64,000 nucleotides of DNA from Mortierella sp. BCC40632 (Eukaryota; Mortierellomycota; Mortierellomycetes; Mortierellales; Mortierellaceae), in assembly GCA_011634665.1 (NCBI GenBank), contig WAEK01000019.1, forward strand, positions 372,001 through 436,000. The letters run 5' to 3'. The position numbers and the translations under genes were made by a program. This document shows, piece by piece, positions 1 to 64,000 of the stretch (positions within the stretch are counted from its first letter, which is position 1; each line of letters starts with the position of its first letter). The notes below the pieces were generated by a model. That model made no database searches. It worked only from the letters and a program-made list of their open reading frames with translations, and was not told the origin of the DNA.

Positions 1-3000
1 AATCAAATCTCCATACTCCCAAATACCCTTCAGATTCACACCTTCCGTCGCAATCTGAGGCTTGCCCTTCTCATCTTCAGACATGAACACTCGTTCAATT
101 CCCTTGATCTCATGAACAATACACTTGGGTGCAACCGCCGTCACCAAGTTCACCATCAACAACTTCTTGGTGTCGGCAGGGAAATGCATCTCAATCTCAC
201 ACCAAGCTCCTTGTTCCATATCAAACGAATACTTTTGAACATACGAGTTGCCAGAACAGATTCGCTCCTCACGCTCTTGACGTCTCTCCTTGGCCATCTT
301 TTCCCGCTTATCAGCCTTCTTTTGTTCCCGTGCAAGTCGACGACGCTTATCAGCCTCATCCTCAACTTCATCTTCACTGTCCGAGCTACCGGATCCAGAA
401 TCCGATCCAATATCCGATCCATCCTCCGAGGCCTGTGCCCTGTCTGCTGCCTTGATCACCTCTTCATCCTCAGAGTCGGGCTCTTCATACGAGGCTTGCT
501 GCTTGCTACGCTTGGTCATCTTTTCATTGGTGGCATCGCCATCTCCATCATCACTCTCATCTCCACCAGCGTTATGACGGGACACCTCCTCAGTATCATC
601 CACCTCCTCATCTCCTGCCGCTCCAGACTCCTTGACCTTGCTAGGAGCACTGATATCATCCTTGACCTTACGAGTAAGACGCTTGATATCACGGACAATA
701 GCCACTTCCAATTTGCGGACAAATTGCTGCTCAATCGTCTCCTCCACCTGCTCACTCGAGACACCATACTCGGACAAGTACTCTTCCTCGTTAAAGAGGT
801 TGAGACGGATAGCAAACACCTTCTCACGCTTCTGTGTCGAACCAATCGTCTTGTTGATGAATCGTTCCGTGACCTGAACATTGTCAATCAACTGAGCCAA
901 GGTCAAACGAGAAGTATCCTGGCAGAAGGACTGCAATTGACTCTCAGTGACACCAGGGTTGATGTTCAAGGTCATGGTGGGGGTCTTGGGCTTGGTCGAG
1001 GCGGTCATGACGATTTCACGAAGACGAGGAATACCGAGAGTAACGTTCTTGGCACCGAAACCAGCAAAATGGAAAGTGTTGAGCGTCATCTGAGTTGAGG
1101 GCTCTCCAACACCCTGAGCTGCCAACAATCCGACGGCCTCACCAGGCTCCACCAACGAGTTGATGTAACGAAGGTGCATCATGGCTCGGAACTTGTTCTT
1201 GTCAAGACCCTTGTAACGTTGGCTCAACTTGGTCGAGGGACCATCTGGGCTCTGAATAATACCGTCTGGGTTCTTTTCCATGTAATCCGTCAACTTCTTC
1301 TCAAACAATTCACTGACAGCACCAACATAGAGACTGGGAGAGAACACACTAAGAGTGGGGTCGTACTTGTGGGGCTTGCGAGCGACCTTCTTGTTATAGG
1401 CCATGGCATCAACCTGGTTCAACAAGGGCAAGACATGTGTGGGCTGGTATTTGGCGATCAGAGCCAACGAGTTCTCGGCACTGAACTTGAACTGGTGGAT
1501 ATGAGCCTGCTTGATAACATCCAACGAATCCTCACCGTAATGGAACTGAAGAATAGAACCATCCGAGTCACGGACGGTTTGATCATAACCGACCTTGAGA
1601 CCCTCAAGATGCTTAATCAAACATCTCTGAAGATAACCGGAACGAGACGTCTTGACGGCAGTATCGATCAAACCTTCTCTTCCAGCCATGCAATGGAAAT
1701 AGTACTCCTGAGGACGAATACCCGTCAAGAAACGACCGGCAATGTATCCTCCTGCACGGGCCGAGGAATCGTAGGGGGCAAAGGAAGGAAGGGATTTACC
1801 AGAAACCATGATTGGTACACGACGACCTTCCAATTCCTGCTGACCAAGAGCGCACGAAATCTGAGTGACGTTGACATACGATCCCTTGGCTCCCGAGACG
1901 GTCATGGTCTGCATGTTATTCTCGGGGAACTTCTTGAGGAGACCGTTGGGGATACAGGTGTTCTGGACAGAGGTCGTCAACTCGTTGACGGCCGACTTCA
2001 TGGTAGCATCCAAACCAGCCAACTGTTCTTCGGAACGAAGGACAACCTCGAGCTTCTTCTTGAGTTCCTTTTGGAGTTTCTCACTCTTCTTCAACTGCTC
2101 TACGGTACAATCCATCTTGGCATACTTGAGAGCGGCCTTGGTACCAATGTCCTTGCCTCCAGTCTGAAGATCGCGACGCCACTTGTCACCCTCGGGAGTA
2201 AGTCGAAGATCGTCCATACGACAAGTGAAAGCAAACTGCTGAGTCCAACGAGTAAAGAGACGACCCAGGATACTGAGGAGCTTGCCCGCAATATCACCTC
2301 CATAAATCTCATAACAGTTGTGCACCAAACCAAACGACTTGGCACCAAACTGACTCTTATCGAGAACACCAGTGACAAGAACACCGTCCATAATCTGGAC
2401 AATGGACTCTTCCTTTCCACCACTTCCAAAGTACTGAGCCTTAACCTGGGCACCAGCAGTCATGTTAAGTGGGGGGCGACCAATTGTCAAGTTGTGAAGG
2501 ACAGCCGTAATAACGTCCTTTCCAGTCCAGAGAGGAACGGGCTTCCAGACGGTGGGAGGGAGTGTCACCACTCGACCGTTACCAGTATTGTCAATCTCGG
2601 GACGGAGTGCACCATAAAGCAAATGCTGGTACTCGGCACGAGTAAAGAATGTGCCACGAAGCGTCATCCACACACCGGCGACGACGTGATCCTGAATCAG
2701 ACCACGCAAGGGGGCACCCGAGGTAGGAACCAGGTATTGAGAATCTGTGTTGGCAATCAACTTGGCCTCGGCTCTTGCAATCTCGTTCTGAGGGAAATGG
2801 ACGTTCATCTCGTCTCCGTCGAAATCGGCATTATAAGTGTTACAGTTGGCGTAGTGCATACGAATTGTACGCTCTCCGGGCAAAATACGGGCCTTGTGAG
2901 CCATAATCGAGGGTTTGTGGAGCGTGGGCTGACGGTTCAGGAGCAAAAGATCGCCGTTACGAAGATGACGATAGACCTTCTTGTTCGAGGGCTGGGTCCG

Positions 3001-5181
3001 TGTGGGATAAGGCGAAGTCGTTGAGGCACCGCTGTGAGAGTCCTGAGGAGTGAGGAGCTGGTTAGCGAGAGCGATTCTGGACTCGAGCGAAAGGTTGGCA
3101 AGCGAAGACAGAGCACCATCCTCGTGTTGAACAAAGGCAGCACCGGGCCACTTGGTGGGACCGTTGATGACAGCACGTCTCATCTCCTTGATGTTGTAGT
3201 GGGTGACCGGTTCAGGGTAGGTGAGCTTTGTAGCAAAGACAGGAGGGATACCAATCTCATTGGTCTCAATGTTGACATCGGGAGAGATGACGGAACGAGC
3301 AGCATAGTTGACACGCTTGCCCATCATGTGCTTGCGGAAAAGACCTTCCTTCTTTTCGAGACCTTGACGGATACCGGCAGGAGGCAACTTGCCACCCCTC
3401 ATGATGGTGGGGTTCTTGGTCGAGTCGATCAACGAGTTGACATCGTGCTGAAGCTGAATCCAGTTATCGATCAGATGCTTGAAGGAGTTGGATTGCTGGT
3501 CTTTAATGTCTTCTGAGGTCGTCTTCTTGGTTTGTGTCAGATCGCGGATGAAAACGCATGTGTTGAGGATCTTGCCCAAATGCTCGTTCTGAGGGTTCTC
3601 GAAGAGCTTGTCACCCATGACGGAAGCAGGACGGAAACGAGTAGGGGCAACGGGGAGAATCTCGAGGAAAAAGATATCAGCCTCAGCCTTCTTGCTGCCA
3701 ATCTTTTGCATACGAGGGCCATTGGCGCCATAGAGGAGCGAGCAGATCTTTTGCTCAACCTCAAAGACACGTCTCAGGATATTACGAATATGAATAGGAG
3801 TCAGATACTTGTTGTTATCCTTGAGCTCCATAGCATCTTCGTCATCGCTGTCAACAATGTTCCTGATCTTCTTGGGAGCCTTGGCTGGCTTCTGGGCCTT
3901 CTTTCCCTTGCTCTTCTTCTTGGTGTCCTTCTCCGACTCGGATGACATTTTGGCGTCGCTGTCCTCGTCATTTTCGTCTTCTGTACGCTCCTCTGGCTGT
4001 TCATCCGACTCGTCGCTACTGACGGCCTTCTTTGCAGCCAAAATGACATTAGCTTGGATCTTGCCCTGGGCAGTGTTGTACAATTGCTGTGACTTTGTCA
4101 ATGGCTTTTCGAAGATCTTGGCATATCCATCCTTGCGGAACGTAGGCGAAAAGCTATCCAAGTGGGCGAAAGAGAGGGAGGGAAGAGGAGGTTAATACCA
4201 GGGATCCTTACCAAAAAACACGTTTGCTAACTCATGCGTAAATCGATCATTCATGATGTAGTTTACCTTGCGCAGTTTTCACACTTTCTCTTGGCAATTG
4301 CTCGTCTGTAAAAGTCGGCCATGATACGCTTGCGCTCCTCGTTGACGACGGTTGTTTTGTAATCTTCGCCACCATGGACAGGTCTCTGGAGGACCTGCTG
4401 AACATAGGCATCAAGCTTGGCAATGTACTCATCCTCGCTCAAAATTTCCTCTCCATCAACGTCCATATCGTTGGCGCTAGCCTTGCGACTCTTGCCGGTG
4501 ATGGGGATCGCGTCAACTTCCTTTGACTCCAAGAAGCGTCCTTTGTTCAACAACCGAATCTTGGCAACGTATCTGTGGGTCTGAGGAGGTGATCAAGATA
4601 TTCCAAGAGATGGGGGAGAGGGAGGTTTAGCAAACAGTGGCGTAATAGCTAAATTTGCGTGAGGTATAGTTTATGGTAGACAAATCCTTACTTCGCTTTT
4701 AGACATCCTGAGACGGTGGCAGAAGAGACATGAAGCACGAAGCATCTGGTACATCTGAGGGAAGAACATGGGGTTGTAGACGGGACATGGCAGCTCAATA
4801 TGACCGAAATGGCCTGGGCAGGAAAAGTGATCCAAAGAACAGGTGGCGCACCTAAATAAATAAATAAAAAAAGACAGGGGTAAGGCGATATTAGCACTTC
4901 CGAGGATAGGCCAAAGGACTCATTGCACTAGCAGGACTCTGGGAAGGAGCCAACAAGGCACTAGCGATACTGCGATCTATGATCTATGACACATACACAT
5001 GGTGCTTCGAGAAGGGACCCAAGGCAGGGTCGTAAAGACCTCCTTTCGTTGGGTGGTTCAAATTGTCGAAAAGAACTGGGTTGACAATCTGCTTCACAGA
5101 GATTTGCTTGATCTCATCAGCATTGTAGAATGAGAACGAAACCGAGGTGACCTCGGATCCGATGGGTCGTGCAATATTCAT
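1..5181 (-). CDS. RPA190: RNA polymerase I largest subunit, 3' end outside the window
   Basis: This is the catalytic largest subunit of RNA polymerase I, which transcribes the 35S rRNA precursor in the nucleolus. Four exons join in frame: 5181-4997, 4851-4692, 4580-4267 and 4153 to the window edge, all with GT-AG introns. The protein starts [16 protein letters not shown], matching the Rpa190 N-terminus. It continues with the clamp zinc region ([17 protein letters not shown]), a second pair (KCENCASFSP), the Mg-binding active-site loop [14 protein letters not shown] (about 2840-2800), the bridge-helix/trigger-loop region (GFGAKNV near 1060) and an acidic, serine-rich segment (about 300-560) as in other Pol I large subunits. 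The last visible residues ([11 protein letters not shown]) are near the C-terminus; the stop codon lies left of base 1. There is no sign of damage. The start is the first ATG and fits the family. The identification is very secure. Confidence 0.97.
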
Positions 5182-5625
5182 TTTGAGAACAAAGTGGATC
5201 TGTGGAGGTGGGGGAAGACGAAGTGAGGGGAGAGGAGCAGGAGGGTGGTTGAATGGAAGAGGTGTCTGTCTGTTCTATCACCCTTCTTTGCTTCTGTCGA
5301 CAAAAATCAATGGGTTGGGTCAAACAGACTTTTTTTTTTTTGGCTAACGAGAATGTACTCTCCCTCTTCGAGTTCCTCGCTCTGTGATCGTTGTCGTCCT
5401 GGTTCGGCGTTGACGAATGATGCAAAGGGCAATGAACAAGAAATAGTCCAACAACAAAAAAAAAAAAAAAAAAAAAATACATACAAGTCAAATATTTTTT
5501 TATTGAGGTGGCTTATCCTTCTGATCATTGACAGTCCTCGAGACTGGTGGTCGCAATATCTTTTTGATCTGTGCGAGCAGCTCGCTGGGCTAAAAGTCAT
5601 TGGAAAAAGAACACGGTCAAAGACG
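5182..5625. promoter_or_regulatory. Spacer upstream of the Pol I subunit gene
   Basis: This 444-bp spacer lies between the stop of the NIPA-like gene and the start of RPA190, both on minus, so it should hold the RPA190 promoter and the 3' UTR of its neighbour. It contains a T run near 5331-5342, an A run near 5456-5476 and CT-rich stretches. I see no recognisable TATA box or defined operator. Small ORFs here are low-complexity and not credible. Confidence 0.4.
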
Positions 5626-7310
5626 TTAGCTTGATACATGAACCGTCTTGCTGAGGTCAGGGAATACATAAAACCGAAATGAGGAAATTACCTGGCTATA
5701 TGGGGTCTCTTTCTCCTGTTGAGATTGCGACACAATGCCATCGACTTTCGATGACTTTAGCAACAATTCAAAGAGTATCCTCCACCCTGTTCGCTTGTGA
5801 TCAGAAGTGCTGTCTGTATCATACTCAGGATTGACCCAATAGCAATACCATTTGTGGGCTTCCTCTACGTTGAATCCCGTATCTTCTTCTGTATCCAAAA
5901 TGGTATCAGGGTCCTTATCGGAAGTCTGCCAATCCGAATCCGTACGAGTGTCATGGGGAATCAATGCACATTGGGTATGACATGCCTCGCAAGCAAGCAG
6001 ATTGGGCCCTTTGGCAGCATCCCAACCAAACAGTGATAGAACCAATAGCCTCCTGTCCAAGTCTTTATCAAACATTTGCTCTAAAGAGCTTACTTCGTTT
6101 TGAGACTAGATATCCAAGGCGGTCGTAATGAAGAATTAGTCTCTAAATACGCAGATAGTCGTTGTCGATACTTAAGATCAATAGAGGGGGGAGATTAGAG
6201 CCTTACCAATGGGTAGCGTATTGAGTCCAAATTTGTAGCCTGGACATTCTCTCCAAGGCGTGAGACGCGTTCCAAGATTTCAGCGCGAGCTCGGGAAAGA
6301 GACATGATTGGAAGTTTGTAGATGCTATCTGGAATAGTGATCAGACGATCCAAGGAAGAAAAAAGAAAAGAAAAGAAAAAGAGGTTACTCGAAATGTCTA
6401 ATGATGCCGAGTCTCAACAGTGTCACAGAGTGCTGCCTCCTACCGTCACATGGATGGGACCTCCAAGGGCAGGTTGCAGAATGGTTCGAACTGAGCATCG
6501 CATGGAATTTCCTGCCTAGTTCTGGTAAATGAGACATCATTAGCTCTATCGCTGTCGCTTTCATTTCGCTTAGTTGCCCAGCTGCCAAGTCGTTGGACGC
6601 TCGATAAATTTGACACCTCAGGTACCTTCATCGTCCTGGTCTGAAGCATTATCAAAATCAATATCATCCATAGAATTCAGCTCAGGGGTCTCCTCTTGTC
6701 CTGTCGGGTCAGTGACTTGCGAGAGTTGCTCTTGACCCTTGCTATGATCATATCCTGTCTTTACAATCACTACGCCGCCACAACCCCCACTGCACTCGAG
6801 TCGATCCTCGCCCTTGTTGATCCAGCCCTGTTTGGCACATTCAACCGCGTTAACCAGCTTTGGCTTATCGAACCAGGTGGAAGGCTTAAACGTCTGGAGT
6901 CGGCTATGAAACTGTTCGCGCGACCATGGCAGAAACTTTGGTGAACGTGTGCCGTTATATTTTGTCAATGTCGAGCTTGGAATAATCTCTGTTCCTTTGG
7001 GGTCTGTTTGTTGCTGCTCTTGAGAAAGAGGCCGAGTCGGAGCACTAGCAGCGATGGATGCAGCAATGGAATCACTCAGAGTTGGTTTGGATGATAGCTT
7101 GGCAAGTTTGTCCAGGATGGGTGGTCGTGGGGGCATGAACGATCGTCCCTCATTGTCGCGCCGAGCTAGTTGTGGCAAAGCTGATGTATCCTGATGGCTA
7201 GGAACAGGGCCCTGTGGCTCACTTGGGAGCTGATGCTGTCGTTTGGGTGGATGGGCCCAGAGAGAGTTGAGCAGGGCAAAAGACTCTTCAATCTTGCGTT
7301 TAGATTCCAT
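5626..7310 (-). CDS. C3HC zinc-finger protein of the NIPA / Rsm1 family
   Basis: Likely a nuclear C3HC zinc-finger protein. Fungal Rsm1 acts in mRNA export, while animal NIPA (ZC3HC1) is an F-box-like/nuclear-basket protein; the exact role here is inferred from family only. Proposed exons: 7310-6626, 6581-6444, 6328-6207 and 6105-5626, with GT-AG introns and preserved phase. The N-terminal part holds PWSREQFHSRLQTFKPSTW and ECAKQGWINKGEDRLEC, the start of the zf-C3HC domain. The next exon gives HSATCPWRSHPC, then DSIYKLPIMSLSRARAEI as in the family. The C-terminal repeat domain shows LSLFGWD, LACEACHTQC and FNVEEAHKWYCYW. The first cysteine pair is spaced CSGGC (CX3C rather than the usual CX2C). 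The start MESKRKIEES is preferred over an upstream in-frame ATG (7400) that would add a CT-repeat-encoded leader. The first intron would be only 44 nt and the last exon could have another intron, so the ends are less sure than the identity. Confidence 0.82.
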
Positions 7311-8384
7311 TGCTTTGAGTCTTGAGTGACGCTCCACTGTCAAAGAGAGAGGAGAAAGAGAGAGAGAGAGAGCGTGTGTGTGTGTGAGGTTGAGGTTCAA
7401 AGTTTGAGGAGGACTGGTGATGCAAATGACAGCGCTTTTTTTAGAAGACCACTTCGGGCCTCATTTTCCTCTTCGAGTGCATGGGACTCAGGAAGCCGCC
7501 CATAATGTTCATAGTGTCCACCAACCTCTAGAACTCTGTTTTACCGAGTATATTCTCTCAAACTTTTTCTTTCTACCTCTACCTTTGCCTCTACCCCTGC
7601 TTCTGTCTCTACCTTTACCTCTACACCTACCTCTACCTCTCTTTTGCTCTTTTCAGAGGCGACCTGGGACTCATGTGGGACCATCCACAATTTCACACGA
7701 GTTGCCGCCGATATCCACAGTCTGCCACAGCTGTGGATAAAACGACTCTTTGAACCTTTCTCAAGCCATTGTAGAGTGTATTGAACGGCTGTGTCCATGG
7801 GTCTGGATTGACGCTTTCCTACCTGTCCTATGAGTGTTGTTAATCTGTAGCCGAGCTCTGATTATCTCTATCGAGTGAATGCTAGAGACCTGACAGCCAG
7901 TTTTTTATCCGACTGAGGACTTTATTCATTTGAATATTTTAACACATCTCTGTAGCAACGCTTGGTTATTATGGGGTCGCCTGGTACCTGGGTTGAAATC
8001 TGCCAGCTCCTGAATACTCGGGCTTTATTAAGAGACTTTACTCTACGTGAGTCAGCAAATATGAAAATCCTGGTAGTTCCCAAGGTCTTCTGATATGGGA
8101 TAGCCTATGGAGAAGTTGAAGAAGAAACTGAGCGAAAAAATACTCGACCAGCCATAGCCCTCCCAACTACAGTCCGCCACTCAAGACCGGACTATTGCAG
8201 CCAAGCCAGAGTACTTGACAGTCCAGTTGACTGTTCGCTGTGTTCCTTCGCCCAGTCCCCCTCCCCAGAACTTGAGACTTGCAAATGTTTATCTCCTTGA
8301 CTGCGCCACAAAGATCTTTTGGACCTGAACTTGAAGAACCTGACACTCTGAATCAAAGACCTACCTCCAAACTAGACATTCGTA
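7311..8384. promoter_or_regulatory. Divergent promoter region between NIPA-like and ZC3H15-like genes
   Basis: About 1.07 kb separates two divergently transcribed genes. It holds a GA/GT microsatellite just upstream of the minus-strand gene (about 7350-7387), a degenerate CTACCT hexamer array (7572-7640) and otherwise unique DNA. No further gene is supported. Confidence 0.4.
7572..7640. repeat. Degenerate CTACCT/CTACCC hexanucleotide array
   Basis: Roughly eleven imperfect hexamer units of the type CTACCT, CTTTGC, CTACCC and CTGCTT follow one another in a pyrimidine-rich block. It resembles a decayed minisatellite rather than a telomeric array, because the units are irregular and lack a G-rich telomere motif on either strand. 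Confidence 0.6.
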
Positions 8385-9901
8385 ATGCCGCCCAAGAAGC
8401 AAGCAGCAGCAAAGAACAAGATCGTCGAAGACAAGACTTTTGGTCTTAAGAACAAGAACAAGTCCGCCAAAGTCGGTCGTTATGTCGAAACTGTGAAAAA
8501 CCAGGCCGCACAGGCGGGTCAATCTAGAAAGGACTTGGTAAAGTAGCCCCTGCCCACACATCGTTTGGTTGGCTCAACATCATCTGGAGTGTAGTGGCTG
8601 CTCAATCATGCCCTCTTCTCCATGGGATTAGCGTTTTCAGCTTTGCTCTCTCTCTTTCCAGACAACTCATCCATGCACCATCTCCCTTCATGGAATCCTA
8701 CACCACTCGATGGATGAAAAAAAAAAAAAAAAAAAAAAAATAGCTTGAGAAGGAGCGTACAAAACAAGCACAAGTGGATAGGAAAAAGGCTGAACAAAAC
8801 AAGAAGGATGAGCTCAACGACCTCTTTAAGCCAGTTCAGGTCCAACAAAAGGTACCATTCGGTGTCAACCCAAAGACAATTCTTTGTGCATTTTTCAAAT
8901 CTGGCACTTGTACCAAGGGAGATAAGTGCAAGTTCTCTCACGACCCTAATGTGGATCGCAAGACCACCAAGAGGGACTTGTACACCGACAGCCGTGACGA
9001 AGAAAAGAAGAATGGTAAGAAAGTGCAATTGCTCTGGAAGATGGCTTTTTTTTTTTTTTTTTTTTTATGAGATAGATTCCTCATACTAACTTTTCAACCT
9101 CTGCTTATTCCTTTCTCCTTCTCTTCGATAGACACGATGGACAAATGGGACCAGACGAAGCTGGAGTCAGTCGTCCAGTCCAAAGCAAAGACAAACGCTA
9201 CGTCTACAGAAATTGTCTGCAAGCACTTTTTGGAGGCCATTGAGAACCAAAAGTATGGTTGGTTCTGGGAATGTCCAAATGGAGGTAAGAGTCTACTCGG
9301 TTTTATTTTATTTTTGCTCTGCTTTGATGATCCCTCTCTCTCTCCCACTTTATATCCTCCCCTTATTAGAATACTAAACAGGATTTATTTTTCAAATATT
9401 TTCAAATACTCAGGAACCAGCTGCAAATACCGTCATGCTTTGCCTCCTGGCTTCGTTCTTAAGACAAAGGCCGAGTTGAGAGCAGAGGCCAACAAGGAAG
9501 TCATTTCGATTGAAGAGTTCTTGGAATCGGAGCGACACAAGTTGGGCAAGAACCTTACCCCAGTCACTGCCGAGTCCTTTGCCACCTGGAAGAAGAGCCG
9601 TGCGGACCGTGTGGAGCAGGAAGAGCAGGCCAAGCGGAAGGCCAAGGAGGCTGCCTTCAAGGCTGGAAAGGTCCTACAGTTCTCCGGAAGGGAACTCTTC
9701 GACTTCAACCCCGATATCGCTGGCGCCGACGACGACGACGCCGACGATGTCATTGATTTCTCGGCCTATGCAAGGAATAACGAAGGAGAGACGCAAGAAG
9801 AGTTTGAGGAGCGGATTTCCAAGGACATGGCCGGTGTCACGGTGGACGATGATCTTATTGCGGGCGAGGAGGATGTTGAGATTAGTGATGATGACTCGTA
9901 G
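8385..9901 (+). CDS. CCCH zinc-finger protein of the ZC3H15/DFRP1 (Tma46) family
   Basis: Predicted partner of the developmentally regulated GTPase (DRG1/Rbg1) that binds translating ribosomes; the role is from family knowledge. Exons 8385-8537, 8744-9014, 9132-9284 and 9414-9901 join in frame to 354 residues, about the length of yeast Tma46. The start [20 protein letters not shown] is the conserved family N-terminus. The first CCCH finger is [19 protein letters not shown] in exon 2; the second, [15 protein letters not shown], is split over exons 3 and 4. The DFRP region follows ([24 protein letters not shown]), then an acidic C-terminus rich in Asp and Glu. Intron 1 ends with A24 directly before its TAG acceptor, and intron 2 carries a T run of about 20. 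It is intact and secure. Confidence 0.93.
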
Positions 9902-10657
9902 ATTGGACCGATCTTTCTTAAATATTTACCATGAACAAACCTACTGAGAGTGAGAAAAGAAGAAAGAGACGACCCAAGAGTAGCTGGTCTAAAAAGTGGG
10001 TATGGGGGGCTCTTCTGTCGAAGGGTCAACGAAACTATGCGACACTCGATTTGTCTGTTGAGAGAAAGAGGGGGGGGGGAGGAGTTTCTATTTTATTTTA
10101 TTTTATTCGAGCAAGTGTCCGTAGATCTTCCAAACCCAGATCTCAACCTAGACATACCTCCCTTTTTTTTTTTTTTTTTTTTTTTTTTTCTCATGTGTTG
10201 GTATCATTCCCAAATGAATTCACTGATCTTTAGTTGTCACTTCCATTATTCCCAGGATTCCTTCCTTTCTCCCTCTCCCCTACCTCTATCATTTATGGCT
10301 CACTATTATCTTTTCTATCACTTTGGGTTGATAAATTAATTCAAAGGATAGAGAGAGGGTGGAAAACGAGTTTATATCGACCCCACAACCAAGAAAGGAT
10401 GGAGTAGTTTTTTTTTTTTTTTTTTGAGTTGAGGGAGGGCGATATTATCAGAGGATAACATGGATCACACGACCAGCTGTCGAGATGATTCTTATAGAAC
10501 AATACGTTTCCTTTTGAATATTTGAGCAGGGAACTAAACGAATTGTGATCGCCATTTGAGAAGCAACAACACACTATGTGGCGACTTTGGTTCTCATATT
10601 CTCCACAATCTGTGCTGTTTCCGCCAAGAAACGTGGACGACCCTCAGCATCGACCGA
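9902..10657. other. Gene-free spacer with homopolymer tracts
   Basis: This is the 3' flank of the ZC3H15-like gene up to the first recognisable LINE fragment. It contains T runs at about 10161-10189 and 10409-10425. No tRNA, coding segment or repeat family was recognised. The T runs may be old retroposon tails, but no body is visible next to them. Confidence 0.4.
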
Positions 10658-10726
10658 TTTTTTTTAACAGTCTGTTTCTTTTAAGATTACTACGTAGGCA
10701 AAGAACAAATCTAATGCCACTACGTA
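10658..10726 (-). mobile_element. LINE-B 3'-end fragment (severely 5'-truncated)
   Basis: After a short T run comes AACAGTCTGTTTCTT and a TACGTAGGCAAAGAAC block. The same 3'-end signature (AACAATCTGTTTC, then a GTAGxCAAAGAC-like block) recurs at 10850, 22851, 22899, 59856 and 61986. On the minus strand it is the end of the element followed by a short A tail. The 5' end is lost, and the sequence is well diverged from the other copies. Confidence 0.6.
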
Positions 10727-10826
10727 GCTGTATGTTTCCTCGAGGTTCGGTTTCAACCTCAGCGGATTGTTTAGGTCAGAGAATTCTCCACAGCTACCAA
10801 AGTGTCCATCAGCACTGTTGCGTCTC
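10727..10826 (-). mobile_element. Diverged LINE-A internal fragment
   Basis: The block from GTTTCCTCGAGGTTCGG to CACTGTTGCGTCTC aligns by eye with LINE-A positions about 11990-12088, part of the ORF2 C-terminal coding region, with many substitutions. It served as the target for the LINE-B insertion that follows and is therefore older than that insertion. It is too short to encode anything. Confidence 0.6.
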
Positions 10827-11243
10827 TCTCTCTTTTTTTTTTTTTTTTTAACAATCTGTTTCTGTTAAGATAGCTACGTAGACAAAGAACTAATCTAAGG
10901 TCGCCACATAGTGGTGACAATCCTCCCGTAACTATGTCAACTACACGTGGCCAGTGACCCCGCGCAACGACTGCCATTCCTCGTCAGGATGTTTGAAAGT
11001 TGAAAACAGGTTAGGTCACCGGAATGGGATCCGCCCCATTCTCTCCATTATCTCCAAACATCGCCTCCCTGCCAGACTGTCTAGCAAACGAGCATCTGCT
11101 GCTTCCATATCAGCTTGGGACCCTGGACAACGTCCCCCCTCATGTCCTTCCATAAGTGCTCCACATGGGCAGGCACCAGGAGCGCAAAGGAAACCATAGC
11201 CATCACTCCATTTAGCTCTGGCTCCCTTAGTAGGGCATCTTTG
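10827..11243 (-). mobile_element. LINE-B, 5'-truncated copy with 17-bp target duplication
   Basis: This copy is bounded by CAGCACTGTTGCGTCTC at 10810-10826 and again at 11244-11260, a 17-bp target-site duplication. A T run (10833-10849) is the A tail on the element's minus strand and is followed by the LINE-B 3' signature. The minus-strand reading contains KWSDGYGF, CPCGALMEGHEGGRCPG and LLDSLAGRRCLEIMERMGRI, closely related to the coding remnant at 23080-23503. It has no catalytic domain and is a dead 3' end. The 5' truncation and A tail fit target-primed reverse transcription. Confidence 0.8.
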
Positions 11244-11271
11244 CAGCACTGTTGCGTCTCCCAGACCCTCC

Positions 11272-11430
11272 TCTTTTTTTTTTCTAGCAACACAAAGACC
11301 CCATGTGGGCATGTAGAGTTTTTATTTTTTTTACCAATCTGTTTTTTCTTTTTTTTTTTTTTTTTTTTTTATGTTAACGAGGGCCCCACGTGGGCATGCA
11401 GAGTTTATGGAATACCAGGGCTACTGCTGG
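11272..11430 (-). mobile_element. Two stacked LINE 3'-end stubs
   Basis: A stub with CCCCATGTGGGCATGTAGAG (11291-11310) is followed by T-rich DNA and an ACCAATCTGTTTT piece. A second stub follows, with a T run to about 11370, then AACGAGGGCCCCACGTGGGC and the GCAGAGTTTATGGAATACC block to about 11428. The latter matches the 3' UTR of full-length LINE-A (11671 onward) almost exactly over about 55 bp. Both are extreme 5' truncations on minus. Confidence 0.65.
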
Positions 11431-11448
11431 CGGCTCCATGGCCCCAGA

Positions 11449-11637
11449 TTTTTTTATTTTTTTATTTTTTTATTTTTTATTTTTTTTTCACAATGACACC
11501 ACAATTTTGGGGTCTATGATTTATTACAAATGGGTTGCTCTTGAGAGTTAGGATTTTCCTATTTGTCCCAGAAATCTACGGTGGTTGTGTGTTGATATAT
11601 TCTCGCGTGCCCTTGCTGTAGGCCTTCCTTGGCCGTT
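11449..11637 (-). mobile_element. Short A-tailed insertion of unknown family, 18-bp target duplication
   Basis: CGGCTCCATGGCCCCAGA occurs at 11431-11448 and again at 11638-11655. The 189 bp between start (plus strand) with a repeated T7A pattern, i.e. an A-rich tail if read on minus. The body resembles neither the LINE-A nor the LINE-B 3' end. The target is the same one later used by full-length LINE-A, whose own duplication overlaps this one. Family unknown; it may be a SINE or another LINE's truncated 3' end. Confidence 0.6.
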
Positions 11638-11639
11638 CG

Positions 11640-11658
11640 GCTCCATGGCCCCAGAATC
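11640..11658. repeat. Target-site duplication of full-length LINE-A, 3' side
   Basis: GCTCCATGGCCCCAGAATC is present here and identically at 22241-22259. It directly abuts the LINE-A A tail (T run 11659-11670). The two 19-bp copies mark the limits of the element. Confidence 0.88.
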
Positions 11659-11880
11659 TTTTTTTTTTTTATAACGAGGGCCCCACGTGGGCATGCAGAG
11701 TTTATGGAATACCGGGGCTACTGCCCCGTTGTCACTTGGGCCATAACAGGTTCTAGCCCTGCAAATAAACACTAAATAGTTCTACCTAATGTCCAGATAC
11801 TCTGTTCGCCATCACCCACGTCGCATGAGTGGTCGTAATGCCAGCTCCCTACGCGGCCTGTTGCGCTCATTCGTCGTCTT

Positions 11881-13857
11881 TTAGCCCTCTTGGTCCATCG
11901 CTAACACTTTTTTCCAACTCCCTAGCCGCTCCATCACCTCCAGCTTTCTCTTTCCAAGGTAGTACTCATGCACAGTACGGTCTGCTTCATCGTATGCCTC
12001 CTTGAGGTTCGGCTTCTGCCTCAGCGGATTGTTCAAGTCGGAGAAATCTCCACAGCTACCTTGGTGTCCGTCAGCACCGTTGCGTCTCCCAGCGCGTTTG
12101 CTCACTGCAGAGATTCCTATCGACTTTTCCCAATTCACTGTGGTGTCACACCGTTGGCCCCAGATCTGCTTTCTACCATACTCCTCAATGTTCTCAATAA
12201 ACCGGCTGGCCATATACTTTGCCGTAGTCCCTGTCGTCCTGTGCATTATCTTCCATCTTAGCACCAACTCTTTTGGTACTAAGCCTTGGTATGCTTCCAT
12301 GATGGTGTGCATCGGTTGGTCGTCTTCCTCCTCGTTGTCCCTCTCCTCGTATTCCCTTGGCCGGATATTTGCCACACCCTGGAAAACATCCTCCAGCGAG
12401 GTCCCACAACTCCTCATCCCGTCTTTTTCTGTGAACCTCGGCTCCTTCTGCCTGAACTTCTTCTTTTCCTGCTGAGCCTTCTCCTTTCTTTCCTTCCACT
12501 CCCTTTTCTCCTTCAGCCACTGTCTACGTCCGCTGTCCTTCACTCTCGACACCATCTCCTTCCATCCTTCTTCCTGCGTCTGCCTCGTTGCTCTACATCT
12601 CCACACGTGCTCCATCGTTTCTGGTTCCTCCTCGCAGACTCTGCACGTATCCTCCTCATATAGATCTGGGTGGCGCTTCTTCATCTCAGTTAGAGTCGGC
12701 AGCATCCTATGCAGTTTCTTTATCCTGTGCGCTCTCTTACAGTCGCTTTCGCTGGTAAAAAATCCCCTTGGCGGGTTCCTGTTGTGGATAATGTCTAGAG
12801 TTGGACTCCATTCAATGGCTTTCCAGTCCCTGATGTACCTCTTGGTCCTGTTCTGTCTAAGCCAGTGTTGGTGTATCCTCGCCGCCGACTGAAGTTTGAG
12901 CAGCTGTCGCACGTCATCCTCTAGCGGATCTCCTAGGAATGTTGCTCTACAGCCGTACTCTTCCTGCATTCTGTCGGGCAGTTTCCACTCTTGTCTTTCT
13001 CCCCTATGCGCCCTGTTCGCTAACCGGTCCGCCGCCTCATTGCCACCCACACCCGAGTGACCTCTGACCCACTCAACTGTAACCCGCTCTCCCTGATTAC
13101 AGTATGCCCTGTGCACCTGCGTCCACCACTCCGCATACGTGGCTCTCTGCTTGATCCTGCAAGTGGCATCCACGCGACCCTCTACTAGCTTTTTAAAGCC
13201 TTTGACAACAGCCGTGTTGTCCAAGCGGACTATTGTCTCCTTCTCCCGTGGGCTGCATAGGATTGCTGCGAGGAGCCCGATCAGCTCTGCCTTCGTCGAC
13301 GACGCGTATCCACTCGTTGATCCTGAGATAATAGAATCGCAGCCATGCCCTCGCTCTGCCACCACTCCGAAAGTCATCTTTACACTGCCTTTGCCCATGT
13401 CTTTCATTGATCCATCAGAAAACAAAACAATGGTGTCCTCGTCCTTCAGTTGTTCTCTCCACCGTTTGACCTCCTCGATCGTTAGTCTGTTCAACTGCAC
13501 TCCCTCAAAGACTCCCTGTGGCTGTACTTCTGTAACTGCTTCTCGGAGTGGTATTGCTTCCCTCGCCATGGCTATTTCGGCTTCCCTCCTGATGGCGTTC
13601 CTTCTGTCTGTGTTGTCGATGTGCCTATTCAGCCATGGTCTCCTTCTTCTCCTTGCGGACTCCTTGGCGTACCTTGTTCGGAGCGTTCTTCGCAGTCTTA
13701 TCCGACTTCGGTACTCGTGCCTTCTCCGCCTTACAATTCGTCTTCTTTCTTTTTTCCTTTTTTCCTTCTCTTTTCTCTTTCTTTTTTCCTTCTTTTCTTC
13801 TCTTTTTCTCTTTCTTTTTTTCTTTTTTCCTCTTCTTTTTCTCTCTGCTTTTCCCAC
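11881..13857 (-). pseudogene. LINE-A ORF2, C-terminal part: RNase H and zinc knuckle
   Basis: This open segment encodes the 3' third of ORF2. An RNase H domain is visible: FSDGSMKDMG (first Asp), SSTKAELIGLLAA (Glu), VRLDNTAVVKG (second Asp) and VEWVRGHSGVGGNEAADRLA (His and last Asp). Further on comes CRVCEEEPETMEHVWRC, the CX2C-X8-H-X4-C knuckle typical of LINE C-termini. It ends KKVLAMDQEG. The N-terminal end overlaps the preceding ORF2 segment in another frame inside a Lys/Glu-rich, purine-only tract (13731-13857), so one frameshift separates them. All five catalytic acidic/His positions look present, so decay is recent. Confidence 0.88.
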
Positions 13858-16800
13858 TCTTTCTCAAGTGATTTTTCCAGCACTTCGAACTCATATTCCA
13901 GGTCTTCGCGCACAATCCACTTGTTCCCCCCTCTTCCGACCATTCTCTGTCTAACCCATGTATCTTTCCTCGTTTTCCTTTGGGCGTATGTCTCTTGCAT
14001 CCTCTTTGTGTCTGCCCTGTTCTGCATCGAGAACACTCTTCTCACTACCACTTCTTCTCTTTCTCTTTCCTCGTTTTCATTCTCGCTTTCTTCTTCACTC
14101 TCACTCACTTCTTCACTCTCTTCCTCTTCCTCAGTTGTGTATGAAGCGTCTGTCTCAATCGCTTCCAGACGCTCCTCTACTCTATTCTGCTGCTCCTCTG
14201 TCCACCTCCTTAACACCTCTCTCTCGGCTTCCTGTCCACACATCTGCCTCTGGATATTCTGGTACCATTTAGGCGGGAGCATCTTGCTGTCGTTGAAGCG
14301 TCTCCGGAACTCACTCCACGCGATCAGGTTTGTTTTCTCCTGGTCCATGATCTGCTCAGCGAAGAGTACTCCCCTTTTCCCTAGTTGGACTTTCATCTCT
14401 TCATCTAGTCCACCCCCCATCCATTCTTGGATGCTTACTGCTCCGTTACTGAGTCCAAGGTCGGGTCCAAGGTCCACTGCTAGGGTCATTCCTCAATCTG
14501 CAAGGATCTGACACACTCCACTTGTGATACTGTGTCTCTGGAGCTCCACAATGTCTGGCACCAGGGTAGGTACTGACGGCAACCTCTGTGCTTTCTGCAA
14601 CGCGAACAGTCGTGCACGGGCTGTTATTCCAACCAGTCCATTGTCTCCGAGTCGCAGCCATAGGCTTGATATTTGTTCCTCAGCCTGGACGTCCTCGAGC
14701 CTCCTGATTGCCCCCAGTCTTGTGTGGTGAACAATACTGTTGGGTGTCGTTTTAGCGAGCATGCTTTTGCTTTTGACGAGTGACACATACTTCCCTGTTA
14801 ACCTTTTTAAAACCGATTTGGGGAGGACTTGTACTGTCATCCTGTACAGCGCACGCGGTATCAGCACAGCGTTCACGATGTATGCTGTTTGTCTGTCTGT
14901 TACTTTCTTCCTTCTGATTGTCTTGCAGATTAGGTCGATGTCGTGTGCGATTAGGTCTTCAGTCGGTTTGGTGGATCCTTTTGCATTTACCCAAACTCCC
15001 AGTATCCGAGTTGCCTCTGCCTTCCCTATTGGCTTAATCAGCTCTTGGTCTGCCCCAAATACCAGATTTCTGTCTTGTACGCTGGGGTTGATTGTCAACA
15101 ACACTGTTTTTTTGGTGTTGATTTCGACCCCGTTGAGTTTAAAGAAATCCATTGCCGTGTCTAGAATCCTCTGTGCCCCTTCCTTTGTCCCCGCAATCCA
15201 GGTCGTGTCATCAACGAACGCCAAATCCGTTATCGGTGTTGGCCTTCCCCCATATTCCATCATGTATCCGTTGCCACTCTCCGCAATCTCACATAGCAGT
15301 GGGTCATATGCTATTCTCCACAATAAGGGGCACTCTACACCTCCTTGGTCCAGTCCGCACTCAGGGTGGTACTCCTCTGTGATGCCGTATTCCGTAATGA
15401 CTCTGTTGACCTTTGAGCATGCGATGTTACCACACAGTTCAGTGAAGTCTTCCGGCATTTTGATTCGTCTTAGCCCTCTGACTAGCATGCCGTCTGCACT
15501 GCAGTTCACCGAGTCGAAGCACCTTTTCATGTCCTGGAAGACCACCCACATCTCTTTTTTGTATTCCCGTGCGTCTTCCATTGCTGCATGAAGGATGTGA
15601 ATGGGATCTTTTGTGGTGGTTCCTTTTAGGACAGAGAAGTTGTGCCCTTTGAGAATATCGTGTCTCCTTAGGATTGTCCCTAATCGGTTCATGAGGATTG
15701 CGAACAATATTTTTCGGCCGTGTTCTAGCAGTGTAATTGGTCTTACCTCCGCCAGGCTACCGGACCACACTGGTGCCTTGGGGATGCAGTACAGGATTCC
15801 GGTTTTCCACTCCGTTGGCAGGTCCTTTTGGGCGATACATGCTGAGATAATTTGGAAGAGTATCCAGTCTCCAACTTGTCCTTGATGTTTGAAGAGGTCG
15901 TTTGTTGCACCCGATGAACCTGGCGCTTTTAGCTTGGGCGAGTCGCTAACAGCTGCCAAATATTCTTCCCAGCTTGGGGCGTCCATGAACCCGTTGTACC
16001 ACTCCTCTCTTATCCATTCTCGCGGCTTGTATTGTTTGTCCCATTGTGACCCTGGTTCAATTGGTTGTGCTGGTCGTGGTCCGTGCCATGCTTTGAACCA
16101 CTCTCGGACGTGAGCTTTGATCTCTCCTGGTTCCAAGATGGTTGTGATCAATCCGTCGCTGTTGGTTTGAACTCTGTCTAGCGTTACTTTGCCTTTGGTC
16201 CCGCTGAGAATGCTGTCGATTATTTTGCCTGCCGCCGTCTTCATTAACTCGTAGCGCTTCTCGATTGCGTCCTGAATAAATTTTCTAGTTCCTGTCTCCA
16301 CTTCAGTTTGGATCCGGCGCAAAATATCCTTCCACAATCTCTTCGTCTCGCTAATCCAGTCTATCCAAACGTTGTCCCCCTCCCCCCACAGTGGCACTTC
16401 ACCTGGTGGTGTTAGGTCGTCTTGCCTCTTTGCGTTGTGCTCTTCGACTTGTTCTAACGTTACCTTACGGTAGTGCCTTATCTCCTCCCAGTCTTCATTG
16501 GCGAAGGTTGGTCTTGGTTTCTTCCGGTATTCTGTAGCGATCTGCTTCAATTTCACCACTCCATGCAGAACGTGCTTTAGTGAAATTTCGTTTGCTGGTT
16601 TGACTCCCGAACGACCAACTATTCTTCCTGGTATCGATTCTTTAGCACTTCGTAAGATCACCTTCGAGTACCAGTTCCAAGCCGCGTTGAGGTCCACTTT
16701 CATAAGTTTCTCCTCTTCCACTGCCCCCTCAATCTGTTCTGGTAATTTTTCCAGTCCCATTTTTCCCCAAATCTCTTCTTTTTGTAGCGCCGTCTCGACC

Positions 16801-16898
16801 CTATCTTCGAATTCCTCCCAGTGCTCCTCCTTTGCGTCCCGGAATTGAAAGCGGTGCCCTGTAGAGATCACAAACAGGCCGCTGGGGAAATAGGATCA
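13731..16898 (-). pseudogene. LINE-A ORF2, reverse transcriptase part (one in-frame stop)
   Basis: Reading starts within about 16898-16871 (coding resumes near GLFVISTGHRF) and is open to a TGA at 14493-14495. It then continues in the same frame from 14489 to 13731. Reverse transcriptase motifs are clear: VFQDMKRCFDSVN (motif A), CGLDQGGVECPLLWRIAYD (motif B) and LAFVDDTTWIAG (motif C, FVDD in place of the common YADD). Downstream is thumb-like sequence and a Glu/Lys-rich linker. The upstream endonuclease is missing. The single stop plus the later frameshift make this a recent pseudogene; a TGA read-through or a sequence error cannot be excluded. Confidence 0.88.
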
Positions 16899-17728
16899 AA
16901 TGGGCTACGGTCAGTCTATCTTCTAACGATTCTACTTTCAACTCTCACATTAACGAAGGGGAAATACGTACAGGAAATGAGAATGGCCCTGTCTAAGAGT
17001 GATCTTAGGAGACTGGTACCAAATTGGAAGAAAATAACCGAGAGGGCTAACGAAATGAATTCTAAGTCGAAAGTAGGTAATTTTACACCGTGTGAATAAG
17101 CAGAAAAATGGGATTCAGACAAAGGAATTGGTGTCATAACTAAAGTACAAAGACGATGACCAACCTTTTGTCTAGATATCCTATTTTACAGAGATTTTCT
17201 AGAAAAGACAGTAGAAGGGTGGGGACCAAAGAAGATGATCGAGTTGCTATTCTGATGGGGTGGGGATGGCACAAATGGATACGAGTCAATTAAGCTGGCA
17301 CTGGTAGCTGTCCACACGAGGAATAAACAGCTCGATCAAGAAGAAAAAAAAAAGAAAAAGAAAGGGAAAGAAAGGATGGGATAGCAATGGCCAGAAGCCA
17401 TGCGGATGTCTCTTGATCCTCCTCGTGCGAGTCTTGGCTTCTTGATCCCACGATCGTTGAAGTATTCTTGCAATGGTCCAAGGAGGGGAGAAGGTCGATA
17501 AACGTCGCGTTGCAGACGGGTCGCCAGGAGCACTTCGATGGCATGGAACGAGCGGTCGGCAGCGCAAAGTCCATATGACTTAGGGTGGATGTCGCATGTC
17601 TGTCGTTGGGTAAGGGTCGCTCAACAAGGGGAGGGAGTAACTTACTCTTCAAAGACGGCAGGCAGACGAAATACAAAGAAGGGGCATCCCCGAGCAAGGA
17701 AGCTTGCTCGGTGTCTTTTATTTCACTA

Positions 17729-19356
17729 CAGTGGGCGCCAAAATGGTTTCAATAATTCTCAAATTTTCATATTTTAGCAATTTTCTACCCATCGAGAATA
17801 TGTAAATGCACCTTGTTGCTTAGATTGAAAACAATACCCAGAATGCCTTGTTCACGACAGTGTAAACAGATTTTCAATATGTTGTCAGAAAGGCGTGCTA
17901 TGAGGTAAATTGTTGAAGCTAGATATTGGAACCATTTCGCCACTTGGGCACGCCATTTATATTTATTGCTATTTCATCTCTTTTTTCACAATCGTTTGTC
18001 TTATATCTACAGTCAGTCAGAGAGATTAAAAGAAGATGAATAGATCTTGACAAGTTTGATATAAAATACGGGTGCAATCGCTCGAAAATGGTCGATATTC
18101 CTCCATCATGAAAAAAACGAAAGAAGACACTCAAAACTCTATCATAAGCCAGCTAAAAAAAGCAGGCTACTCCGTCAAGAATGTCGCTAGACGATTATCA
18201 GTCAGCCCTGCTTCTGTTTCAAGGATCCGAACCAAGCATTTACCTACTCTACAAAGGCAACCAACAGGAAGACCAAGAATTCTCTCGGCTCGCTCCAAGA
18301 ATGATCTCAACAGAAAGTTACTTTCCGGCATGTTGAAGACTAGCAAGCAGGTCCACAAGAGCCTCAATGGTGAAGGGACAGTTATCTCGTACAGATCAGT
18401 CCTTCGCAACCTCAGGGAGATCGGCTTTCAAGCGAAAAAAAAGTCAAAAAGCCTTTCCTTAGTAAGCGACACAAGCAAGCGCGGTTGGAGTGGGCAAGAG
18501 GTCATAAAAATTGGACCATCGATGACTGGAAGCGAGTGGTATTCTCAGATGAAACAAAGATAAACATCTGGAACTCGGACGGGATACAATATTACTGGGC
18601 TAAGCCAGGCGATCCGGTTCAACCATTTCATCTTCAACCTACTGTCAAGCATGGAGGTGGATCCTTGATGTTCTGGGGCTGTATGACGTCCAAGGGACTT
18701 GGCTATGGCTGTCAGATCTATGAAGGAACTATGAAAAAGGAGGATTACATCAATATTCTCGACACAACATTGAAAGAAAGTCTCGAGTATTATGATCTCG
18801 GAAAAAATGACTTCATTTTTCAGCACGACAACGACCCCAAACACAAAGCCAAAGCAACAACCAAGTACCTGGAGGATCAGGATATTGAGGTTCTTCGATG
18901 GCCTGCACAATCAGCAGATTTAAATCCAATCGAGCATGTTTGGGACAAGCTGAAGGTTCAGATTGGTCAACGAGAGAAGCGGCCTACGAGTGTTCATGAA
19001 TTGTGGGATATGGTGCTGGAGGAATGGGAGCTGATACCACAGGATATGATTGACAAGCTCTATGAGTCGATGCCACGAAGAGTAGAGGCCGTGTTGAAAG
19101 CGAAAGGGGGGAATACGAGGTATTGAAGAATTTTCCCGGACTAGTGGCAAAATGGTTTCTATGAGACGACAACATTGGAGGCGGCATAGCTCGCTCATGT
19201 GAAGTGATAAAGGCCCGCTTTCTTATTTCTCGGGTCCACCATTGATAAGACTTTCCTTTCTATTAGAATTGAATATGAAAGAGAAAGAAAGAATAAACGA
19301 GAAAATTAGAAAAAGCGAAATTTCTGAAAACATTGAAACCATTTTGGCGCCAACTG
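17729..19356 (+). mobile_element. Tc1-family DNA transposon, complete with TIRs and TA duplication
   Basis: The element is 1628 bp, flanked by TA at 17727-17728 and 19357-19358. The terminal inverted repeats start CAGTGGGCGCC (left) and, read inward from the right, CAGTTGGCGCC. Both continue with AAAATGGTTTCAAT before diverging. Size, CAGT terminus and TA target are typical of Tc1. It sits inside the gypsy gag relic, so it is the youngest layer of this nest. The encoded transposase is listed separately. Confidence 0.93.
18108..19126 (+). pseudogene. Tc1-type DD34E transposase, two frames joined at an A8 run
   Basis: The transposase catalyses cut-and-paste transposition. The N-terminal frame (ATG at 18108) has a helix-turn-helix: SVKNVARRLSVSPASVSRI. 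The second frame, open by 18485 and reaching a TGA at 19124-19126, has the catalytic triad VVFSDETKINIW (Asp), FQHDNDPKHKA (Asp) and SADLNPIEHVWDK (Glu), with 34 residues between the last two. Together the two give about 339 residues, normal for Tc1. The frames meet at A8-G (18435-18443). A -1 slip on A-AAA-AAG leads directly into a segment (KKPFLSKRHKQARLEWA) that is conserved at this place in the family. It may be a one-base deletion in a homopolymer or a programmed frameshift. Confidence 0.85.
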
Positions 19357-19366
19357 TATCTTCCGA

Positions 19367-19877
19367 TATCGTAGTTGCTACATGACACCGTCTCCTCGTC
19401 GAGTTTGGGGATCAGACGTTTATAGCGTCGGAACTCGTTGCTGTAGGCTGCGACAGACATCTTCCCTTGGCGGATAGTTGAGATCTTCCTTCGGGCTGCG
19501 TGAACGGCGTCAGGCGGGGTGAACCGGGACACGAACGCCGTACGGAAGTCGACCCAGTCCGTGGATAGGGTGAGGCCGGATGTTCTCCACCAAGAGCGGG
19601 CGTCCTCAGTGAGGGCCAGGACGATGTAAGGTACCCAATGAGAAGGGTCCAGTTGGACAATGGTGTAGTATTCCTCATAGCTGTCGAGGAAATTGAGGCA
19701 GCCTTCAGCATCGATGGTACCCTTGTAGGGTTCTGGCTTTTGGGGCTTCAGGACGGTAGCTAGGGTGCGGGCTAGGTCTTGTCGTGCCGCCTGTGCCGCT
19801 AGAGTGTCGGCGGCAGAAAGGCCACCGGCAGGGGCGCCAGCGGTAGAAGGGGTTTGGGTCGGTGCAGGGTCATTCAT
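19367..19877 (-). pseudogene. Ty3/gypsy gag fragment, interrupted by Tc1
   Basis: The reading frame opens MNDPAPTQTPSTAGAPAG and encodes about 170 residues of a capsid-type domain. Recognisable pieces are DAEGCLNFLDSYEEYY, TEDARSWWRTSG, DFRTAFVSRFTPPDA and IRQGKMSVAAYSNEFRRY, the usual retrotransposon-gag pattern. The frame ends at the Tc1 border, and the sequence beyond Tc1 does not continue gag: joined across the TA it meets stops at once. The gag was therefore already broken before Tc1 arrived. No protease, reverse transcriptase or integrase remains. Confidence 0.8.
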
Positions 19878-20059
19878 GGTGATCGTCGGGGGGGGGGGGC
19901 AAGGGGGCAGGGAAAAAAACAGGGCCAAAAATTGTTAACAGGGATGAGCGTAATCAAGGTCGGGGGATTGAAAATTCCTTTGCTGCCATGCAACAGCAAG
20001 AGTCGTAGAAAGAGCTGTTGTTTATTAGAGGGTGGTGAGAGGTATTTATATACTGCTGC

Positions 20060-20175
20060 ACCCATTCACATAGGGCGTCCATTTTTCCGGGCTTATTGGC
20101 GCCCCTGATGTTGAACGACCCTACTCTTAACTCTTTTTCCATTTCTCGTCCCATACCATTATTTTCTTTCTGCAT
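20060..20175 (-). pseudogene. LINE-A ORF2 start, first residues of the endonuclease
   Basis: ORF2 begins at an ATG at 20175, 17 nt upstream of the end of the ORF1 stop codon (TAA 20161-20159), in a different frame. It encodes LRVGSFNIRGANKPGK, the first strand of an APE-type endonuclease with its conserved N-x-R-G, then DALCEWVQQY. The reading passes into LTR-like sequence at about 20060. The remainder of the endonuclease is absent until coding resumes at about 16898. Confidence 0.8.
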
Positions 20176-22132
20176 TTAAAAAAAGATTTTCGTTTGTCTT
20201 TCCTTGTGTTTTCGCTCCACTTTGTGCTGGGGCACTTTCTCCCATCTTTGCTATTTCATCCGCTCTTTTTTTCGCATCAACCGCGATCGTCGCTATCCCT
20301 GCCAACGCTTCATTAAAAACGTCCCTGTTGTAGGGGGGTAAGTTTCCCATGGTAGTGCGCCTCTTTTTGTGTACCAACTTGTCCACGTCGTCCAGTTTTC
20401 CTGGTCCACTCTTGTTCTTTTCCTTTTCTTTTGTTTCCTCTTTTTCCTCTCCCATAGTGTTTCCCTGAAACATGTTCATAATGATGGTCATAAGGAGCTT
20501 ATTCTGTTCCTGAATAGCTTTTAGTGATTCGCTCAAGGACTGAACTGTCTGCGTGAGATGCTTCACTTGCTCCTCCATTCCCTTGTCATGTTTAGTGGTC
20601 AATTTTGCCGTTGAATTGGCTCCCCCAATTACTGGAAAGTTTTCCTCGTTGATTTCTACATGCTTTGCCACACTTTGTCTTCGTGTTGCTTGATAAGCGT
20701 TCTCAGGCTTGGGGTTTCCTGTCGTGGCTGCAGCAAACGATTTCCCTCTCTGCACTGGGTTGAATGTCCCTTTTCTGAACGCTTGCACCTCCTTGATGTG
20801 CATCCTGTTGATTATCCATTGTTTTTGGACCTCACACTTTCCTATTTCGTGCTCTTTGCCTTTGCATGCATAGCACAGTTTGTCCTGCAGCCCACACCAG
20901 GCCAACCTTTTCCCTCTAAATTCCATTCCTGTCTCCATTGCTTTCTTCATGTCTTCCTGTGTACGGAAGTAAACGAACGCCTCACGTCTGTAACGGAAGT
21001 GATTGCTCTTACCTAGATAAAACCGGGGTACTTCGATGAAGTCCGCTTGAACGTTTTCCATTAGATCTTTCAGGTCTAACGAGGATGTTCCGACTGGGAG
21101 TCCAGAAAGCTTGCAGGCAAAGTTGATATTCCAGCTGGCCAGTTCGCCTCCGATTTTTCCGATGCGAACCAAGTCTCTTCCTACGGCAACATACTGAGCA
21201 TTGTTTTTCTTGATCTCTCCAATTGTCTCCAGATCTTCAAATATGATCACCGCCTTCATTTTTCTCCCGTTGGTCACCGCCACGACCTTAAAACTTTGGA
21301 TCGGTCCTAGTTTGTTGGCAGCCATCTCAACAAATTTGTCGGGCACTGTTGGTGCGATGCCGTAGAGCTCTAGCGTTCTAGCCACTTCTGCCGCCCTGAG
21401 TGCTTCGTTGTCGACCACTGAAAATATATGGATCCTGTCGTCTTCGCCTGTGATTGCTCTTTCTTCCGGATCATCATTCTCCATTTCCTCGTCGACGTCC
21501 TGTCCGTCTCTGTCGATCTCCTCGATCGCCTTTTTGCTTGCCGTCATTGCCAATAACTTCCCAGCATCTTCTTTTGTTTCCACTACAATCTGGAAATGCT
21601 CTCGCCCTTGGAAAGTCATTTTCTTGGGTACCCTCACCAGATTCACTCTCTGTCCCAGCATTATTCTCTCCAGCTCCTTCTTTTTTTCCGCCATAGTACT
21701 GCCGACTACCCATGCAATTGGGATCTTCAACGCCAACTTCCCTTCTCCATGGGATTTAATGGTGAGCCATTGCTGCTCTTCTTCGTCACCTTCAGGCACA
21801 TTCTCATCCCCACCCTCCTCCGTGTCATCGACATCCATCTTTGCCTCGGCCTGTTTTGTAGCATTTTTTGCTGCTGCTGAGTACACGTACCCATGGACTA
21901 CATCGTAGTGGTCCACAATGACCGCAGCTCCTTCCTTAATCTCCTTCATTTTTTCCGCCGTCGTTCTAGCCCTCTCCTCTTCCATGTCGGGTTGGTTGCC
22001 TCCATTCTGGGCTCGATTTCCGTTCGGTCCGTTTCTTTTTTTCAGCAGATTCTGTTCATCTGCAAAATCTTCGCCATCAGACCGATGATGGACCAGATTT
22101 TTAGTTGTCCCGTGACCCTGGCCTTGGGACAT
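20159..22132 (-). CDS. LINE-A ORF1 protein (nucleic-acid-binding, intact)
   Basis: This 657-residue ORF1 product is expected to coat the element RNA and form the retrotransposition particle. It is uninterrupted, unlike ORF2. After an acidic N-terminus there are RRM-like segments (MKAVIIFEDLETIGEI and REAFVYFRTQEDMKKAM), then a zinc knuckle, CYACKGKEHEIGKCEV (CX2CX4HX4C), near residues 420-435. A coiled-coil-like stretch follows (LTQTVQSLSESLKAIQEQN) and a Lys/Glu-rich tail. ORF1 with an RRM plus CCHC knuckle is usual for Tad/I-group LINEs. Its start MSQGQGHGTT is the first ATG after the 108-nt leader. The 3' end overlaps the ORF2 start. Confidence 0.85.
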   Translation of the reverse strand: MSQGQGHGTTKNLVHHRSDGEDFADEQNLLKKRNGPNGNRAQNGGNQPDMEEERARTTAEKMKEIKEGAAVIVDHYDVVHGYVYSAAAKNATKQAEAKMDVDDTEEGGDENVPEGDEEEQQWLTIKSHGEGKLALKIPIAWVVGSTMAEKKKELERIMLGQRVNLVRVPKKMTFQGREHFQIVVETKEDAGKLLAMTASKKAIEEIDRDGQDVDEEMENDDPEERAITGEDDRIHIFSVVDNEALRAAEVARTLELYGIAPTVPDKFVEMAANKLGPIQSFKVVAVTNGRKMKAVIIFEDLETIGEIKKNNAQYVAVGRDLVRIGKIGGELASWNINFACKLSGLPVGTSSLDLKDLMENVQADFIEVPRFYLGKSNHFRYRREAFVYFRTQEDMKKAMETGMEFRGKRLAWCGLQDKLCYACKGKEHEIGKCEVQKQWIINRMHIKEVQAFRKGTFNPVQRGKSFAAATTGNPKPENAYQATRRQSVAKHVEINEENFPVIGGANSTAKLTTKHDKGMEEQVKHLTQTVQSLSESLKAIQEQNKLLMTIIMNMFQGNTMGEEKEETKEKEKNKSGPGKLDDVDKLVHKKRRTTMGNLPPYNRDVFNEALAGIATIAVDAKKRADEIAKMGESAPAQSGAKTQGKTNENLFLNAERK

Positions 22133-22240
22133 GTCGCTTCGCGATCGGGTTTGGTGTTGGTGAGTGTGTGTAGGGGTAGTTCTGTGGGGATTGTGAAGTT
22201 TATGCCCTGATCGCGGTAGATGGGAAAGGTGCCTTCCCCA

Positions 22241-22259
22241 GCTCCATGGCCCCAGAATC
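22241..22259. repeat. Target-site duplication of full-length LINE-A, 5' side
   Basis: This is the second copy of GCTCCATGGCCCCAGAATC (first at 11640-11658). Its last three bases also begin the 18-bp duplication of the next insertion (22257-22274), so two LINE-A elements entered 15 bp apart. Confidence 0.88.
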
Positions 22260-22274
22260 AGGGAATTTGAAGAA

Positions 22275-23560
22275 TTTTTTTTTTTTTTTTTTTTTTTTTA
22301 TAACGAGGGCCCCACGTGGGCATGCAGAGTTTATGGAATACCGGGGCTACTGCCCCGTTGTCACTTGGGCCATAACAGGTTCTAGCCCTGCAAATAAACA
22401 CTAAATAGTTCTACCTAATGTCCAGATACTCTGTTCGCCATCACCCACGTCGCATGAGTGGTCGTAATGCCAGCTCCCTACGCGGCCTGTTGCGCTCATT
22501 CGTCGTCTTTTAGCCCTCTTGGTCCATCGCTAACACTTTTTTCCAACTCCCTAGCCGCTCCATCACCTCCAGCTTTCTCTTTCCAAGGTAGTACTCATGC
22601 ACAGTACGGTCTGCTTCATCGTATGCCTCCTTGAGGTTCGGCTTCTGCCTCAGCGGATTGTTCAAGTCGGAGAAATCTCCACAGCTACCTTGGTGTCCGT
22701 CAGCACCGTTGCGTCTCCCAGCGCGTTTGCTCACTGCAGAGATTCCTATCGACTTTTCCCAATTCACTGTGGTGTCACACCGTTGGCCCCAGATCTGCTT
22801 TCTACCATACTCCTCAATGTTCTCAATAAACTTTTTTTTTTTTTTTTTTTATATAACAATCTGTTTCCGCTGGATTTTTTTTTTTTTTTTTTTTTTTATA
22901 ACAATCTGTTTCCGCTGGAATAGCCGTGCAGGCAAAACTAAACTAAGAAAACCTAATCTAGCCCCGGCCACCGCTTTGCGGTGGCAACCCTCCATCAACC
23001 ATAACAGCTCACGTGGCTGTTGCCCCGAGCAACGATTGCCGTCTCTCTCGAGACGTTTAAATAGTTGAGAAAAAGACCGTTACCGGAAAGGTATCCTCCC
23101 CATCCTTTCCAACACCCCCAAATGTCGCCGTCCTGCTAGACTATCGAGCAGGGAGGTATCAGCCGACGCTGCGTCGTTCTGTGCTCCTGGGCATCGTTGC
23201 TCCTGGTGATCAACAAGAAGGGATCCGCACTGGCAGGCGTCAGCAGGGCATGCAAACCCATAGCCATCGCTCCAGCGTCCTCTCGCTCCTTGGGAAGGGC
23301 CTTTCTTCTTCCCCGGGGTGATTCCATGTCTTGTCTCCCATGCCACCGTTGTCTCACAGCGTTCTTTCCATAAGACTTCAGTTGACTGCGACTCGATGTA
23401 GCTGACAAAACAGTGGGCCACCCGAGCTGCCACTGATTCTGTTACCGCAAATAGTCTCTTCCATGCCGCAGTTAGAGCTGTCGGTGTCAGCCCTCGACAG
23501 AGATCAATGTTCTCAATAAACCGGCTGGCCATAAACTTTGCCGTAGTCCCTGTCGTCCTG
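22275..23560 (-). mobile_element. LINE-A, 5'-truncated second copy, split by a LINE-B insertion
   Basis: ATCAGGGAATTTGAAGAA at 22257-22274 and 23561-23578 is an 18-bp target duplication. Inside, a T run (22275-22299) is the A tail, and 22300-22831 is nearly identical to the 3' end of full-length LINE-A (from 11671). After the nested LINE-B (22832-23503) and its duplicated target, 23522-23560 continues the same LINE-A sequence to a point equal to about 12241 of the full copy, where it is truncated. The near identity with the full copy, including the C-terminal coding region ending KKVLAMDQEG, indicates recent activity of one subfamily. Confidence 0.9.
22832..23503 (-). mobile_element. LINE-B, 5'-truncated, nested in LINE-A, with doubled 3' end
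   Basis: TCAATGTTCTCAATAAAC occurs at 22814-22831 and 23504-23521, an 18-bp target duplication within LINE-A. The insert begins with a T run, a short ATAACAATCTGTTTCCGCTGG piece, a second T run and the same 3' end again, continuing to GAATAGCCGTGCAGGC. Thus the tail and last bases are duplicated. The minus-strand reading (to 23080) encodes a LINE C-terminus: KERCETTVAWETRHGIT, RWSDGYGFACPADACQCGS and LLDSLAGRRHLGVLERMG. ERCETTVAWE parallels QRCDTTVNWE of LINE-A, showing that LINE-B is a related but distinct family. Confidence 0.85.
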
Positions 23561-23686
23561 ATCAGGGAATTTGAAGAAGCCTTTTAAAAAAAAACACCTT
23601 TTGAGTAAATTCAGCGGAAGATCTCGTAATAAAAGGGCACCGGGAAATTCCGGTGCATCGAGCTTGGTTCCCCGGTTACCGGCTTG

Positions 23687-23760
23687 GCTTCTGTGGCGCA
23701 ATTGGTTAGCGCGTCTGACTGTTAATCAGGAGGTTGGTGGTTCAAGCCCACCCAGGAGCG
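23687..23760 (+). tRNA. tRNA-Asn (anticodon GUU)
   Basis: A 7-bp acceptor stem forms between GCTTCTG and CAGGAGC with one T-G pair. The D arm is TGGCGCAATTGGTTAGCGC, the anticodon arm CTGACTGTTAATCAG with GTT, and the T arm GGTGG-TTCAAGC-CCACC. A G discriminator base is at 23760. No intron. A T6 terminator follows near 23772. Internal A and B boxes are canonical. LINE-A insertions end 108 bp upstream, and a family C tail begins 95 bp downstream. Confidence 0.95.
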
Positions 23761-23855
23761 GATCCCATCATCTTTTTTGCTGTTTTTTCAGCCAACCCAG
23801 GTATACTTTTTTCATTCTCCGATCTTGAGTCTCCATCATCGCCTCCTCCTCCCCC

Positions 23856-23990
23856 TTTTTTTTTTTTTTTTTTATGGGCCCCGTTAGGGGTTTTATTCGT
23901 CGGCGCGCACTCATACCACGGTCTGCGGACGTGGCCAGCTAGTTCACAAAAACTACACTATCCTACAACAGAAGAGTAGAGAGAAGAAGG
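23856..23990 (-). mobile_element. Family C repeat, 3' end with A tail
   Basis: An 18-nt T run (23856-23873) is followed by GGGCCCCGTTAGGGG, which contains a small hairpin (CCCCGTTAGGGG), then TTTTATTCGTCGGCGCGCAC. Related blocks occur at 60362, 61018 and 61366. Farther on, GAAGAAGGAAAAGGTGGAGGG resembles the matching part of the 61018 copy. On minus this is an A-tailed 3' end. The upper limit is uncertain and no coding capacity was seen. Confidence 0.6.
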
Positions 23991-25066
23991 AAAAGGTGGA
24001 GGGTGACCTCCCCCTTCTCTTTCTCCTGGTGCAAGGCGCGTGTTTTGTTCTGCATTGGAGAAAGAGGACCACTTTTTTTCTTTTCTTTTTGTTGTTGTTG
24101 ATAGTGAGCTTTTTCCCATGGATCCAGAATGGTGCAGGGTGACAATGTTTATCACAGATCTGGTTCTAGATAGGCTGGGAGGATCGAGAGCAATAAGCAA
24201 TAAGGCGAGTGAAGAAGAGAGAAGAAGCCTCCAATGGTTCAATCCCCAGGAGAGATGATTGAAACGCGGGTTGGAGCGAGATATGGTCCCCAACCGACAT
24301 TGACATCACGCGCCTTGCTGGGATTCAGGAAGGCTCGCGATCTTACTGGGCCGTATCAGGACAGTAGGGAAAATGAGAGAGAAGAGAAGAGAGAGAAAGA
24401 AAACACTCCAACCACTAACACTACCACCGCCACTACCACCACCACTAAAAGGTACCTGTGTTGAAATGTTGCATCACGGGTAACCTTGCATGTACTCTCA
24501 CCCCTCTCCCCTCTCTCTCGGCATTCAGAAGAGACATGATTGTATGTCCCCATTCTGGGACACTTGAATGAAATGACGATGTAGCACACCGAGGTAGGCA
24601 GTCGCGACAATAAGGAGAGATGGGAAGAGAGGAGGAGGAGGAAGAAGAAGAAGAGAAGGAGGAAGAGGAGGAGAATACAACGGCTCACTGATGTCAGTCC
24701 GTGGGTTGGGTTTGGTTGAATAAGACGGTGTTTTTTTTTTTTTTTGTGCATCTCTCCTTCTATTCCATCATTCTCCACCGCTCTTTCTCTCTTTTTCTTT
24801 CTTCCTCTCTTTCTCTTTATCCCGTCTCTCCGTCTCTCGCTCTCTCTCTCTTTTTCTCTCTCTTCTGTCCTCGCCTCCAACTGAGCTTTGTCATCCTTAG
24901 TTGCCCATCTCCGCCACCCCATCACATTCCTGCATCTTGTCCTTCTTCTCTTCCTCTCTCTCTTTCTTTCTTTCTCTCTCTCTTCACGCGCATCTCTCCT
25001 TCACACCTTTCTTTCTTTCTTCCCTTCACTTTCTCACACACACTCTCTCTCTCCCATTCTTGGATC
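23991..25066. promoter_or_regulatory. Upstream region of the oxysterol-binding protein gene
   Basis: About 1.1 kb without a supported gene. It has GGTTCAATCCCC (24235-24246), a perfect B-box-like string but with no A box or cloverleaf. It also has an ACC-repeat patch near 24420-24448, and a long CT-rich stretch (24760-25050) that is probably the promoter/5' UTR of the following gene. Confidence 0.4.
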
Positions 25067-25297
25067 ATGTCTGAAAAGGATCCCGCCACAACAGCCGACG
25101 GCGTAGAAACCGAGGTTCTGGATGATGGAACACGCAGCATTCTCTTTGGTCTTCTCTCTCAACTGGGCAAGGGCGCCGATCTCCACAGGATTACACTGCC
25201 GACATTTGTGCTCGAACCCAGGAGCATGCTGGAGCGAATCACCGACTTTATGAGTCACCCCGAATTGATTCTCAAGTAAGCGCGGTTCTCACTTTTT

Positions 25298-25334
<37 letters not shown>

Positions 25335-27844
25335 CTCTCTCTCTATCCCATCTCTCTACCAAGTTAGAGTGATCGAGTGAGTGTGGAGGTGTGTATGTCA
25401 GAGAAACAATGGGGTAAAAAGGAGCAGGTGGACATGAGCCTACAAATCTTCCCAAATCTTCCTCATTCGGTCCGTCTATCGGCTCGTCTCACCCCCAATG
25501 CCATATTGCTATCCCGCAAAGAGCGTTGTCGCTCTATCTGCCAAGACTCTCTTTCTTTCTTTCTTTTTATATATTCAAGTGAACCAGTATTTGGACAGAC
25601 AGGACATGTTAAAGCAAGAGCCACAAAAGAGCCACGCTTCAGCCAGGACAGGCACGAATCGTGTTTCTGAAGGGGGGATAGGGGAAGGGAAGGGGGGGGG
25701 ACGAGGGACGACGGGAGGGAGTGGAGAGTGAGTGACTGACCGAGTGAAGGGAGCGGAGTCGCGGACTGTTCCCTGACGGGGGTTTCTGCCCGTTTGTGGA
25801 GAGAAAGACACTCGATGTGTCCCAAGTGAGCAAACGCAATGCCAGCAACGTCACTGCCGTGGACGAAGGGGAATAGAAGGGGAAGGGGAGGAAGAACAGG
25901 GGTGTCCTTTTTTTTTTCGAGTATCATCTGCTTCGCCTTCCAGAGAGAGAGAGAGAGAGAAGGGTATGTCTTTCTCTTTAACTGACAGGGAGTCAAAGTG
26001 AGCGAGAGAGTGAAAGGTGTCCCAAGACTAAGAGAATGTCATGTGTAGGCTCACTTCTGTTGGGAATGTTCTCTGGGGAGAGGGAGAGGGAGAGGAGTGT
26101 GGACAGTGGACCATTCATCCGTGCTCTCTCTTTCTTTCTCTCTTTCTTTTTACTTCTCTCTTCCTTCCTGTCGTCACTTTGTGCAGACTATCCATCATCC
26201 TGTTGCTGACCCTCGACTCTCCTTTACTTTTTTCCTCTTTCTTAGAGCTGGTGAGATCCAGGATCCTGTGGAGCGGTTTGTTGCTGTCACCCGATATTTC
26301 CTCTCAGGATGGCACATCCGGCCCAGAGTACGTTCACCAATGCCAAGAGAGAGAGAGAGAGAGAGAGAGTCGGGCGCTCTGAACCGAAACAGCATTCCTC
26401 ATCTTTAAATATTTTTGTATTTTTTGCACGACACACGGACTGACAACTCTCTTTTCCTTGTATGATGATGATGATGATGACTTTTTTTTTTTTTTTTTTC
26501 CTGCACGCGCTTGTTGAAAATTCAAATAGGGTGTGAAAAAGCCGTACAACCCTATTCTGGGAGAACAGTTTCGTGCCAAATGGAAGTTTGCAGACGGGAC
26601 TGAGGCGTTCTACGTCGCCGAGCAGGTGTCGCACCATCCCCCAATTTCGACCTATTTCTACTCTAGCCCAGAGAACAACATCACCATCCTGGGCGATCTC
26701 TTGCCAAAGTCCAGATTTTATGGCAACAGCGCTGCCACGTTAATGCAAGGAGAGATCAAGGTCTCGTTGACAGATCGACCAGGCGAGGAATACTTTATTA
26801 CAATGCCAAACGTCTACGCGCGTGGAGTGCTGTTTGGTACAATGTTGATGGAACTGGGCGACGCTGCAAGCATAAGATGCCCCAAACTGGATTTGACCTG
26901 CACACTTGAATTCAAAGTCAAGGTACCGATTCGCTTGTACAACTGCACTTTAATTTTTATTTTCCTTAGTCCGAGTCATGAGTGACTAGACCTGCATAGA
27001 CTTATATTGGCCAACATCTGTTCATTTTATTGTGTATCAGGGTATCTTCACGGGTACATACAATGCTATCGCAGGAAAGATCAAGCGAGAGTCAACTGGC
27101 GAATCTCTATTCGAACTTTCAGGAAAATGGTCCGACGAGATCTTTATCAAGAATGTCAGTGTAAGTCGCGGCAAAAGAGAACAAACAACAACAATAACAA
27201 AAAAAGAAAAGAAAAGAAAAGAAAAGCAAGGAAAAAGAATCACTTCCCTTCTCTAAACTCTGTCCCGCCATCCTCTAATTCTCTGAAAATCACTTCCTTT
27301 CAAATACCATTCGACGCGAATTATTCTCTATCTCTCCTATCCATCAAATAGGGCACCAAGAAGGATGTTCTTTTTGATGCAAAGACGGCCAAGATTCAGC
27401 CAAAGATCGTGGTACCTGAGGCAGAGCAGGAAGTGAATGAGTCTCGTCGTCTCTGGAGCAAATTGACATCAGCCCTTAAAGTTAACAACCAGGACCTGGC
27501 AACGATCGAGAAATCAAAGGTAGAGGACGAGCAGCGTGCAAGGACAAAGGCCCGCGAGGACAAGGGATTGGCGCATGTATCGCGATACTTTGAGCCTAAT
27601 GGCGACGGCGGCTTTGATATCAAGCTGAAAAAGTATGTACAAGTGCATTGATTCAGGACGACTCTTAAGATGTGGGGATTGTCTTGTCATGGTAGGATTA
27701 ATGATTATCTTTGGAAATACTAACGCCACGAAACTCTCAAACTGCAACTCCTCTACTCATCTTTTTAGCATTTCTTCTGATCCTCATGAGGCAAAGCGAC
27801 AGATTGAGGAATTTATTTTCAACACTCCTGAGCCAACCAACTAA
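25067..27844 (+). CDS. Oxysterol-binding protein-related lipid transfer protein (Kes1/Osh-like)
   Basis: A cytosolic sterol/phosphoinositide carrier, likely working at membrane contacts; the ligand is inferred from family. Six exons (25067-25275, 26246-26327, 26530-26922, 27041-27160, 27352-27632, 27769-27844) join in frame to 386 residues, slightly shorter than yeast Kes1. It lacks PH and ankyrin domains, so it is a short, core-only type. The core starts ITLPTFVLEPRSMLERITD (lid region), then KKPYNPILGEQF and the family signature EQVSHHPPISTY. PNVYARGVLFGTMLMELGD and GKIKRESTGESLFELSGKW follow. The C-terminus has ESRRLWSKLTSAL and HVSRYFEP. Intron 1 has a 35-nt T run and intron 2 about 20 T. 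Well supported and intact. Confidence 0.93.
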
Positions 27845-29740
27845 GATGGCCCCCCAATTGGTGGCCTCTGGGCGTATGGGGAGTGCACGTTCGCCTTGCT
27901 CCAATGGGCAGGAAACCTATCAAGAGACTACAATTTCCTGCTCAGAAAGTAATAAAGGAGGACAGAATGGGGGAGAGACCTTTTTAGACAGGTGAAAAGA
28001 ATCCAATTCATCCAACACTTAATGAAACATTGGGCGTCTGGGCATAACAGGGCAAGCCGTCGAGGGTCTATTGGCTCTTCGACAAGCGCCCCAGTTATCC
28101 GGTCGTAAAATCAACAACAAAACTTGTATGGTTGAACCACCATGAACCCATTGTCCAGTCACAGGTCCAGACATACCTATCATGCACATGTTGCTGCCAG
28201 GAGGGCGGCGGCAGAGGGAGAAAGGGCAGGCCAAAAGGGCAGACAGGAAAGGAGAGAGGTCCTCTCAAGATGCGACACGTTTGCAGGGGCCCAAAAAAAA
28301 CAGAGAGAGATAGAGAGAGAGAAATGGCGTCCACTCTGTCTCTCCCCCTTACTGGTATGCATTCGTCAGGCTAACGACCATAGAGCTGGACAGAGTGCGA
28401 GCAAAGAAATGCACAAGGCGGGAGCAGGGATCCCTTGGACAACAGTCAACACACGCTCTCCCTCCTTCCCTTGACAAAATGCGCGAGGAAAGGGCCAACT
28501 CCAAGGGGCTTTTCCTTCAATGGGGATTCCTTCCCTGCTGCTGGATACGCAGTGCCAACTAGATTGTTGTAAGCCGTAAGCCTATCTAATAGACGAAAAG
28601 GACAACTGACCGCTGTCAAGGTCCAGGGGGAAGAGTGACGGGGTTGGCACAGTCTGGTTGCTTGAGGCTGGTGAGGGCTCGAGCACTCTCCCCTTTCTAG
28701 TTGTGTCTCTCTCGTTCTCGTTCTCTCTTTTCGTCCGACCATGCTCACAGCGAAAGGGGTGGGGGGGGGGACAAGAACGCGTATTGGACAGACTGCTGGG
28801 CGGCAGGCATGCGTCGCCTTTCTCTATCTGACATGCTCCCCTCGATTTGTCTCCTCCCTTCTTCTCCTCCCCTCGCTCGTGCGGCCATCCTTCGGCCGCT
28901 GCTCCTGCCTGGCTATTGCTAGACTCGCCCCCTCGCTTGACTAAAGGTCAAGGCCGTTGGCACTGCCTAGCGGGTGCGCAATCCCGCTCTCACGCACTCT
29001 TTCAATCTCTCGATCTCTCTCTCTTTCTCTCTCTTTCTCTTCCTTTCACTCTTTTTTTTTTTTCCTTTCTTTCTCCTTCTCCTTCTCTCTCTTTTCTTTT
29101 CTTTTTCTTTTTCTCTGTCCCTCTCTCTCTCTTTCTCTCTTTCTCTCTCTCCCTCTCTCTTGCTGCTCGCTTTTGCATTCCTTCAGCGCTCCTGGTCGTC
29201 GCTCGACCTCTCTGCCAGGCGATCGTCGATTTCTGCGTGCACTCCTCTTCTCCTCTTCTTCTTCCTCCTCCCAACCTCCCTCCCAACCACCCACCTTACG
29301 CGCCAACCAGGTCTACCCAGCCCCTGACCACTGGTACCGACACCCTGCTCACACTTCTGTCCGGTACATCATCTTCTTCACTTTTGTTCCGTCTCACATC
29401 CGACTTTACCTCCTCTCTCACGCGAGCACGGAGCCTTCTGCCACAGCCATCTTTGGCGGTTCCCGTCTCCAGCACTGTCATCTTGCGTCAAAGACCCTTT
29501 TCCTTTTTGGCACTTGCAAGTCTGTCTAAGCTACTGGTACCGGGCCGCTTTGAAGCAACCAGTAGTCTCTACTTAGGCTCTCTCCCCATCCTCGGTAGTA
29601 CTTTACCTTGTCCCCTACTATCCCTTCCTCTAATACGTACAAAGAGCGCATAGTACTAGAGCCTTTTTTTTTTTTTTTTCTTTCCACAACCAACTCTTTC
29701 CAGACTCGACTCGCTCCTATCCCCCCTTGTTCAATCCATA
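27845..29740. other. Spacer between OSBP and CSC1-like genes
   Basis: About 1.9 kb with no supported gene. It holds a very long pyrimidine-rich tract (28990-29170, CTTT/CTCT patterns) whose translations give leucine/serine or lysine/glutamate strings that are not credible proteins. A T run lies at 29664-29680. The last few hundred bases should include promoter and 5' UTR of the CSC1-like gene. No tRNA or transposon was recognised. Confidence 0.4.
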
Positions 29741-32700
29741 ATGAGCAGCACCTCGCACTCATCACCGCAAAATGGACTGGACCATTCTTTTCCCATGTCG
29801 AAGCACGACTACTTCCAACAGACCACATCCCCTCTCCTCGAAAGTGCCATCGCCTTTGCTTTCTCCTGTTCGGTGATTTCCCTTGTCTTTTTCTCTTGGG
29901 TACGCCTACGTCGCAGCTCGATTTACGGGTCGCGTCAATTCTTTGTACGGGGGGAACACCAAGCAGACCCTATCCAACCATCGACCCTGTTTGCATGGAT
30001 TGCAGCCGTAGTATGTCTGGAGAGTCAGGCACGACAGCAATTGATGAAAGAACAGGAAGAGTCAACTGCCGCTGCTGTAGCTGCGGAAGATGAAGCCATT
30101 GAAAAAAAGTTGACTACCCGTAACTCGGAACAACAGGGCAATCAAGAAGATGAACTTTCACCACCTACAGCCCTCTCGGACCCTAGTCCATCTTCCGAAA
30201 TCATCGAATCACAACAGGTGACACACCAACCAGGACCGACTGGTTCAGAGAGTTCACCAATTGCGACCACGCCTCGACACTCTATTCAGGAACGACCATT
30301 GACCAGCGGAGCCTTCCTGAACACGATGGGTCTTCAATTTGATGGTCGTGATCTTTTAAAGAAACTCCTCAAGTTGCCTATCCTGAGGCGAGATAACTCT
30401 ATCAGTAATAGCACCAAAATGGAAGCGAGTGAAGGGGAAAAGGAAGGAGACCCATCGAGTGACCCACATTCATCTAATGGGCCACGACAACAAGGTGGTT
30501 TCCCAGCACATGCTTCATCTTATTCATTCTCTGCTTCGGCGAATATTCCTTCGTCAGCGGTTCGTCAGGCGATTATTGCCAAGTTGGGTCTAGACCATTA
30601 CTTGTTGCTTCGTTTCTTGAAGATGCTTCTTTCACTTTCGGTTGTTTTGGGGATTATGGCGATTGTGGCCTTGGTTCCGGTTTATAGTATTGTTCAATGG
30701 GGGGAGATCTTTTATGATGATTATTCACAGGATTTTACGGCACATACTTTGACCACCTCGAGACGTGTGGAGAGATTACAGATCGGTAATGTGACCGACA
30801 ATGACCGATTGTGGGCCACAGTCATGCTATTGGCAATTTTTTCTGGTAATTCACCTTTTTATTTATTTATCACGGGCGCAAAAAAAAAAAAAAAAAGGCG
30901 AGAGTGAATACGAGTCTGACAAAGCGATGTATTTGCGACTTCAATTTATTTTTTTTTTTTTTAAAAAAAAACTCTTGCATAGTCTTTATTGCCCTTTGGA
31001 TCTGGTCCGAGCTGACCGTGTTCTTACAATTGCGCGAAGAATTCCTGATCAATGCCGCAACCCGTCATTCATCCCGTGTCGTCCTCCTACAACACCTCCC
31101 ACAGGAACTTCGTTCCGTTCAAGCCCTCCGACAGCTGTTTGATTCTGCACCCGGTGGAGTAGAATATGTCTATCTCTGTCGGGATGTGGGAGCACTCGAA
31201 AAGGCCGTGAGTCGACGGAAGGTGGTCCTTAGTCGTCTCGAGGAACTCGAGTCCAAATACATGGATGCAATCGCAAGAGCCTCAGCTCGGGTCGCCCTGA
31301 CGACCTTGACCATGCGATCTCAAACATGGCTTGGCAGAACCGTTGACCGAGTCCGACTCGTGTTTGGTCGACGAGGAATCCTCCCCGGAACAGGGACTAT
31401 GAGCGAGGAAGAGGAACACGTGGGACCTTTGAAGCGGTACCAACTTGGGGATATGCCCAAGCTATCATTCGTCGACCTTGCGACGTCATCCGGGCACCAT
31501 CACCGTGGGGCCGGAGGTGCAGAGGCAACACCCGGAATGGCCTCTGCATCCGCAAACCTCGAAGTAGGCGGCGTCCCACAACATCGTGAATTTACCATGT
31601 CGGATGCATCCAACTCTGCCGACAAGATCGCGAGTGGATTGGCTGCATTGAAGTGGTACCAAGAGCCAAGACGACCCCGACATTACGCGGGAATCCCTCT
31701 CCTCAGCAAGAGACAGGATTCGATTCGTTATTACAGGGGTGAGTTGTGTCGACTGAACAAACTCATTGCTCAGCTCTATGAAGAACATGCCCGAGTCGTT
31801 GCAGCAGATGATCAGCGAGGCAACAAGGGTACATCTTCGACAGACCCACATTCGGGTGATGACGTGCAAGATCCAGCGATTCAGGGTACTGCCGCAAGTA
31901 CCACCCTTGGGGATCAGAGCTCTTCAGCCCCAGGTGTCAACACCCTCCCATGTGCATTTATTCTCATGCGCACGCGTTCCGGTGCAGAGGCCGTTGCTAG
32001 TGCCTCGATTGCAGCGGATAAAATTGATGTTCATTCTCGCGTCCTGGGCATGGCTCCACGAGATATCGAATGGCGTGCACTTGGACAGCATGCGAAAGCG
32101 GGTCTTTCCAGGATGTTTACTCGAGGTGCGATTATTGTCTCGGGGATCTTGGTGTTCATGGTGAGTGGGTATGCGGTCTCGGTTCTGGCTTCGATGGCGG
32201 TCGATCAAGGATGGAACAGGGTTCCCGAGGCTGAAGCTGGTCTAAAGGCACCTGCTGCGATTTATATTCGACAGGGTGTTTTGGCACCACTCCTATTGGC
32301 GACGCTGGTGCTTGTGGCACCTCGAATTCTAAACGGTAATGTTTTTTTTTTTTCGTTTTTTTTTTTTTTTTTTTAGCAGGATATTTTGATCTGTTGTCTG
32401 TTTTTGTTTCGAAAAGGAGGAGACTAATATTGGAACATGGGGGATGGGTCTAATCCTTTAAATAGAGCTTGGCCAAAACTGGGGCCTGATCTCAAAGACA
32501 CAGACAGAGCTGTGGACCCAGCGCGTCTACTTTTTCTTTCTAGTAAGTGATCATAAGGATGAAGGATGACCGTTTACTTATTTTATTTTACAAACAGATA
32601 GGCCTAACCTTTATATTTTTTATCCTAGATAATTAATGTAGGATTAGTTCATCCAATCCGAACACTCGTATCCTCCTGGAAGGGCTCCAGCACAGATGAA

Positions 32701-35244
32701 AACAATGCAGAGGCCGAGTTCTTGACACATGCTATCCCTTCCTATTGCTCATTTGTCGCTGCCTATATCCTCGTGGTGGGTCTAGTGCTTCCTTGCACTC
32801 AGCTTCTTCAATTGCAAAGACTCTGGGCCACCCTTCCCAGTATCACGCTCTGGTCCATTCTCGGTCCCTTGTCGTGGCGCAAGTCAACCCGTCCGCAATC
32901 ACGCTCACGACAGACCGGAACTGGAGTGAATTCCAATGCCTCCAATGCCTCTGATCCGTCTCAATCGACCGTGGGTCTTCCTAGTGGTTCCGATACGTTC
33001 GAGGCGAGCTTCACTCCTGCACCGACACAAACCCCTCGCCAGGCGTTCCAGCTTCGGCAACCACCTTACTTCCAGCTTCATCATCTCTACCCTCAGTTGG
33101 TTGTTCTGTTTACGCTTTCCTTGGCACTCTTGCCACTGGCCCCAATCCTCTTTGCACTATGGATCACAGTACTGATTGTCCTAAACCTGTGCTATCGATA
33201 TCTTGTTCTGCAAGTCGTCACGACCAACAGTCAGTCCGGTGGTCTCCACTATCTCTTGGCTGTCAAGTTCTTGCTCTTCCCCACGCTTGCCTGCCCTCCT
33301 CTCGTTCTGGCGATCTATCTTGGTATTCGAGCGGCCTGGATCCAATCGGCGTTTTCGATTGTGCTCTTGTTGGCCATGTTGGCGATGCGCTATGCTGTTG
33401 GTAAACAGTTTGCAAAGCGGGAGGAAATGATGCTTCGACGCGTAAAAGAGGCTGGGTTGCAGTCTGATTATCACTCTTCAAGTATTGAAGATCATCCCAA
33501 CCATCGCTCGAATCCAGGTGAGACAACATCGTTCCCACCAGGGGTGAGTGATCCAGATCGCGAAGGACCAGCCCATCCTGCCGAAGCCTCTGTCTTGAGT
33601 CTTTCGGGTACACTTTCAAAAGACGAAGAAGGGGCCAATGAGGGAGAGGATCCCGAGGGACCGACTGGACGTCGTCGCATGAAACGTCTTTTGAGTCGAC
33701 CGACAACCATCATTGGTCAAGTCAGGACTTCGATCGTCTCAACCATCACCCCTCAAGGAAGCAACAAACCCAGCACCTGTAGTAGTAGTAGCAGCCGGCC
33801 TACGAGCGCACCAATGTTTGACCTGGCCCGTTACGAAAAGGAAATCCTCGGGATTGAAAGAGATTCGGACGCAGACGAAGAGTTGGATGGATCCCCAAGT
33901 TACTCCAAGACAGAGTTGCCTGTGCCCGGAAATTCAGGCGAATCTGCTCCTCGTCCTACGAATCATGGTCGAGAGAGGTCATTCACTCGGACGAGCGACG
34001 GTCGTCATGCAGGAACAAGAGATGCCGCAGATCCAGAGTTTGCACTCTGTTTCTCGAGTGGCTATTTCGCAGAGGATGGAACAGGAGAGGGAGTGATTGC
34101 TCCCCAGCCTCAAGAAGAACCTCCCTTGTCCAAGGAGCAGAAAGAAGAGAAGGAGAAGGAAGCCAAGTATAGAGAGATCGTCAGAGCGCTTCGACGGGCT
34201 AGCTCTGTAGCCACCCGCAAGAATGCTCAGGCTAAAAAGGCTTCGGAGGAGGATCTTCAGCAAAAACAAAAAAAAGAAGACCCGGCGGCGACAAATGCAA
34301 GCTCTGGTTGGAAAGCCGTTTTAGACCGCAACAAGACACTCGTGGAAAGACACAAGTCAGGATCCCTGGCCAAAGGCGCCAAAGCCCCTGCACCTGTTGG
34401 CTCATCTTTCCGCCAGTTCAATCTTGAAGGGTCAACGTCCTTGTCTAACATGATCAACATGACTGCGTCCACCCCTGGAGGGCTCGGAGGAGGAGGAGGA
34501 GGTGTGGGAGCACCCAGTCTGCCGACGCTCTTTATTCATCGCGAGTCTGTGGTGGCCGCTCAAGAATGGAGTCGGATCCAAGGACTCTATTTGAACCCCG
34601 TGTTGGCAGATGCTCAGGCTCGTGTCATTGTTTGGTTACCAAGTCAGACAGAGCTCTCATTTATGGGTCAGGGGTCTGTTCATGCCATGGGGCAAACGGA
34701 TAAACTCCCCCTGGGACAGTGTCGAGTTCACTCGACCATGATCCCAGATCGGTCTGCGCGAGGCAGTTCTTGCCAAGAGCGGGAGAAGCGCCATAGTACG
34801 TGCACCTGTCAGTTGTATCAGGAGGTCAAGAAGGCCGTAGCGGATGCCATTGCGTTAGCTGACCAGGAGATTCGCGATCTTCGTATTGTGGGCCTGACCG
34901 TCTGGCTGGACTCGCGCCATGTGGTCTGGGGTCAAGAAAACGAGGAGGATGGACGGTTGGGCGACCGAGTGATGATCTCAACGGGCCCTACAGAGAGCAC
35001 AGGTTCACTGAGCCCAGAGGGTGTTGGCATGGAGCTGCAACGACAACAGCGATATGTAGGCGACGGACTGTTGTCGTGGCTAGAAGATGGAGATGTTCAT
35101 GGCGAGTCGGGCCTGGGCCATGGTGCGCCAGGAATCATTGGCGGATCCATGGGAGTGATCATGAAGCGTCCAATTGGGTCGTATGGACGACTAGTTGGCA
35201 ATGGCGAGGATGACGACTTTTCGAGAAGCCTGGGCTCCGCCTAG
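29741..35244 (+). CDS. CSC1/OSCA/TMEM63-type ion channel protein with long insertions
   Basis: Probable hyperosmolality- or stretch-gated cation channel of the plasma or vacuolar membrane (family knowledge). Four exons (29741-30845, 30983-32335, 32466-32542, 32629-35244) keep frame and give 1716 residues, about twice the usual length. The RSN1_TM part has a membrane helix AIAFAFSCSVISLVFF, then an insertion of about 150 polar residues, then LLLRFLKMLLSLSVVLGIM and an exon-spanning helix. The cytosolic PHM7-like domain starts SSRVVLLQHLPQEL, with CDVHSR-like VHSRVLGMAPRDIEW at its end and a polar insertion inside. The pore region follows (GAIIVSGILVFMVSGY, YILVVGLVLPCTQLLQL, LLFPTLACPPLVLAIYLGI). 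The C-terminal half (after about 33430) is long, polar and low-complexity. It is intact. Introns 1 and 2 hold A and T homopolymers. Confidence 0.9.
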
Positions 35245-35610
35245 GGATGGGGCTTTGTTCGTCATTGAGCATGGAATTCACGAGTAAGAAGAGAGATAGC
35301 TGAGCCGAAAATACTAGCATAGTCCTTCCTAATACAACAGCCAATAGAGCTTGATCCATAGCATGGCAGGGTGGCACTGCAGGCCCGTTCGCCAACCATT
35401 CATATTCATTTCGGACGCGAGTTGCCATGGCTGTCGTGTGGTAGAGAATGGGCGCAGACCGAAAGAGAAGCGTGAAAGGGGGCGGATGGGATTTTTTTCT
35501 CCTCGGAGGAAAAGGGGGCAACCCAATGGGCGGAGGCGGAGGAGCAACAAGAGCTTGAGCCGTTGAGAGAGAAGCGTCTATCTAGAGGGTCACAGCAATA
35601 CGTGCAGAAA

Positions 35611-35660
<50 letters not shown>

Positions 35661-35906
35661 TCCGATTCGGCTGCCAGCCAGCCGGTCTCTTCAGGGCGGT
35701 GCTCTACCTGTCGCTCCTTTAAATACGCCACTGTCCCCTGCTGCTCATTTCGTCTTTCGCCACTCTCGCCCGCCTGTTATTTCTCTTCACTACTCTCTCT
35801 CTCTCTCTCTTTCTTTCTCTCTCTCTTTCTCTCTCTCTTTTTCATTCCTTCTCTCTATTGCCTCCTCCTCGCAGCCTCACTCACATATACCCCGGCAGCA
35901 GCAACC
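35245..35906. promoter_or_regulatory. Spacer and promoter of the lipase-like gene
   Basis: The first part is the 3' flank of the CSC1-like gene. From 35612 there is a (CT)n microsatellite (35615-35665) and a second CT-rich tract (35790-35850) just before the ATG, a frequent core-promoter/5' UTR pattern for genes in this window. No TATA box was recognised. Confidence 0.4.
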
Positions 35907-36400
35907 ATGGCACCCCATCGTCACACTCTTCCCGACAAGCTCCCTATCCCCCGTCAACATCTTCAGGAGGTCTGCGGACAAGCACTTCCTCGAACACTCT
36001 ATGACACCCGCCGCAAAGCTATCTTCACAGCACCAACAGCACCAGTACCTCTTTCTCAACCATCACCTCTCCCTCCGCTGCGCGCACCTGTCAGCATCAA
36101 AGCAGCTCACCTCTGGACCTATGCCATCGAAACGATCGCGCTCTACATAAGGAATCTTCGTAACCCAGACCTGATTCCCGGCAATGGATTGCTCAGCAGG
36201 ATTTATGCTTTGGGTATTTTCCCGATCGTCTTTGGGATCCTGGTTCTTTGTCAATGGATCATTTCAGCAGTTCTACTTTGGAGCACACGTACTCGATTGG
36301 GCAAATATCTTTACGGCAAGTTTTTGAAGAGTGAGATCTTGCTCTTTGACCCAACAGGTAAATAACGATCGAGACCATGGAATGAAGGGGAAAAGAAAAG

Positions 36401-36436
<36 letters not shown>

Positions 36437-38518
36437 GGTGGGAAGTGGGTGACGAGAGAGACAGAGAGAGAGAGAGAGAGTATGTGTGTGTATATGGAAA
36501 AACAAGAAAAAAGGCTTCTCTTTGGGCTCGTCATTTTGCTGTGAGATTTTGTTTATTTTTTTTGGATCTCCTACATACAGCTCACCGAATGTTCGTCGTG
36601 GCCTTTTGGGCCTGCATGTCCTTGCATACTAATACACAAATACAATACAATAGATACGATCGACCCACATGGAACTCGGGAGGCGCTGGCTCAGTTATCT
36701 TCTACGCAGCCAAAGGCTGAGCCTTCATTCAACTATCACATTTCAGGATTCCTTCTCATCCTCTCTACTCTGACTTATGAAAGAGACGACGCGCTTGTGG
36801 AGAAGGCTGCCAAGAAAATGCGCGACATTCAATCTGAGGAACAGTTCCAGCAAATTGAGGAAATGCTGGAGATGAGCGAACAAACGATTAATGAAAAGGC
36901 CCAACAATTCCAGATGCGATTCCGAGGTATTAGTGAGCTGAAGACCCTTGGAGGACCTTTTGCTGGTCTGTTTTACAGCGACGAGTCTATTGTCTTGGTA
37001 TTCAAAGGAACATCGGTACTTGCCTTCAGTAAGTTGACTCTTTGATAATCATATGTTTTCTTTATAGCAGTCAACACACTGTCGAAATGCTCTACTCACT
37101 CTCTCACTCAATCTCCTATCCATTAGACGAGTATGTAGTCGACGCATTTATCCAACGAGTGAAAGCGGACGAATTCCTCTATGGAGAGATCCACAAAGGC
37201 TTCTACGAGTCGATCTTCCCGGATCCACCACCTCAGGGACGTTATGAGGCCATGACATTTGATTCGACCAACCCTTTCGACACCATCATGGAAGTCATTT
37301 TTGAAACTGCACGGTCCATTAAAAGCAAATCGAAAAAGCCTGTCAATATCTGGATGACAGGTCACTCACTTGGTAGGTTGCAAAGAAAATAGACCGCAAC
37401 ATACTTTCTCTGAGTACGATCTTGTCGCCTCGCAGTCTTCAAAATCTCTGACAGTATACTCTTTATTTATTTATTTATTTATGCTTACAATAGGTGGAGC
37501 CCTCGCTTCTCTTACCATGGCACGTCTTCAGAAACCAATGACCGATTCTGATCCACTTGTCAAAGAATATGACCCTCGCAAGGGCAAAAACGGGCGACCT
37601 CTCAAAAGAACAGTTCTCGAGGAGATGTTGGCACGGTTCAGTTCCGACCCAGAGTTGATTGTCCTGCGCGATTGCTATAGCTTTGCGAGTCCCAAGGTGG
37701 GTGACTCTTCCTTTGCTGAAGAGTTCAACGCGAACCAGGTTCGGTACCTTGAACAAAGTCAATTCAAGCCCATCTATTATCGGATGGTTGTCGACAAAGA
37801 TATCATCCCGATGATGCCTCCAGGACTTCGCAAAAACCCCGATGATGTTATTGGTCGAATGTTTCCTTGCACCAAATGTTCAAATGGAACTCGATCCAAC
37901 ACACGGAACGGTTATGGAACTGCCCAGAATGGAGAAGAGGCAGATACACACTATCATTCTTTGTTGGACTACCAACATGTTGGTCAATTGGTGACTCTCT
38001 ACAACAAACGGGTCAAGCCCAAGGCAGTCCCATCAACACACCAGACAAATCTATGTGAGAATGTGTTGCGAGGAGATGGGGAGACCAAGGATCTTATGAG
38101 ACAGATTGACCAAGTCAGACAGGAACAAAGAGATGGAGGACTTGATTTTGATGCAAACGCAGCGGTCCAAGAGATGACAGATGAAGAAGCGCTCCATATT
38201 ATGGACTCTGAGGATCGACTTCGAGTTCCTGGCGAGACTGAAAAGTTTTTGTTGACCTTTCCAAATGTGATCTCGCACGCACCATCGACCTATCAACGAG
38301 ATCTGGTCCGCGCAAGGTTCTTTTTCCGAAGTTTCCCCTGTGCAGATGTGATGGGAGCCATCTTGGAGACGGAGCAACCACTCATGAAGAACCACGTGGG
38401 AGCCAGGAGGTCGTCTGATGAGCGTACACTCTTGGGTTCGACCTCAAAGGCAAAGACAGTCGGAGCATGGACTGCTTTTTATACTACGAAAACGAATGCA
38501 GTTGCTATTGAGCCCTAA
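35907..38518 (+). CDS. Class-3 lipase-like alpha/beta hydrolase with N-terminal membrane segment
   Basis: Predicted membrane-anchored serine hydrolase acting on acylglycerols or phospholipids; the substrate is unknown. Exons 35907-36357, 36654-37028, 37127-37372 and 37494-38518 join in frame to 698 residues. After a polar N-terminus there is a hydrophobic stretch (IFPIVFGILVLCQWIISAVL, about residues 110-130). The lipase domain shows FAGLFYSDESIVLVFKGTS, the nucleophile elbow GHSLGGALASL (split by the last intron), YSFASPKVGD, VVDKDIIPMMPP with the likely catalytic Asp, and DYQHVGQLV with the likely catalytic His, so the triad is complete. The C-terminal 150 residues are not recognised. Intron 1 contains a 32-nt A run. 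The start is the first ATG after a CT-rich leader. Confidence 0.86.
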
Positions 38519-39526
38519 AGCAGAGAGAGGAGTCCAATAAAAAAATAAAAAAAAAATACAAGGCCGAGAGTGTCACAATAGTATAGCGTCCATAACACAC
38601 AGTACCATAGCGCACTAACAATGACAATAACAATAGCTATAGGACAACAGCAATATCAAAAAAGAAGAGAGGTATAAAAGGAGAGAAAGAGTCTTTGCAA
38701 TCCATAGCGAAGTTTGCAAAGAATTCTGACCCCTCTCTCTTTAGTTCTTTCTATTGTTTTCCCTTGCCTTTCTCCCGTGCGACTTCAAAACTTTCTTAGT
38801 TGCAACTTGTAGCCAACCTCCCAAATGACCTTTGTCGTTTGTTGTTGTCGGAGAACCCATGTTGGAGTGAAGGAGTGAGAAAGTGAATGAGAGAGTGAGC
38901 GAGGGAGTGAGGGAAAGAGGGCTTTAAAGAGGAAGGGAAGGAAGGCTTTTGATGAGGGAAGGGGGGATGGGAAAGGAAAATGAGAAGGGAGAGAGAGTCC
39001 CTCACAGTCTCGTCCCTCAATCTCCTGTGTCCTACCCAAGTCTTCCCCACCTTTGTAGAGCAATGGGCTTAATCTCAGCAGCTCATAGCAACAAGGCTAC
39101 TCGACTGCCAATGCCCTGTTCAATTTAAGTCGTCTGCAATGGATTTATCTCTTCCAATATTTGAAATTAAATTAGCAGGTGCCCCACAGTGCCTTTCCGC
39201 ACTGCAAGGCCTCCCCATGGGAGTGTATTCGTGTTCAACTAGATACCGGAAAAGGCGGTAATCGTCGCCGTCCAGCTTGGATTCTGACTTGGAGGCGTTC
39301 AGCCATAATCAAACGGACGATAGCTTCGGGTCATTGCCTGCTCAAGCAGACCCAAACACCAATTATCCGAATGAAGTGTTCCTCTCGTACGTACTAACTT
39401 CAGTTACTATTGCAAAAACACTTCATCAGTAGGGTAAAACTAACCTGTCTCACGACCGTCTTAACCCAGCTCACGTTCCCTATAAGTGGGTGAACAATCC
39501 AACGCTTACTGAATTCTGCTTCAGCG

Positions 39527-39561
<35 letters not shown>

Positions 39562-41220
39562 AACGTCGCTATGAGCGCTTCGCTGCCACAAGCCAGTCTA
39601 GTTAGAGATGTGCGGGTTCGGGCAAAAATATTCTTGCAAGACAAAAAAATTTCATAGACACGAGACAAGATGCAAGCTGTGGGTAGCATGGTTTATAGTC
39701 GACTCAATCGGAGAAACAATCGGGGGGAGGGAAGGGGAGGAATGTGCTATCTCATGCTATTTTTTTTTTTTTTTTTTTTTGCCTTAGGTAGCACACAGTC
39801 CAGCCCTAAGGAAGATGAATAATCTTTTTGGTTTTACCTATTGGCGAGTCATGGCCAACTTTGTGGTTGCTTGCCAACGACAGAGAACATCCAAATCCCA
39901 AATTCATGGCTTTTCCTAAACATCCACTATGTTACTTGCTTTCTCAAAAAGACAGACTAGTCGTAAACATGTCTAGCCTTAGTTTATACTGGACGACAAA
40001 AAGAACCAGTGTTTATTCGCGAGGGAGGAAAATCTGGAGAGGCCAGTTGATATTTTTCTAAAAACGAAGCCGTCTAGCCATGGGTAGATAACGATAAAAG
40101 TGTCATTTACTATTTTTTTTGGCCAACACTCCCGTCCCTATCTGTTATCCAGCTGTACGAAAAAGGAGGTGTCATCCACTTTTTCATCATGGCTGGGCGC
40201 CAAAGGAGTACTGAAAAGGTCACAACATGCTGTGCACGATACTTGTTGGCGGATAAAATGTAAACAAGATGACTAGCGCCCATTTTTTTTTTCGAATCCT
40301 CGAATGCAATGCTTGAACAGACGCAGGTGGAAGGACCAGTTAAATGGAGTCGCTCTTACTGAGTCGTACTGCGAGAGGATTGACCTGCAGATTTTTTTTT
40401 TTTTTAGCAGCAACAAGCAATTTTCCCGTCCTCCATACAACTCACCAAAGAACCAGTCGACAAGTCCTAGAAAGCGATGACCAGATGCAAAAAAAAAAAA
40501 AAAAAGGTATCCTTGTCATGTAAAACAATCCAGGGACCTGATAGGAAGGGGAGGAGATGGGAGATAGACAACACTCCAGCAAATCAACATGAGAATTTTA
40601 AAAGCTAGTCCCCCAGAAATCGGGGAATGAGAGTCCTCGACATTTTTGGCCCGTGCAAGAAAAAAAAAATATAATAAAATAAAGGTGAAGGTTATGATGC
40701 TGGTTACCGAGAAGAGATGGATGCGCGGTCATTACCAGGCAGAACCGTCAGTCTTATCTTATGAAGAGATAATTTATCCTTTTGGAGAGAGAAAAAAGTT
40801 TTTTTTTTTGTTCTTGTGGCCCACGGCACTTTGGCACAAAAGATGCGATCGCAGACGAGCAGGCAAAAAAAAAAAAAAAAAAAAAAGATGAGAAAAATGG
40901 ATGGTTGCACAAGGAGGACAGACGATGACTGGGTTTGTTTTGTGCACACAAAGTTTCTTCAGAAAGAGTGAGAGCGGGCTGCGTCGCATTCATACCATAT
41001 TTTCCTTTCCTTTTTTCTTTCCGTCCATTCGTTGGTGCTGTACAACCAGGCACACATTTCATATGGGCGACCTTGGCTGATGCTCTAATTGCCGGCTCAC
41101 GCTGGAACAACCGTGGAGCGACCAGTCTTGTGTCGGGCCGGGAGAAGTGATATCCTTGGAATCTGTCTTCTCTACTCCTATCGCTGCTGTCAGTCCTCTT
41201 TGCGAACAAGAGGGTGGTGA

Positions 41221-41274
<54 letters not shown>

Positions 41275-41940
41275 AGAACAAATGACATGGAGCCACTATG
41301 GCACCTCGCGAAGAAGAGTAAGCCATAACAGGAGCAAGAACAGCGGAGCAGAAAGACCCGACCAATAGACTCTATGCAGACAGCTCATCGAGCTGTGTAA
41401 CGCTCAAGGCGGGTGAAGGCGCGCTGTTTAAATGGATGTGGATCTCCTGGAGAAAGAAGAGTGGGCAAGGGACAGAGAGAGAGAGAAGGCAAATGGCCAC
41501 TGGCGCACCATCGTGGCTGCAGACATGTCCAATCCCGTCCGGAAGAGTGCACAACGGTCAAGCAGGGGGTGGATCCGCATGGTTGCTGCATTAGTGAGTG
41601 CATAGAGAATGATATTTGAGATGGCATTGGAGATGGACATTGAGTGAAGAGGAACTGGTGTCCATCCTGCTATCCGCTTGGTATGAATGTTCCTTCATTT
41701 CCTCTCTTTCACACTCTTGTTCGTTTGCACCCCGGCTTTCCTCTTTCTTCTTTTTCTTCTTCTTTTTGTTGTTGTTGCCGTCTTTGTCGTTGTTGTTGTT
41801 GTTGTTGTTGTGAGTGCCCCGTGCCACCTTCCTCTGGTCCATTCCATCTCACTCTCCCTTTCTTCATCTCTCTTCATCCACCTCATCCTTCCGCTATTCC
41901 ATCATCGCATTGACCTACTCGGCCATTGCATCATCTCATT
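38519..41940. other. 3.4-kb gene-poor spacer
   Basis: No convincing gene or RNA was found. The stretch includes T runs at 39762-39780 and 40393-40407, A runs at 40488-40505 and 40865-40886, a (GA)n microsatellite at 41227-41271, and GTT/CTT triplet tracts at 41740-41810 just upstream of the next gene. Some T/A runs could be retroposon tails, but no LINE-A, LINE-B or family C signature is adjacent. ORFs reach about 200 residues only by translating repeats. Confidence 0.45.
41227..41271. repeat. (GA)n microsatellite
   Basis: About 22 uninterrupted GA units in the spacer before the Atg22-like gene; the longest dinucleotide array in the window. Confidence 0.9.
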
Positions 41941-44139
41941 ATGTCCAAGGCCGAATACTCATCCCCGCCTCCCCGCAGCGACAGCCTCTTCCAGAGGCTT
42001 AAGACTCGCCTCACATACGATAACCCCGAGGATGAGGCCAACCTGCAACAGTACATGAAGGAGCGCCTTACCAGGAAGGCCGAGCTTTGGGCCTTTTTCC
42101 TCTTTGGCTTTGGTTACCAGGGCGCGTCCTTTGTTACGGGTGCACTGTTGCAGCCAATCTTGATCCAGCAGGTTGCAACCCAGGCCTCACGGCTCATGTC
42201 TGACGCATCCATTCCCTGCCCCACAAAAGACGAGCTAATCCCAGAGGGTGACCGATGTGTGGTGCCATTTGGGTCGATCCGCGTCTCACCCACAACCTAC
42301 ACACTACTGCTCAATGTTGTCTCTGTCTGGTGCACGATCTTTATATCCTTGGGCACATCTGCAATTGCAGACCATGGTCGTTCGTCCAAGAAGTTGATGT
42401 TGTTCTGCTGCACGATGCTGGCCATCACGACAGCGCTCATGATTCTCGGCACGCTCAAGGCGGAGCTGTGGTGGCTCTCGAGCCTGTTCATGGTCCTGGG
42501 TAAGGAGAACAAAATATGCTCGCAAAAAGGTAAAAAACAGGAAGAAAGTAGACTGACCCCAACCTTGTTTTCTCTTTCTCTATCGCTGTCTCTCTCTCTT
42601 CTCTTTCTTCTCTTATCTTCACGCGACTGCTCATTCAGCGTTGATCTTCAGCGGTGCTACGCTCAACTTTTACGATGCACACATCCCAATCTTGGCCCGT
42701 CACCATCCAACCGTCGTTAAGGCTATGGCCGACCATGGCGAGGATTCGACTGAGCATGTCCAGGCAAAGGTCAAGATGGCCACCTTCCTCTCCGGTGGCC
42801 TTTCTGCCTCTGGTTACATTGGCGGTATCGTTCTTGTCATCCTTTCGGCATTGATTATTGCTGCTGGAGGCCAGTCTGCTCGAACTTTGGGCTTCACCAT
42901 GGTCATGTCCGCAATCTACATCTTAATTTTCATGTGTGCCTACGCATCCCTGTCATACCAACGAACCGCCCAGCCTCTGCCGCGCGGTGCCAACCTTTTA
43001 ACTTTTGGTTATGTCCGCATCGCCAAGACGGTCCGTCAGGTCCGTCGTCTTAAGACCATGTTCTTTTATCTTTGCATGTGGTTCATCCTCGGAGATGGTC
43101 TGACGTCCATGACTAGCATGGCGGTCTTGATTGCCAAGGACCAGCTCAAGGCCACCAACCAGGCTTTGATCATTGTCGCACTGATCCAGTACATCTGTGC
43201 TGGCTTGGGCATGTGGTTCTGGATCTGGCTTCAGAATAACAAGGGAGTCAAGCCAAAGACGGTCATCATTATCAACTCGTGTCTCTTTGGCTTGATTCCT
43301 GTCTACTGTCTCTTGGGGCTTATCAAGGGCGTGCCAATTGGTATGAAGCAAACCTGGGAGATGTTCATGTTGGCAGCATTCTTTGGTCTCTTTATTGGAG
43401 CCATTGGAGCCACGAACCGTGTCATCTTTGCCATGTTTATCCCACTCGGACACGAGAATGAGCTCTATGCTCTCTTTGAAATGGTAAGTCCCCCCTCCCC
43501 TTATCCTGGCAATCTCTGTTGGATCTCTTTCAAAAGGCGGCTCTTTCGTATGGAAATGAGTACTAAGTCTTGACTTGTTAATCTTTCCTCAACATGACTG
43601 ATATCCAATTAGGTGAACACAACATCCTCTTGGATCGGGTAAGAAGCGTAACATTGACCTTGCAGTTTGCAAATGAACCATGGAACACACGAGAGCTAAC
43701 TAGGCCTTTTCTACAATCATCAAATTGGGCTCGTTGTCTTAGACCCCTTATCTGTGCCGCAATCATTGAGAGCGCAGGAATCCGTCAGATTTGGTGGTTC
43801 CTCGCCACACAGTTCTTTATTCCTGCCATTATGTTGGCTTTTGTTGATGGTAAGAATATCCCAGTCGAATAGAACGCATGGTCCACTTTCTTTCTTTCGT
43901 TCTCTATTTCCTTCTTTGTTTCTTTCTTCCTTGAGAGGAAGAGCATTTGATGAGTTTTGACGGACTTTTCCCTGATAACATTTTTCCTATCCGCATTCCT
44001 TTCCACGATGATGTGTTCTATGAATCTAGTCGAGAAGGGCCGTCGGGATGCTATCGAGTTTTACAAGCATGAGCAAGAAGAGAAGGAGCGTACTCAAATA
44101 GAGGAGCAGCATCATGACAAGGACGTCAAGCTTGTTTGA
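41941..44139 (+). CDS. Atg22-like major facilitator protein
   Basis: Predicted vacuolar membrane permease; yeast Atg22 exports amino acids from the vacuole after autophagic breakdown. Function here is by family. Exons 41941-42499, 42639-43483, 43613-43638 (26 nt), 43743-43849 and 44030-44139 join in frame to 548 residues. About twelve hydrophobic segments are visible. Landmarks are LWAFFLFGFGYQGASFVTGA (first helix), TSAIADHGRSSKKLMLFC (loop 2-3), SGGLSASGYIGGIVLVI, FMLAAFFGLFIGAIGATNR and, after the tiny exon giving VNTTSSWIG, PLICAAIIESAG. The charged C-terminus VEKGRRDAIEFYKHEQEEK is typical. An in-frame ATG-less extension upstream is ignored. The micro-exon is supported by GT-AG borders and family continuity. 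Confidence 0.82.
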
Positions 44140-44206
44140 GCAGGATATCAGGCAAAGCATTGCCTTCACTTTCACTTTGTTATTTTTTATATAGTCTAAT
44201 TAAAAA

Positions 44207-45017
44207 AATACCCATCATTTCTACTTCCCAAAGTGTCCCTTTTGGAAGAGACATGGAAAGAACATGTATTGCTGATACCATTTAACGAGGCTGTAGTCGA
44301 GTAAGTGATACTATTGCTTTTTCAAAAGTCCTACCGCTCTATAGAGCACCACTTCGCAACCTGGGATTGGATGGAAAATGCACGGATTGGCTGGGTGGCC
44401 TGTGTACGCTCAAGAGGTTTCCAATTTTCTGAGCAATGTGTGTGGCTGTCCTATTCAAGCACCAGAGGAGTCGTCAGACCTCGCAGGAAGACTAGCACTC
44501 AACCCTCTTCAGCCCTGGTGTAGATGAACAAGTATCTCAGGAGCTCTCAAAGGAAAAAGCAAAAATGCCAAGCAAAGAAGAGCATATGGGCAGACTATTG
44601 ACACAAAAAAAAAAAAAAAAAAAAAAAGAGCCACAGAGGTCTGAAACTACAACTACAGGAGTACCTACTCATGAGATTGTAGGGAAAGTGTATCCTGTAT
44701 TGACTATCTTGGCCAGGACAATTTGACAGGCTAGACTTCTCTCACACACGCGCATATTGAAAGGAGTTGGCTATGAAAAAAAATATAATAATAATAATAT
44801 AGTGTGCTGGGTATGTAGTAAAGATGGAGAGATTTGTTGGAGGCAAGATTCCGGGCGATTCATGATGAATGAGTGGTCGAGTGATGAAAAAGCAACGCGA
44901 AACCTTGAACTTGTATTACCTGCTATCCTGACTCGGCTCAATGAAGAGATGAATGAAGCATTCTTGAGAGAATGCATGGCCAGCATCCACATTGATTTGA
45001 ATGACTCAGGACTCTAA
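44207..45017 (+). pseudogene. Coding-like relic of unknown identity
   Basis: One open segment ends at a good donor at 44301 and encodes VSLLEETWKEHVLLIPFNEA. A later one after an AG at about 44340 encodes APLRNLGLDGKCTDW. The segment to the TAA-type stop near 45017 encodes NLELVLPAILTRLNEEMNEA and FLRECMASIHIDLND. The amino-acid composition is protein-like rather than repeat-derived, but I could not connect them into a frame-consistent gene and recognise no family. It could be a decayed gene or a real gene with more introns. Confidence 0.25.
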
Positions 45018-45724
45018 CTGGGAAGCCAACGACTCGTATACAAAGGGACATTGATTATAGAACCGACATCGACACCATAGTCAGGCTTGAGGAGGGGGAG
45101 GGGGGCATTTGTCGCAGCTTGGATACCCGAGGATAACCTTACTCAGCATGCGGGAGGAGTTTGGTGATTTTGAGTTTACCGCCAATAGAATTAAGTAGAG
45201 AGGCTTTTGAACCTGGGTACCTCAAGACAGGTGGAACCACTTTCGTTCCTTTTTTTTTTTTTTTTTTTTCTTATCCTCTTTATTCTTGTTACCAGGTGAT
45301 TCTACTTTTCTTCAGGGTTGGCTGTCCTCCTAACGATTCTTTACTAGCATGCGTTCGAGATCCTCTAGAATACACAATTGAAAAAAAAAAAAAAAAAAAA
45401 ATAGAAAAGGGTAGCATTTGGGTAGACAGGACTGGAGCTCATGTACCTCTTGGCTATCCAATCATGGGTAAACATCGGTCGACAACAGATTGTCTTCAAG
45501 AACGCCCACCCGATCTAAATACACTCAAGGTCTTAAATCAAATGGGAAAGAAGAAAAGAAGAAAAGAAGAAAGAAAGAAAGAGAGAAGGAAGGAAAGAGA
45601 GAAATACGCCTAATATGCAGGAAGGAAACATAGAATGAGTATCCAGCTCACTCCTACCCCTTTACTATCGATTGAACGCGAAAAAAATGGTCAAGCAGAC
45701 CAGATAGTGCAGCAACTCCGTTGC

Positions 45725-45727
<3 letters not shown>

Positions 45728-45761
<34 letters not shown>
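45728..45761. repeat. (CT)n microsatellite
   Basis: About 16-17 uninterrupted CT units upstream of the first ABC transporter promoter region. Confidence 0.9.
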
Positions 45762-45762
<1 letters not shown>

Positions 45763-46486
45763 ATGTTGATTTAGGCAAGGTAACAGTTTTTTTCCCTTCA
45801 TCTGCCCATCCAGGACATGCACGTTGGCCTGAATAGAGTCGAAGAAACGTGGACCAAGGATTGACCAAACTGAAAAGATCTGTGGATAGCCCGAAGATAG
45901 ATGCAATGCTACAGCCCTAGTGACCTAGTTTTAACCTGCTTGCCTTTTGTTACCTGCTACTCCTGAGCATATTTTGGCTCATCGTCCTCCGGTGGTTGGC
46001 TCTCAGCGAATTTAGGATTTGCCAAGAAATCAGAGGAATGAAAAACGGACTGCACGGAGCTTAGATTCTTGGAATAGCGTCTGAGAGATAGAGAGAGGTG
46101 GAGAAGATGCCCGAGGTACCTTCTGATGTCGTACGCGGCACTCAAAAGAGTAGACAGTGTTCAAAAGCTCTCCCAGGGGAAGTGACGCAGGATCAGACTC
46201 AAACTCTCTGCCTACAGCCCACAGTCCGACTCGTGAGTCCCTCACTATCCTCTCCTCATTTCCTCATCTTATAAATACCGACCCCCTGGTCGCTTCATAT
46301 TGCACAACCTTTTTTCGATTGCCTTCTTCATATCCTGGCTAGCAGACAATCCTCTCTTGACTCGTGTCTGTCTGCCTGTCTCCCCCTTGCACAAAAGACC
46401 GGTCTCGCGTGTCTCTTTCCAACTGCATGTACACATCGCACAAACACGACGACGACAGCTTCACAGGTCATAGCCCTGTCCTCGCC

Positions 46487-49400
46487 ATGACTTCACAAAC
46501 TCATCTCCAGATCCCTATGACCGTCATAGAGTCTTCAAAATCAGACTCGCAACAGGATGAGGCATTCGAACCCCTTCCCGATCCTGTTGATTTTGCTCAG
46601 TTTCGTCCTAGTCCACGCTACCAACTCCGAGCCCTTGCTCGTCGCTCACTCTCCTATCATCGTCGCCAACCCATTGCCAACACTTTCTGCCTCATCCTCT
46701 GGCCAATTCTCCTTGTGATCATTCTCTTTGCTGTCTCCGCCGGAGGAGCATCCAAGTACTCGGGCCTTGTTCGCGAATGTACAAATGAGGCCAACCCTCA
46801 GCTAGCACGTCAGTTTGACTATGCTAGTCCACAGTTCCTGCCTGAAGAGAATGGTGTTCTCAACAGTGCTACCTATGGGAGGAGAGCCAATCCAACCCCA
46901 TGCGTTCGTTGGTTCGGCGAATCCTATCCAATCAAGGCCCCTTACCAGAACAAGACTGTTGATGATATGAATGCGTAAGTAACCTTTTGCTCCTATTCTT
47001 CCCTTCCAATTTCGCTATCATCTCTTACCCTTCTGATCCTACAATGTGACTCCTTTTTACGTTATTCAAAAGATTAACCCTACAATCTCATTTTCCCTTC
47101 TTCAAGTCTCTACATCCCCTCACCCGACTTTGGATGGTTCAATCTTAAAAAGTATAGGTCATCGCTAGACATGAACACACAGTGGATACTTGATACTACT
47201 CCTGCCTATACTAGATTCAAACCAATCGAGCAGACTATCTTTCTCTTTGCAGCTACTCCCGAAGCTGCCAAAGCTCTGGGAACAGCTCCAAATGTCACTC
47301 AAAGGTTCCACTCGGATCAGTGGCCTACCACCAACGCCTCAGTCGTCATTTACAATGCAACACATTCACAAATCGCTGGCACTGGCCTCCTTGGGGGTAT
47401 TCCAATCAAGTATGCGTTTCGTGACACCATGGCCCTTGTCAGCGGTGATCCTGACTGCTATAGGAATTTGCGTTGGGATGAAGAATGCACCAATCCTCCT
47501 GTCTATAACTCCACCACAGTGTATTCTGCTGCACCATTTTTTGAGCCTTCTTCCAGCCGTGATGAACTCGACCAAAAGTTACTGAAGACACTTGAAAGTC
47601 TTGGGGAAAAATCCAGGCGCTACGACGAAGTCAGGCCCCCTTATGGTGCGCTCATTGTGGACAGTGTCGACGTCTCCAAGTCAAGCTTAAAGATGACAAT
47701 GCAGTATGGATTGCCCACCACAGATGGCAACAATGAATACCAGTTGAACAGTGTGACGCCTGCTGGCATCCGATACATCCTTAGTATGACTCAGCTCACC
47801 AACACTATCGCAAAGACCAAGTTTGCTGGAAAGTTTGCCATCTCTCAAGGAATTCGTGCCCTGCCTTATGAGTTCGATGTGTCAAGACTTGATGGAGATA
47901 GTTTGAACAGCAATGCTATCATTTTCATTCCATTTGCACTTTCGTTTCTCCTGCCTCAGTTTGTGTCTATCCTGGTTCAGGAGAAGGAGGATAAACATAG
48001 GATGATGATGGCAATGGTAAGTAGAATAGATTCTGTAACGTGATTGCAGCCGCCTTATTCAATTGCCGCCTTAGGAGCCGGTGACTTATTCTTTGTTCCT
48101 CTTCATACCTCTATTAGAACGGTCTCAAGCCAAGCATGTATTACGTGTCCCATTATTTCGAGTTCATGACCATGCAACTCATTCTCACTCTTGTCTTTGC
48201 CGTGGCCTGTACGGTTGTCAAGCTCAAGCTCTTCTGGCTTACTAGTCCTGGTCTCCTCATTGTTCTGTTCCTCATCTGGGCCCACGTTCAGGTTTGCCTG
48301 GCCTTTTTCATTGCCTCATTCTTCTCAAAGACACGAAAGGCTGCATTGGTGGTCTACTTCCTTGTTGCTCTGTCAGCCATTATGTCCGGTGTAGCGGATT
48401 ATATCTTTGAGAATGGTATTCCATTCGCTTGGTATATCCACCCGACGTTCGCCTTCTTTTCTATCACGACAAAGGGAAATCGTCATGCTAGCCTTGTCAA
48501 TGGCTTGTATCCTTTGATTTTTGAGGATTTTGCTCCTGGTACAACTCTGTTCAAGATTTTGATGCTCCTCATCGGTGAGAGTATTGCCTTCTTGCTCCTA
48601 GCATTGTAAGTCTATCCACTCGTCAATCCAACTCATGTGTCATCTTCGCTCGATTTGATAAGACATTTGCTCCGCATATAGTCATCTCAACATATTGAAT
48701 CTGTGTAATCCTTTCCTCTCATTAGTTATATGGATGCAATCCTCCCATCAGAGTATGGTGTCCGCAGACCATGGCACTTCCCTTTGACTACTTGGTTCAG
48801 AAAGAGCCCTACCTCCGCTGGTGGCCGTGATCCAGAGTCTAGACGTAGAGCCGCTGTCTCCAGAGACTCAGACTCGGATTCGGATTATATGAATAGAGGA
48901 GACGAGGATGCTCGTGCAGAACGAGAGCGTGTCCAGTCTCAGTATGACCCTGAGAAGACTCCATTGATCATCGATGAGCTTTATCATCGGTATGCTGGAA
49001 AGATCGATCCTGCTCTCCGAGGTCTGTCCTTCGGTGTCGAGACAAATACAGTCTTGGGTCTGTTGGGTCCAAACGGTGCCGGAAAGTCGACTTTGATCCA
49101 TTTGCTCACTGGATTGTACGAACCAACTGCTGGTACTGCTTATGTCGCTGGAGCCAATATCCGTTCTGATATGAGCCTCGTCCACTCTCGGACTGGTGTC
49201 TGCCCTCAACACGATATTCTCTGGGGTGATCTCACTGTGGCCGATCACCTTCTCTTCTATTCGCGTCTCCGTGGTATCCCTCCTCATGAGGAACAAAAGG
49301 CCATCGACTATGCTCTGGCCAGTGTCTCCATGTCCAAGTTCCGTAATCGTCAAGTCAAGGGTCTGAGTGGAGGCGAGAGACGCCGAGTCACGATCTCGAT

Positions 49401-49992
49401 CGCATTGTTGGGTGACAACAAGGTGGTCTTCTTAGATGAGCCTACTACTGGTTTGGATCCTGCTGTTCGGCGAATCATCTGGGATATTATCAACCGTGTC
49501 AAGGTCAACCGAACCGTGATCTTGACTACTCACTCCATGGAGGAGGCTGATATCCTCTCAGATCGAATTGCCATCATGACTGGAGGCTGTCTTCGATGCA
49601 TTGGTACCTCATTGCACTTGAAGGAACTCTATGGTTCTGGATTCCGATTGAATATCACTTCAAAGTCAGGTCGACTTGAGGAAGCTTGTCAAAGCATCGA
49701 ACAACGAGTGATGAGTGGAATGAAGCAGTACAAGCGAACAGACAAGTTCACCAACTCGAGTGTCTTTGAGTTCGAACTGCGAGACCGATCGATTTCTGGA
49801 ACTCCAAAGCAGACAGAAGGACGCCGAGAGCTCTCGAGCATCTTTGCCGAGTTGTCTCGACCAGGCCAATACCCAGCAGTTGAGGATTGGGGAGTCAGTC
49901 AATCGACTCTGGAGGATGTGTTTATCAAGATTGTGACAGACGCAGACTCAACCCTGGTTGTCCCTGGAATCTACCAGGGTGATAGCACTTAA
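46487..49992 (+). CDS. ABCA-type half transporter, copy 1
   Basis: Predicted lipid or sterol transporter of the ABCA subfamily, with one membrane domain and one nucleotide-binding domain, so it should dimerise. Exons 46487-46974, 47107-48016, 48118-48605 and 48726-49992 join in frame to 1050 residues. The first membrane helix (FCLILWPILLVIILFAVSA) is followed by a large lumenal/extracellular domain with N-glycosylation motifs, then a group of helices (ALSFLLPQFVSILVQ, ILTLVFAVACTVV, GLLIVLFLIWAHVQVCLAFF). In the last exon are Walker A GPNGAGKST, Q-loop CPQHDILWG, signature LSGGERRR, Walker B VVFLDEPTTGLD and H-loop TTHSMEEAD, all intact. It is the upstream member of a tandem pair; the next copy starts 4347 bp downstream. 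A TATA-like box lies at 46269-46281. Confidence 0.92.
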
Positions 49993-50833
49993 AAAAATGT
50001 ATTATAGTAATGTAGTTTGAGCATTTCCCCTCTTTTTATTGGAATAATATCTTTATACCCAAAAATATTGGCCATTTCAATTCGGTGCATGGGTGAGTAA
50101 GTGAGAGTGAGTGTGTGAGGCACAGTAGTGTTGCGACTTGAAATACTATCAAGAGCGGAAGACACGTATGCTGCAACATAGACCTCGCTCGCTCGCCCAC
50201 TCGCTCGTCGGACAATAGGAAAGTGATCGCGTGGAAAAATGTGGCGGAAAGCCTGGGGAGATGCAAGGCTACAGCCCTAGTAACCAAATTTAAGCTTTTT
50301 TTTATTGTGCTTGTTACCACTTTTGTTGTTTGCTGCAGGTTGTTGCTCCTGAGCATACTCTAGCTCATCGTAGGCTGTTAGTGGATTTAGGCTTTGCCAA
50401 GAAATCCAGAGGAATGAATGATCGCCTCCCAGAGTTCACAGACATGCACCTCTGAAAAGAAAAAGAAATCTTACAGTGTATGTATCAGATTTAATGCTCG
50501 AGCGCAGACAAAACACTCGCATTTTCGAATGTGATGGATCAGGCTCAACCTCTCTGTCTACAGCCCACAATCCCACACTTGAACCTGTATGCCTCTTCCT
50601 TCATCTCCTTCTTCCCTTGCTGAATAAATACCGATGTCTTCAGATCTTTAATCGCATAACTTTGTAGAGGTTTCCCTCAATCACCATTCTCCTCTTCTTT
50701 TCTTTACCAGTAGACTGTTCCCCCCTTGTCTGCTTTTTTATCTATTTTCACCTATGAATAACTTCTCCATTGCGTGAATTTACAGAGAAAACACGACGAC
50801 AACAACCTTGCATATCATAGTTCTGCTCTCGCC
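49993..50833. promoter_or_regulatory. Intergenic promoter of the second ABC gene (duplicated)
   Basis: This spacer repeats, with substitutions and small indels, the region upstream of copy 1: GCTACAGCCCTAGT at 50270-50283 matches 45910-45923, CTCCTGAGCATA at 50346-50357 matches 45961-45972, and the AAATACCG box recurs. The tandem duplication therefore included the promoter. No separate gene was seen. Confidence 0.55.
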
Positions 50834-53800
50834 ATGACTTCACAAACTCATCTCCAGATCCCTATGACCGTCATAGAGTCTTCAAAATCAGACTCGCAAC
50901 AGGATGAGGCATTCGAACCCCTTCCCGATCCTGTTGATTTTGCTCAGTTTCGTCCTAGTCCACGCTACCAACTCCGAGCCCTTGCTCGTCGCTCACTCTC
51001 CTATCATCGTCGCCAACCCATTGCCAGCACCTTTTGCCTCATCTTCTGGCCAATTCTCCTTGTGATCATTCTCTTTGTTTGTTCACTCAAAGGAGCGACC
51101 AATTACTCGGGCCTTGTCCGCGAATGTACCAACGAAGTGAATCCTCAACTAGCACGTCAGTTTGACTATGATAATCCACGGTTCCTGCCTGAAGAGAATG
51201 GTGTTCTCAACAGTGCTACCTATGGGAGGAGAGCCAATCCAACCCCATGCGTTCGTTGGTTCGGCGAATCCTATCCAATCAAGGCCCCTTACCAGAACAA
51301 GACTGTTGATGATATGAATGCGTAAGCAACATTTGCTCCTATTCCTCTCCTCCATTTTCGCTTTCATCTCCCATCCTTCTGATCCTACAATGTGACTCCT
51401 TTTTACGTTATTCAAAAGATTAACCCTACAATCTCATTTTCCCTTCTTCAAGCTTCTACATCCCCTCACCCGACTTTGGGTGGTTCAATACCGAAGAACA
51501 TATGGAATTGGTAGCCAAGGGGCAAAGGGACGGTGGTTATGTTGGAATGTTCATTGATAGAAGCCCTGCCTACCTGAGATTCGAACCAATCGACCAGAAG
51601 GTCTTTCTCTTTGCAGCTACTCCTGAAGCTGCCAAAGCTCTGGGAATAGCTCCAAATGTCACTCGAAGATTCTACTCGGATCAGTGGCCTACCACCAACG
51701 CCTCAGTCGTCATTTACAATGCAACACATTCACAAATCGCTGGCACTGGTCTCCTTGGGGGTATTCCAATCAAGTATTCGTTTCATGATGCCTCGGTCCT
51801 TACTAGCGGTGATCCTGACTGCTATAGGAATTTGCGTTGGGATGAAGAATGCACCAATCCTCCTGTCTATAACTCTACCACAGTGTATTCTGCTACACCA
51901 TTCTATGAACCTTCTTCCAGCCGTGATGAACTCGACCAAAAGCTAGGAAAAGCCATTGAAGAGTTCAGCAAACCCCCTTCGATCTTGAGCGAGAGGTTGC
52001 CTTTTGGTTCAATTATTGTGGAGGGTGTCGACGTCTCCAAGCCAAGCTTAAAGATGACAATGCAGTATGGAGTCCCCACCACCGAAGCATACGGCGAATA
52101 CAGGGTGTCCAAATTAACACCCATCGGCCTCCGATATATCCTCAGTATGACTCAGCTCACCAACACTATCGCAAAGACCAAGTTTGCTGGAAAGTTTGCC
52201 ATCTCTCAAGGAATTCGTGCTTTACCATCTGAGTTTGATGTATCTAAACTTAATGGGGAGAGTTTGAATCTCTATGCTGTTATTTTCATTCCATTTGCGC
52301 TTTCATTCCTCTTGCCTCAGTTTGTGTCTATCCTGGTCCAGGAGAAGGAGGATAAACATAGGATGATGATGGCAATGGTAAGTAGAACAGATTCCGTAAC
52401 GTGATTGCAGCCGCCTTATTCAATTGCCACCTTAGGAGCCGGTGACTCATTCTTTGTTCCTCTTCATACCTCTATTAGAACGGTCTCAAACCAAGCATGT
52501 ATTATGCGGCACATTATTTCGAGTTCATGACCATGCAACTCATTCTCACTCTTGTCTTTGCCGTGGCCTGTATGGCTGTCAAGCTCCAACTCATCTGGCG
52601 TACTAGCACCGGTCTCCTCATTATTCTGCTCCTTATCTGGGCCCACGTTCAGGTTTGCCTAGCCTTTTTCGTTGCCTCATTCTTCTCAAAGACACGAAAG
52701 GCTGCATTGGTGATCTACTTTTTCGTTGCTCTGTCTGCCATCACGGCTAGCATTGCGGATTTTATCTTCCCGGATGGTACTCCATTCGCTTGGTATATCC
52801 ACCCGACGTTTGCTTTTTTTGGCATCATCTCGACTGGGATCCGCCATGCTAGCCTTGTCAATGATCTATACCCTCTGGGTTTTGAGGACTTTATTCCTGG
52901 TACAACTCTGTTCAAGATTTTGATGCTCCTCATCGGTGAGAGTGTTGCCTTCTTGCTCCTAGCATTGTAAGTCTATCCACTCGTCAATCCAACTCATGTG
53001 TCATCTTCGCTCGATTTGATAAGACATTTGCTCCGCATATAGTCATCTCAACATATTGACTCTGTGTAATCCTTTCCTCTCATTAGTTATATGGATGCAA
53101 TCCTCCCATCAGAGTATGGTGTCCGCAGACCATGGCACTTCCCTTTGACTACTTGGTTCAGAAAGAGCCCTACCTCCGCTGGTGGCCGTGATCCAGAGTC
53201 TAGACGTAGAGCCGCTGTCTCCAGAGACTCAGACTCGGATTCGGATTATATGAATAGAGGAGACGAGGATGCTCGTGCAGAACGAGAGCGTGTCCAGTCT
53301 CAGTATGACCCTGAGAAGACTCCATTGATCATCGATGAGCTTTACCATCGGTATGCTGGAAAGATCGATCCTGCTCTCCGAGGTCTGTCCTTCGGTGTCG
53401 AGACAAATACAGTCTTGGGTCTGTTGGGTCCAAACGGTGCCGGAAAGTCGACTTTGATCCATTTGCTCACTGGATTGTACGAACCAACTGCTGGCACTGC
53501 CTATGTCGCTGGAGCCAATATCCGTTCTGATATGAGCCTCGTCCACTCTCGGACTGGTGTCTGCCCTCAACACGATATTCTCTGGGGTGATCTCACTGTG
53601 GCCGATCACCTTCTCTTCTATTCGCGTCTCCGTGGTATCCCTCCTCATGAGGAACAAAAGGCCATCGACTATGCTCTGGCCAGTGTCTCCATGTCCAAGT
53701 TCCGTAACCGTCAAGTCAAGGGTCTGAGTGGAGGCGAGAGACGCCGAGTCACGATCTCGATCGCATTGTTGGGTGACAACAAGGTGGTCTTCTTAGATGA

Positions 53801-54353
53801 GCCTACTACTGGTTTGGATCCTGCTGTTCGGCGAATCATCTGGGATATTATCAACCGTGTCAAGGTCAACCGAACTGTGATCTTGACTACTCACTCCATG
53901 GAGGAGGCTGATATCCTCTCAGATCGAATTGCCATCATGACTGGAGGCTGTCTTCGATGCATTGGTACCTCATTGCACTTGAAGGAACTCTATGGTTCTG
54001 GATTCCGATTGAATATCACTTCAAAGCCAGGTCGACTTGAGGAAGCTTGTCAAAGCATCGAACAACGAGTGATGAGTGGAATGAAGCAGTACAAGCGAAC
54101 AGACAAGTTCACCAACTCGAGTGTCTTTGAGTTCGAACTGCGAGACCGATCGATTTCTGGAACTCCAAAGCAGACAGAAGGACGCCGAGAGCTCTCGAGC
54201 ATCTTTGCCGAGTTGTCTCGACCAGGCCAATACCCAGCAGTTGAGGATTGGGGAGTCAGTCAATCGACTCTGGAGGATGTGTTTATCAAGATTGTGACAG
54301 ATGCAGACTCAACCCTGGTTGTCCCTGGAATTTACCAAGGGGATGGTGCTTAA
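50834..54353 (+). CDS. ABCA-type half transporter, copy 2
   Basis: Same architecture and exon plan as copy 1: 50834-51321, 51453-52377, 52479-52966 and 53087-54353, giving 1055 residues. The nucleotide-binding exon differs from copy 1 at only three residues seen by eye (Ser/Pro in ITSKxGRLEE and the last two residues), and intron 3 is almost identical. In contrast the start of exon 2 (FNTEEHMELVAKGQRDGGY against FNLKKYRSSLDMNTQ), a stretch near 51945-52010 and parts of exon 3 are diverged. All ATPase motifs are intact. Substrate is unknown; the changed lumenal domain suggests a different ligand or partner. Confidence 0.92.
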
Positions 54354-54679
54354 AAAAATATAGACCAGCCTAAGACTCTAACACTTGAGATTAAGAAGAC
54401 TGGCTTCATATAATATTAAAACTCTTTTTTTTTTTTTGTCTTGACCCCGCTCCCTCATACTTGAAGTGGATGGCTTCGGAAAAAGAACGTGACGAGCCTA
54501 TTAGATCATCTGATGCTTTGACCGATCAGGGTAAGCTCAAAAGAAAAAAAGAGAGGAAGAGCAGTGGTATTTTTTTTTCTTTTATTTTCCTCTAGCTCCT
54601 GCTCTCCAACTCCTTGCACATCCAACCTTGCTTGGACCAAAGCGATCGCCACCTGCACGCACCTTTCCATCGTCAAGTT
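54354..54679. promoter_or_regulatory. Short spacer before the first RBR gene
   Basis: This 326-bp spacer between the second ABC gene and the RBR gene contains two T runs (54425-54437 and 54571-54582) and must hold the RBR promoter. No other feature was seen. Confidence 0.4.
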
Positions 54680-55936
54680 ATGGATCCTGCCTCAAGAGAC
54701 ACGAAATGCACCATCTGCTTAGAGGACTTTGAGTGGTTGCCTCTTGCCACCTTGACTGGACAAGATGACGGACCGTCATCGATTAAATCCTTGACGCCAA
54801 AAACCCCTGCAAATACCACTACAATCAACAACCTTTCAACCACTTTATCAGTCCTTTCGGTTTCTTCATCAGCGCTACCTCCCAGTCGCGGCTCGCTTCG
54901 TCCCATCTCTGGGGTGAGAATCGTCCCCACCAAGAATACCAAGGATGAAAAAAAGAAAGCCCTTATCAACTCTAAACAAGCTCCAGCTTCAAAGCTGGGT
55001 TGTTCTCTAGATTGCAACCAAATCCATGAGGTGTGCCTCGAGTGTCTGGCACGGTACATTTCAGAAAAAGTAGAAAGTAGCCAGTGGCCCGTTGAGTGTC
55101 CCTTTGTCGACTGTAAGGAGCCCGTGGCGGCGGCTGTGGTGGAGATGGTGCTTGGAAAGGATGCCCTGCGATGGCATCGACTCGGTGTGGATCATGCCAT
55201 AGCGAGGAAGGTCAGTTGCTATTGTACCGCGCGTAGATGTTTTTTTATTCTTTTGTTATTGCTTTTGTTTTTTCTCTCCTTTTCAAGCACCATAAACTGA
55301 ACAAGTCTTTTGGTGCTCGTTAACAGGTGTATTGTCCAAACAGTCAATGCAACAATATTATTGACCTCGGTGAAGGTCGCGCGTCAGACTTTCAAGGAGG
55401 TGCCCGTAACAAAGTGTCTTGCCCGTACTGCCGGTACAGCTTCTGTGTTCGTTGCCTTGGCCCGGGCCACACTGGTAAAAACAGTTGAACTCATTTGGAC
55501 TGGACCCTTTGGTCATGCGCCTGTTCCAGCCAATTGTAGAAAAGATGACGGTGGAAGAGGATGAAGGGATCTACTCTAACTATTAAGTCTGCATGACGAC
55601 TGCTACACACATGAATTTGAACATAGCTGGAGCCTGTCAAGAGAACAAGACCACACAGATTTTGCAGCATGACGAGAACGGCCTTTGGCAATTAGTAAAG
55701 GATCAGGCTTGGAGAAAATGCCCAGGTTGCGGGCATGTTATTGAAAAGACTGGAGGTAACGTCCTCTATTGGTTCTGCTTTCTTCTCCCCAGGATCGCCC
55801 CGAACGTTTGACAACACACTGACTTTTTTTTTTTTTTTTTTTTAATCAATCAGGATGCAACCACATGACCTGTCGGTGCGGCCGAGAGTTTTGCTATATC
55901 TGCGGCAATGCATTTCCATGCACTGACCACCGTTAG
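54680..55936 (+). CDS. RBR (RING1-IBR-RING2) E3 ubiquitin ligase, paralogue 1
   Basis: Predicted ubiquitin ligase working through a RING2 cysteine thioester. Exons 54680-55210, 55327-55474, 55627-55755 and 55854-55936 join in frame to 296 residues. RING1 begins CTICLEDFEW but its next zinc ligands (GCSLDCNQIHEVCLEC) come only after about 90 residues of polar insertion; CPFVDCKEPV closes it. The IBR is VYCPNSQCNNII and VSCPYCRYSFCVRC. RING2 is RKCPGCGHVIEKTGGCNHMT with the catalytic-type Cys in GGCNHM, then CRCGREFCYICG. It ends shortly after, so it is a compact enzyme. The start ATG is the first in frame. It is tandem with a larger paralogue 445 bp downstream. Confidence 0.9.
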
Positions 55937-56380
55937 GCCTTCGTCGAGGCCTTGGAGGCTTGGCCCGTGCTTTGGACGGACTTTTACGCAGAGGTCGTGT
56001 TCACACTCATAGATTCTATGAAGGAGTGTTGTTGTACGTGAACGAGTAAAAGTAATTTTATGCTTGCTGGCAAGACAGATGTGGTCCAACCCCCCCCCCT
56101 AGACACTGTGAAAACCAAAAATGGGTTTGACTTTCGGGACAGACATGCGCGATGCAGGGCGAAGCTTGGCCATTGGCACAGCGCGGGAGAGGGCGAAGGA
56201 GGGGTAGGGGTGGAGGGATGAGCGAGACTGGAGGACCAAAGACTGGTTTTTTTTTTTTTTTTTTTCCACCACCAGCCATCCTTCCTTCCCGTTGCGCCCT
56301 CTTCTTTCTCTCTTCCCTCCCACTCCCTCGCCAACCCGTTCCCACGGACTCCACTCTACACTCATACTCTTACCCACTCG
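55937..56380. promoter_or_regulatory. Spacer between the two RBR genes
   Basis: This 444-bp spacer contains a C9 run (56090-56098) and a T run (56247-56265) and presumably holds the terminator of the first and promoter of the second RBR gene. Nothing else was recognised. Confidence 0.4.
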
Positions 56381-58388
56381 ATGGTCCGCCCTCTCACCGA
56401 GCCCTCATCCTCGGTCTCTTCTGTACGCAAAAGACCGCCACTGACGAGGGTGCCGACCATCCAAGAGTGCTGCATCTGCCTCGATAAGTTCGAATGGACT
56501 TCTGTCGCAGACCTCCTCCAGAACCGTGTCTGGGAAGATGACCTTCTCCCACTTGATCAAGACGACAGTGACGATGACAGCGACGATGACAGTGGCAATG
56601 AAAGCGGCAATGAAAGCGGCAATGAAAGTGACGATCTTTACTCCCCCAGTCTTCCACCACCCTACTCACTCACCACGAACGATGTCGTCGAGCCCAGGGC
56701 AACAACTTCGGAGCCAAACCAACGGAGAGAAGGCACCCGACTCACATCAAGGTCTAGCACTAGTGGAAGTTCCAGGAGTGCCACAAGAAATCTTCCAGGG
56801 GGACCAGGCTCTACCTCTGTTGTCCAAGACCCGTTTTCAGATCCGTCAAATCCATCGCAGGACACCATTGATGCCCTGGTCGAATCTGGACTCTTCCCAA
56901 AACACGCACTTGATGATGAGGCTGTGACCGCGACTCTAGAAAAACAGCAACTTATTATGGACGAGATCATGGCGATCCGCCTTTCTCGCGAACCTGAAGA
57001 TCAACCTCCGAAAAAAGCTCAAGAACCAGACTATGACGAGTTGATTGCCATCCAAGCCCTGTTACGAGATGGATCTGACGCCTACTACAGAAGTGAGGCC
57101 CTGAGTCCAGAAGAGAAGGAACATTTTGAAGGACTTCAGATTCAATTTGCGCGCATGCTCTCACTCTCATCCCCGGTGCCGGTCACATCATCGTCTACAC
57201 AGCCATCATCAGGATCGAACACATCACTTTCATCACGGGGCAGTCACTCCAGCTCTTTGCCACCCGTGTCAGGCGCCTCATCGCCTAATTCCAATTGGGA
57301 TGGGTTTGGTGGTTCTCAGCCTCGCTCTGGAGGCAGAAAGGGAAAGGGTAGGCAAGTAGAAAGAGTCTCTTCGACTCCTCCCGGTCCAGACGAAGAAGCT
57401 TTAAAGATTGGATGCTCTCTCAGTTGTGAACCGACCCATCTGCTCTGTTTTGAATGCCTGACAACTCATATTCAGGTGAAACTCAAAGAGAAACAGTGGC
57501 CTATTGCTTGCCCGATTCCGGGATGTGGAGAACCTATCGGAGTTGGGCTTGTAGAGATGACCCAAGGCAAGAATGCGATTGAATGGCATTTGCTTGGGGT
57601 GGAGAATGCATTTTCTCGAAAGGTGAGGATAAGGAGGATTGGTTTGGTCCGCAGAAGAAGGAAGCTCTATTTGAATGCCAAGTCGCTCATCCCCCTTTTT
57701 TTTTTTTATGCATTACAGTACTACTGCCCCAATCGAGAATGTACGAAGCTTGTGATAGCCCAAGAAAGCGCCAGCAGGAACAATGCGAACGGGACGGGTG
57801 AGGAGAATCAGGATGAACGACTGTTTGGGGTGATTTGCCCTTATTGTGAGCATTATTTCTGTGCCAAGTGCCAAGGCGAAGGTCACCTTGGTAAGTCAGA
57901 TATTATCAGGCATTTCGCATTTTCTCACTTCCTGTCTTCCTCTTCTACTTGGGCCAGTTCTCTTTGAAATCAACCACCCTTTGGCTCACATGTGAACCCC
58001 TCTTGCCTGGACATGTTTGACTGCATGGCTTATCATTTCTCATGAACGGATCTACTTTAGGCAAAACATGCGATCAGATTCAAAAGGACGCCGAGGAACG
58101 CCAGAACGACGAAGCTTTAGAGAATCTGGCTCGGACGAGCAGCTGGAAGCGGTGTCCAGGTTGTGGTGTTATGGTTGAAAAGAATGGAGGTAAGTTATTC
58201 TGAAGGCCTTTTTATATAAATTTATACTCTTGCTTAGGGTCAAAGGATCTCTCACTCATTCTCAATACTACTTTTTATTATTATTACTATTATCTTGAAC
58301 GGCGTTAGGATGCAACCATATGACATGTAGATGCAAAAACGAGTTTTGCTACAGGTGCGACAGACCGTGGCCCTGCGGTACGCACTGA
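56381..58388 (+). CDS. RBR (RING1-IBR-RING2) E3 ubiquitin ligase, paralogue 2 with very long RING1 insertion
   Basis: Predicted ubiquitin ligase, related to the upstream gene. Exons 56381-57622, 57719-57890, 58061-58189 and 58309-58388 join in frame to 540 residues; intron positions match those of paralogue 1. RING1 starts CCICLDKFEW and is completed about 310 residues later by GCSLSCEPTHLLCFEC and CPIPGCGEPI. Between them lies an acidic, Asp/Ser/Asn-rich and then Ser/Pro-rich disordered segment. The IBR is YYCPNRECTKLV and VICPYCEHYFCAKC. RING2 is KRCPGCGVMVEKNGGCNHMT (catalytic-type Cys in GGCNHM), then CRCKNEFCYRC. All expected zinc ligands appear present. The start is the first ATG. Confidence 0.9.
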
Positions 58389-58817
58389 ACGAATCCCATT
58401 GAACTTGAGTAGACACACAAATACACTGTAGGGCGGAGTAAATTTTTTTCTTTTTTTTTTTCTACACCCCTCCTTGGCAAAATCACAAGTGACCCTTTTT
58501 TTTTTTTTTTTTTTTTTTTTGGACCTTCGCCCTGTTGGACTTGTTCACGTTGTCCATTCTCTTCATTCGACACCCTCTCTCCATTCCAGGAAACCCATTG
58601 TTGTAAGCATCTCGTCGCTGACCACCACAAAGAGACATTGGTCCTCCATGGATACCTTTCCTGATTACTACGGTAAAAACACCAGGGCCCATCCAGAAGA
58701 AAACCCTGCATTCCATGCTGTGCCTGGAAAAGAGCGAGAACCTCCTTTTCCAGGCAACATGGGGTCAACCTGTAGCCTTGCTCTGTTCTCATTGGTCCCA
58801 CATCTCGTAGTCTGGTG
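58389..58817. other. Spacer before the J-domain gene
   Basis: This 429-bp spacer has two T tracts (58451-58460 and 58496-58520). An ORF of about 110 codons spans it only by reading through one of the T runs and is not credible. Presumed promoter of the J-domain gene. Confidence 0.4.
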
Positions 58818-59753
58818 ATGTGTTCTCAACAGCCTCCAATAGGATGCTCATCGCGCTCATCTTCTTTTACCCACATAATGAACCTAGACATTCTTAACGT
58901 CCCCGAGAATGCGGACAGTGAGACCATCCGTCAGGCCTATAAACGGGAGGCGCTAAGGACCCATCCTGACAGGACAACGAATATCGGCGGGCCTGACGGG
59001 GAGCGGCCTCTGTCCAAGGCTGAGGCCACAGTCCGGTTCCAGCAAGTTGCAGGTACTTTAGCGAGACAAAACACGGAAAGAGGAAGACCAAGGGTCCCTG
59101 CAGCATATGTCCAGAGACTTCTTTTTTTTTAAAAAAAAAAAACTCCGCCCTCTCTCTTTCCCACCCTCCATCTGTTGGCCAAACAACACTGTCGATTAGA
59201 TGCGTTCTATGTCTTGTCTGACCGACAGAGGCGGCAGGAGTACGACAATGCTCGTCGTGTCCGATCTAGAGGCGCGAGAAATGCTTGGGGCGAGAACGGA
59301 CAACTCCATGCTGAGGCAGACTCTATCTTTGGAAACGTCTTTGAAGAGATCATGCGACCCGAGATCGAGAACCCAAGTAACTTTTATGGTCCTATTGGCA
59401 TGGCCTCTGGAGCGGCCTTGGGATTCATCTGTGGTGGAATTCCTGGAGCACTCTTGGTAAGGAAAAACACCTACAAAGAGCAGGGCATGCCTTACTATTT
59501 CTTTTTTTTTTTTTTTTTTCAAGTACCTGTCTCCCACGTCAGAAACTGCCCTGTATTGATAAATTTTATCACTTTTTTTTTTTTGCTCGCTTTTTGTTTA
59601 AAAAAAGGGAGGATATGGCGGCAAGCAGTTTGGCAAGATCAGGGGACAACAAGGGAGTGGAGTGTTATGGAGGCATTTGTCCGACTGGACATGCACCACA
59701 AGGCGGCCATCATTGCCACTCTGGTCTCCAAGATCTTTCAAAATATAGGTTAA
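58818..59753 (+). CDS. J-domain (DnaJ-like) protein with an apparent 3' frameshift
   Basis: Predicted Hsp70 co-chaperone. Exons 58818-59052, 59200-59456 and from 59608. The J domain reads LNVPENADSETIRQAYKREA, then LRTHPDR with the HPD motif and, after intron 1, DAFYVLSDRQRRQEYD. A Gly/Ala-rich, membrane-like segment follows (GMASGAALGFICGGIPGALL). In exon 3 the first frame gives GGYGGKQFGKIR, a fitting continuation, but then degenerates to a stop at 59748. The -1 frame gives SVMEAFVRLDMHHKAAII and ATLVSKIFQNIG, ending 59753, which looks like the true C-terminus. One base seems lost near 59645-59662. Alternative starts are ATG 58818 and 58878. Either a sequence error, a recent mutation or an unrecognised splice. 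Confidence 0.75.
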
Positions 59754-59834
59754 ACGGAAAGGAAGATGAAAAGGAAAGGAAAAAAAAAAAAAAAACATGG
59801 GAGAAAAAAGAGAGCGAATACATTAGCAGAAGAT

Positions 59835-59971
59835 AGATTGAATATGACCTTTTTTATAACAATCTGTTTCTGCTGGAAATAGCTATGTAGGCTAAGACTA
59901 AACTAAACTAGCCACAGTCACCGCTCTGCGGTGGCAGTCCTCCATAATACCATAAAGATTGAATATGACCT
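59835..59971 (-). mobile_element. LINE-B, 105-bp truncated copy with 16-bp target duplication
   Basis: AGATTGAATATGACCT is found at 59835-59850 and 59956-59971. The 105 bp between start with a short T run and the LINE-B 3' signature (ATAACAATCTGTTTCTGCTGG) and stop in the CTGCGGTGGCAGTCCTCC block, so only the last about 100 bp of the element were copied. Its 5' side faces the tRNA-Phe gene 161 bp downstream. Confidence 0.88.
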
Positions 59972-60132
59972 GGTCGTCGACTGTGATTCGATCTATGGCG
60001 CCTCGGCCCCTGACCCTGGGATACAATAGAAGCATACGGATACATACGATGGAAATAACTTAATTGATTGGAAATAACTTAATTTGTTTAATTTCATTTA
60101 AATAGTGATATTATTTTCACCAATCATATGAA

Positions 60133-60139
60133 GCGGCTT

Positions 60140-60180
<41 letters not shown>

Positions 60181-60205
60181 GTGTGTTCAATCCACACAAG
60201 CCGCA
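60133..60205 (+). tRNA. tRNA-Phe (anticodon GAA)
   Basis: The acceptor stem GCGGCTT/AAGCCGC is seven perfect pairs. The D arm is AGCTCAGTTGGGAGAGC, the anticodon arm CAGACTGAAGATCTG with GAA, and the T arm TGTGTTCAATCCACA. An A discriminator base is at 60205. No intron. T runs (60213-60217 and 60230-60236) can terminate Pol III. A LINE-B insertion lies 161 bp upstream and a family C tail starts 142 bp downstream. Confidence 0.96.
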
Positions 60206-60265
60206 TTCATTTTTGCGTCTTTCTCGTTTTTTTGGACAAATCTATCCGACGTACCGGCCCCTCTC

Positions 60266-60959
60266 CCACGGAGTTAGTACGGGAGATGTTACACCAAATT
60301 AGTGCAGAGGTCTTTTGGGAGATTTTTTACACGGAGCTAGTACGACATTTTTTTTTTTTTTGATTGGCCTCGTGAGAAGTTTTATTCGTCGGCGCGCGTC
60401 TGTCCATGCTCTGCAAAGGACATGGCCTCCGCTGCCTCTTTTTGAAAGAAAAAAAAACTATCTAAACATAAAGGGGAAATGGAGGGGGACGACCCAGAAA
60501 CGATATAGGTGGAAATAAAAATACAAAGCAGATGGGAGAAATCAAGACAAGGCACAAAGGTGAGCTATCAGAGGGGGCAGGTCAAGGGCAGTTCTACAGC
60601 TAGGGCAGGGGGTCCGAGGGGTCCGAAAGCGGCAGAAGTGGTTCCCAGTTAAGTTTTTTTTCGGGGGATGTGTCTAACTACAGTCTGTACTGCCTTTAGC
60701 TAACCGCAGTACAGGGCATAAATTGATTCCAAGTATTATCCATACAGTTTTTTTTATAGTTTCAATCGATAGAGGAAGCTGCTTTGTTTAGGTCAAGAAA
60801 ATTTTGGGACTTGAGGCCCCAGGTTAGGGCCTGTGGAAACCAAAAGGTTCTTCACGCACTAACTCCGTGTAATTTTTTTTTTAAAAAAAAAATCTAGTGT
60901 TATCCCTGTATAAAATCTCTGCACCACCTGGTGTGAATTTTCCAGTACTAACTCCGTGG
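60266..60959. mobile_element. Inverted-repeat element (MITE-like) split by a family C copy
   Basis: The left arm 60266-60342 starts CCACGGAGTTAGTAC and ends near ACACGGAGCTAGTACG. The right arm 60855-60959 is its imperfect reverse complement (CGCACTAACTCCGTG inward, GTACTAACTCCGTGG at the end). The arms are about 77 and 105 bp; the right one is longer because of a T9A10 block. Each arm is itself bordered by a CACGGAG-YTAGTRC motif. There is no coding sequence. A family C copy (from 60348) lies between the arms. Flanking target duplications were not identified. Confidence 0.6.
60348..60655 (-). mobile_element. Family C repeat, copy downstream of tRNA-Phe
   Basis: A T14 run (60348-60361) is followed by GAAGTTTTATTCGTCGGCGC, GGACATGGCCTCCGC, CTATCTAA and AGGTGAGCTATCAGAGGGGG, and it ends in a GTCCGAAAGCGGCAGAAGTG block. 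The order of blocks matches the copies at 61018 and 61366. A-tailed on minus; no coding capacity recognised. Confidence 0.6.
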
Positions 60960-61015
60960 TACTGCCGTTAGCTAACGAGAGTTTTGTACTGCAGTTAGAC
61001 GCGCCTTTTCTTTTT

Positions 61016-61310
61016 CTACAGGCCCGGTTAGGGGTTTGTTCGTCGACGCGCACCCGTCTTGCATTATGTAGATGTAATCATCTAGTCCTCAAGACTATCT
61101 ACCAAACAAAATGGATAAAAGAGGAATAAAGAAAAGGTGGAAGGCAACCCAGAAACGGAAATGCTACTAAAGATACACTATGGAGAAGAGGAAAAAAGAC
61201 GAGAGTACAAAAGGAACCCGCAGAGAGGGCAAGTCGATGGCAGGATCTACAACTAAGGCATTCGTCGAGACCGTTGAAATCAGTTCTTCGCTCGGTGCAG
61301 ATTCCACCAC
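61016..61310 (-). mobile_element. Family C repeat, second copy in the tRNA-Phe zone
   Basis: It starts with CCCGGTTAGGGGTTTGTTCG and TCGACGCGCACC, then the GAGGAATAAAGAAAAGGTGG and AACCCAGAAACG blocks and a GGGCAAGTCGATGGCAGG block. It is well diverged from its neighbours and lacks a long T run at its left end. Confidence 0.55.
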
Positions 61311-61365
61311 TAAGCACTGAACTGGGTGTGATATAGTGCTTAATCGGCTTTCCTTCACATGTTTT

Positions 61366-61402
61366 ATTTCTATCGGCGCGCGTCCTAGCATGACCTTCGC
61401 TT

Positions 61403-61439
<37 letters not shown>

Positions 61440-61640
61440 CACACAGGAGGCCTATCTAAGAATGAAGAAGCGGAATAAAAGTACAACGCAGATAGGAGAG
61501 TGTAAGATGGAGTACAGGGGTGATATCAGAGGAAGGTTGATCAAGGGCAGCTCTTCAGCTAGAGCAGAGAACCCGAGAAGTCCAGAGGCGGCGATAACAG
61601 CCCCCAACCAAGCAAATCGAAGGTGCCAATCCGCTTGATG
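61366..61640 (-). mobile_element. Family C repeat, third copy with internal T35 run
   Basis: It begins TTTCTATCGGCGCGCGTCC and CATGACCTTCGCTTCC, then a 35-nt T run (61405-61439), then GGCCTATCTAAGAATG, GGGTGATATCAGAGG and TCAAGGGCAGCTCTTCAGC. In the copy at 60348 the equivalent place reads CTGCCTCTTTTTGAAAG, so the run has grown inside the repeat rather than marking its tail. Confidence 0.55.
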
Positions 61641-61978
61641 GCTGGAGGCCCAGGCTCCGCACGACTGACTGGAAACGAACAGCCACCAAGCATCGCCAGG
61701 TAAAAGCATTTGCTAGCTTTGGGCCGCATCACACCAAGGTCCATCTGCCCCTTGGTAACAACGCAAGGAAGTTGGCTCGAATCTTGTGCATCCGTATGTA
61801 GTAGTGGTCGATTAGGGTACGAATCTTTAGTAAATAGAGAATATCGTACCGTGGGATAGACATGCGACGAGATACTCAGGCCACTGAAAGTATCTACTCC
61901 CCCCTAATTGATAGTCTACTCAATTCAGATCCCCGTCGGTTGGTCCGAGAATGCGCCTCCTCCGCTGTCCTACAGGAT

Positions 61979-62052
61979 TTTTTTTAACATGTCTGCTTCT
62001 GTTGAAATAGCCATGCACGTTAAGACAACCTAATCTAGCTCTGGCCTCTCCC
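61979..62052 (-). mobile_element. LINE-B 3'-end fragment
   Basis: A short T run precedes AACATGTCTGCTTCTGTTGAA, ATAGCCATGCACG and AACCTAATCTAGCTCTGGCC, matching the 3' end of LINE-B at 22899-22975 with several changes. Truncated soon after. Confidence 0.55.
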
Positions 62053-62364
62053 CTCCTAATTCGTAGCAAGTGTATTGTCCCGTCGTCGCTCGTGCATTTC
62101 CTGTGTGCCATTTCGCCAGCCTCAGAGAGTCTGCGTCAACTAAATGCCCGTTTGCGGATTGGAGAGCAGACGCAGGATCCTTCAAGCTCTTTAGTTCCCG
62201 TTGTAGGAAGGGCCTATGCCAACGAGAGAGAGAGAGTCAATGAGTATATTTGCATATTTGCATATTTGCATATTTGCATAGATAGTGCGTGCCGCCAATA
62301 TCCTGCAGAATACAGACATCGAACCGACTAGACTCGACGGCCCCTACAGAAAGGCCCTGCACTT
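62053..62364. other. Unassigned stretch with a TTTGCATA array
   Basis: About 300 bp with no gene. It holds a run of about four to five ATATTTGC/TTTGCATA units at 62247-62280. Confidence 0.5.
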
Positions 62365-62640
62365 ATGCTTCCAGTAATGGGAAAGCGTGCCGACAGTGGT
62401 ATGGAGTTCAACCTTAAGGTCGACAGCAGTAGTCCAGCCAATCTCATGATCATTAGGGCTGCATGCCTCAAGATTTTCCGCCTTTGGAGCGGAGCCTCAT
62501 TCTGCTTCAAGTGCAGCAAGCGAGACTACATCAAAGTACGGTTCCCTCTGCCATTCAACGTTGACACCGGAAGGGACATGCCCTTGTGCTCCTCTACAAC
62601 GGCCAGAGTCTTCGACCAAAAACGCCCCCTTCAAGACTAA
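62365..62640 (+). pseudogene. Decayed zinc-knuckle (gag/ORF1-like) remnant
   Basis: The 91-residue ORF contains CFKCSKRDYIKVRF, which has the spacing of a CX2CX4HX4C knuckle but with Tyr in place of His and Phe in place of the last Cys. This suggests the end of a retrotransposon Gag/ORF1-type protein that has lost metal binding. The preceding SPANLMIIRAACLKIF shows no further domain. An A run (62664-62686) follows. No pol sequence is present nearby. Confidence 0.35.
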
Positions 62641-62922
62641 AACTAAGCCAATGAAGATAGCCAAAAAAAAAAAAAAAAAAAAAAAAGTAAGCAAGGAAGT
62701 CAAGTGGAAACCTGGTGAAATCTCACGAAAGGGAATCATGAAAATCTCTTGGCTAATGGTGTTGCATCCACATTGAACATTTCTTCGCCCCTACCATTCA
62801 GGAAGCTTTCACCTTGCCTAAGAAAAGTTTATCAGTTTCAAAAGTAGCACATAGGTCTTTGGTTAGTTGTCAAATCGCGGAGAAGAATAATGAATAAGCA
62901 TAGAGACAAGGTTTGACTTTGG

Positions 62923-63245
62923 GATTGTCACTTTGCTTCTTGAAATTCGGGAACCATGGTTGCTAGAAATTCGGGATGAAAGTCTTGCCTTAATTTTCGG
63001 AAACAAATTGGTTGGTTTGCGATTTATTTCACGAGCATCAATCTCCCTATGCAGGCACTCACCTTTCTAGAATGATACTGCAGCTCGCCTCACCAGTCGA
63101 TGGGCCGCTTCTTTCACTAGCGCTCACCAGCACTCACTAGTGAGCAGATAAAATATGGATTGCTACCAGAAAATTTCCATCCCGAATTTTAGGCCGAATT
63201 TTAAGTAGCCGTGATTCCCGAACTTTAGAAGACAAAATGCCAATC
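62923..63245. mobile_element. Probable MITE with long imperfect inverted repeats
   Basis: The left end GATTGTCACTTTGCTTCT, then GAAATTCGGGAACCATGG is mirrored at the right by CCGTGATTCCCGAACTTTAG then AGAAGACAAAATGCCAATC. A second GAAATTCGGGATG inside the left arm matches CATCCCGAATTTTAGG on the right. The arms total about 60-70 bp, the element about 320 bp, and there is no ORF. Target duplication is unclear; the border bases are approximate. Confidence 0.6.
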
Positions 63246-63844
63246 TTGAATTAAAATAAACGCTCGGGTTTCCCAAAGTTTAACTTCCTTCACGTTGATA
63301 GTATACGCCACTCTAGTACAGATCACAGCGACTATACTGCAAATAACATATTTTTTCTAGGCGAATGAAGTTAAATATGTATGTTTAAAAAAAAAGAAAA
63401 AATAGACGCTGACTCCTTTTCCCCACGTTACGTTTCTGACCTTTGTCTTTACTGTACTGGCCTTACTTTGGGAGGAGGGGCAGTGCACGCGCCACGTGCA
63501 CAGTTTCGAGTCCAGACATGGTCTTTCTCACACTAACTTATGTTCCTTGATTATGGATCCTTTCTATCATCTCCGTTTATTCCTTCCCAGGTGTTCCTCA
63601 TCCAAACGTTGACTAAAACACAGGGTACTCAATAGCAAAAGTCACTCAGTCCATTACATGTCACATGGAGGCAAAGCACAGTTTGGCTATGCATTATGCA
63701 ATGCGGTACTTGACTAGTGCTGTGCGCGATTGAGGCACTGCTTGGTTTGATCCCCTCCAATTGCTGACTGATTTGACCGCTTCCTTAGAAATGCCCTCTG
63801 TCCAGACGCCCAGGCTTGGTCTCTCCAATCAATTGGTAGTTACC
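63246..63844. other. Unassigned spacer at the right end
   Basis: No coding segment or known repeat was recognised. It contains a GCGCCACGTGCAC near-palindrome (63489-63501). The remainder to 64000 is equally uninformative apart from a weak tRNA-like signal (63845-63915). Confidence 0.4.
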
Positions 63845-64000
63845 AGGAGGGGAGATGTTCTGAGTCTCAAGACCTGGCCTGGGCATGGCTCAAACTTTTC
63901 TAATCACTACACCACAGGATATGCATGACATGGTAGCCCGTGCCGAGTGTGATTTGGATAGCTGACTTGTAGCAGATGGACGCAACGCAGCTATTCGACC

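Follow-up and report, generated by a model that had tools for sequence, protein, structure and literature searches.

Nested insertions upstream of a tRNA-Asn gene

The window, which is the whole 64-kb stretch of DNA analysed, contains a tRNA-Asn(GTT) gene with a stack of insertions on its upstream flank and the end of a further element, family C, on its downstream flank. The features are as follows.

11375–11427, minus strand: LINE-A 3' stub just outside the stack, matching the 3' end of LINE-A at 98%
11431–11448, plus strand: left copy of the 18-bp target duplication flanking the 189-bp element, read directly; second copy at 11638–11655
11449–11637, minus strand: 189-bp element with a T-rich left end, antisense to tRNA-Asn
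11659–22240, minus strand: large LINE-A (RNase H, RT, ORF1; Pfam RNase_H, RVT_1, RRM_1) with a 19-bp duplication
16868–20049, no strand assigned: secondary insertion within the large LINE-A (Pfam Retrotrans_gag and DDE_3; borders by eye)
22275–23560, minus strand: truncated LINE-A with an 18-bp duplication, 108 bp upstream of tRNA-Asn
22832–23503, minus strand: LINE-B nested in the truncated LINE-A, with an 18-bp duplication, about 165 bp upstream of tRNA-Asn
23687–23760, plus strand: tRNA-Asn(GTT), the reference point for the insertions (ARAGORN and Rfam, 68.1 bits)
23856–24009, minus strand: family C end (poly-T, then C), antisense, 95 bp downstream of tRNA-Asn

The first-pass annotation had proposed three successive insertions here, and direct reading of the duplications bears this out. 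The 189-bp element is flanked by CGGCTCCATGGCCCCAGA (18 bp), the large LINE-A by GCTCCATGGCCCCAGAATC (19 bp, 11640–11658 and 22241–22259) and the truncated LINE-A by ATCAGGGAATTTGAAGAA (18 bp, 22257–22274 and 23561–23578). Because the three duplications overlap, the entry points can be placed 126, 123 and 108 bp upstream of tRNA-Asn on the restored flank. All three elements are antisense to the gene, and the targets of the 189-bp element and the large LINE-A overlap (11638–11655 and 11640–11658), again as proposed. The LINE-A stub just beyond the stack and the A-tailed family C end were likewise recovered, the latter as poly-T from 23856 followed by a C match over 23874–24009. Relatives of the 189-bp element occur at six other loci (L012, L022, L039, L054, L062 and L068). 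Beyond the three events, we observed a fourth, the LINE-B inside the nearest LINE-A, whose 18-bp duplication lies at 22814–22831 and 23504–23521.

The large LINE-A had been called full-length, which is wrong for this copy as most of the endonuclease is gone. Only about the first 26 residues are left (by eye), readable from about 20050, before the secondary insertion, which consists of a Ty3-gag fragment and a Tc1/mariner element (about 18060–19160). A relative's endonuclease used as query against the large LINE-A copy gave no match; the closest relative, P0001, carries Exo_endo_phos (E 2e-7). As evidenced by RVT_1 (E 7e-18), a poly(A) end, 5' truncations and variable target duplications, LINE-A is a non-LTR retrotransposon. 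The solved structures nearest by sequence are R2 and LINE-1 proteins. The reverse transcriptase, RNase H, CCHC motif in ORF1 and AP endonuclease in the relative would fit a Tad-like element, judged from architecture alone. In LINE-B, RNase H was found in L052; the identity to LINE-A over its RNase H portion is 35%. Family C shows a poly(A) end and 5' truncation; no reverse transcriptase was found reading on from the copy in L060, and one piece had no Pfam match.

A second tRNA gene in the window, tRNA-Phe, repeats the tRNA-Asn layout, with LINE-B upstream and family C downstream.

59850–59955, minus strand: truncated LINE-B with a 15-bp exact duplication, AGATTGAATATGACC, 162 bp upstream of tRNA-Phe
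60133–60205, plus strand: tRNA-Phe(GAA) (ARAGORN and Rfam)
60348–60653, minus strand: family C copy, antisense, about 142 bp downstream of tRNA-Phe

LINE-A, LINE-B and family C at tRNA genes across the genome

The survey covered the readable part of the genome, with an incomplete tRNA list ranked by score and element lists of the best 40 scored of 102, 94 and 143 candidates. The first-pass annotation had said that genome-wide insertions without enrichment within about 200 bp of tRNA or other Pol III genes would refute its proposal; over the readable part, the survey supports the proposal. Antisense LINE-A/B lies within 330 bp upstream of 19 of 63 tRNA genes (best-scoring Rfam matches, listed regardless of repeats), and 16 of the 40 best-scored family C copies sit downstream of a tRNA gene at no more than 350 bp, in antisense and with the poly(A) end towards it. 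At the same 63 genes we found no sense LINE-A/B upstream and no LINE-A/B downstream. The tRNA-side edges of the 19 insertions are 75, 109, 111, 111, 115, 121, 122, 126, 136, 144, 147, 153, 153, 154, 164, 177, 208, 229 and 234 bp away, so that 15 fall at 109–177 bp and the nearest at 75 bp.

Viewed from the elements, 60 LINE-A/B loci contain 21 distinct tRNA genes, of which 18 are located at the 5' side of the LINE and oriented opposite to it. The same holds for 5 of 13 matches to LINE-A 5' ends, which have a tRNA gene 111–150 bp off (C6:1687008, C4:1946587, C19:474644, C1:594304 and the window copy, 123 bp away on the restored flank). The other eight had no tRNA gene in view within 350 bp, two of them (C9:2045916 and C26:151438) viewed only inside L017 and L044. 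Four loci (L016, L017, L018, L035) have a duplication and no tRNA gene in the roughly 0.8–1.5 kb in view. More distant resolved duplications lie 286 bp from a tRNA-Asp and 480 bp from a tRNA-Ser gene (L068), and at 722, 773 and 1057 bp further LINE pieces intervene between duplication and tRNA gene. One LINE-A, in L031, is an exception, lying downstream of a tRNA gene in sense. The resolved set leaves out nine loci at which the duplication search gave nothing convincing (L024, L025, L026, L041, L042, L046, L053, L057, L062) and two with ambiguous duplications (L014, L038), whose matching sequence belongs to LINE-A itself.

Such counts could also arise if a few blocks of tRNA gene plus LINE had been duplicated rather than inserted into repeatedly, and near-identical flank pairs do exist (C5:7883 and C10:2110001, 100%; C4:311365 and C4:321755, 97%). 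With these removed, however, LINE-A/B is still upstream of 17 of 56 tRNA genes, and isotypes, truncation points and duplications vary between loci, which makes block duplication the least credible of the explanations weighed here.

For family C, the 16 copies comprise 13 of 37 fetched flanks together with the window copy, L024 and L042. All 13 are antisense, 12 of them at 57–146 bp and one at 179 bp downstream, and their number corresponds to P = 2e-20 even when all 1589 first-look candidates are counted as tRNA genes. LINE-A/B and family C differ in their use of upstream and downstream flanks (Fisher p 6e-8). In 24 of the 37 flanks there is no tRNA gene within 350 bp; four of these were traced to one across a D or E element, which leaves 20 of 37. 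Exceptions are a sense family C copy upstream of a tRNA gene (L011) and, in the tRNA-list survey, single cases of C upstream and of sense C downstream. When the family C flanks were matched all against all, the C end common to them accounted for most of what was returned.

Control regions lacked this association. Twenty random 330-base windows were free of LINE-A/B and family C, and their 360 bases contained no tRNA gene. Nine 5S genes, which are transcribed by Pol III and six of which have closely similar flanks, had none of these elements within 300 bp. Of 40 mariner copies, one came within 10 kb of a listed tRNA gene and none within 5 kb. An Rfam scan for missed Pol III genes at 40 loci, 39 of them without an ARAGORN tRNA gene, returned one LSU fragment (L037), a known tRNA (L056) and a cut-off tRNA on the expected side (L063). 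The tRNA region had no match in a plasmid search.

It is conceivable that insertion is random and that selection retains LINEs only beside tRNA genes, where harm is small; passages of PMC5006619 describe tRNA flanks as safe sites where genomes are dense in genes. On its own, selection does not easily account for the 19:0 orientation, the restriction of LINE-A/B to the upstream side with C mostly downstream, or the overlapping target duplications, and we regard it as very improbable.

Target site selection and known tRNA-targeting elements

We consider it very probable that LINE-A and LINE-B, as non-LTR retrotransposons of a fungus that is probably one of the Mortierellaceae, use target-primed reverse transcription to insert within a limited range upstream of tRNA genes (about 109–177 bp in most cases), reading away from them, and that the poly(A)-tailed family C does so about 57–179 bp downstream, antisense, with its 3' end towards the tRNA. 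This reading builds on direct observations: the positions and orientation of the elements, their duplications, their recurrence at many isotypes and their absence in the controls. The likeliest mechanism is tethering, in which the integration complex, perhaps via ORF1, would bind Pol III factors on the tRNA gene; the endonuclease would then nick the coding strand of the tRNA gene, demanding little of the sequence. Nested stacks would build up as a single interval is used again and again.

AP-type endonucleases have some sequence preference, so the enzyme might instead recognize a DNA motif that chances to occur near tRNA genes. The duplications at tRNA-Asn, Lys, Phe, Ser and Gly genes have no obvious motif in common, by eye alone, and LINE-B went into LINE-A sequence about 165 bp from tRNA-Asn; we therefore give motif recognition as little weight as selection alone. 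Since the target sequences differ between loci and many isotypes are used, it is position rather than sequence that seems to be selected, in accordance with tethering.

The first-pass annotation had likened the locus to the Dictyostelium TRE5 and TRE3 elements. The likeness fits as behaviour, the differences being the distances and the antisense orientation of the downstream family. According to passages of PMC5911963, TRE5-A (Dictyostelium discoideum, L1 clade) is a non-LTR element that inserts upstream of tRNA genes in opposite transcriptional orientation, as do LINE-A/B (19 of 19). TRE5 inserts 40–54 bp upstream (PMC5911963), whereas LINE-A/B lie mostly at 109–177 bp, the nearest at 75 bp; a zinc finger closes ORF2 of TRE5-A, LINE-A has RNase H, and the host of LINE-A is a fungus. 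The downstream window of TRE3, 40–150 bp, is near that of family C, but TRE3 has the same orientation as the tRNA (PMC5911963) while family C is antisense (13 of 13). The dictyostelid elements NLTR-A and NLTR-B resemble LINE-A in having RNase H after the reverse transcriptase and in inserting upstream of tRNA genes; unlike LINE-A/B, they insert at 2–6 and 39–64 bp, a comparison made by description, not sequence (PMC5911963, PMC5006619).

Among fungi, Ty1, Ty3, Tj1 and other LTR elements also target tRNA genes, but these are LTR elements with an integrase (PMC5911963), whereas LINE-A/B would use target-primed reverse transcription. Zorro3 of Candida albicans is a fungal non-LTR element with a target preference, but for poly(A) tracts, not tRNA genes (PMC7175516). 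The passages drawn on here place tRNA-targeting non-LTR elements among the dictyostelids; at tRNA genes of fungi they name LTR elements only, and our literature search found no fungal non-LTR element targeting tRNA genes.

tRNA flanks as a probable shared target

Further repeats stop close to tRNA genes. Two inverted-repeat families (7.5–7.7 kb and 9.3–9.4 kb), which are DNA transposon-like, have a terminus 50–133 bp downstream of tRNA genes, and a 106-bp repeat, perhaps an LTR end, stops 11–15 bp upstream. On balance we favor the view that tRNA flanks are divided among unrelated mobile families with a window each: LINE-A/B (mostly 109–177 bp upstream), the LINE-like family C (about 57–179 bp downstream), the two inverted-repeat families and the 106-bp repeat. 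If this is true, non-LTR elements and DNA transposons would have acquired tRNA gene targeting independently within one fungal genome.

The tRNA-targeting habit of LINEs, so far described in social amoebae, is very probably found here in a fungus, with two families upstream and a third, LINE-like one downstream. That a fungus has families on both sides, upstream and downstream, suggests convergent evolution, and it offers a second system, besides the dictyostelids, in which to study how LINEs locate Pol III genes. From the nested stacks it may be possible to order the insertions at one site in time.

Insertions around tRNA-Asn and tRNA-Phe

23687-23760, + strand: tRNA-Asn(GTT), reference point for the insertions
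60133-60205, + strand: tRNA-Phe(GAA)

The flank upstream of tRNA-Asn carries a stack of non-LTR retrotransposons from the LINE-A and LINE-B families. The nearest piece, a truncated LINE-A, lies 108 bp upstream of the gene and contains a nested LINE-B at approximately 165 bp. The entry points of the large LINE-A and of a 189-bp element were placed at 123 bp and 126 bp, and farther out follow a LINE-A stub and a weaker LINE-A match. Because the target duplications overlap, the three entry points at 126, 123 and 108 bp fall within 18 bp, in agreement with the first-pass annotation. Its reading of the insertions as antisense to the tRNA holds for every upstream piece, including the nested LINE-B and the outer stub. 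At the nested LINE-B (22832-22898) two poly-T runs share a repeated 3' end motif, which perhaps reflects two LINE-B insertions or a template switch.

In addition to a reverse transcriptase (RVT_1) and RNase H, LINE-A encodes an ORF1 that carries an RRM and a readable CCHC knuckle, CYACKGKEHEIGKC. The named relatives of its reverse transcriptase are from Mortierella, Podila, Linnemannia, Entrophospora and Geosiphon, and these mobile-element proteins suggest that the host probably belongs to the Mortierellaceae. The large copy, previously labeled full-length, is not, since its endonuclease is cut to the first residues, after which come a Ty3-gag fragment and a Tc1/mariner element.

tRNA-Phe displays the same arrangement as tRNA-Asn: LINE-B lies 162 bp upstream, and a copy of C, a poly(A)-tailed LINE-like family, approximately 142 bp downstream. 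Matches to the LINE-A, LINE-B and C references in the 64 kb are located at 10.7-24.0 kb (the stack ending at tRNA-Asn) and 59.9-61.6 kb (around tRNA-Phe), with none in the rest of the window at E 1e-3. A LINE-B-like match at 13248-13316 sits within LINE-A. The window also holds a fragment of the LSU rRNA 3' end (39049-39597); another is found at 453-821 of L037, where a diverged LINE-A copy resides.

Position and orientation across the genome

The surveyed genome comprises 49.9 Mb on 62 contigs, the window being positions 372001-436000 of contig C19. The Rfam tRNA model listed 63 tRNA genes among 1589 first-look candidates, and 330 bp were read on either side of all 63, the downstream flank being partly missing for five. 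Counting matches of at least 40 bp, LINE-A/B occurred upstream 19 times in antisense and never in sense, with none downstream, while C occurred downstream 11 times in antisense and once in sense, and once upstream in antisense. Lifting the length limit added short matches, among which were a 20-bp sense LINE-B upstream, a 22-bp LINE-B downstream and a sense C upstream. After near-identical upstream flanks were dropped, antisense LINE-A/B remained upstream of 17 of 56 genes.

Starting from the elements, we listed 47 matches for the LINE-A 3' end, 46 for LINE-B and 42 for C (40 copies); scored candidates were the best 40 of 102, 94 and 143, respectively. Among the matches listed, 60 LINE-A/B loci contained 21 distinct tRNA genes (ARAGORN), 18 of them on the LINE 5' side in opposite orientation. 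The remaining three comprise one on the 5' side in sense and two on the 3' side, one of which, a tRNA-Thr (L056), has the LINE-A 5' end of another copy 150 bp upstream. Five of 13 LINE-A 5'-end matches had a tRNA gene 111-150 bp away and arranged as expected, with the restored distance used for the window copy; the remaining eight showed none within 350 bp. A tRNA gene was present in 13 of 37 C flanks, the poly(A) end facing the tRNA 3' end at 57-179 bp in each; adding the window, L024 and L042 gives 16 of the 40 copies listed. Two LINE-B copies of unequal length (L042 ~2301, L063 ~2908) share the same end point and similar tRNA-bearing flanks.

As controls, 20 random windows, drawn from 24 contigs representing 90% of the genome, contained neither LINE-A/B/C matches nor tRNA genes, and nine 5S genes (six with closely similar flanks) had no LINE-A/B/C within 300 bp. 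No listed tRNA gene was closer than 5 kb to any of 40 mariner copies, and a single copy had one within 10 kb; for the 40 C copies listed these numbers were 10 and 13, and 12 of these 13 were downstream and antisense. By coordinates alone, among the matches listed, 0/47 LINE-A and 1/46 LINE-B 3' ends had a listed tRNA gene no more than 500 bp away, which is what an intervening element body would produce.

Entry points upstream of tRNA genes
tRNA-Asn: 108, 123, 126 bp
tRNA-Phe: 162 bp
tRNA-Lys: 108 bp
tRNA-Ser: 119-120 bp
tRNA-Gly: ~130 bp
tRNA-Asp: 286 bp
Farther out: 480 bp (L068)
Farther out, other LINE pieces between: 722, 773, 1057 bp

The entry points at tRNA-Arg (123 bp) and tRNA-Ala (140 bp) are ambiguous because matching sequence is also present in LINE-A. 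By eye, the target duplications had no motif in common.

Other repeat families at tRNA genes

Three further families adjoin tRNA genes. D has inverted termini of ~160 bp, forming a 7.5-7.7 kb element (8 pairs), a short form of 0.72-0.74 kb (6 pairs) and one further pair at 14.6 kb. E has ~230-bp termini; of 19 neighboring pairs, 10 are inverted and span 9.3-9.4 kb. The inverted termini make both families candidate DNA transposons.

D termini at four listed tRNA genes, each 50-74 bp downstream:
C5:7669-7828
C7:161313-161472
C12:640429-640587
C2:2365070-2365228

E elements of ~9.4 kb, one terminus 92-133 bp downstream of a tRNA gene:
C4:301907-311272
C4:1936836-1946268
C11:271010-280336

Examples of U, a 106-bp repeat:
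C4:342688-342794
C10:591041-591146
C1:3745275-3745380

Four known tRNA genes have an E terminus 56-133 bp downstream, and a further E terminus lies at 209 bp, behind a D end. Two of these E termini also lie upstream, by 266 and 321 bp, of the partner gene in a divergent tRNA pair. U has 27 matches, most 98-100% identical; at six known tRNA genes, including Lys, Met, Asn and Ala, it ends 11-15 bp upstream, and it is possibly an LTR end.

Of the 40 C copies listed, 11 have a D or E terminus no more than 450 bp away, and six C copies sit directly outside an E terminus. For four of the 11 (C4:301756, C4:1936680, C3:678968 and C17:864050) a known tRNA gene is found at the far end of the adjoining D/E element, as expected if C inserted first and D/E later entered between C and the tRNA. 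With these four, 20 of the 40 listed C copies have a tRNA gene.

Comparison with known tRNA-associated elements

Non-LTR elements targeting tRNA genes are described in dictyostelids (PMC5911963, PMC5006619) and LTR elements at fungal tRNA genes (PMC5911963), while Zorro3 targets poly(A) (PMC7175516). Among the papers listed from an open-licence library, none concerned a non-LTR element located at tRNA genes in a fungus. The resemblance to the Dictyostelium elements TRE5 and TRE3 proposed earlier is borne out insofar as LINE-A, LINE-B and C associate with tRNA genes by position and orientation. However, LINE-A/B do not match TRE5 in distance and C does not match TRE3 in orientation; since one defining feature fails for each, the families are members of neither group.

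That LINE-A, LINE-B and C associate with tRNA genes in a specific position and orientation is well supported, and the best reading of this association is targeted integration. If integration is target-primed, the orientation would place the first nick on the tRNA coding strand for all three families alike. Integration may be tethered to Pol III factors.
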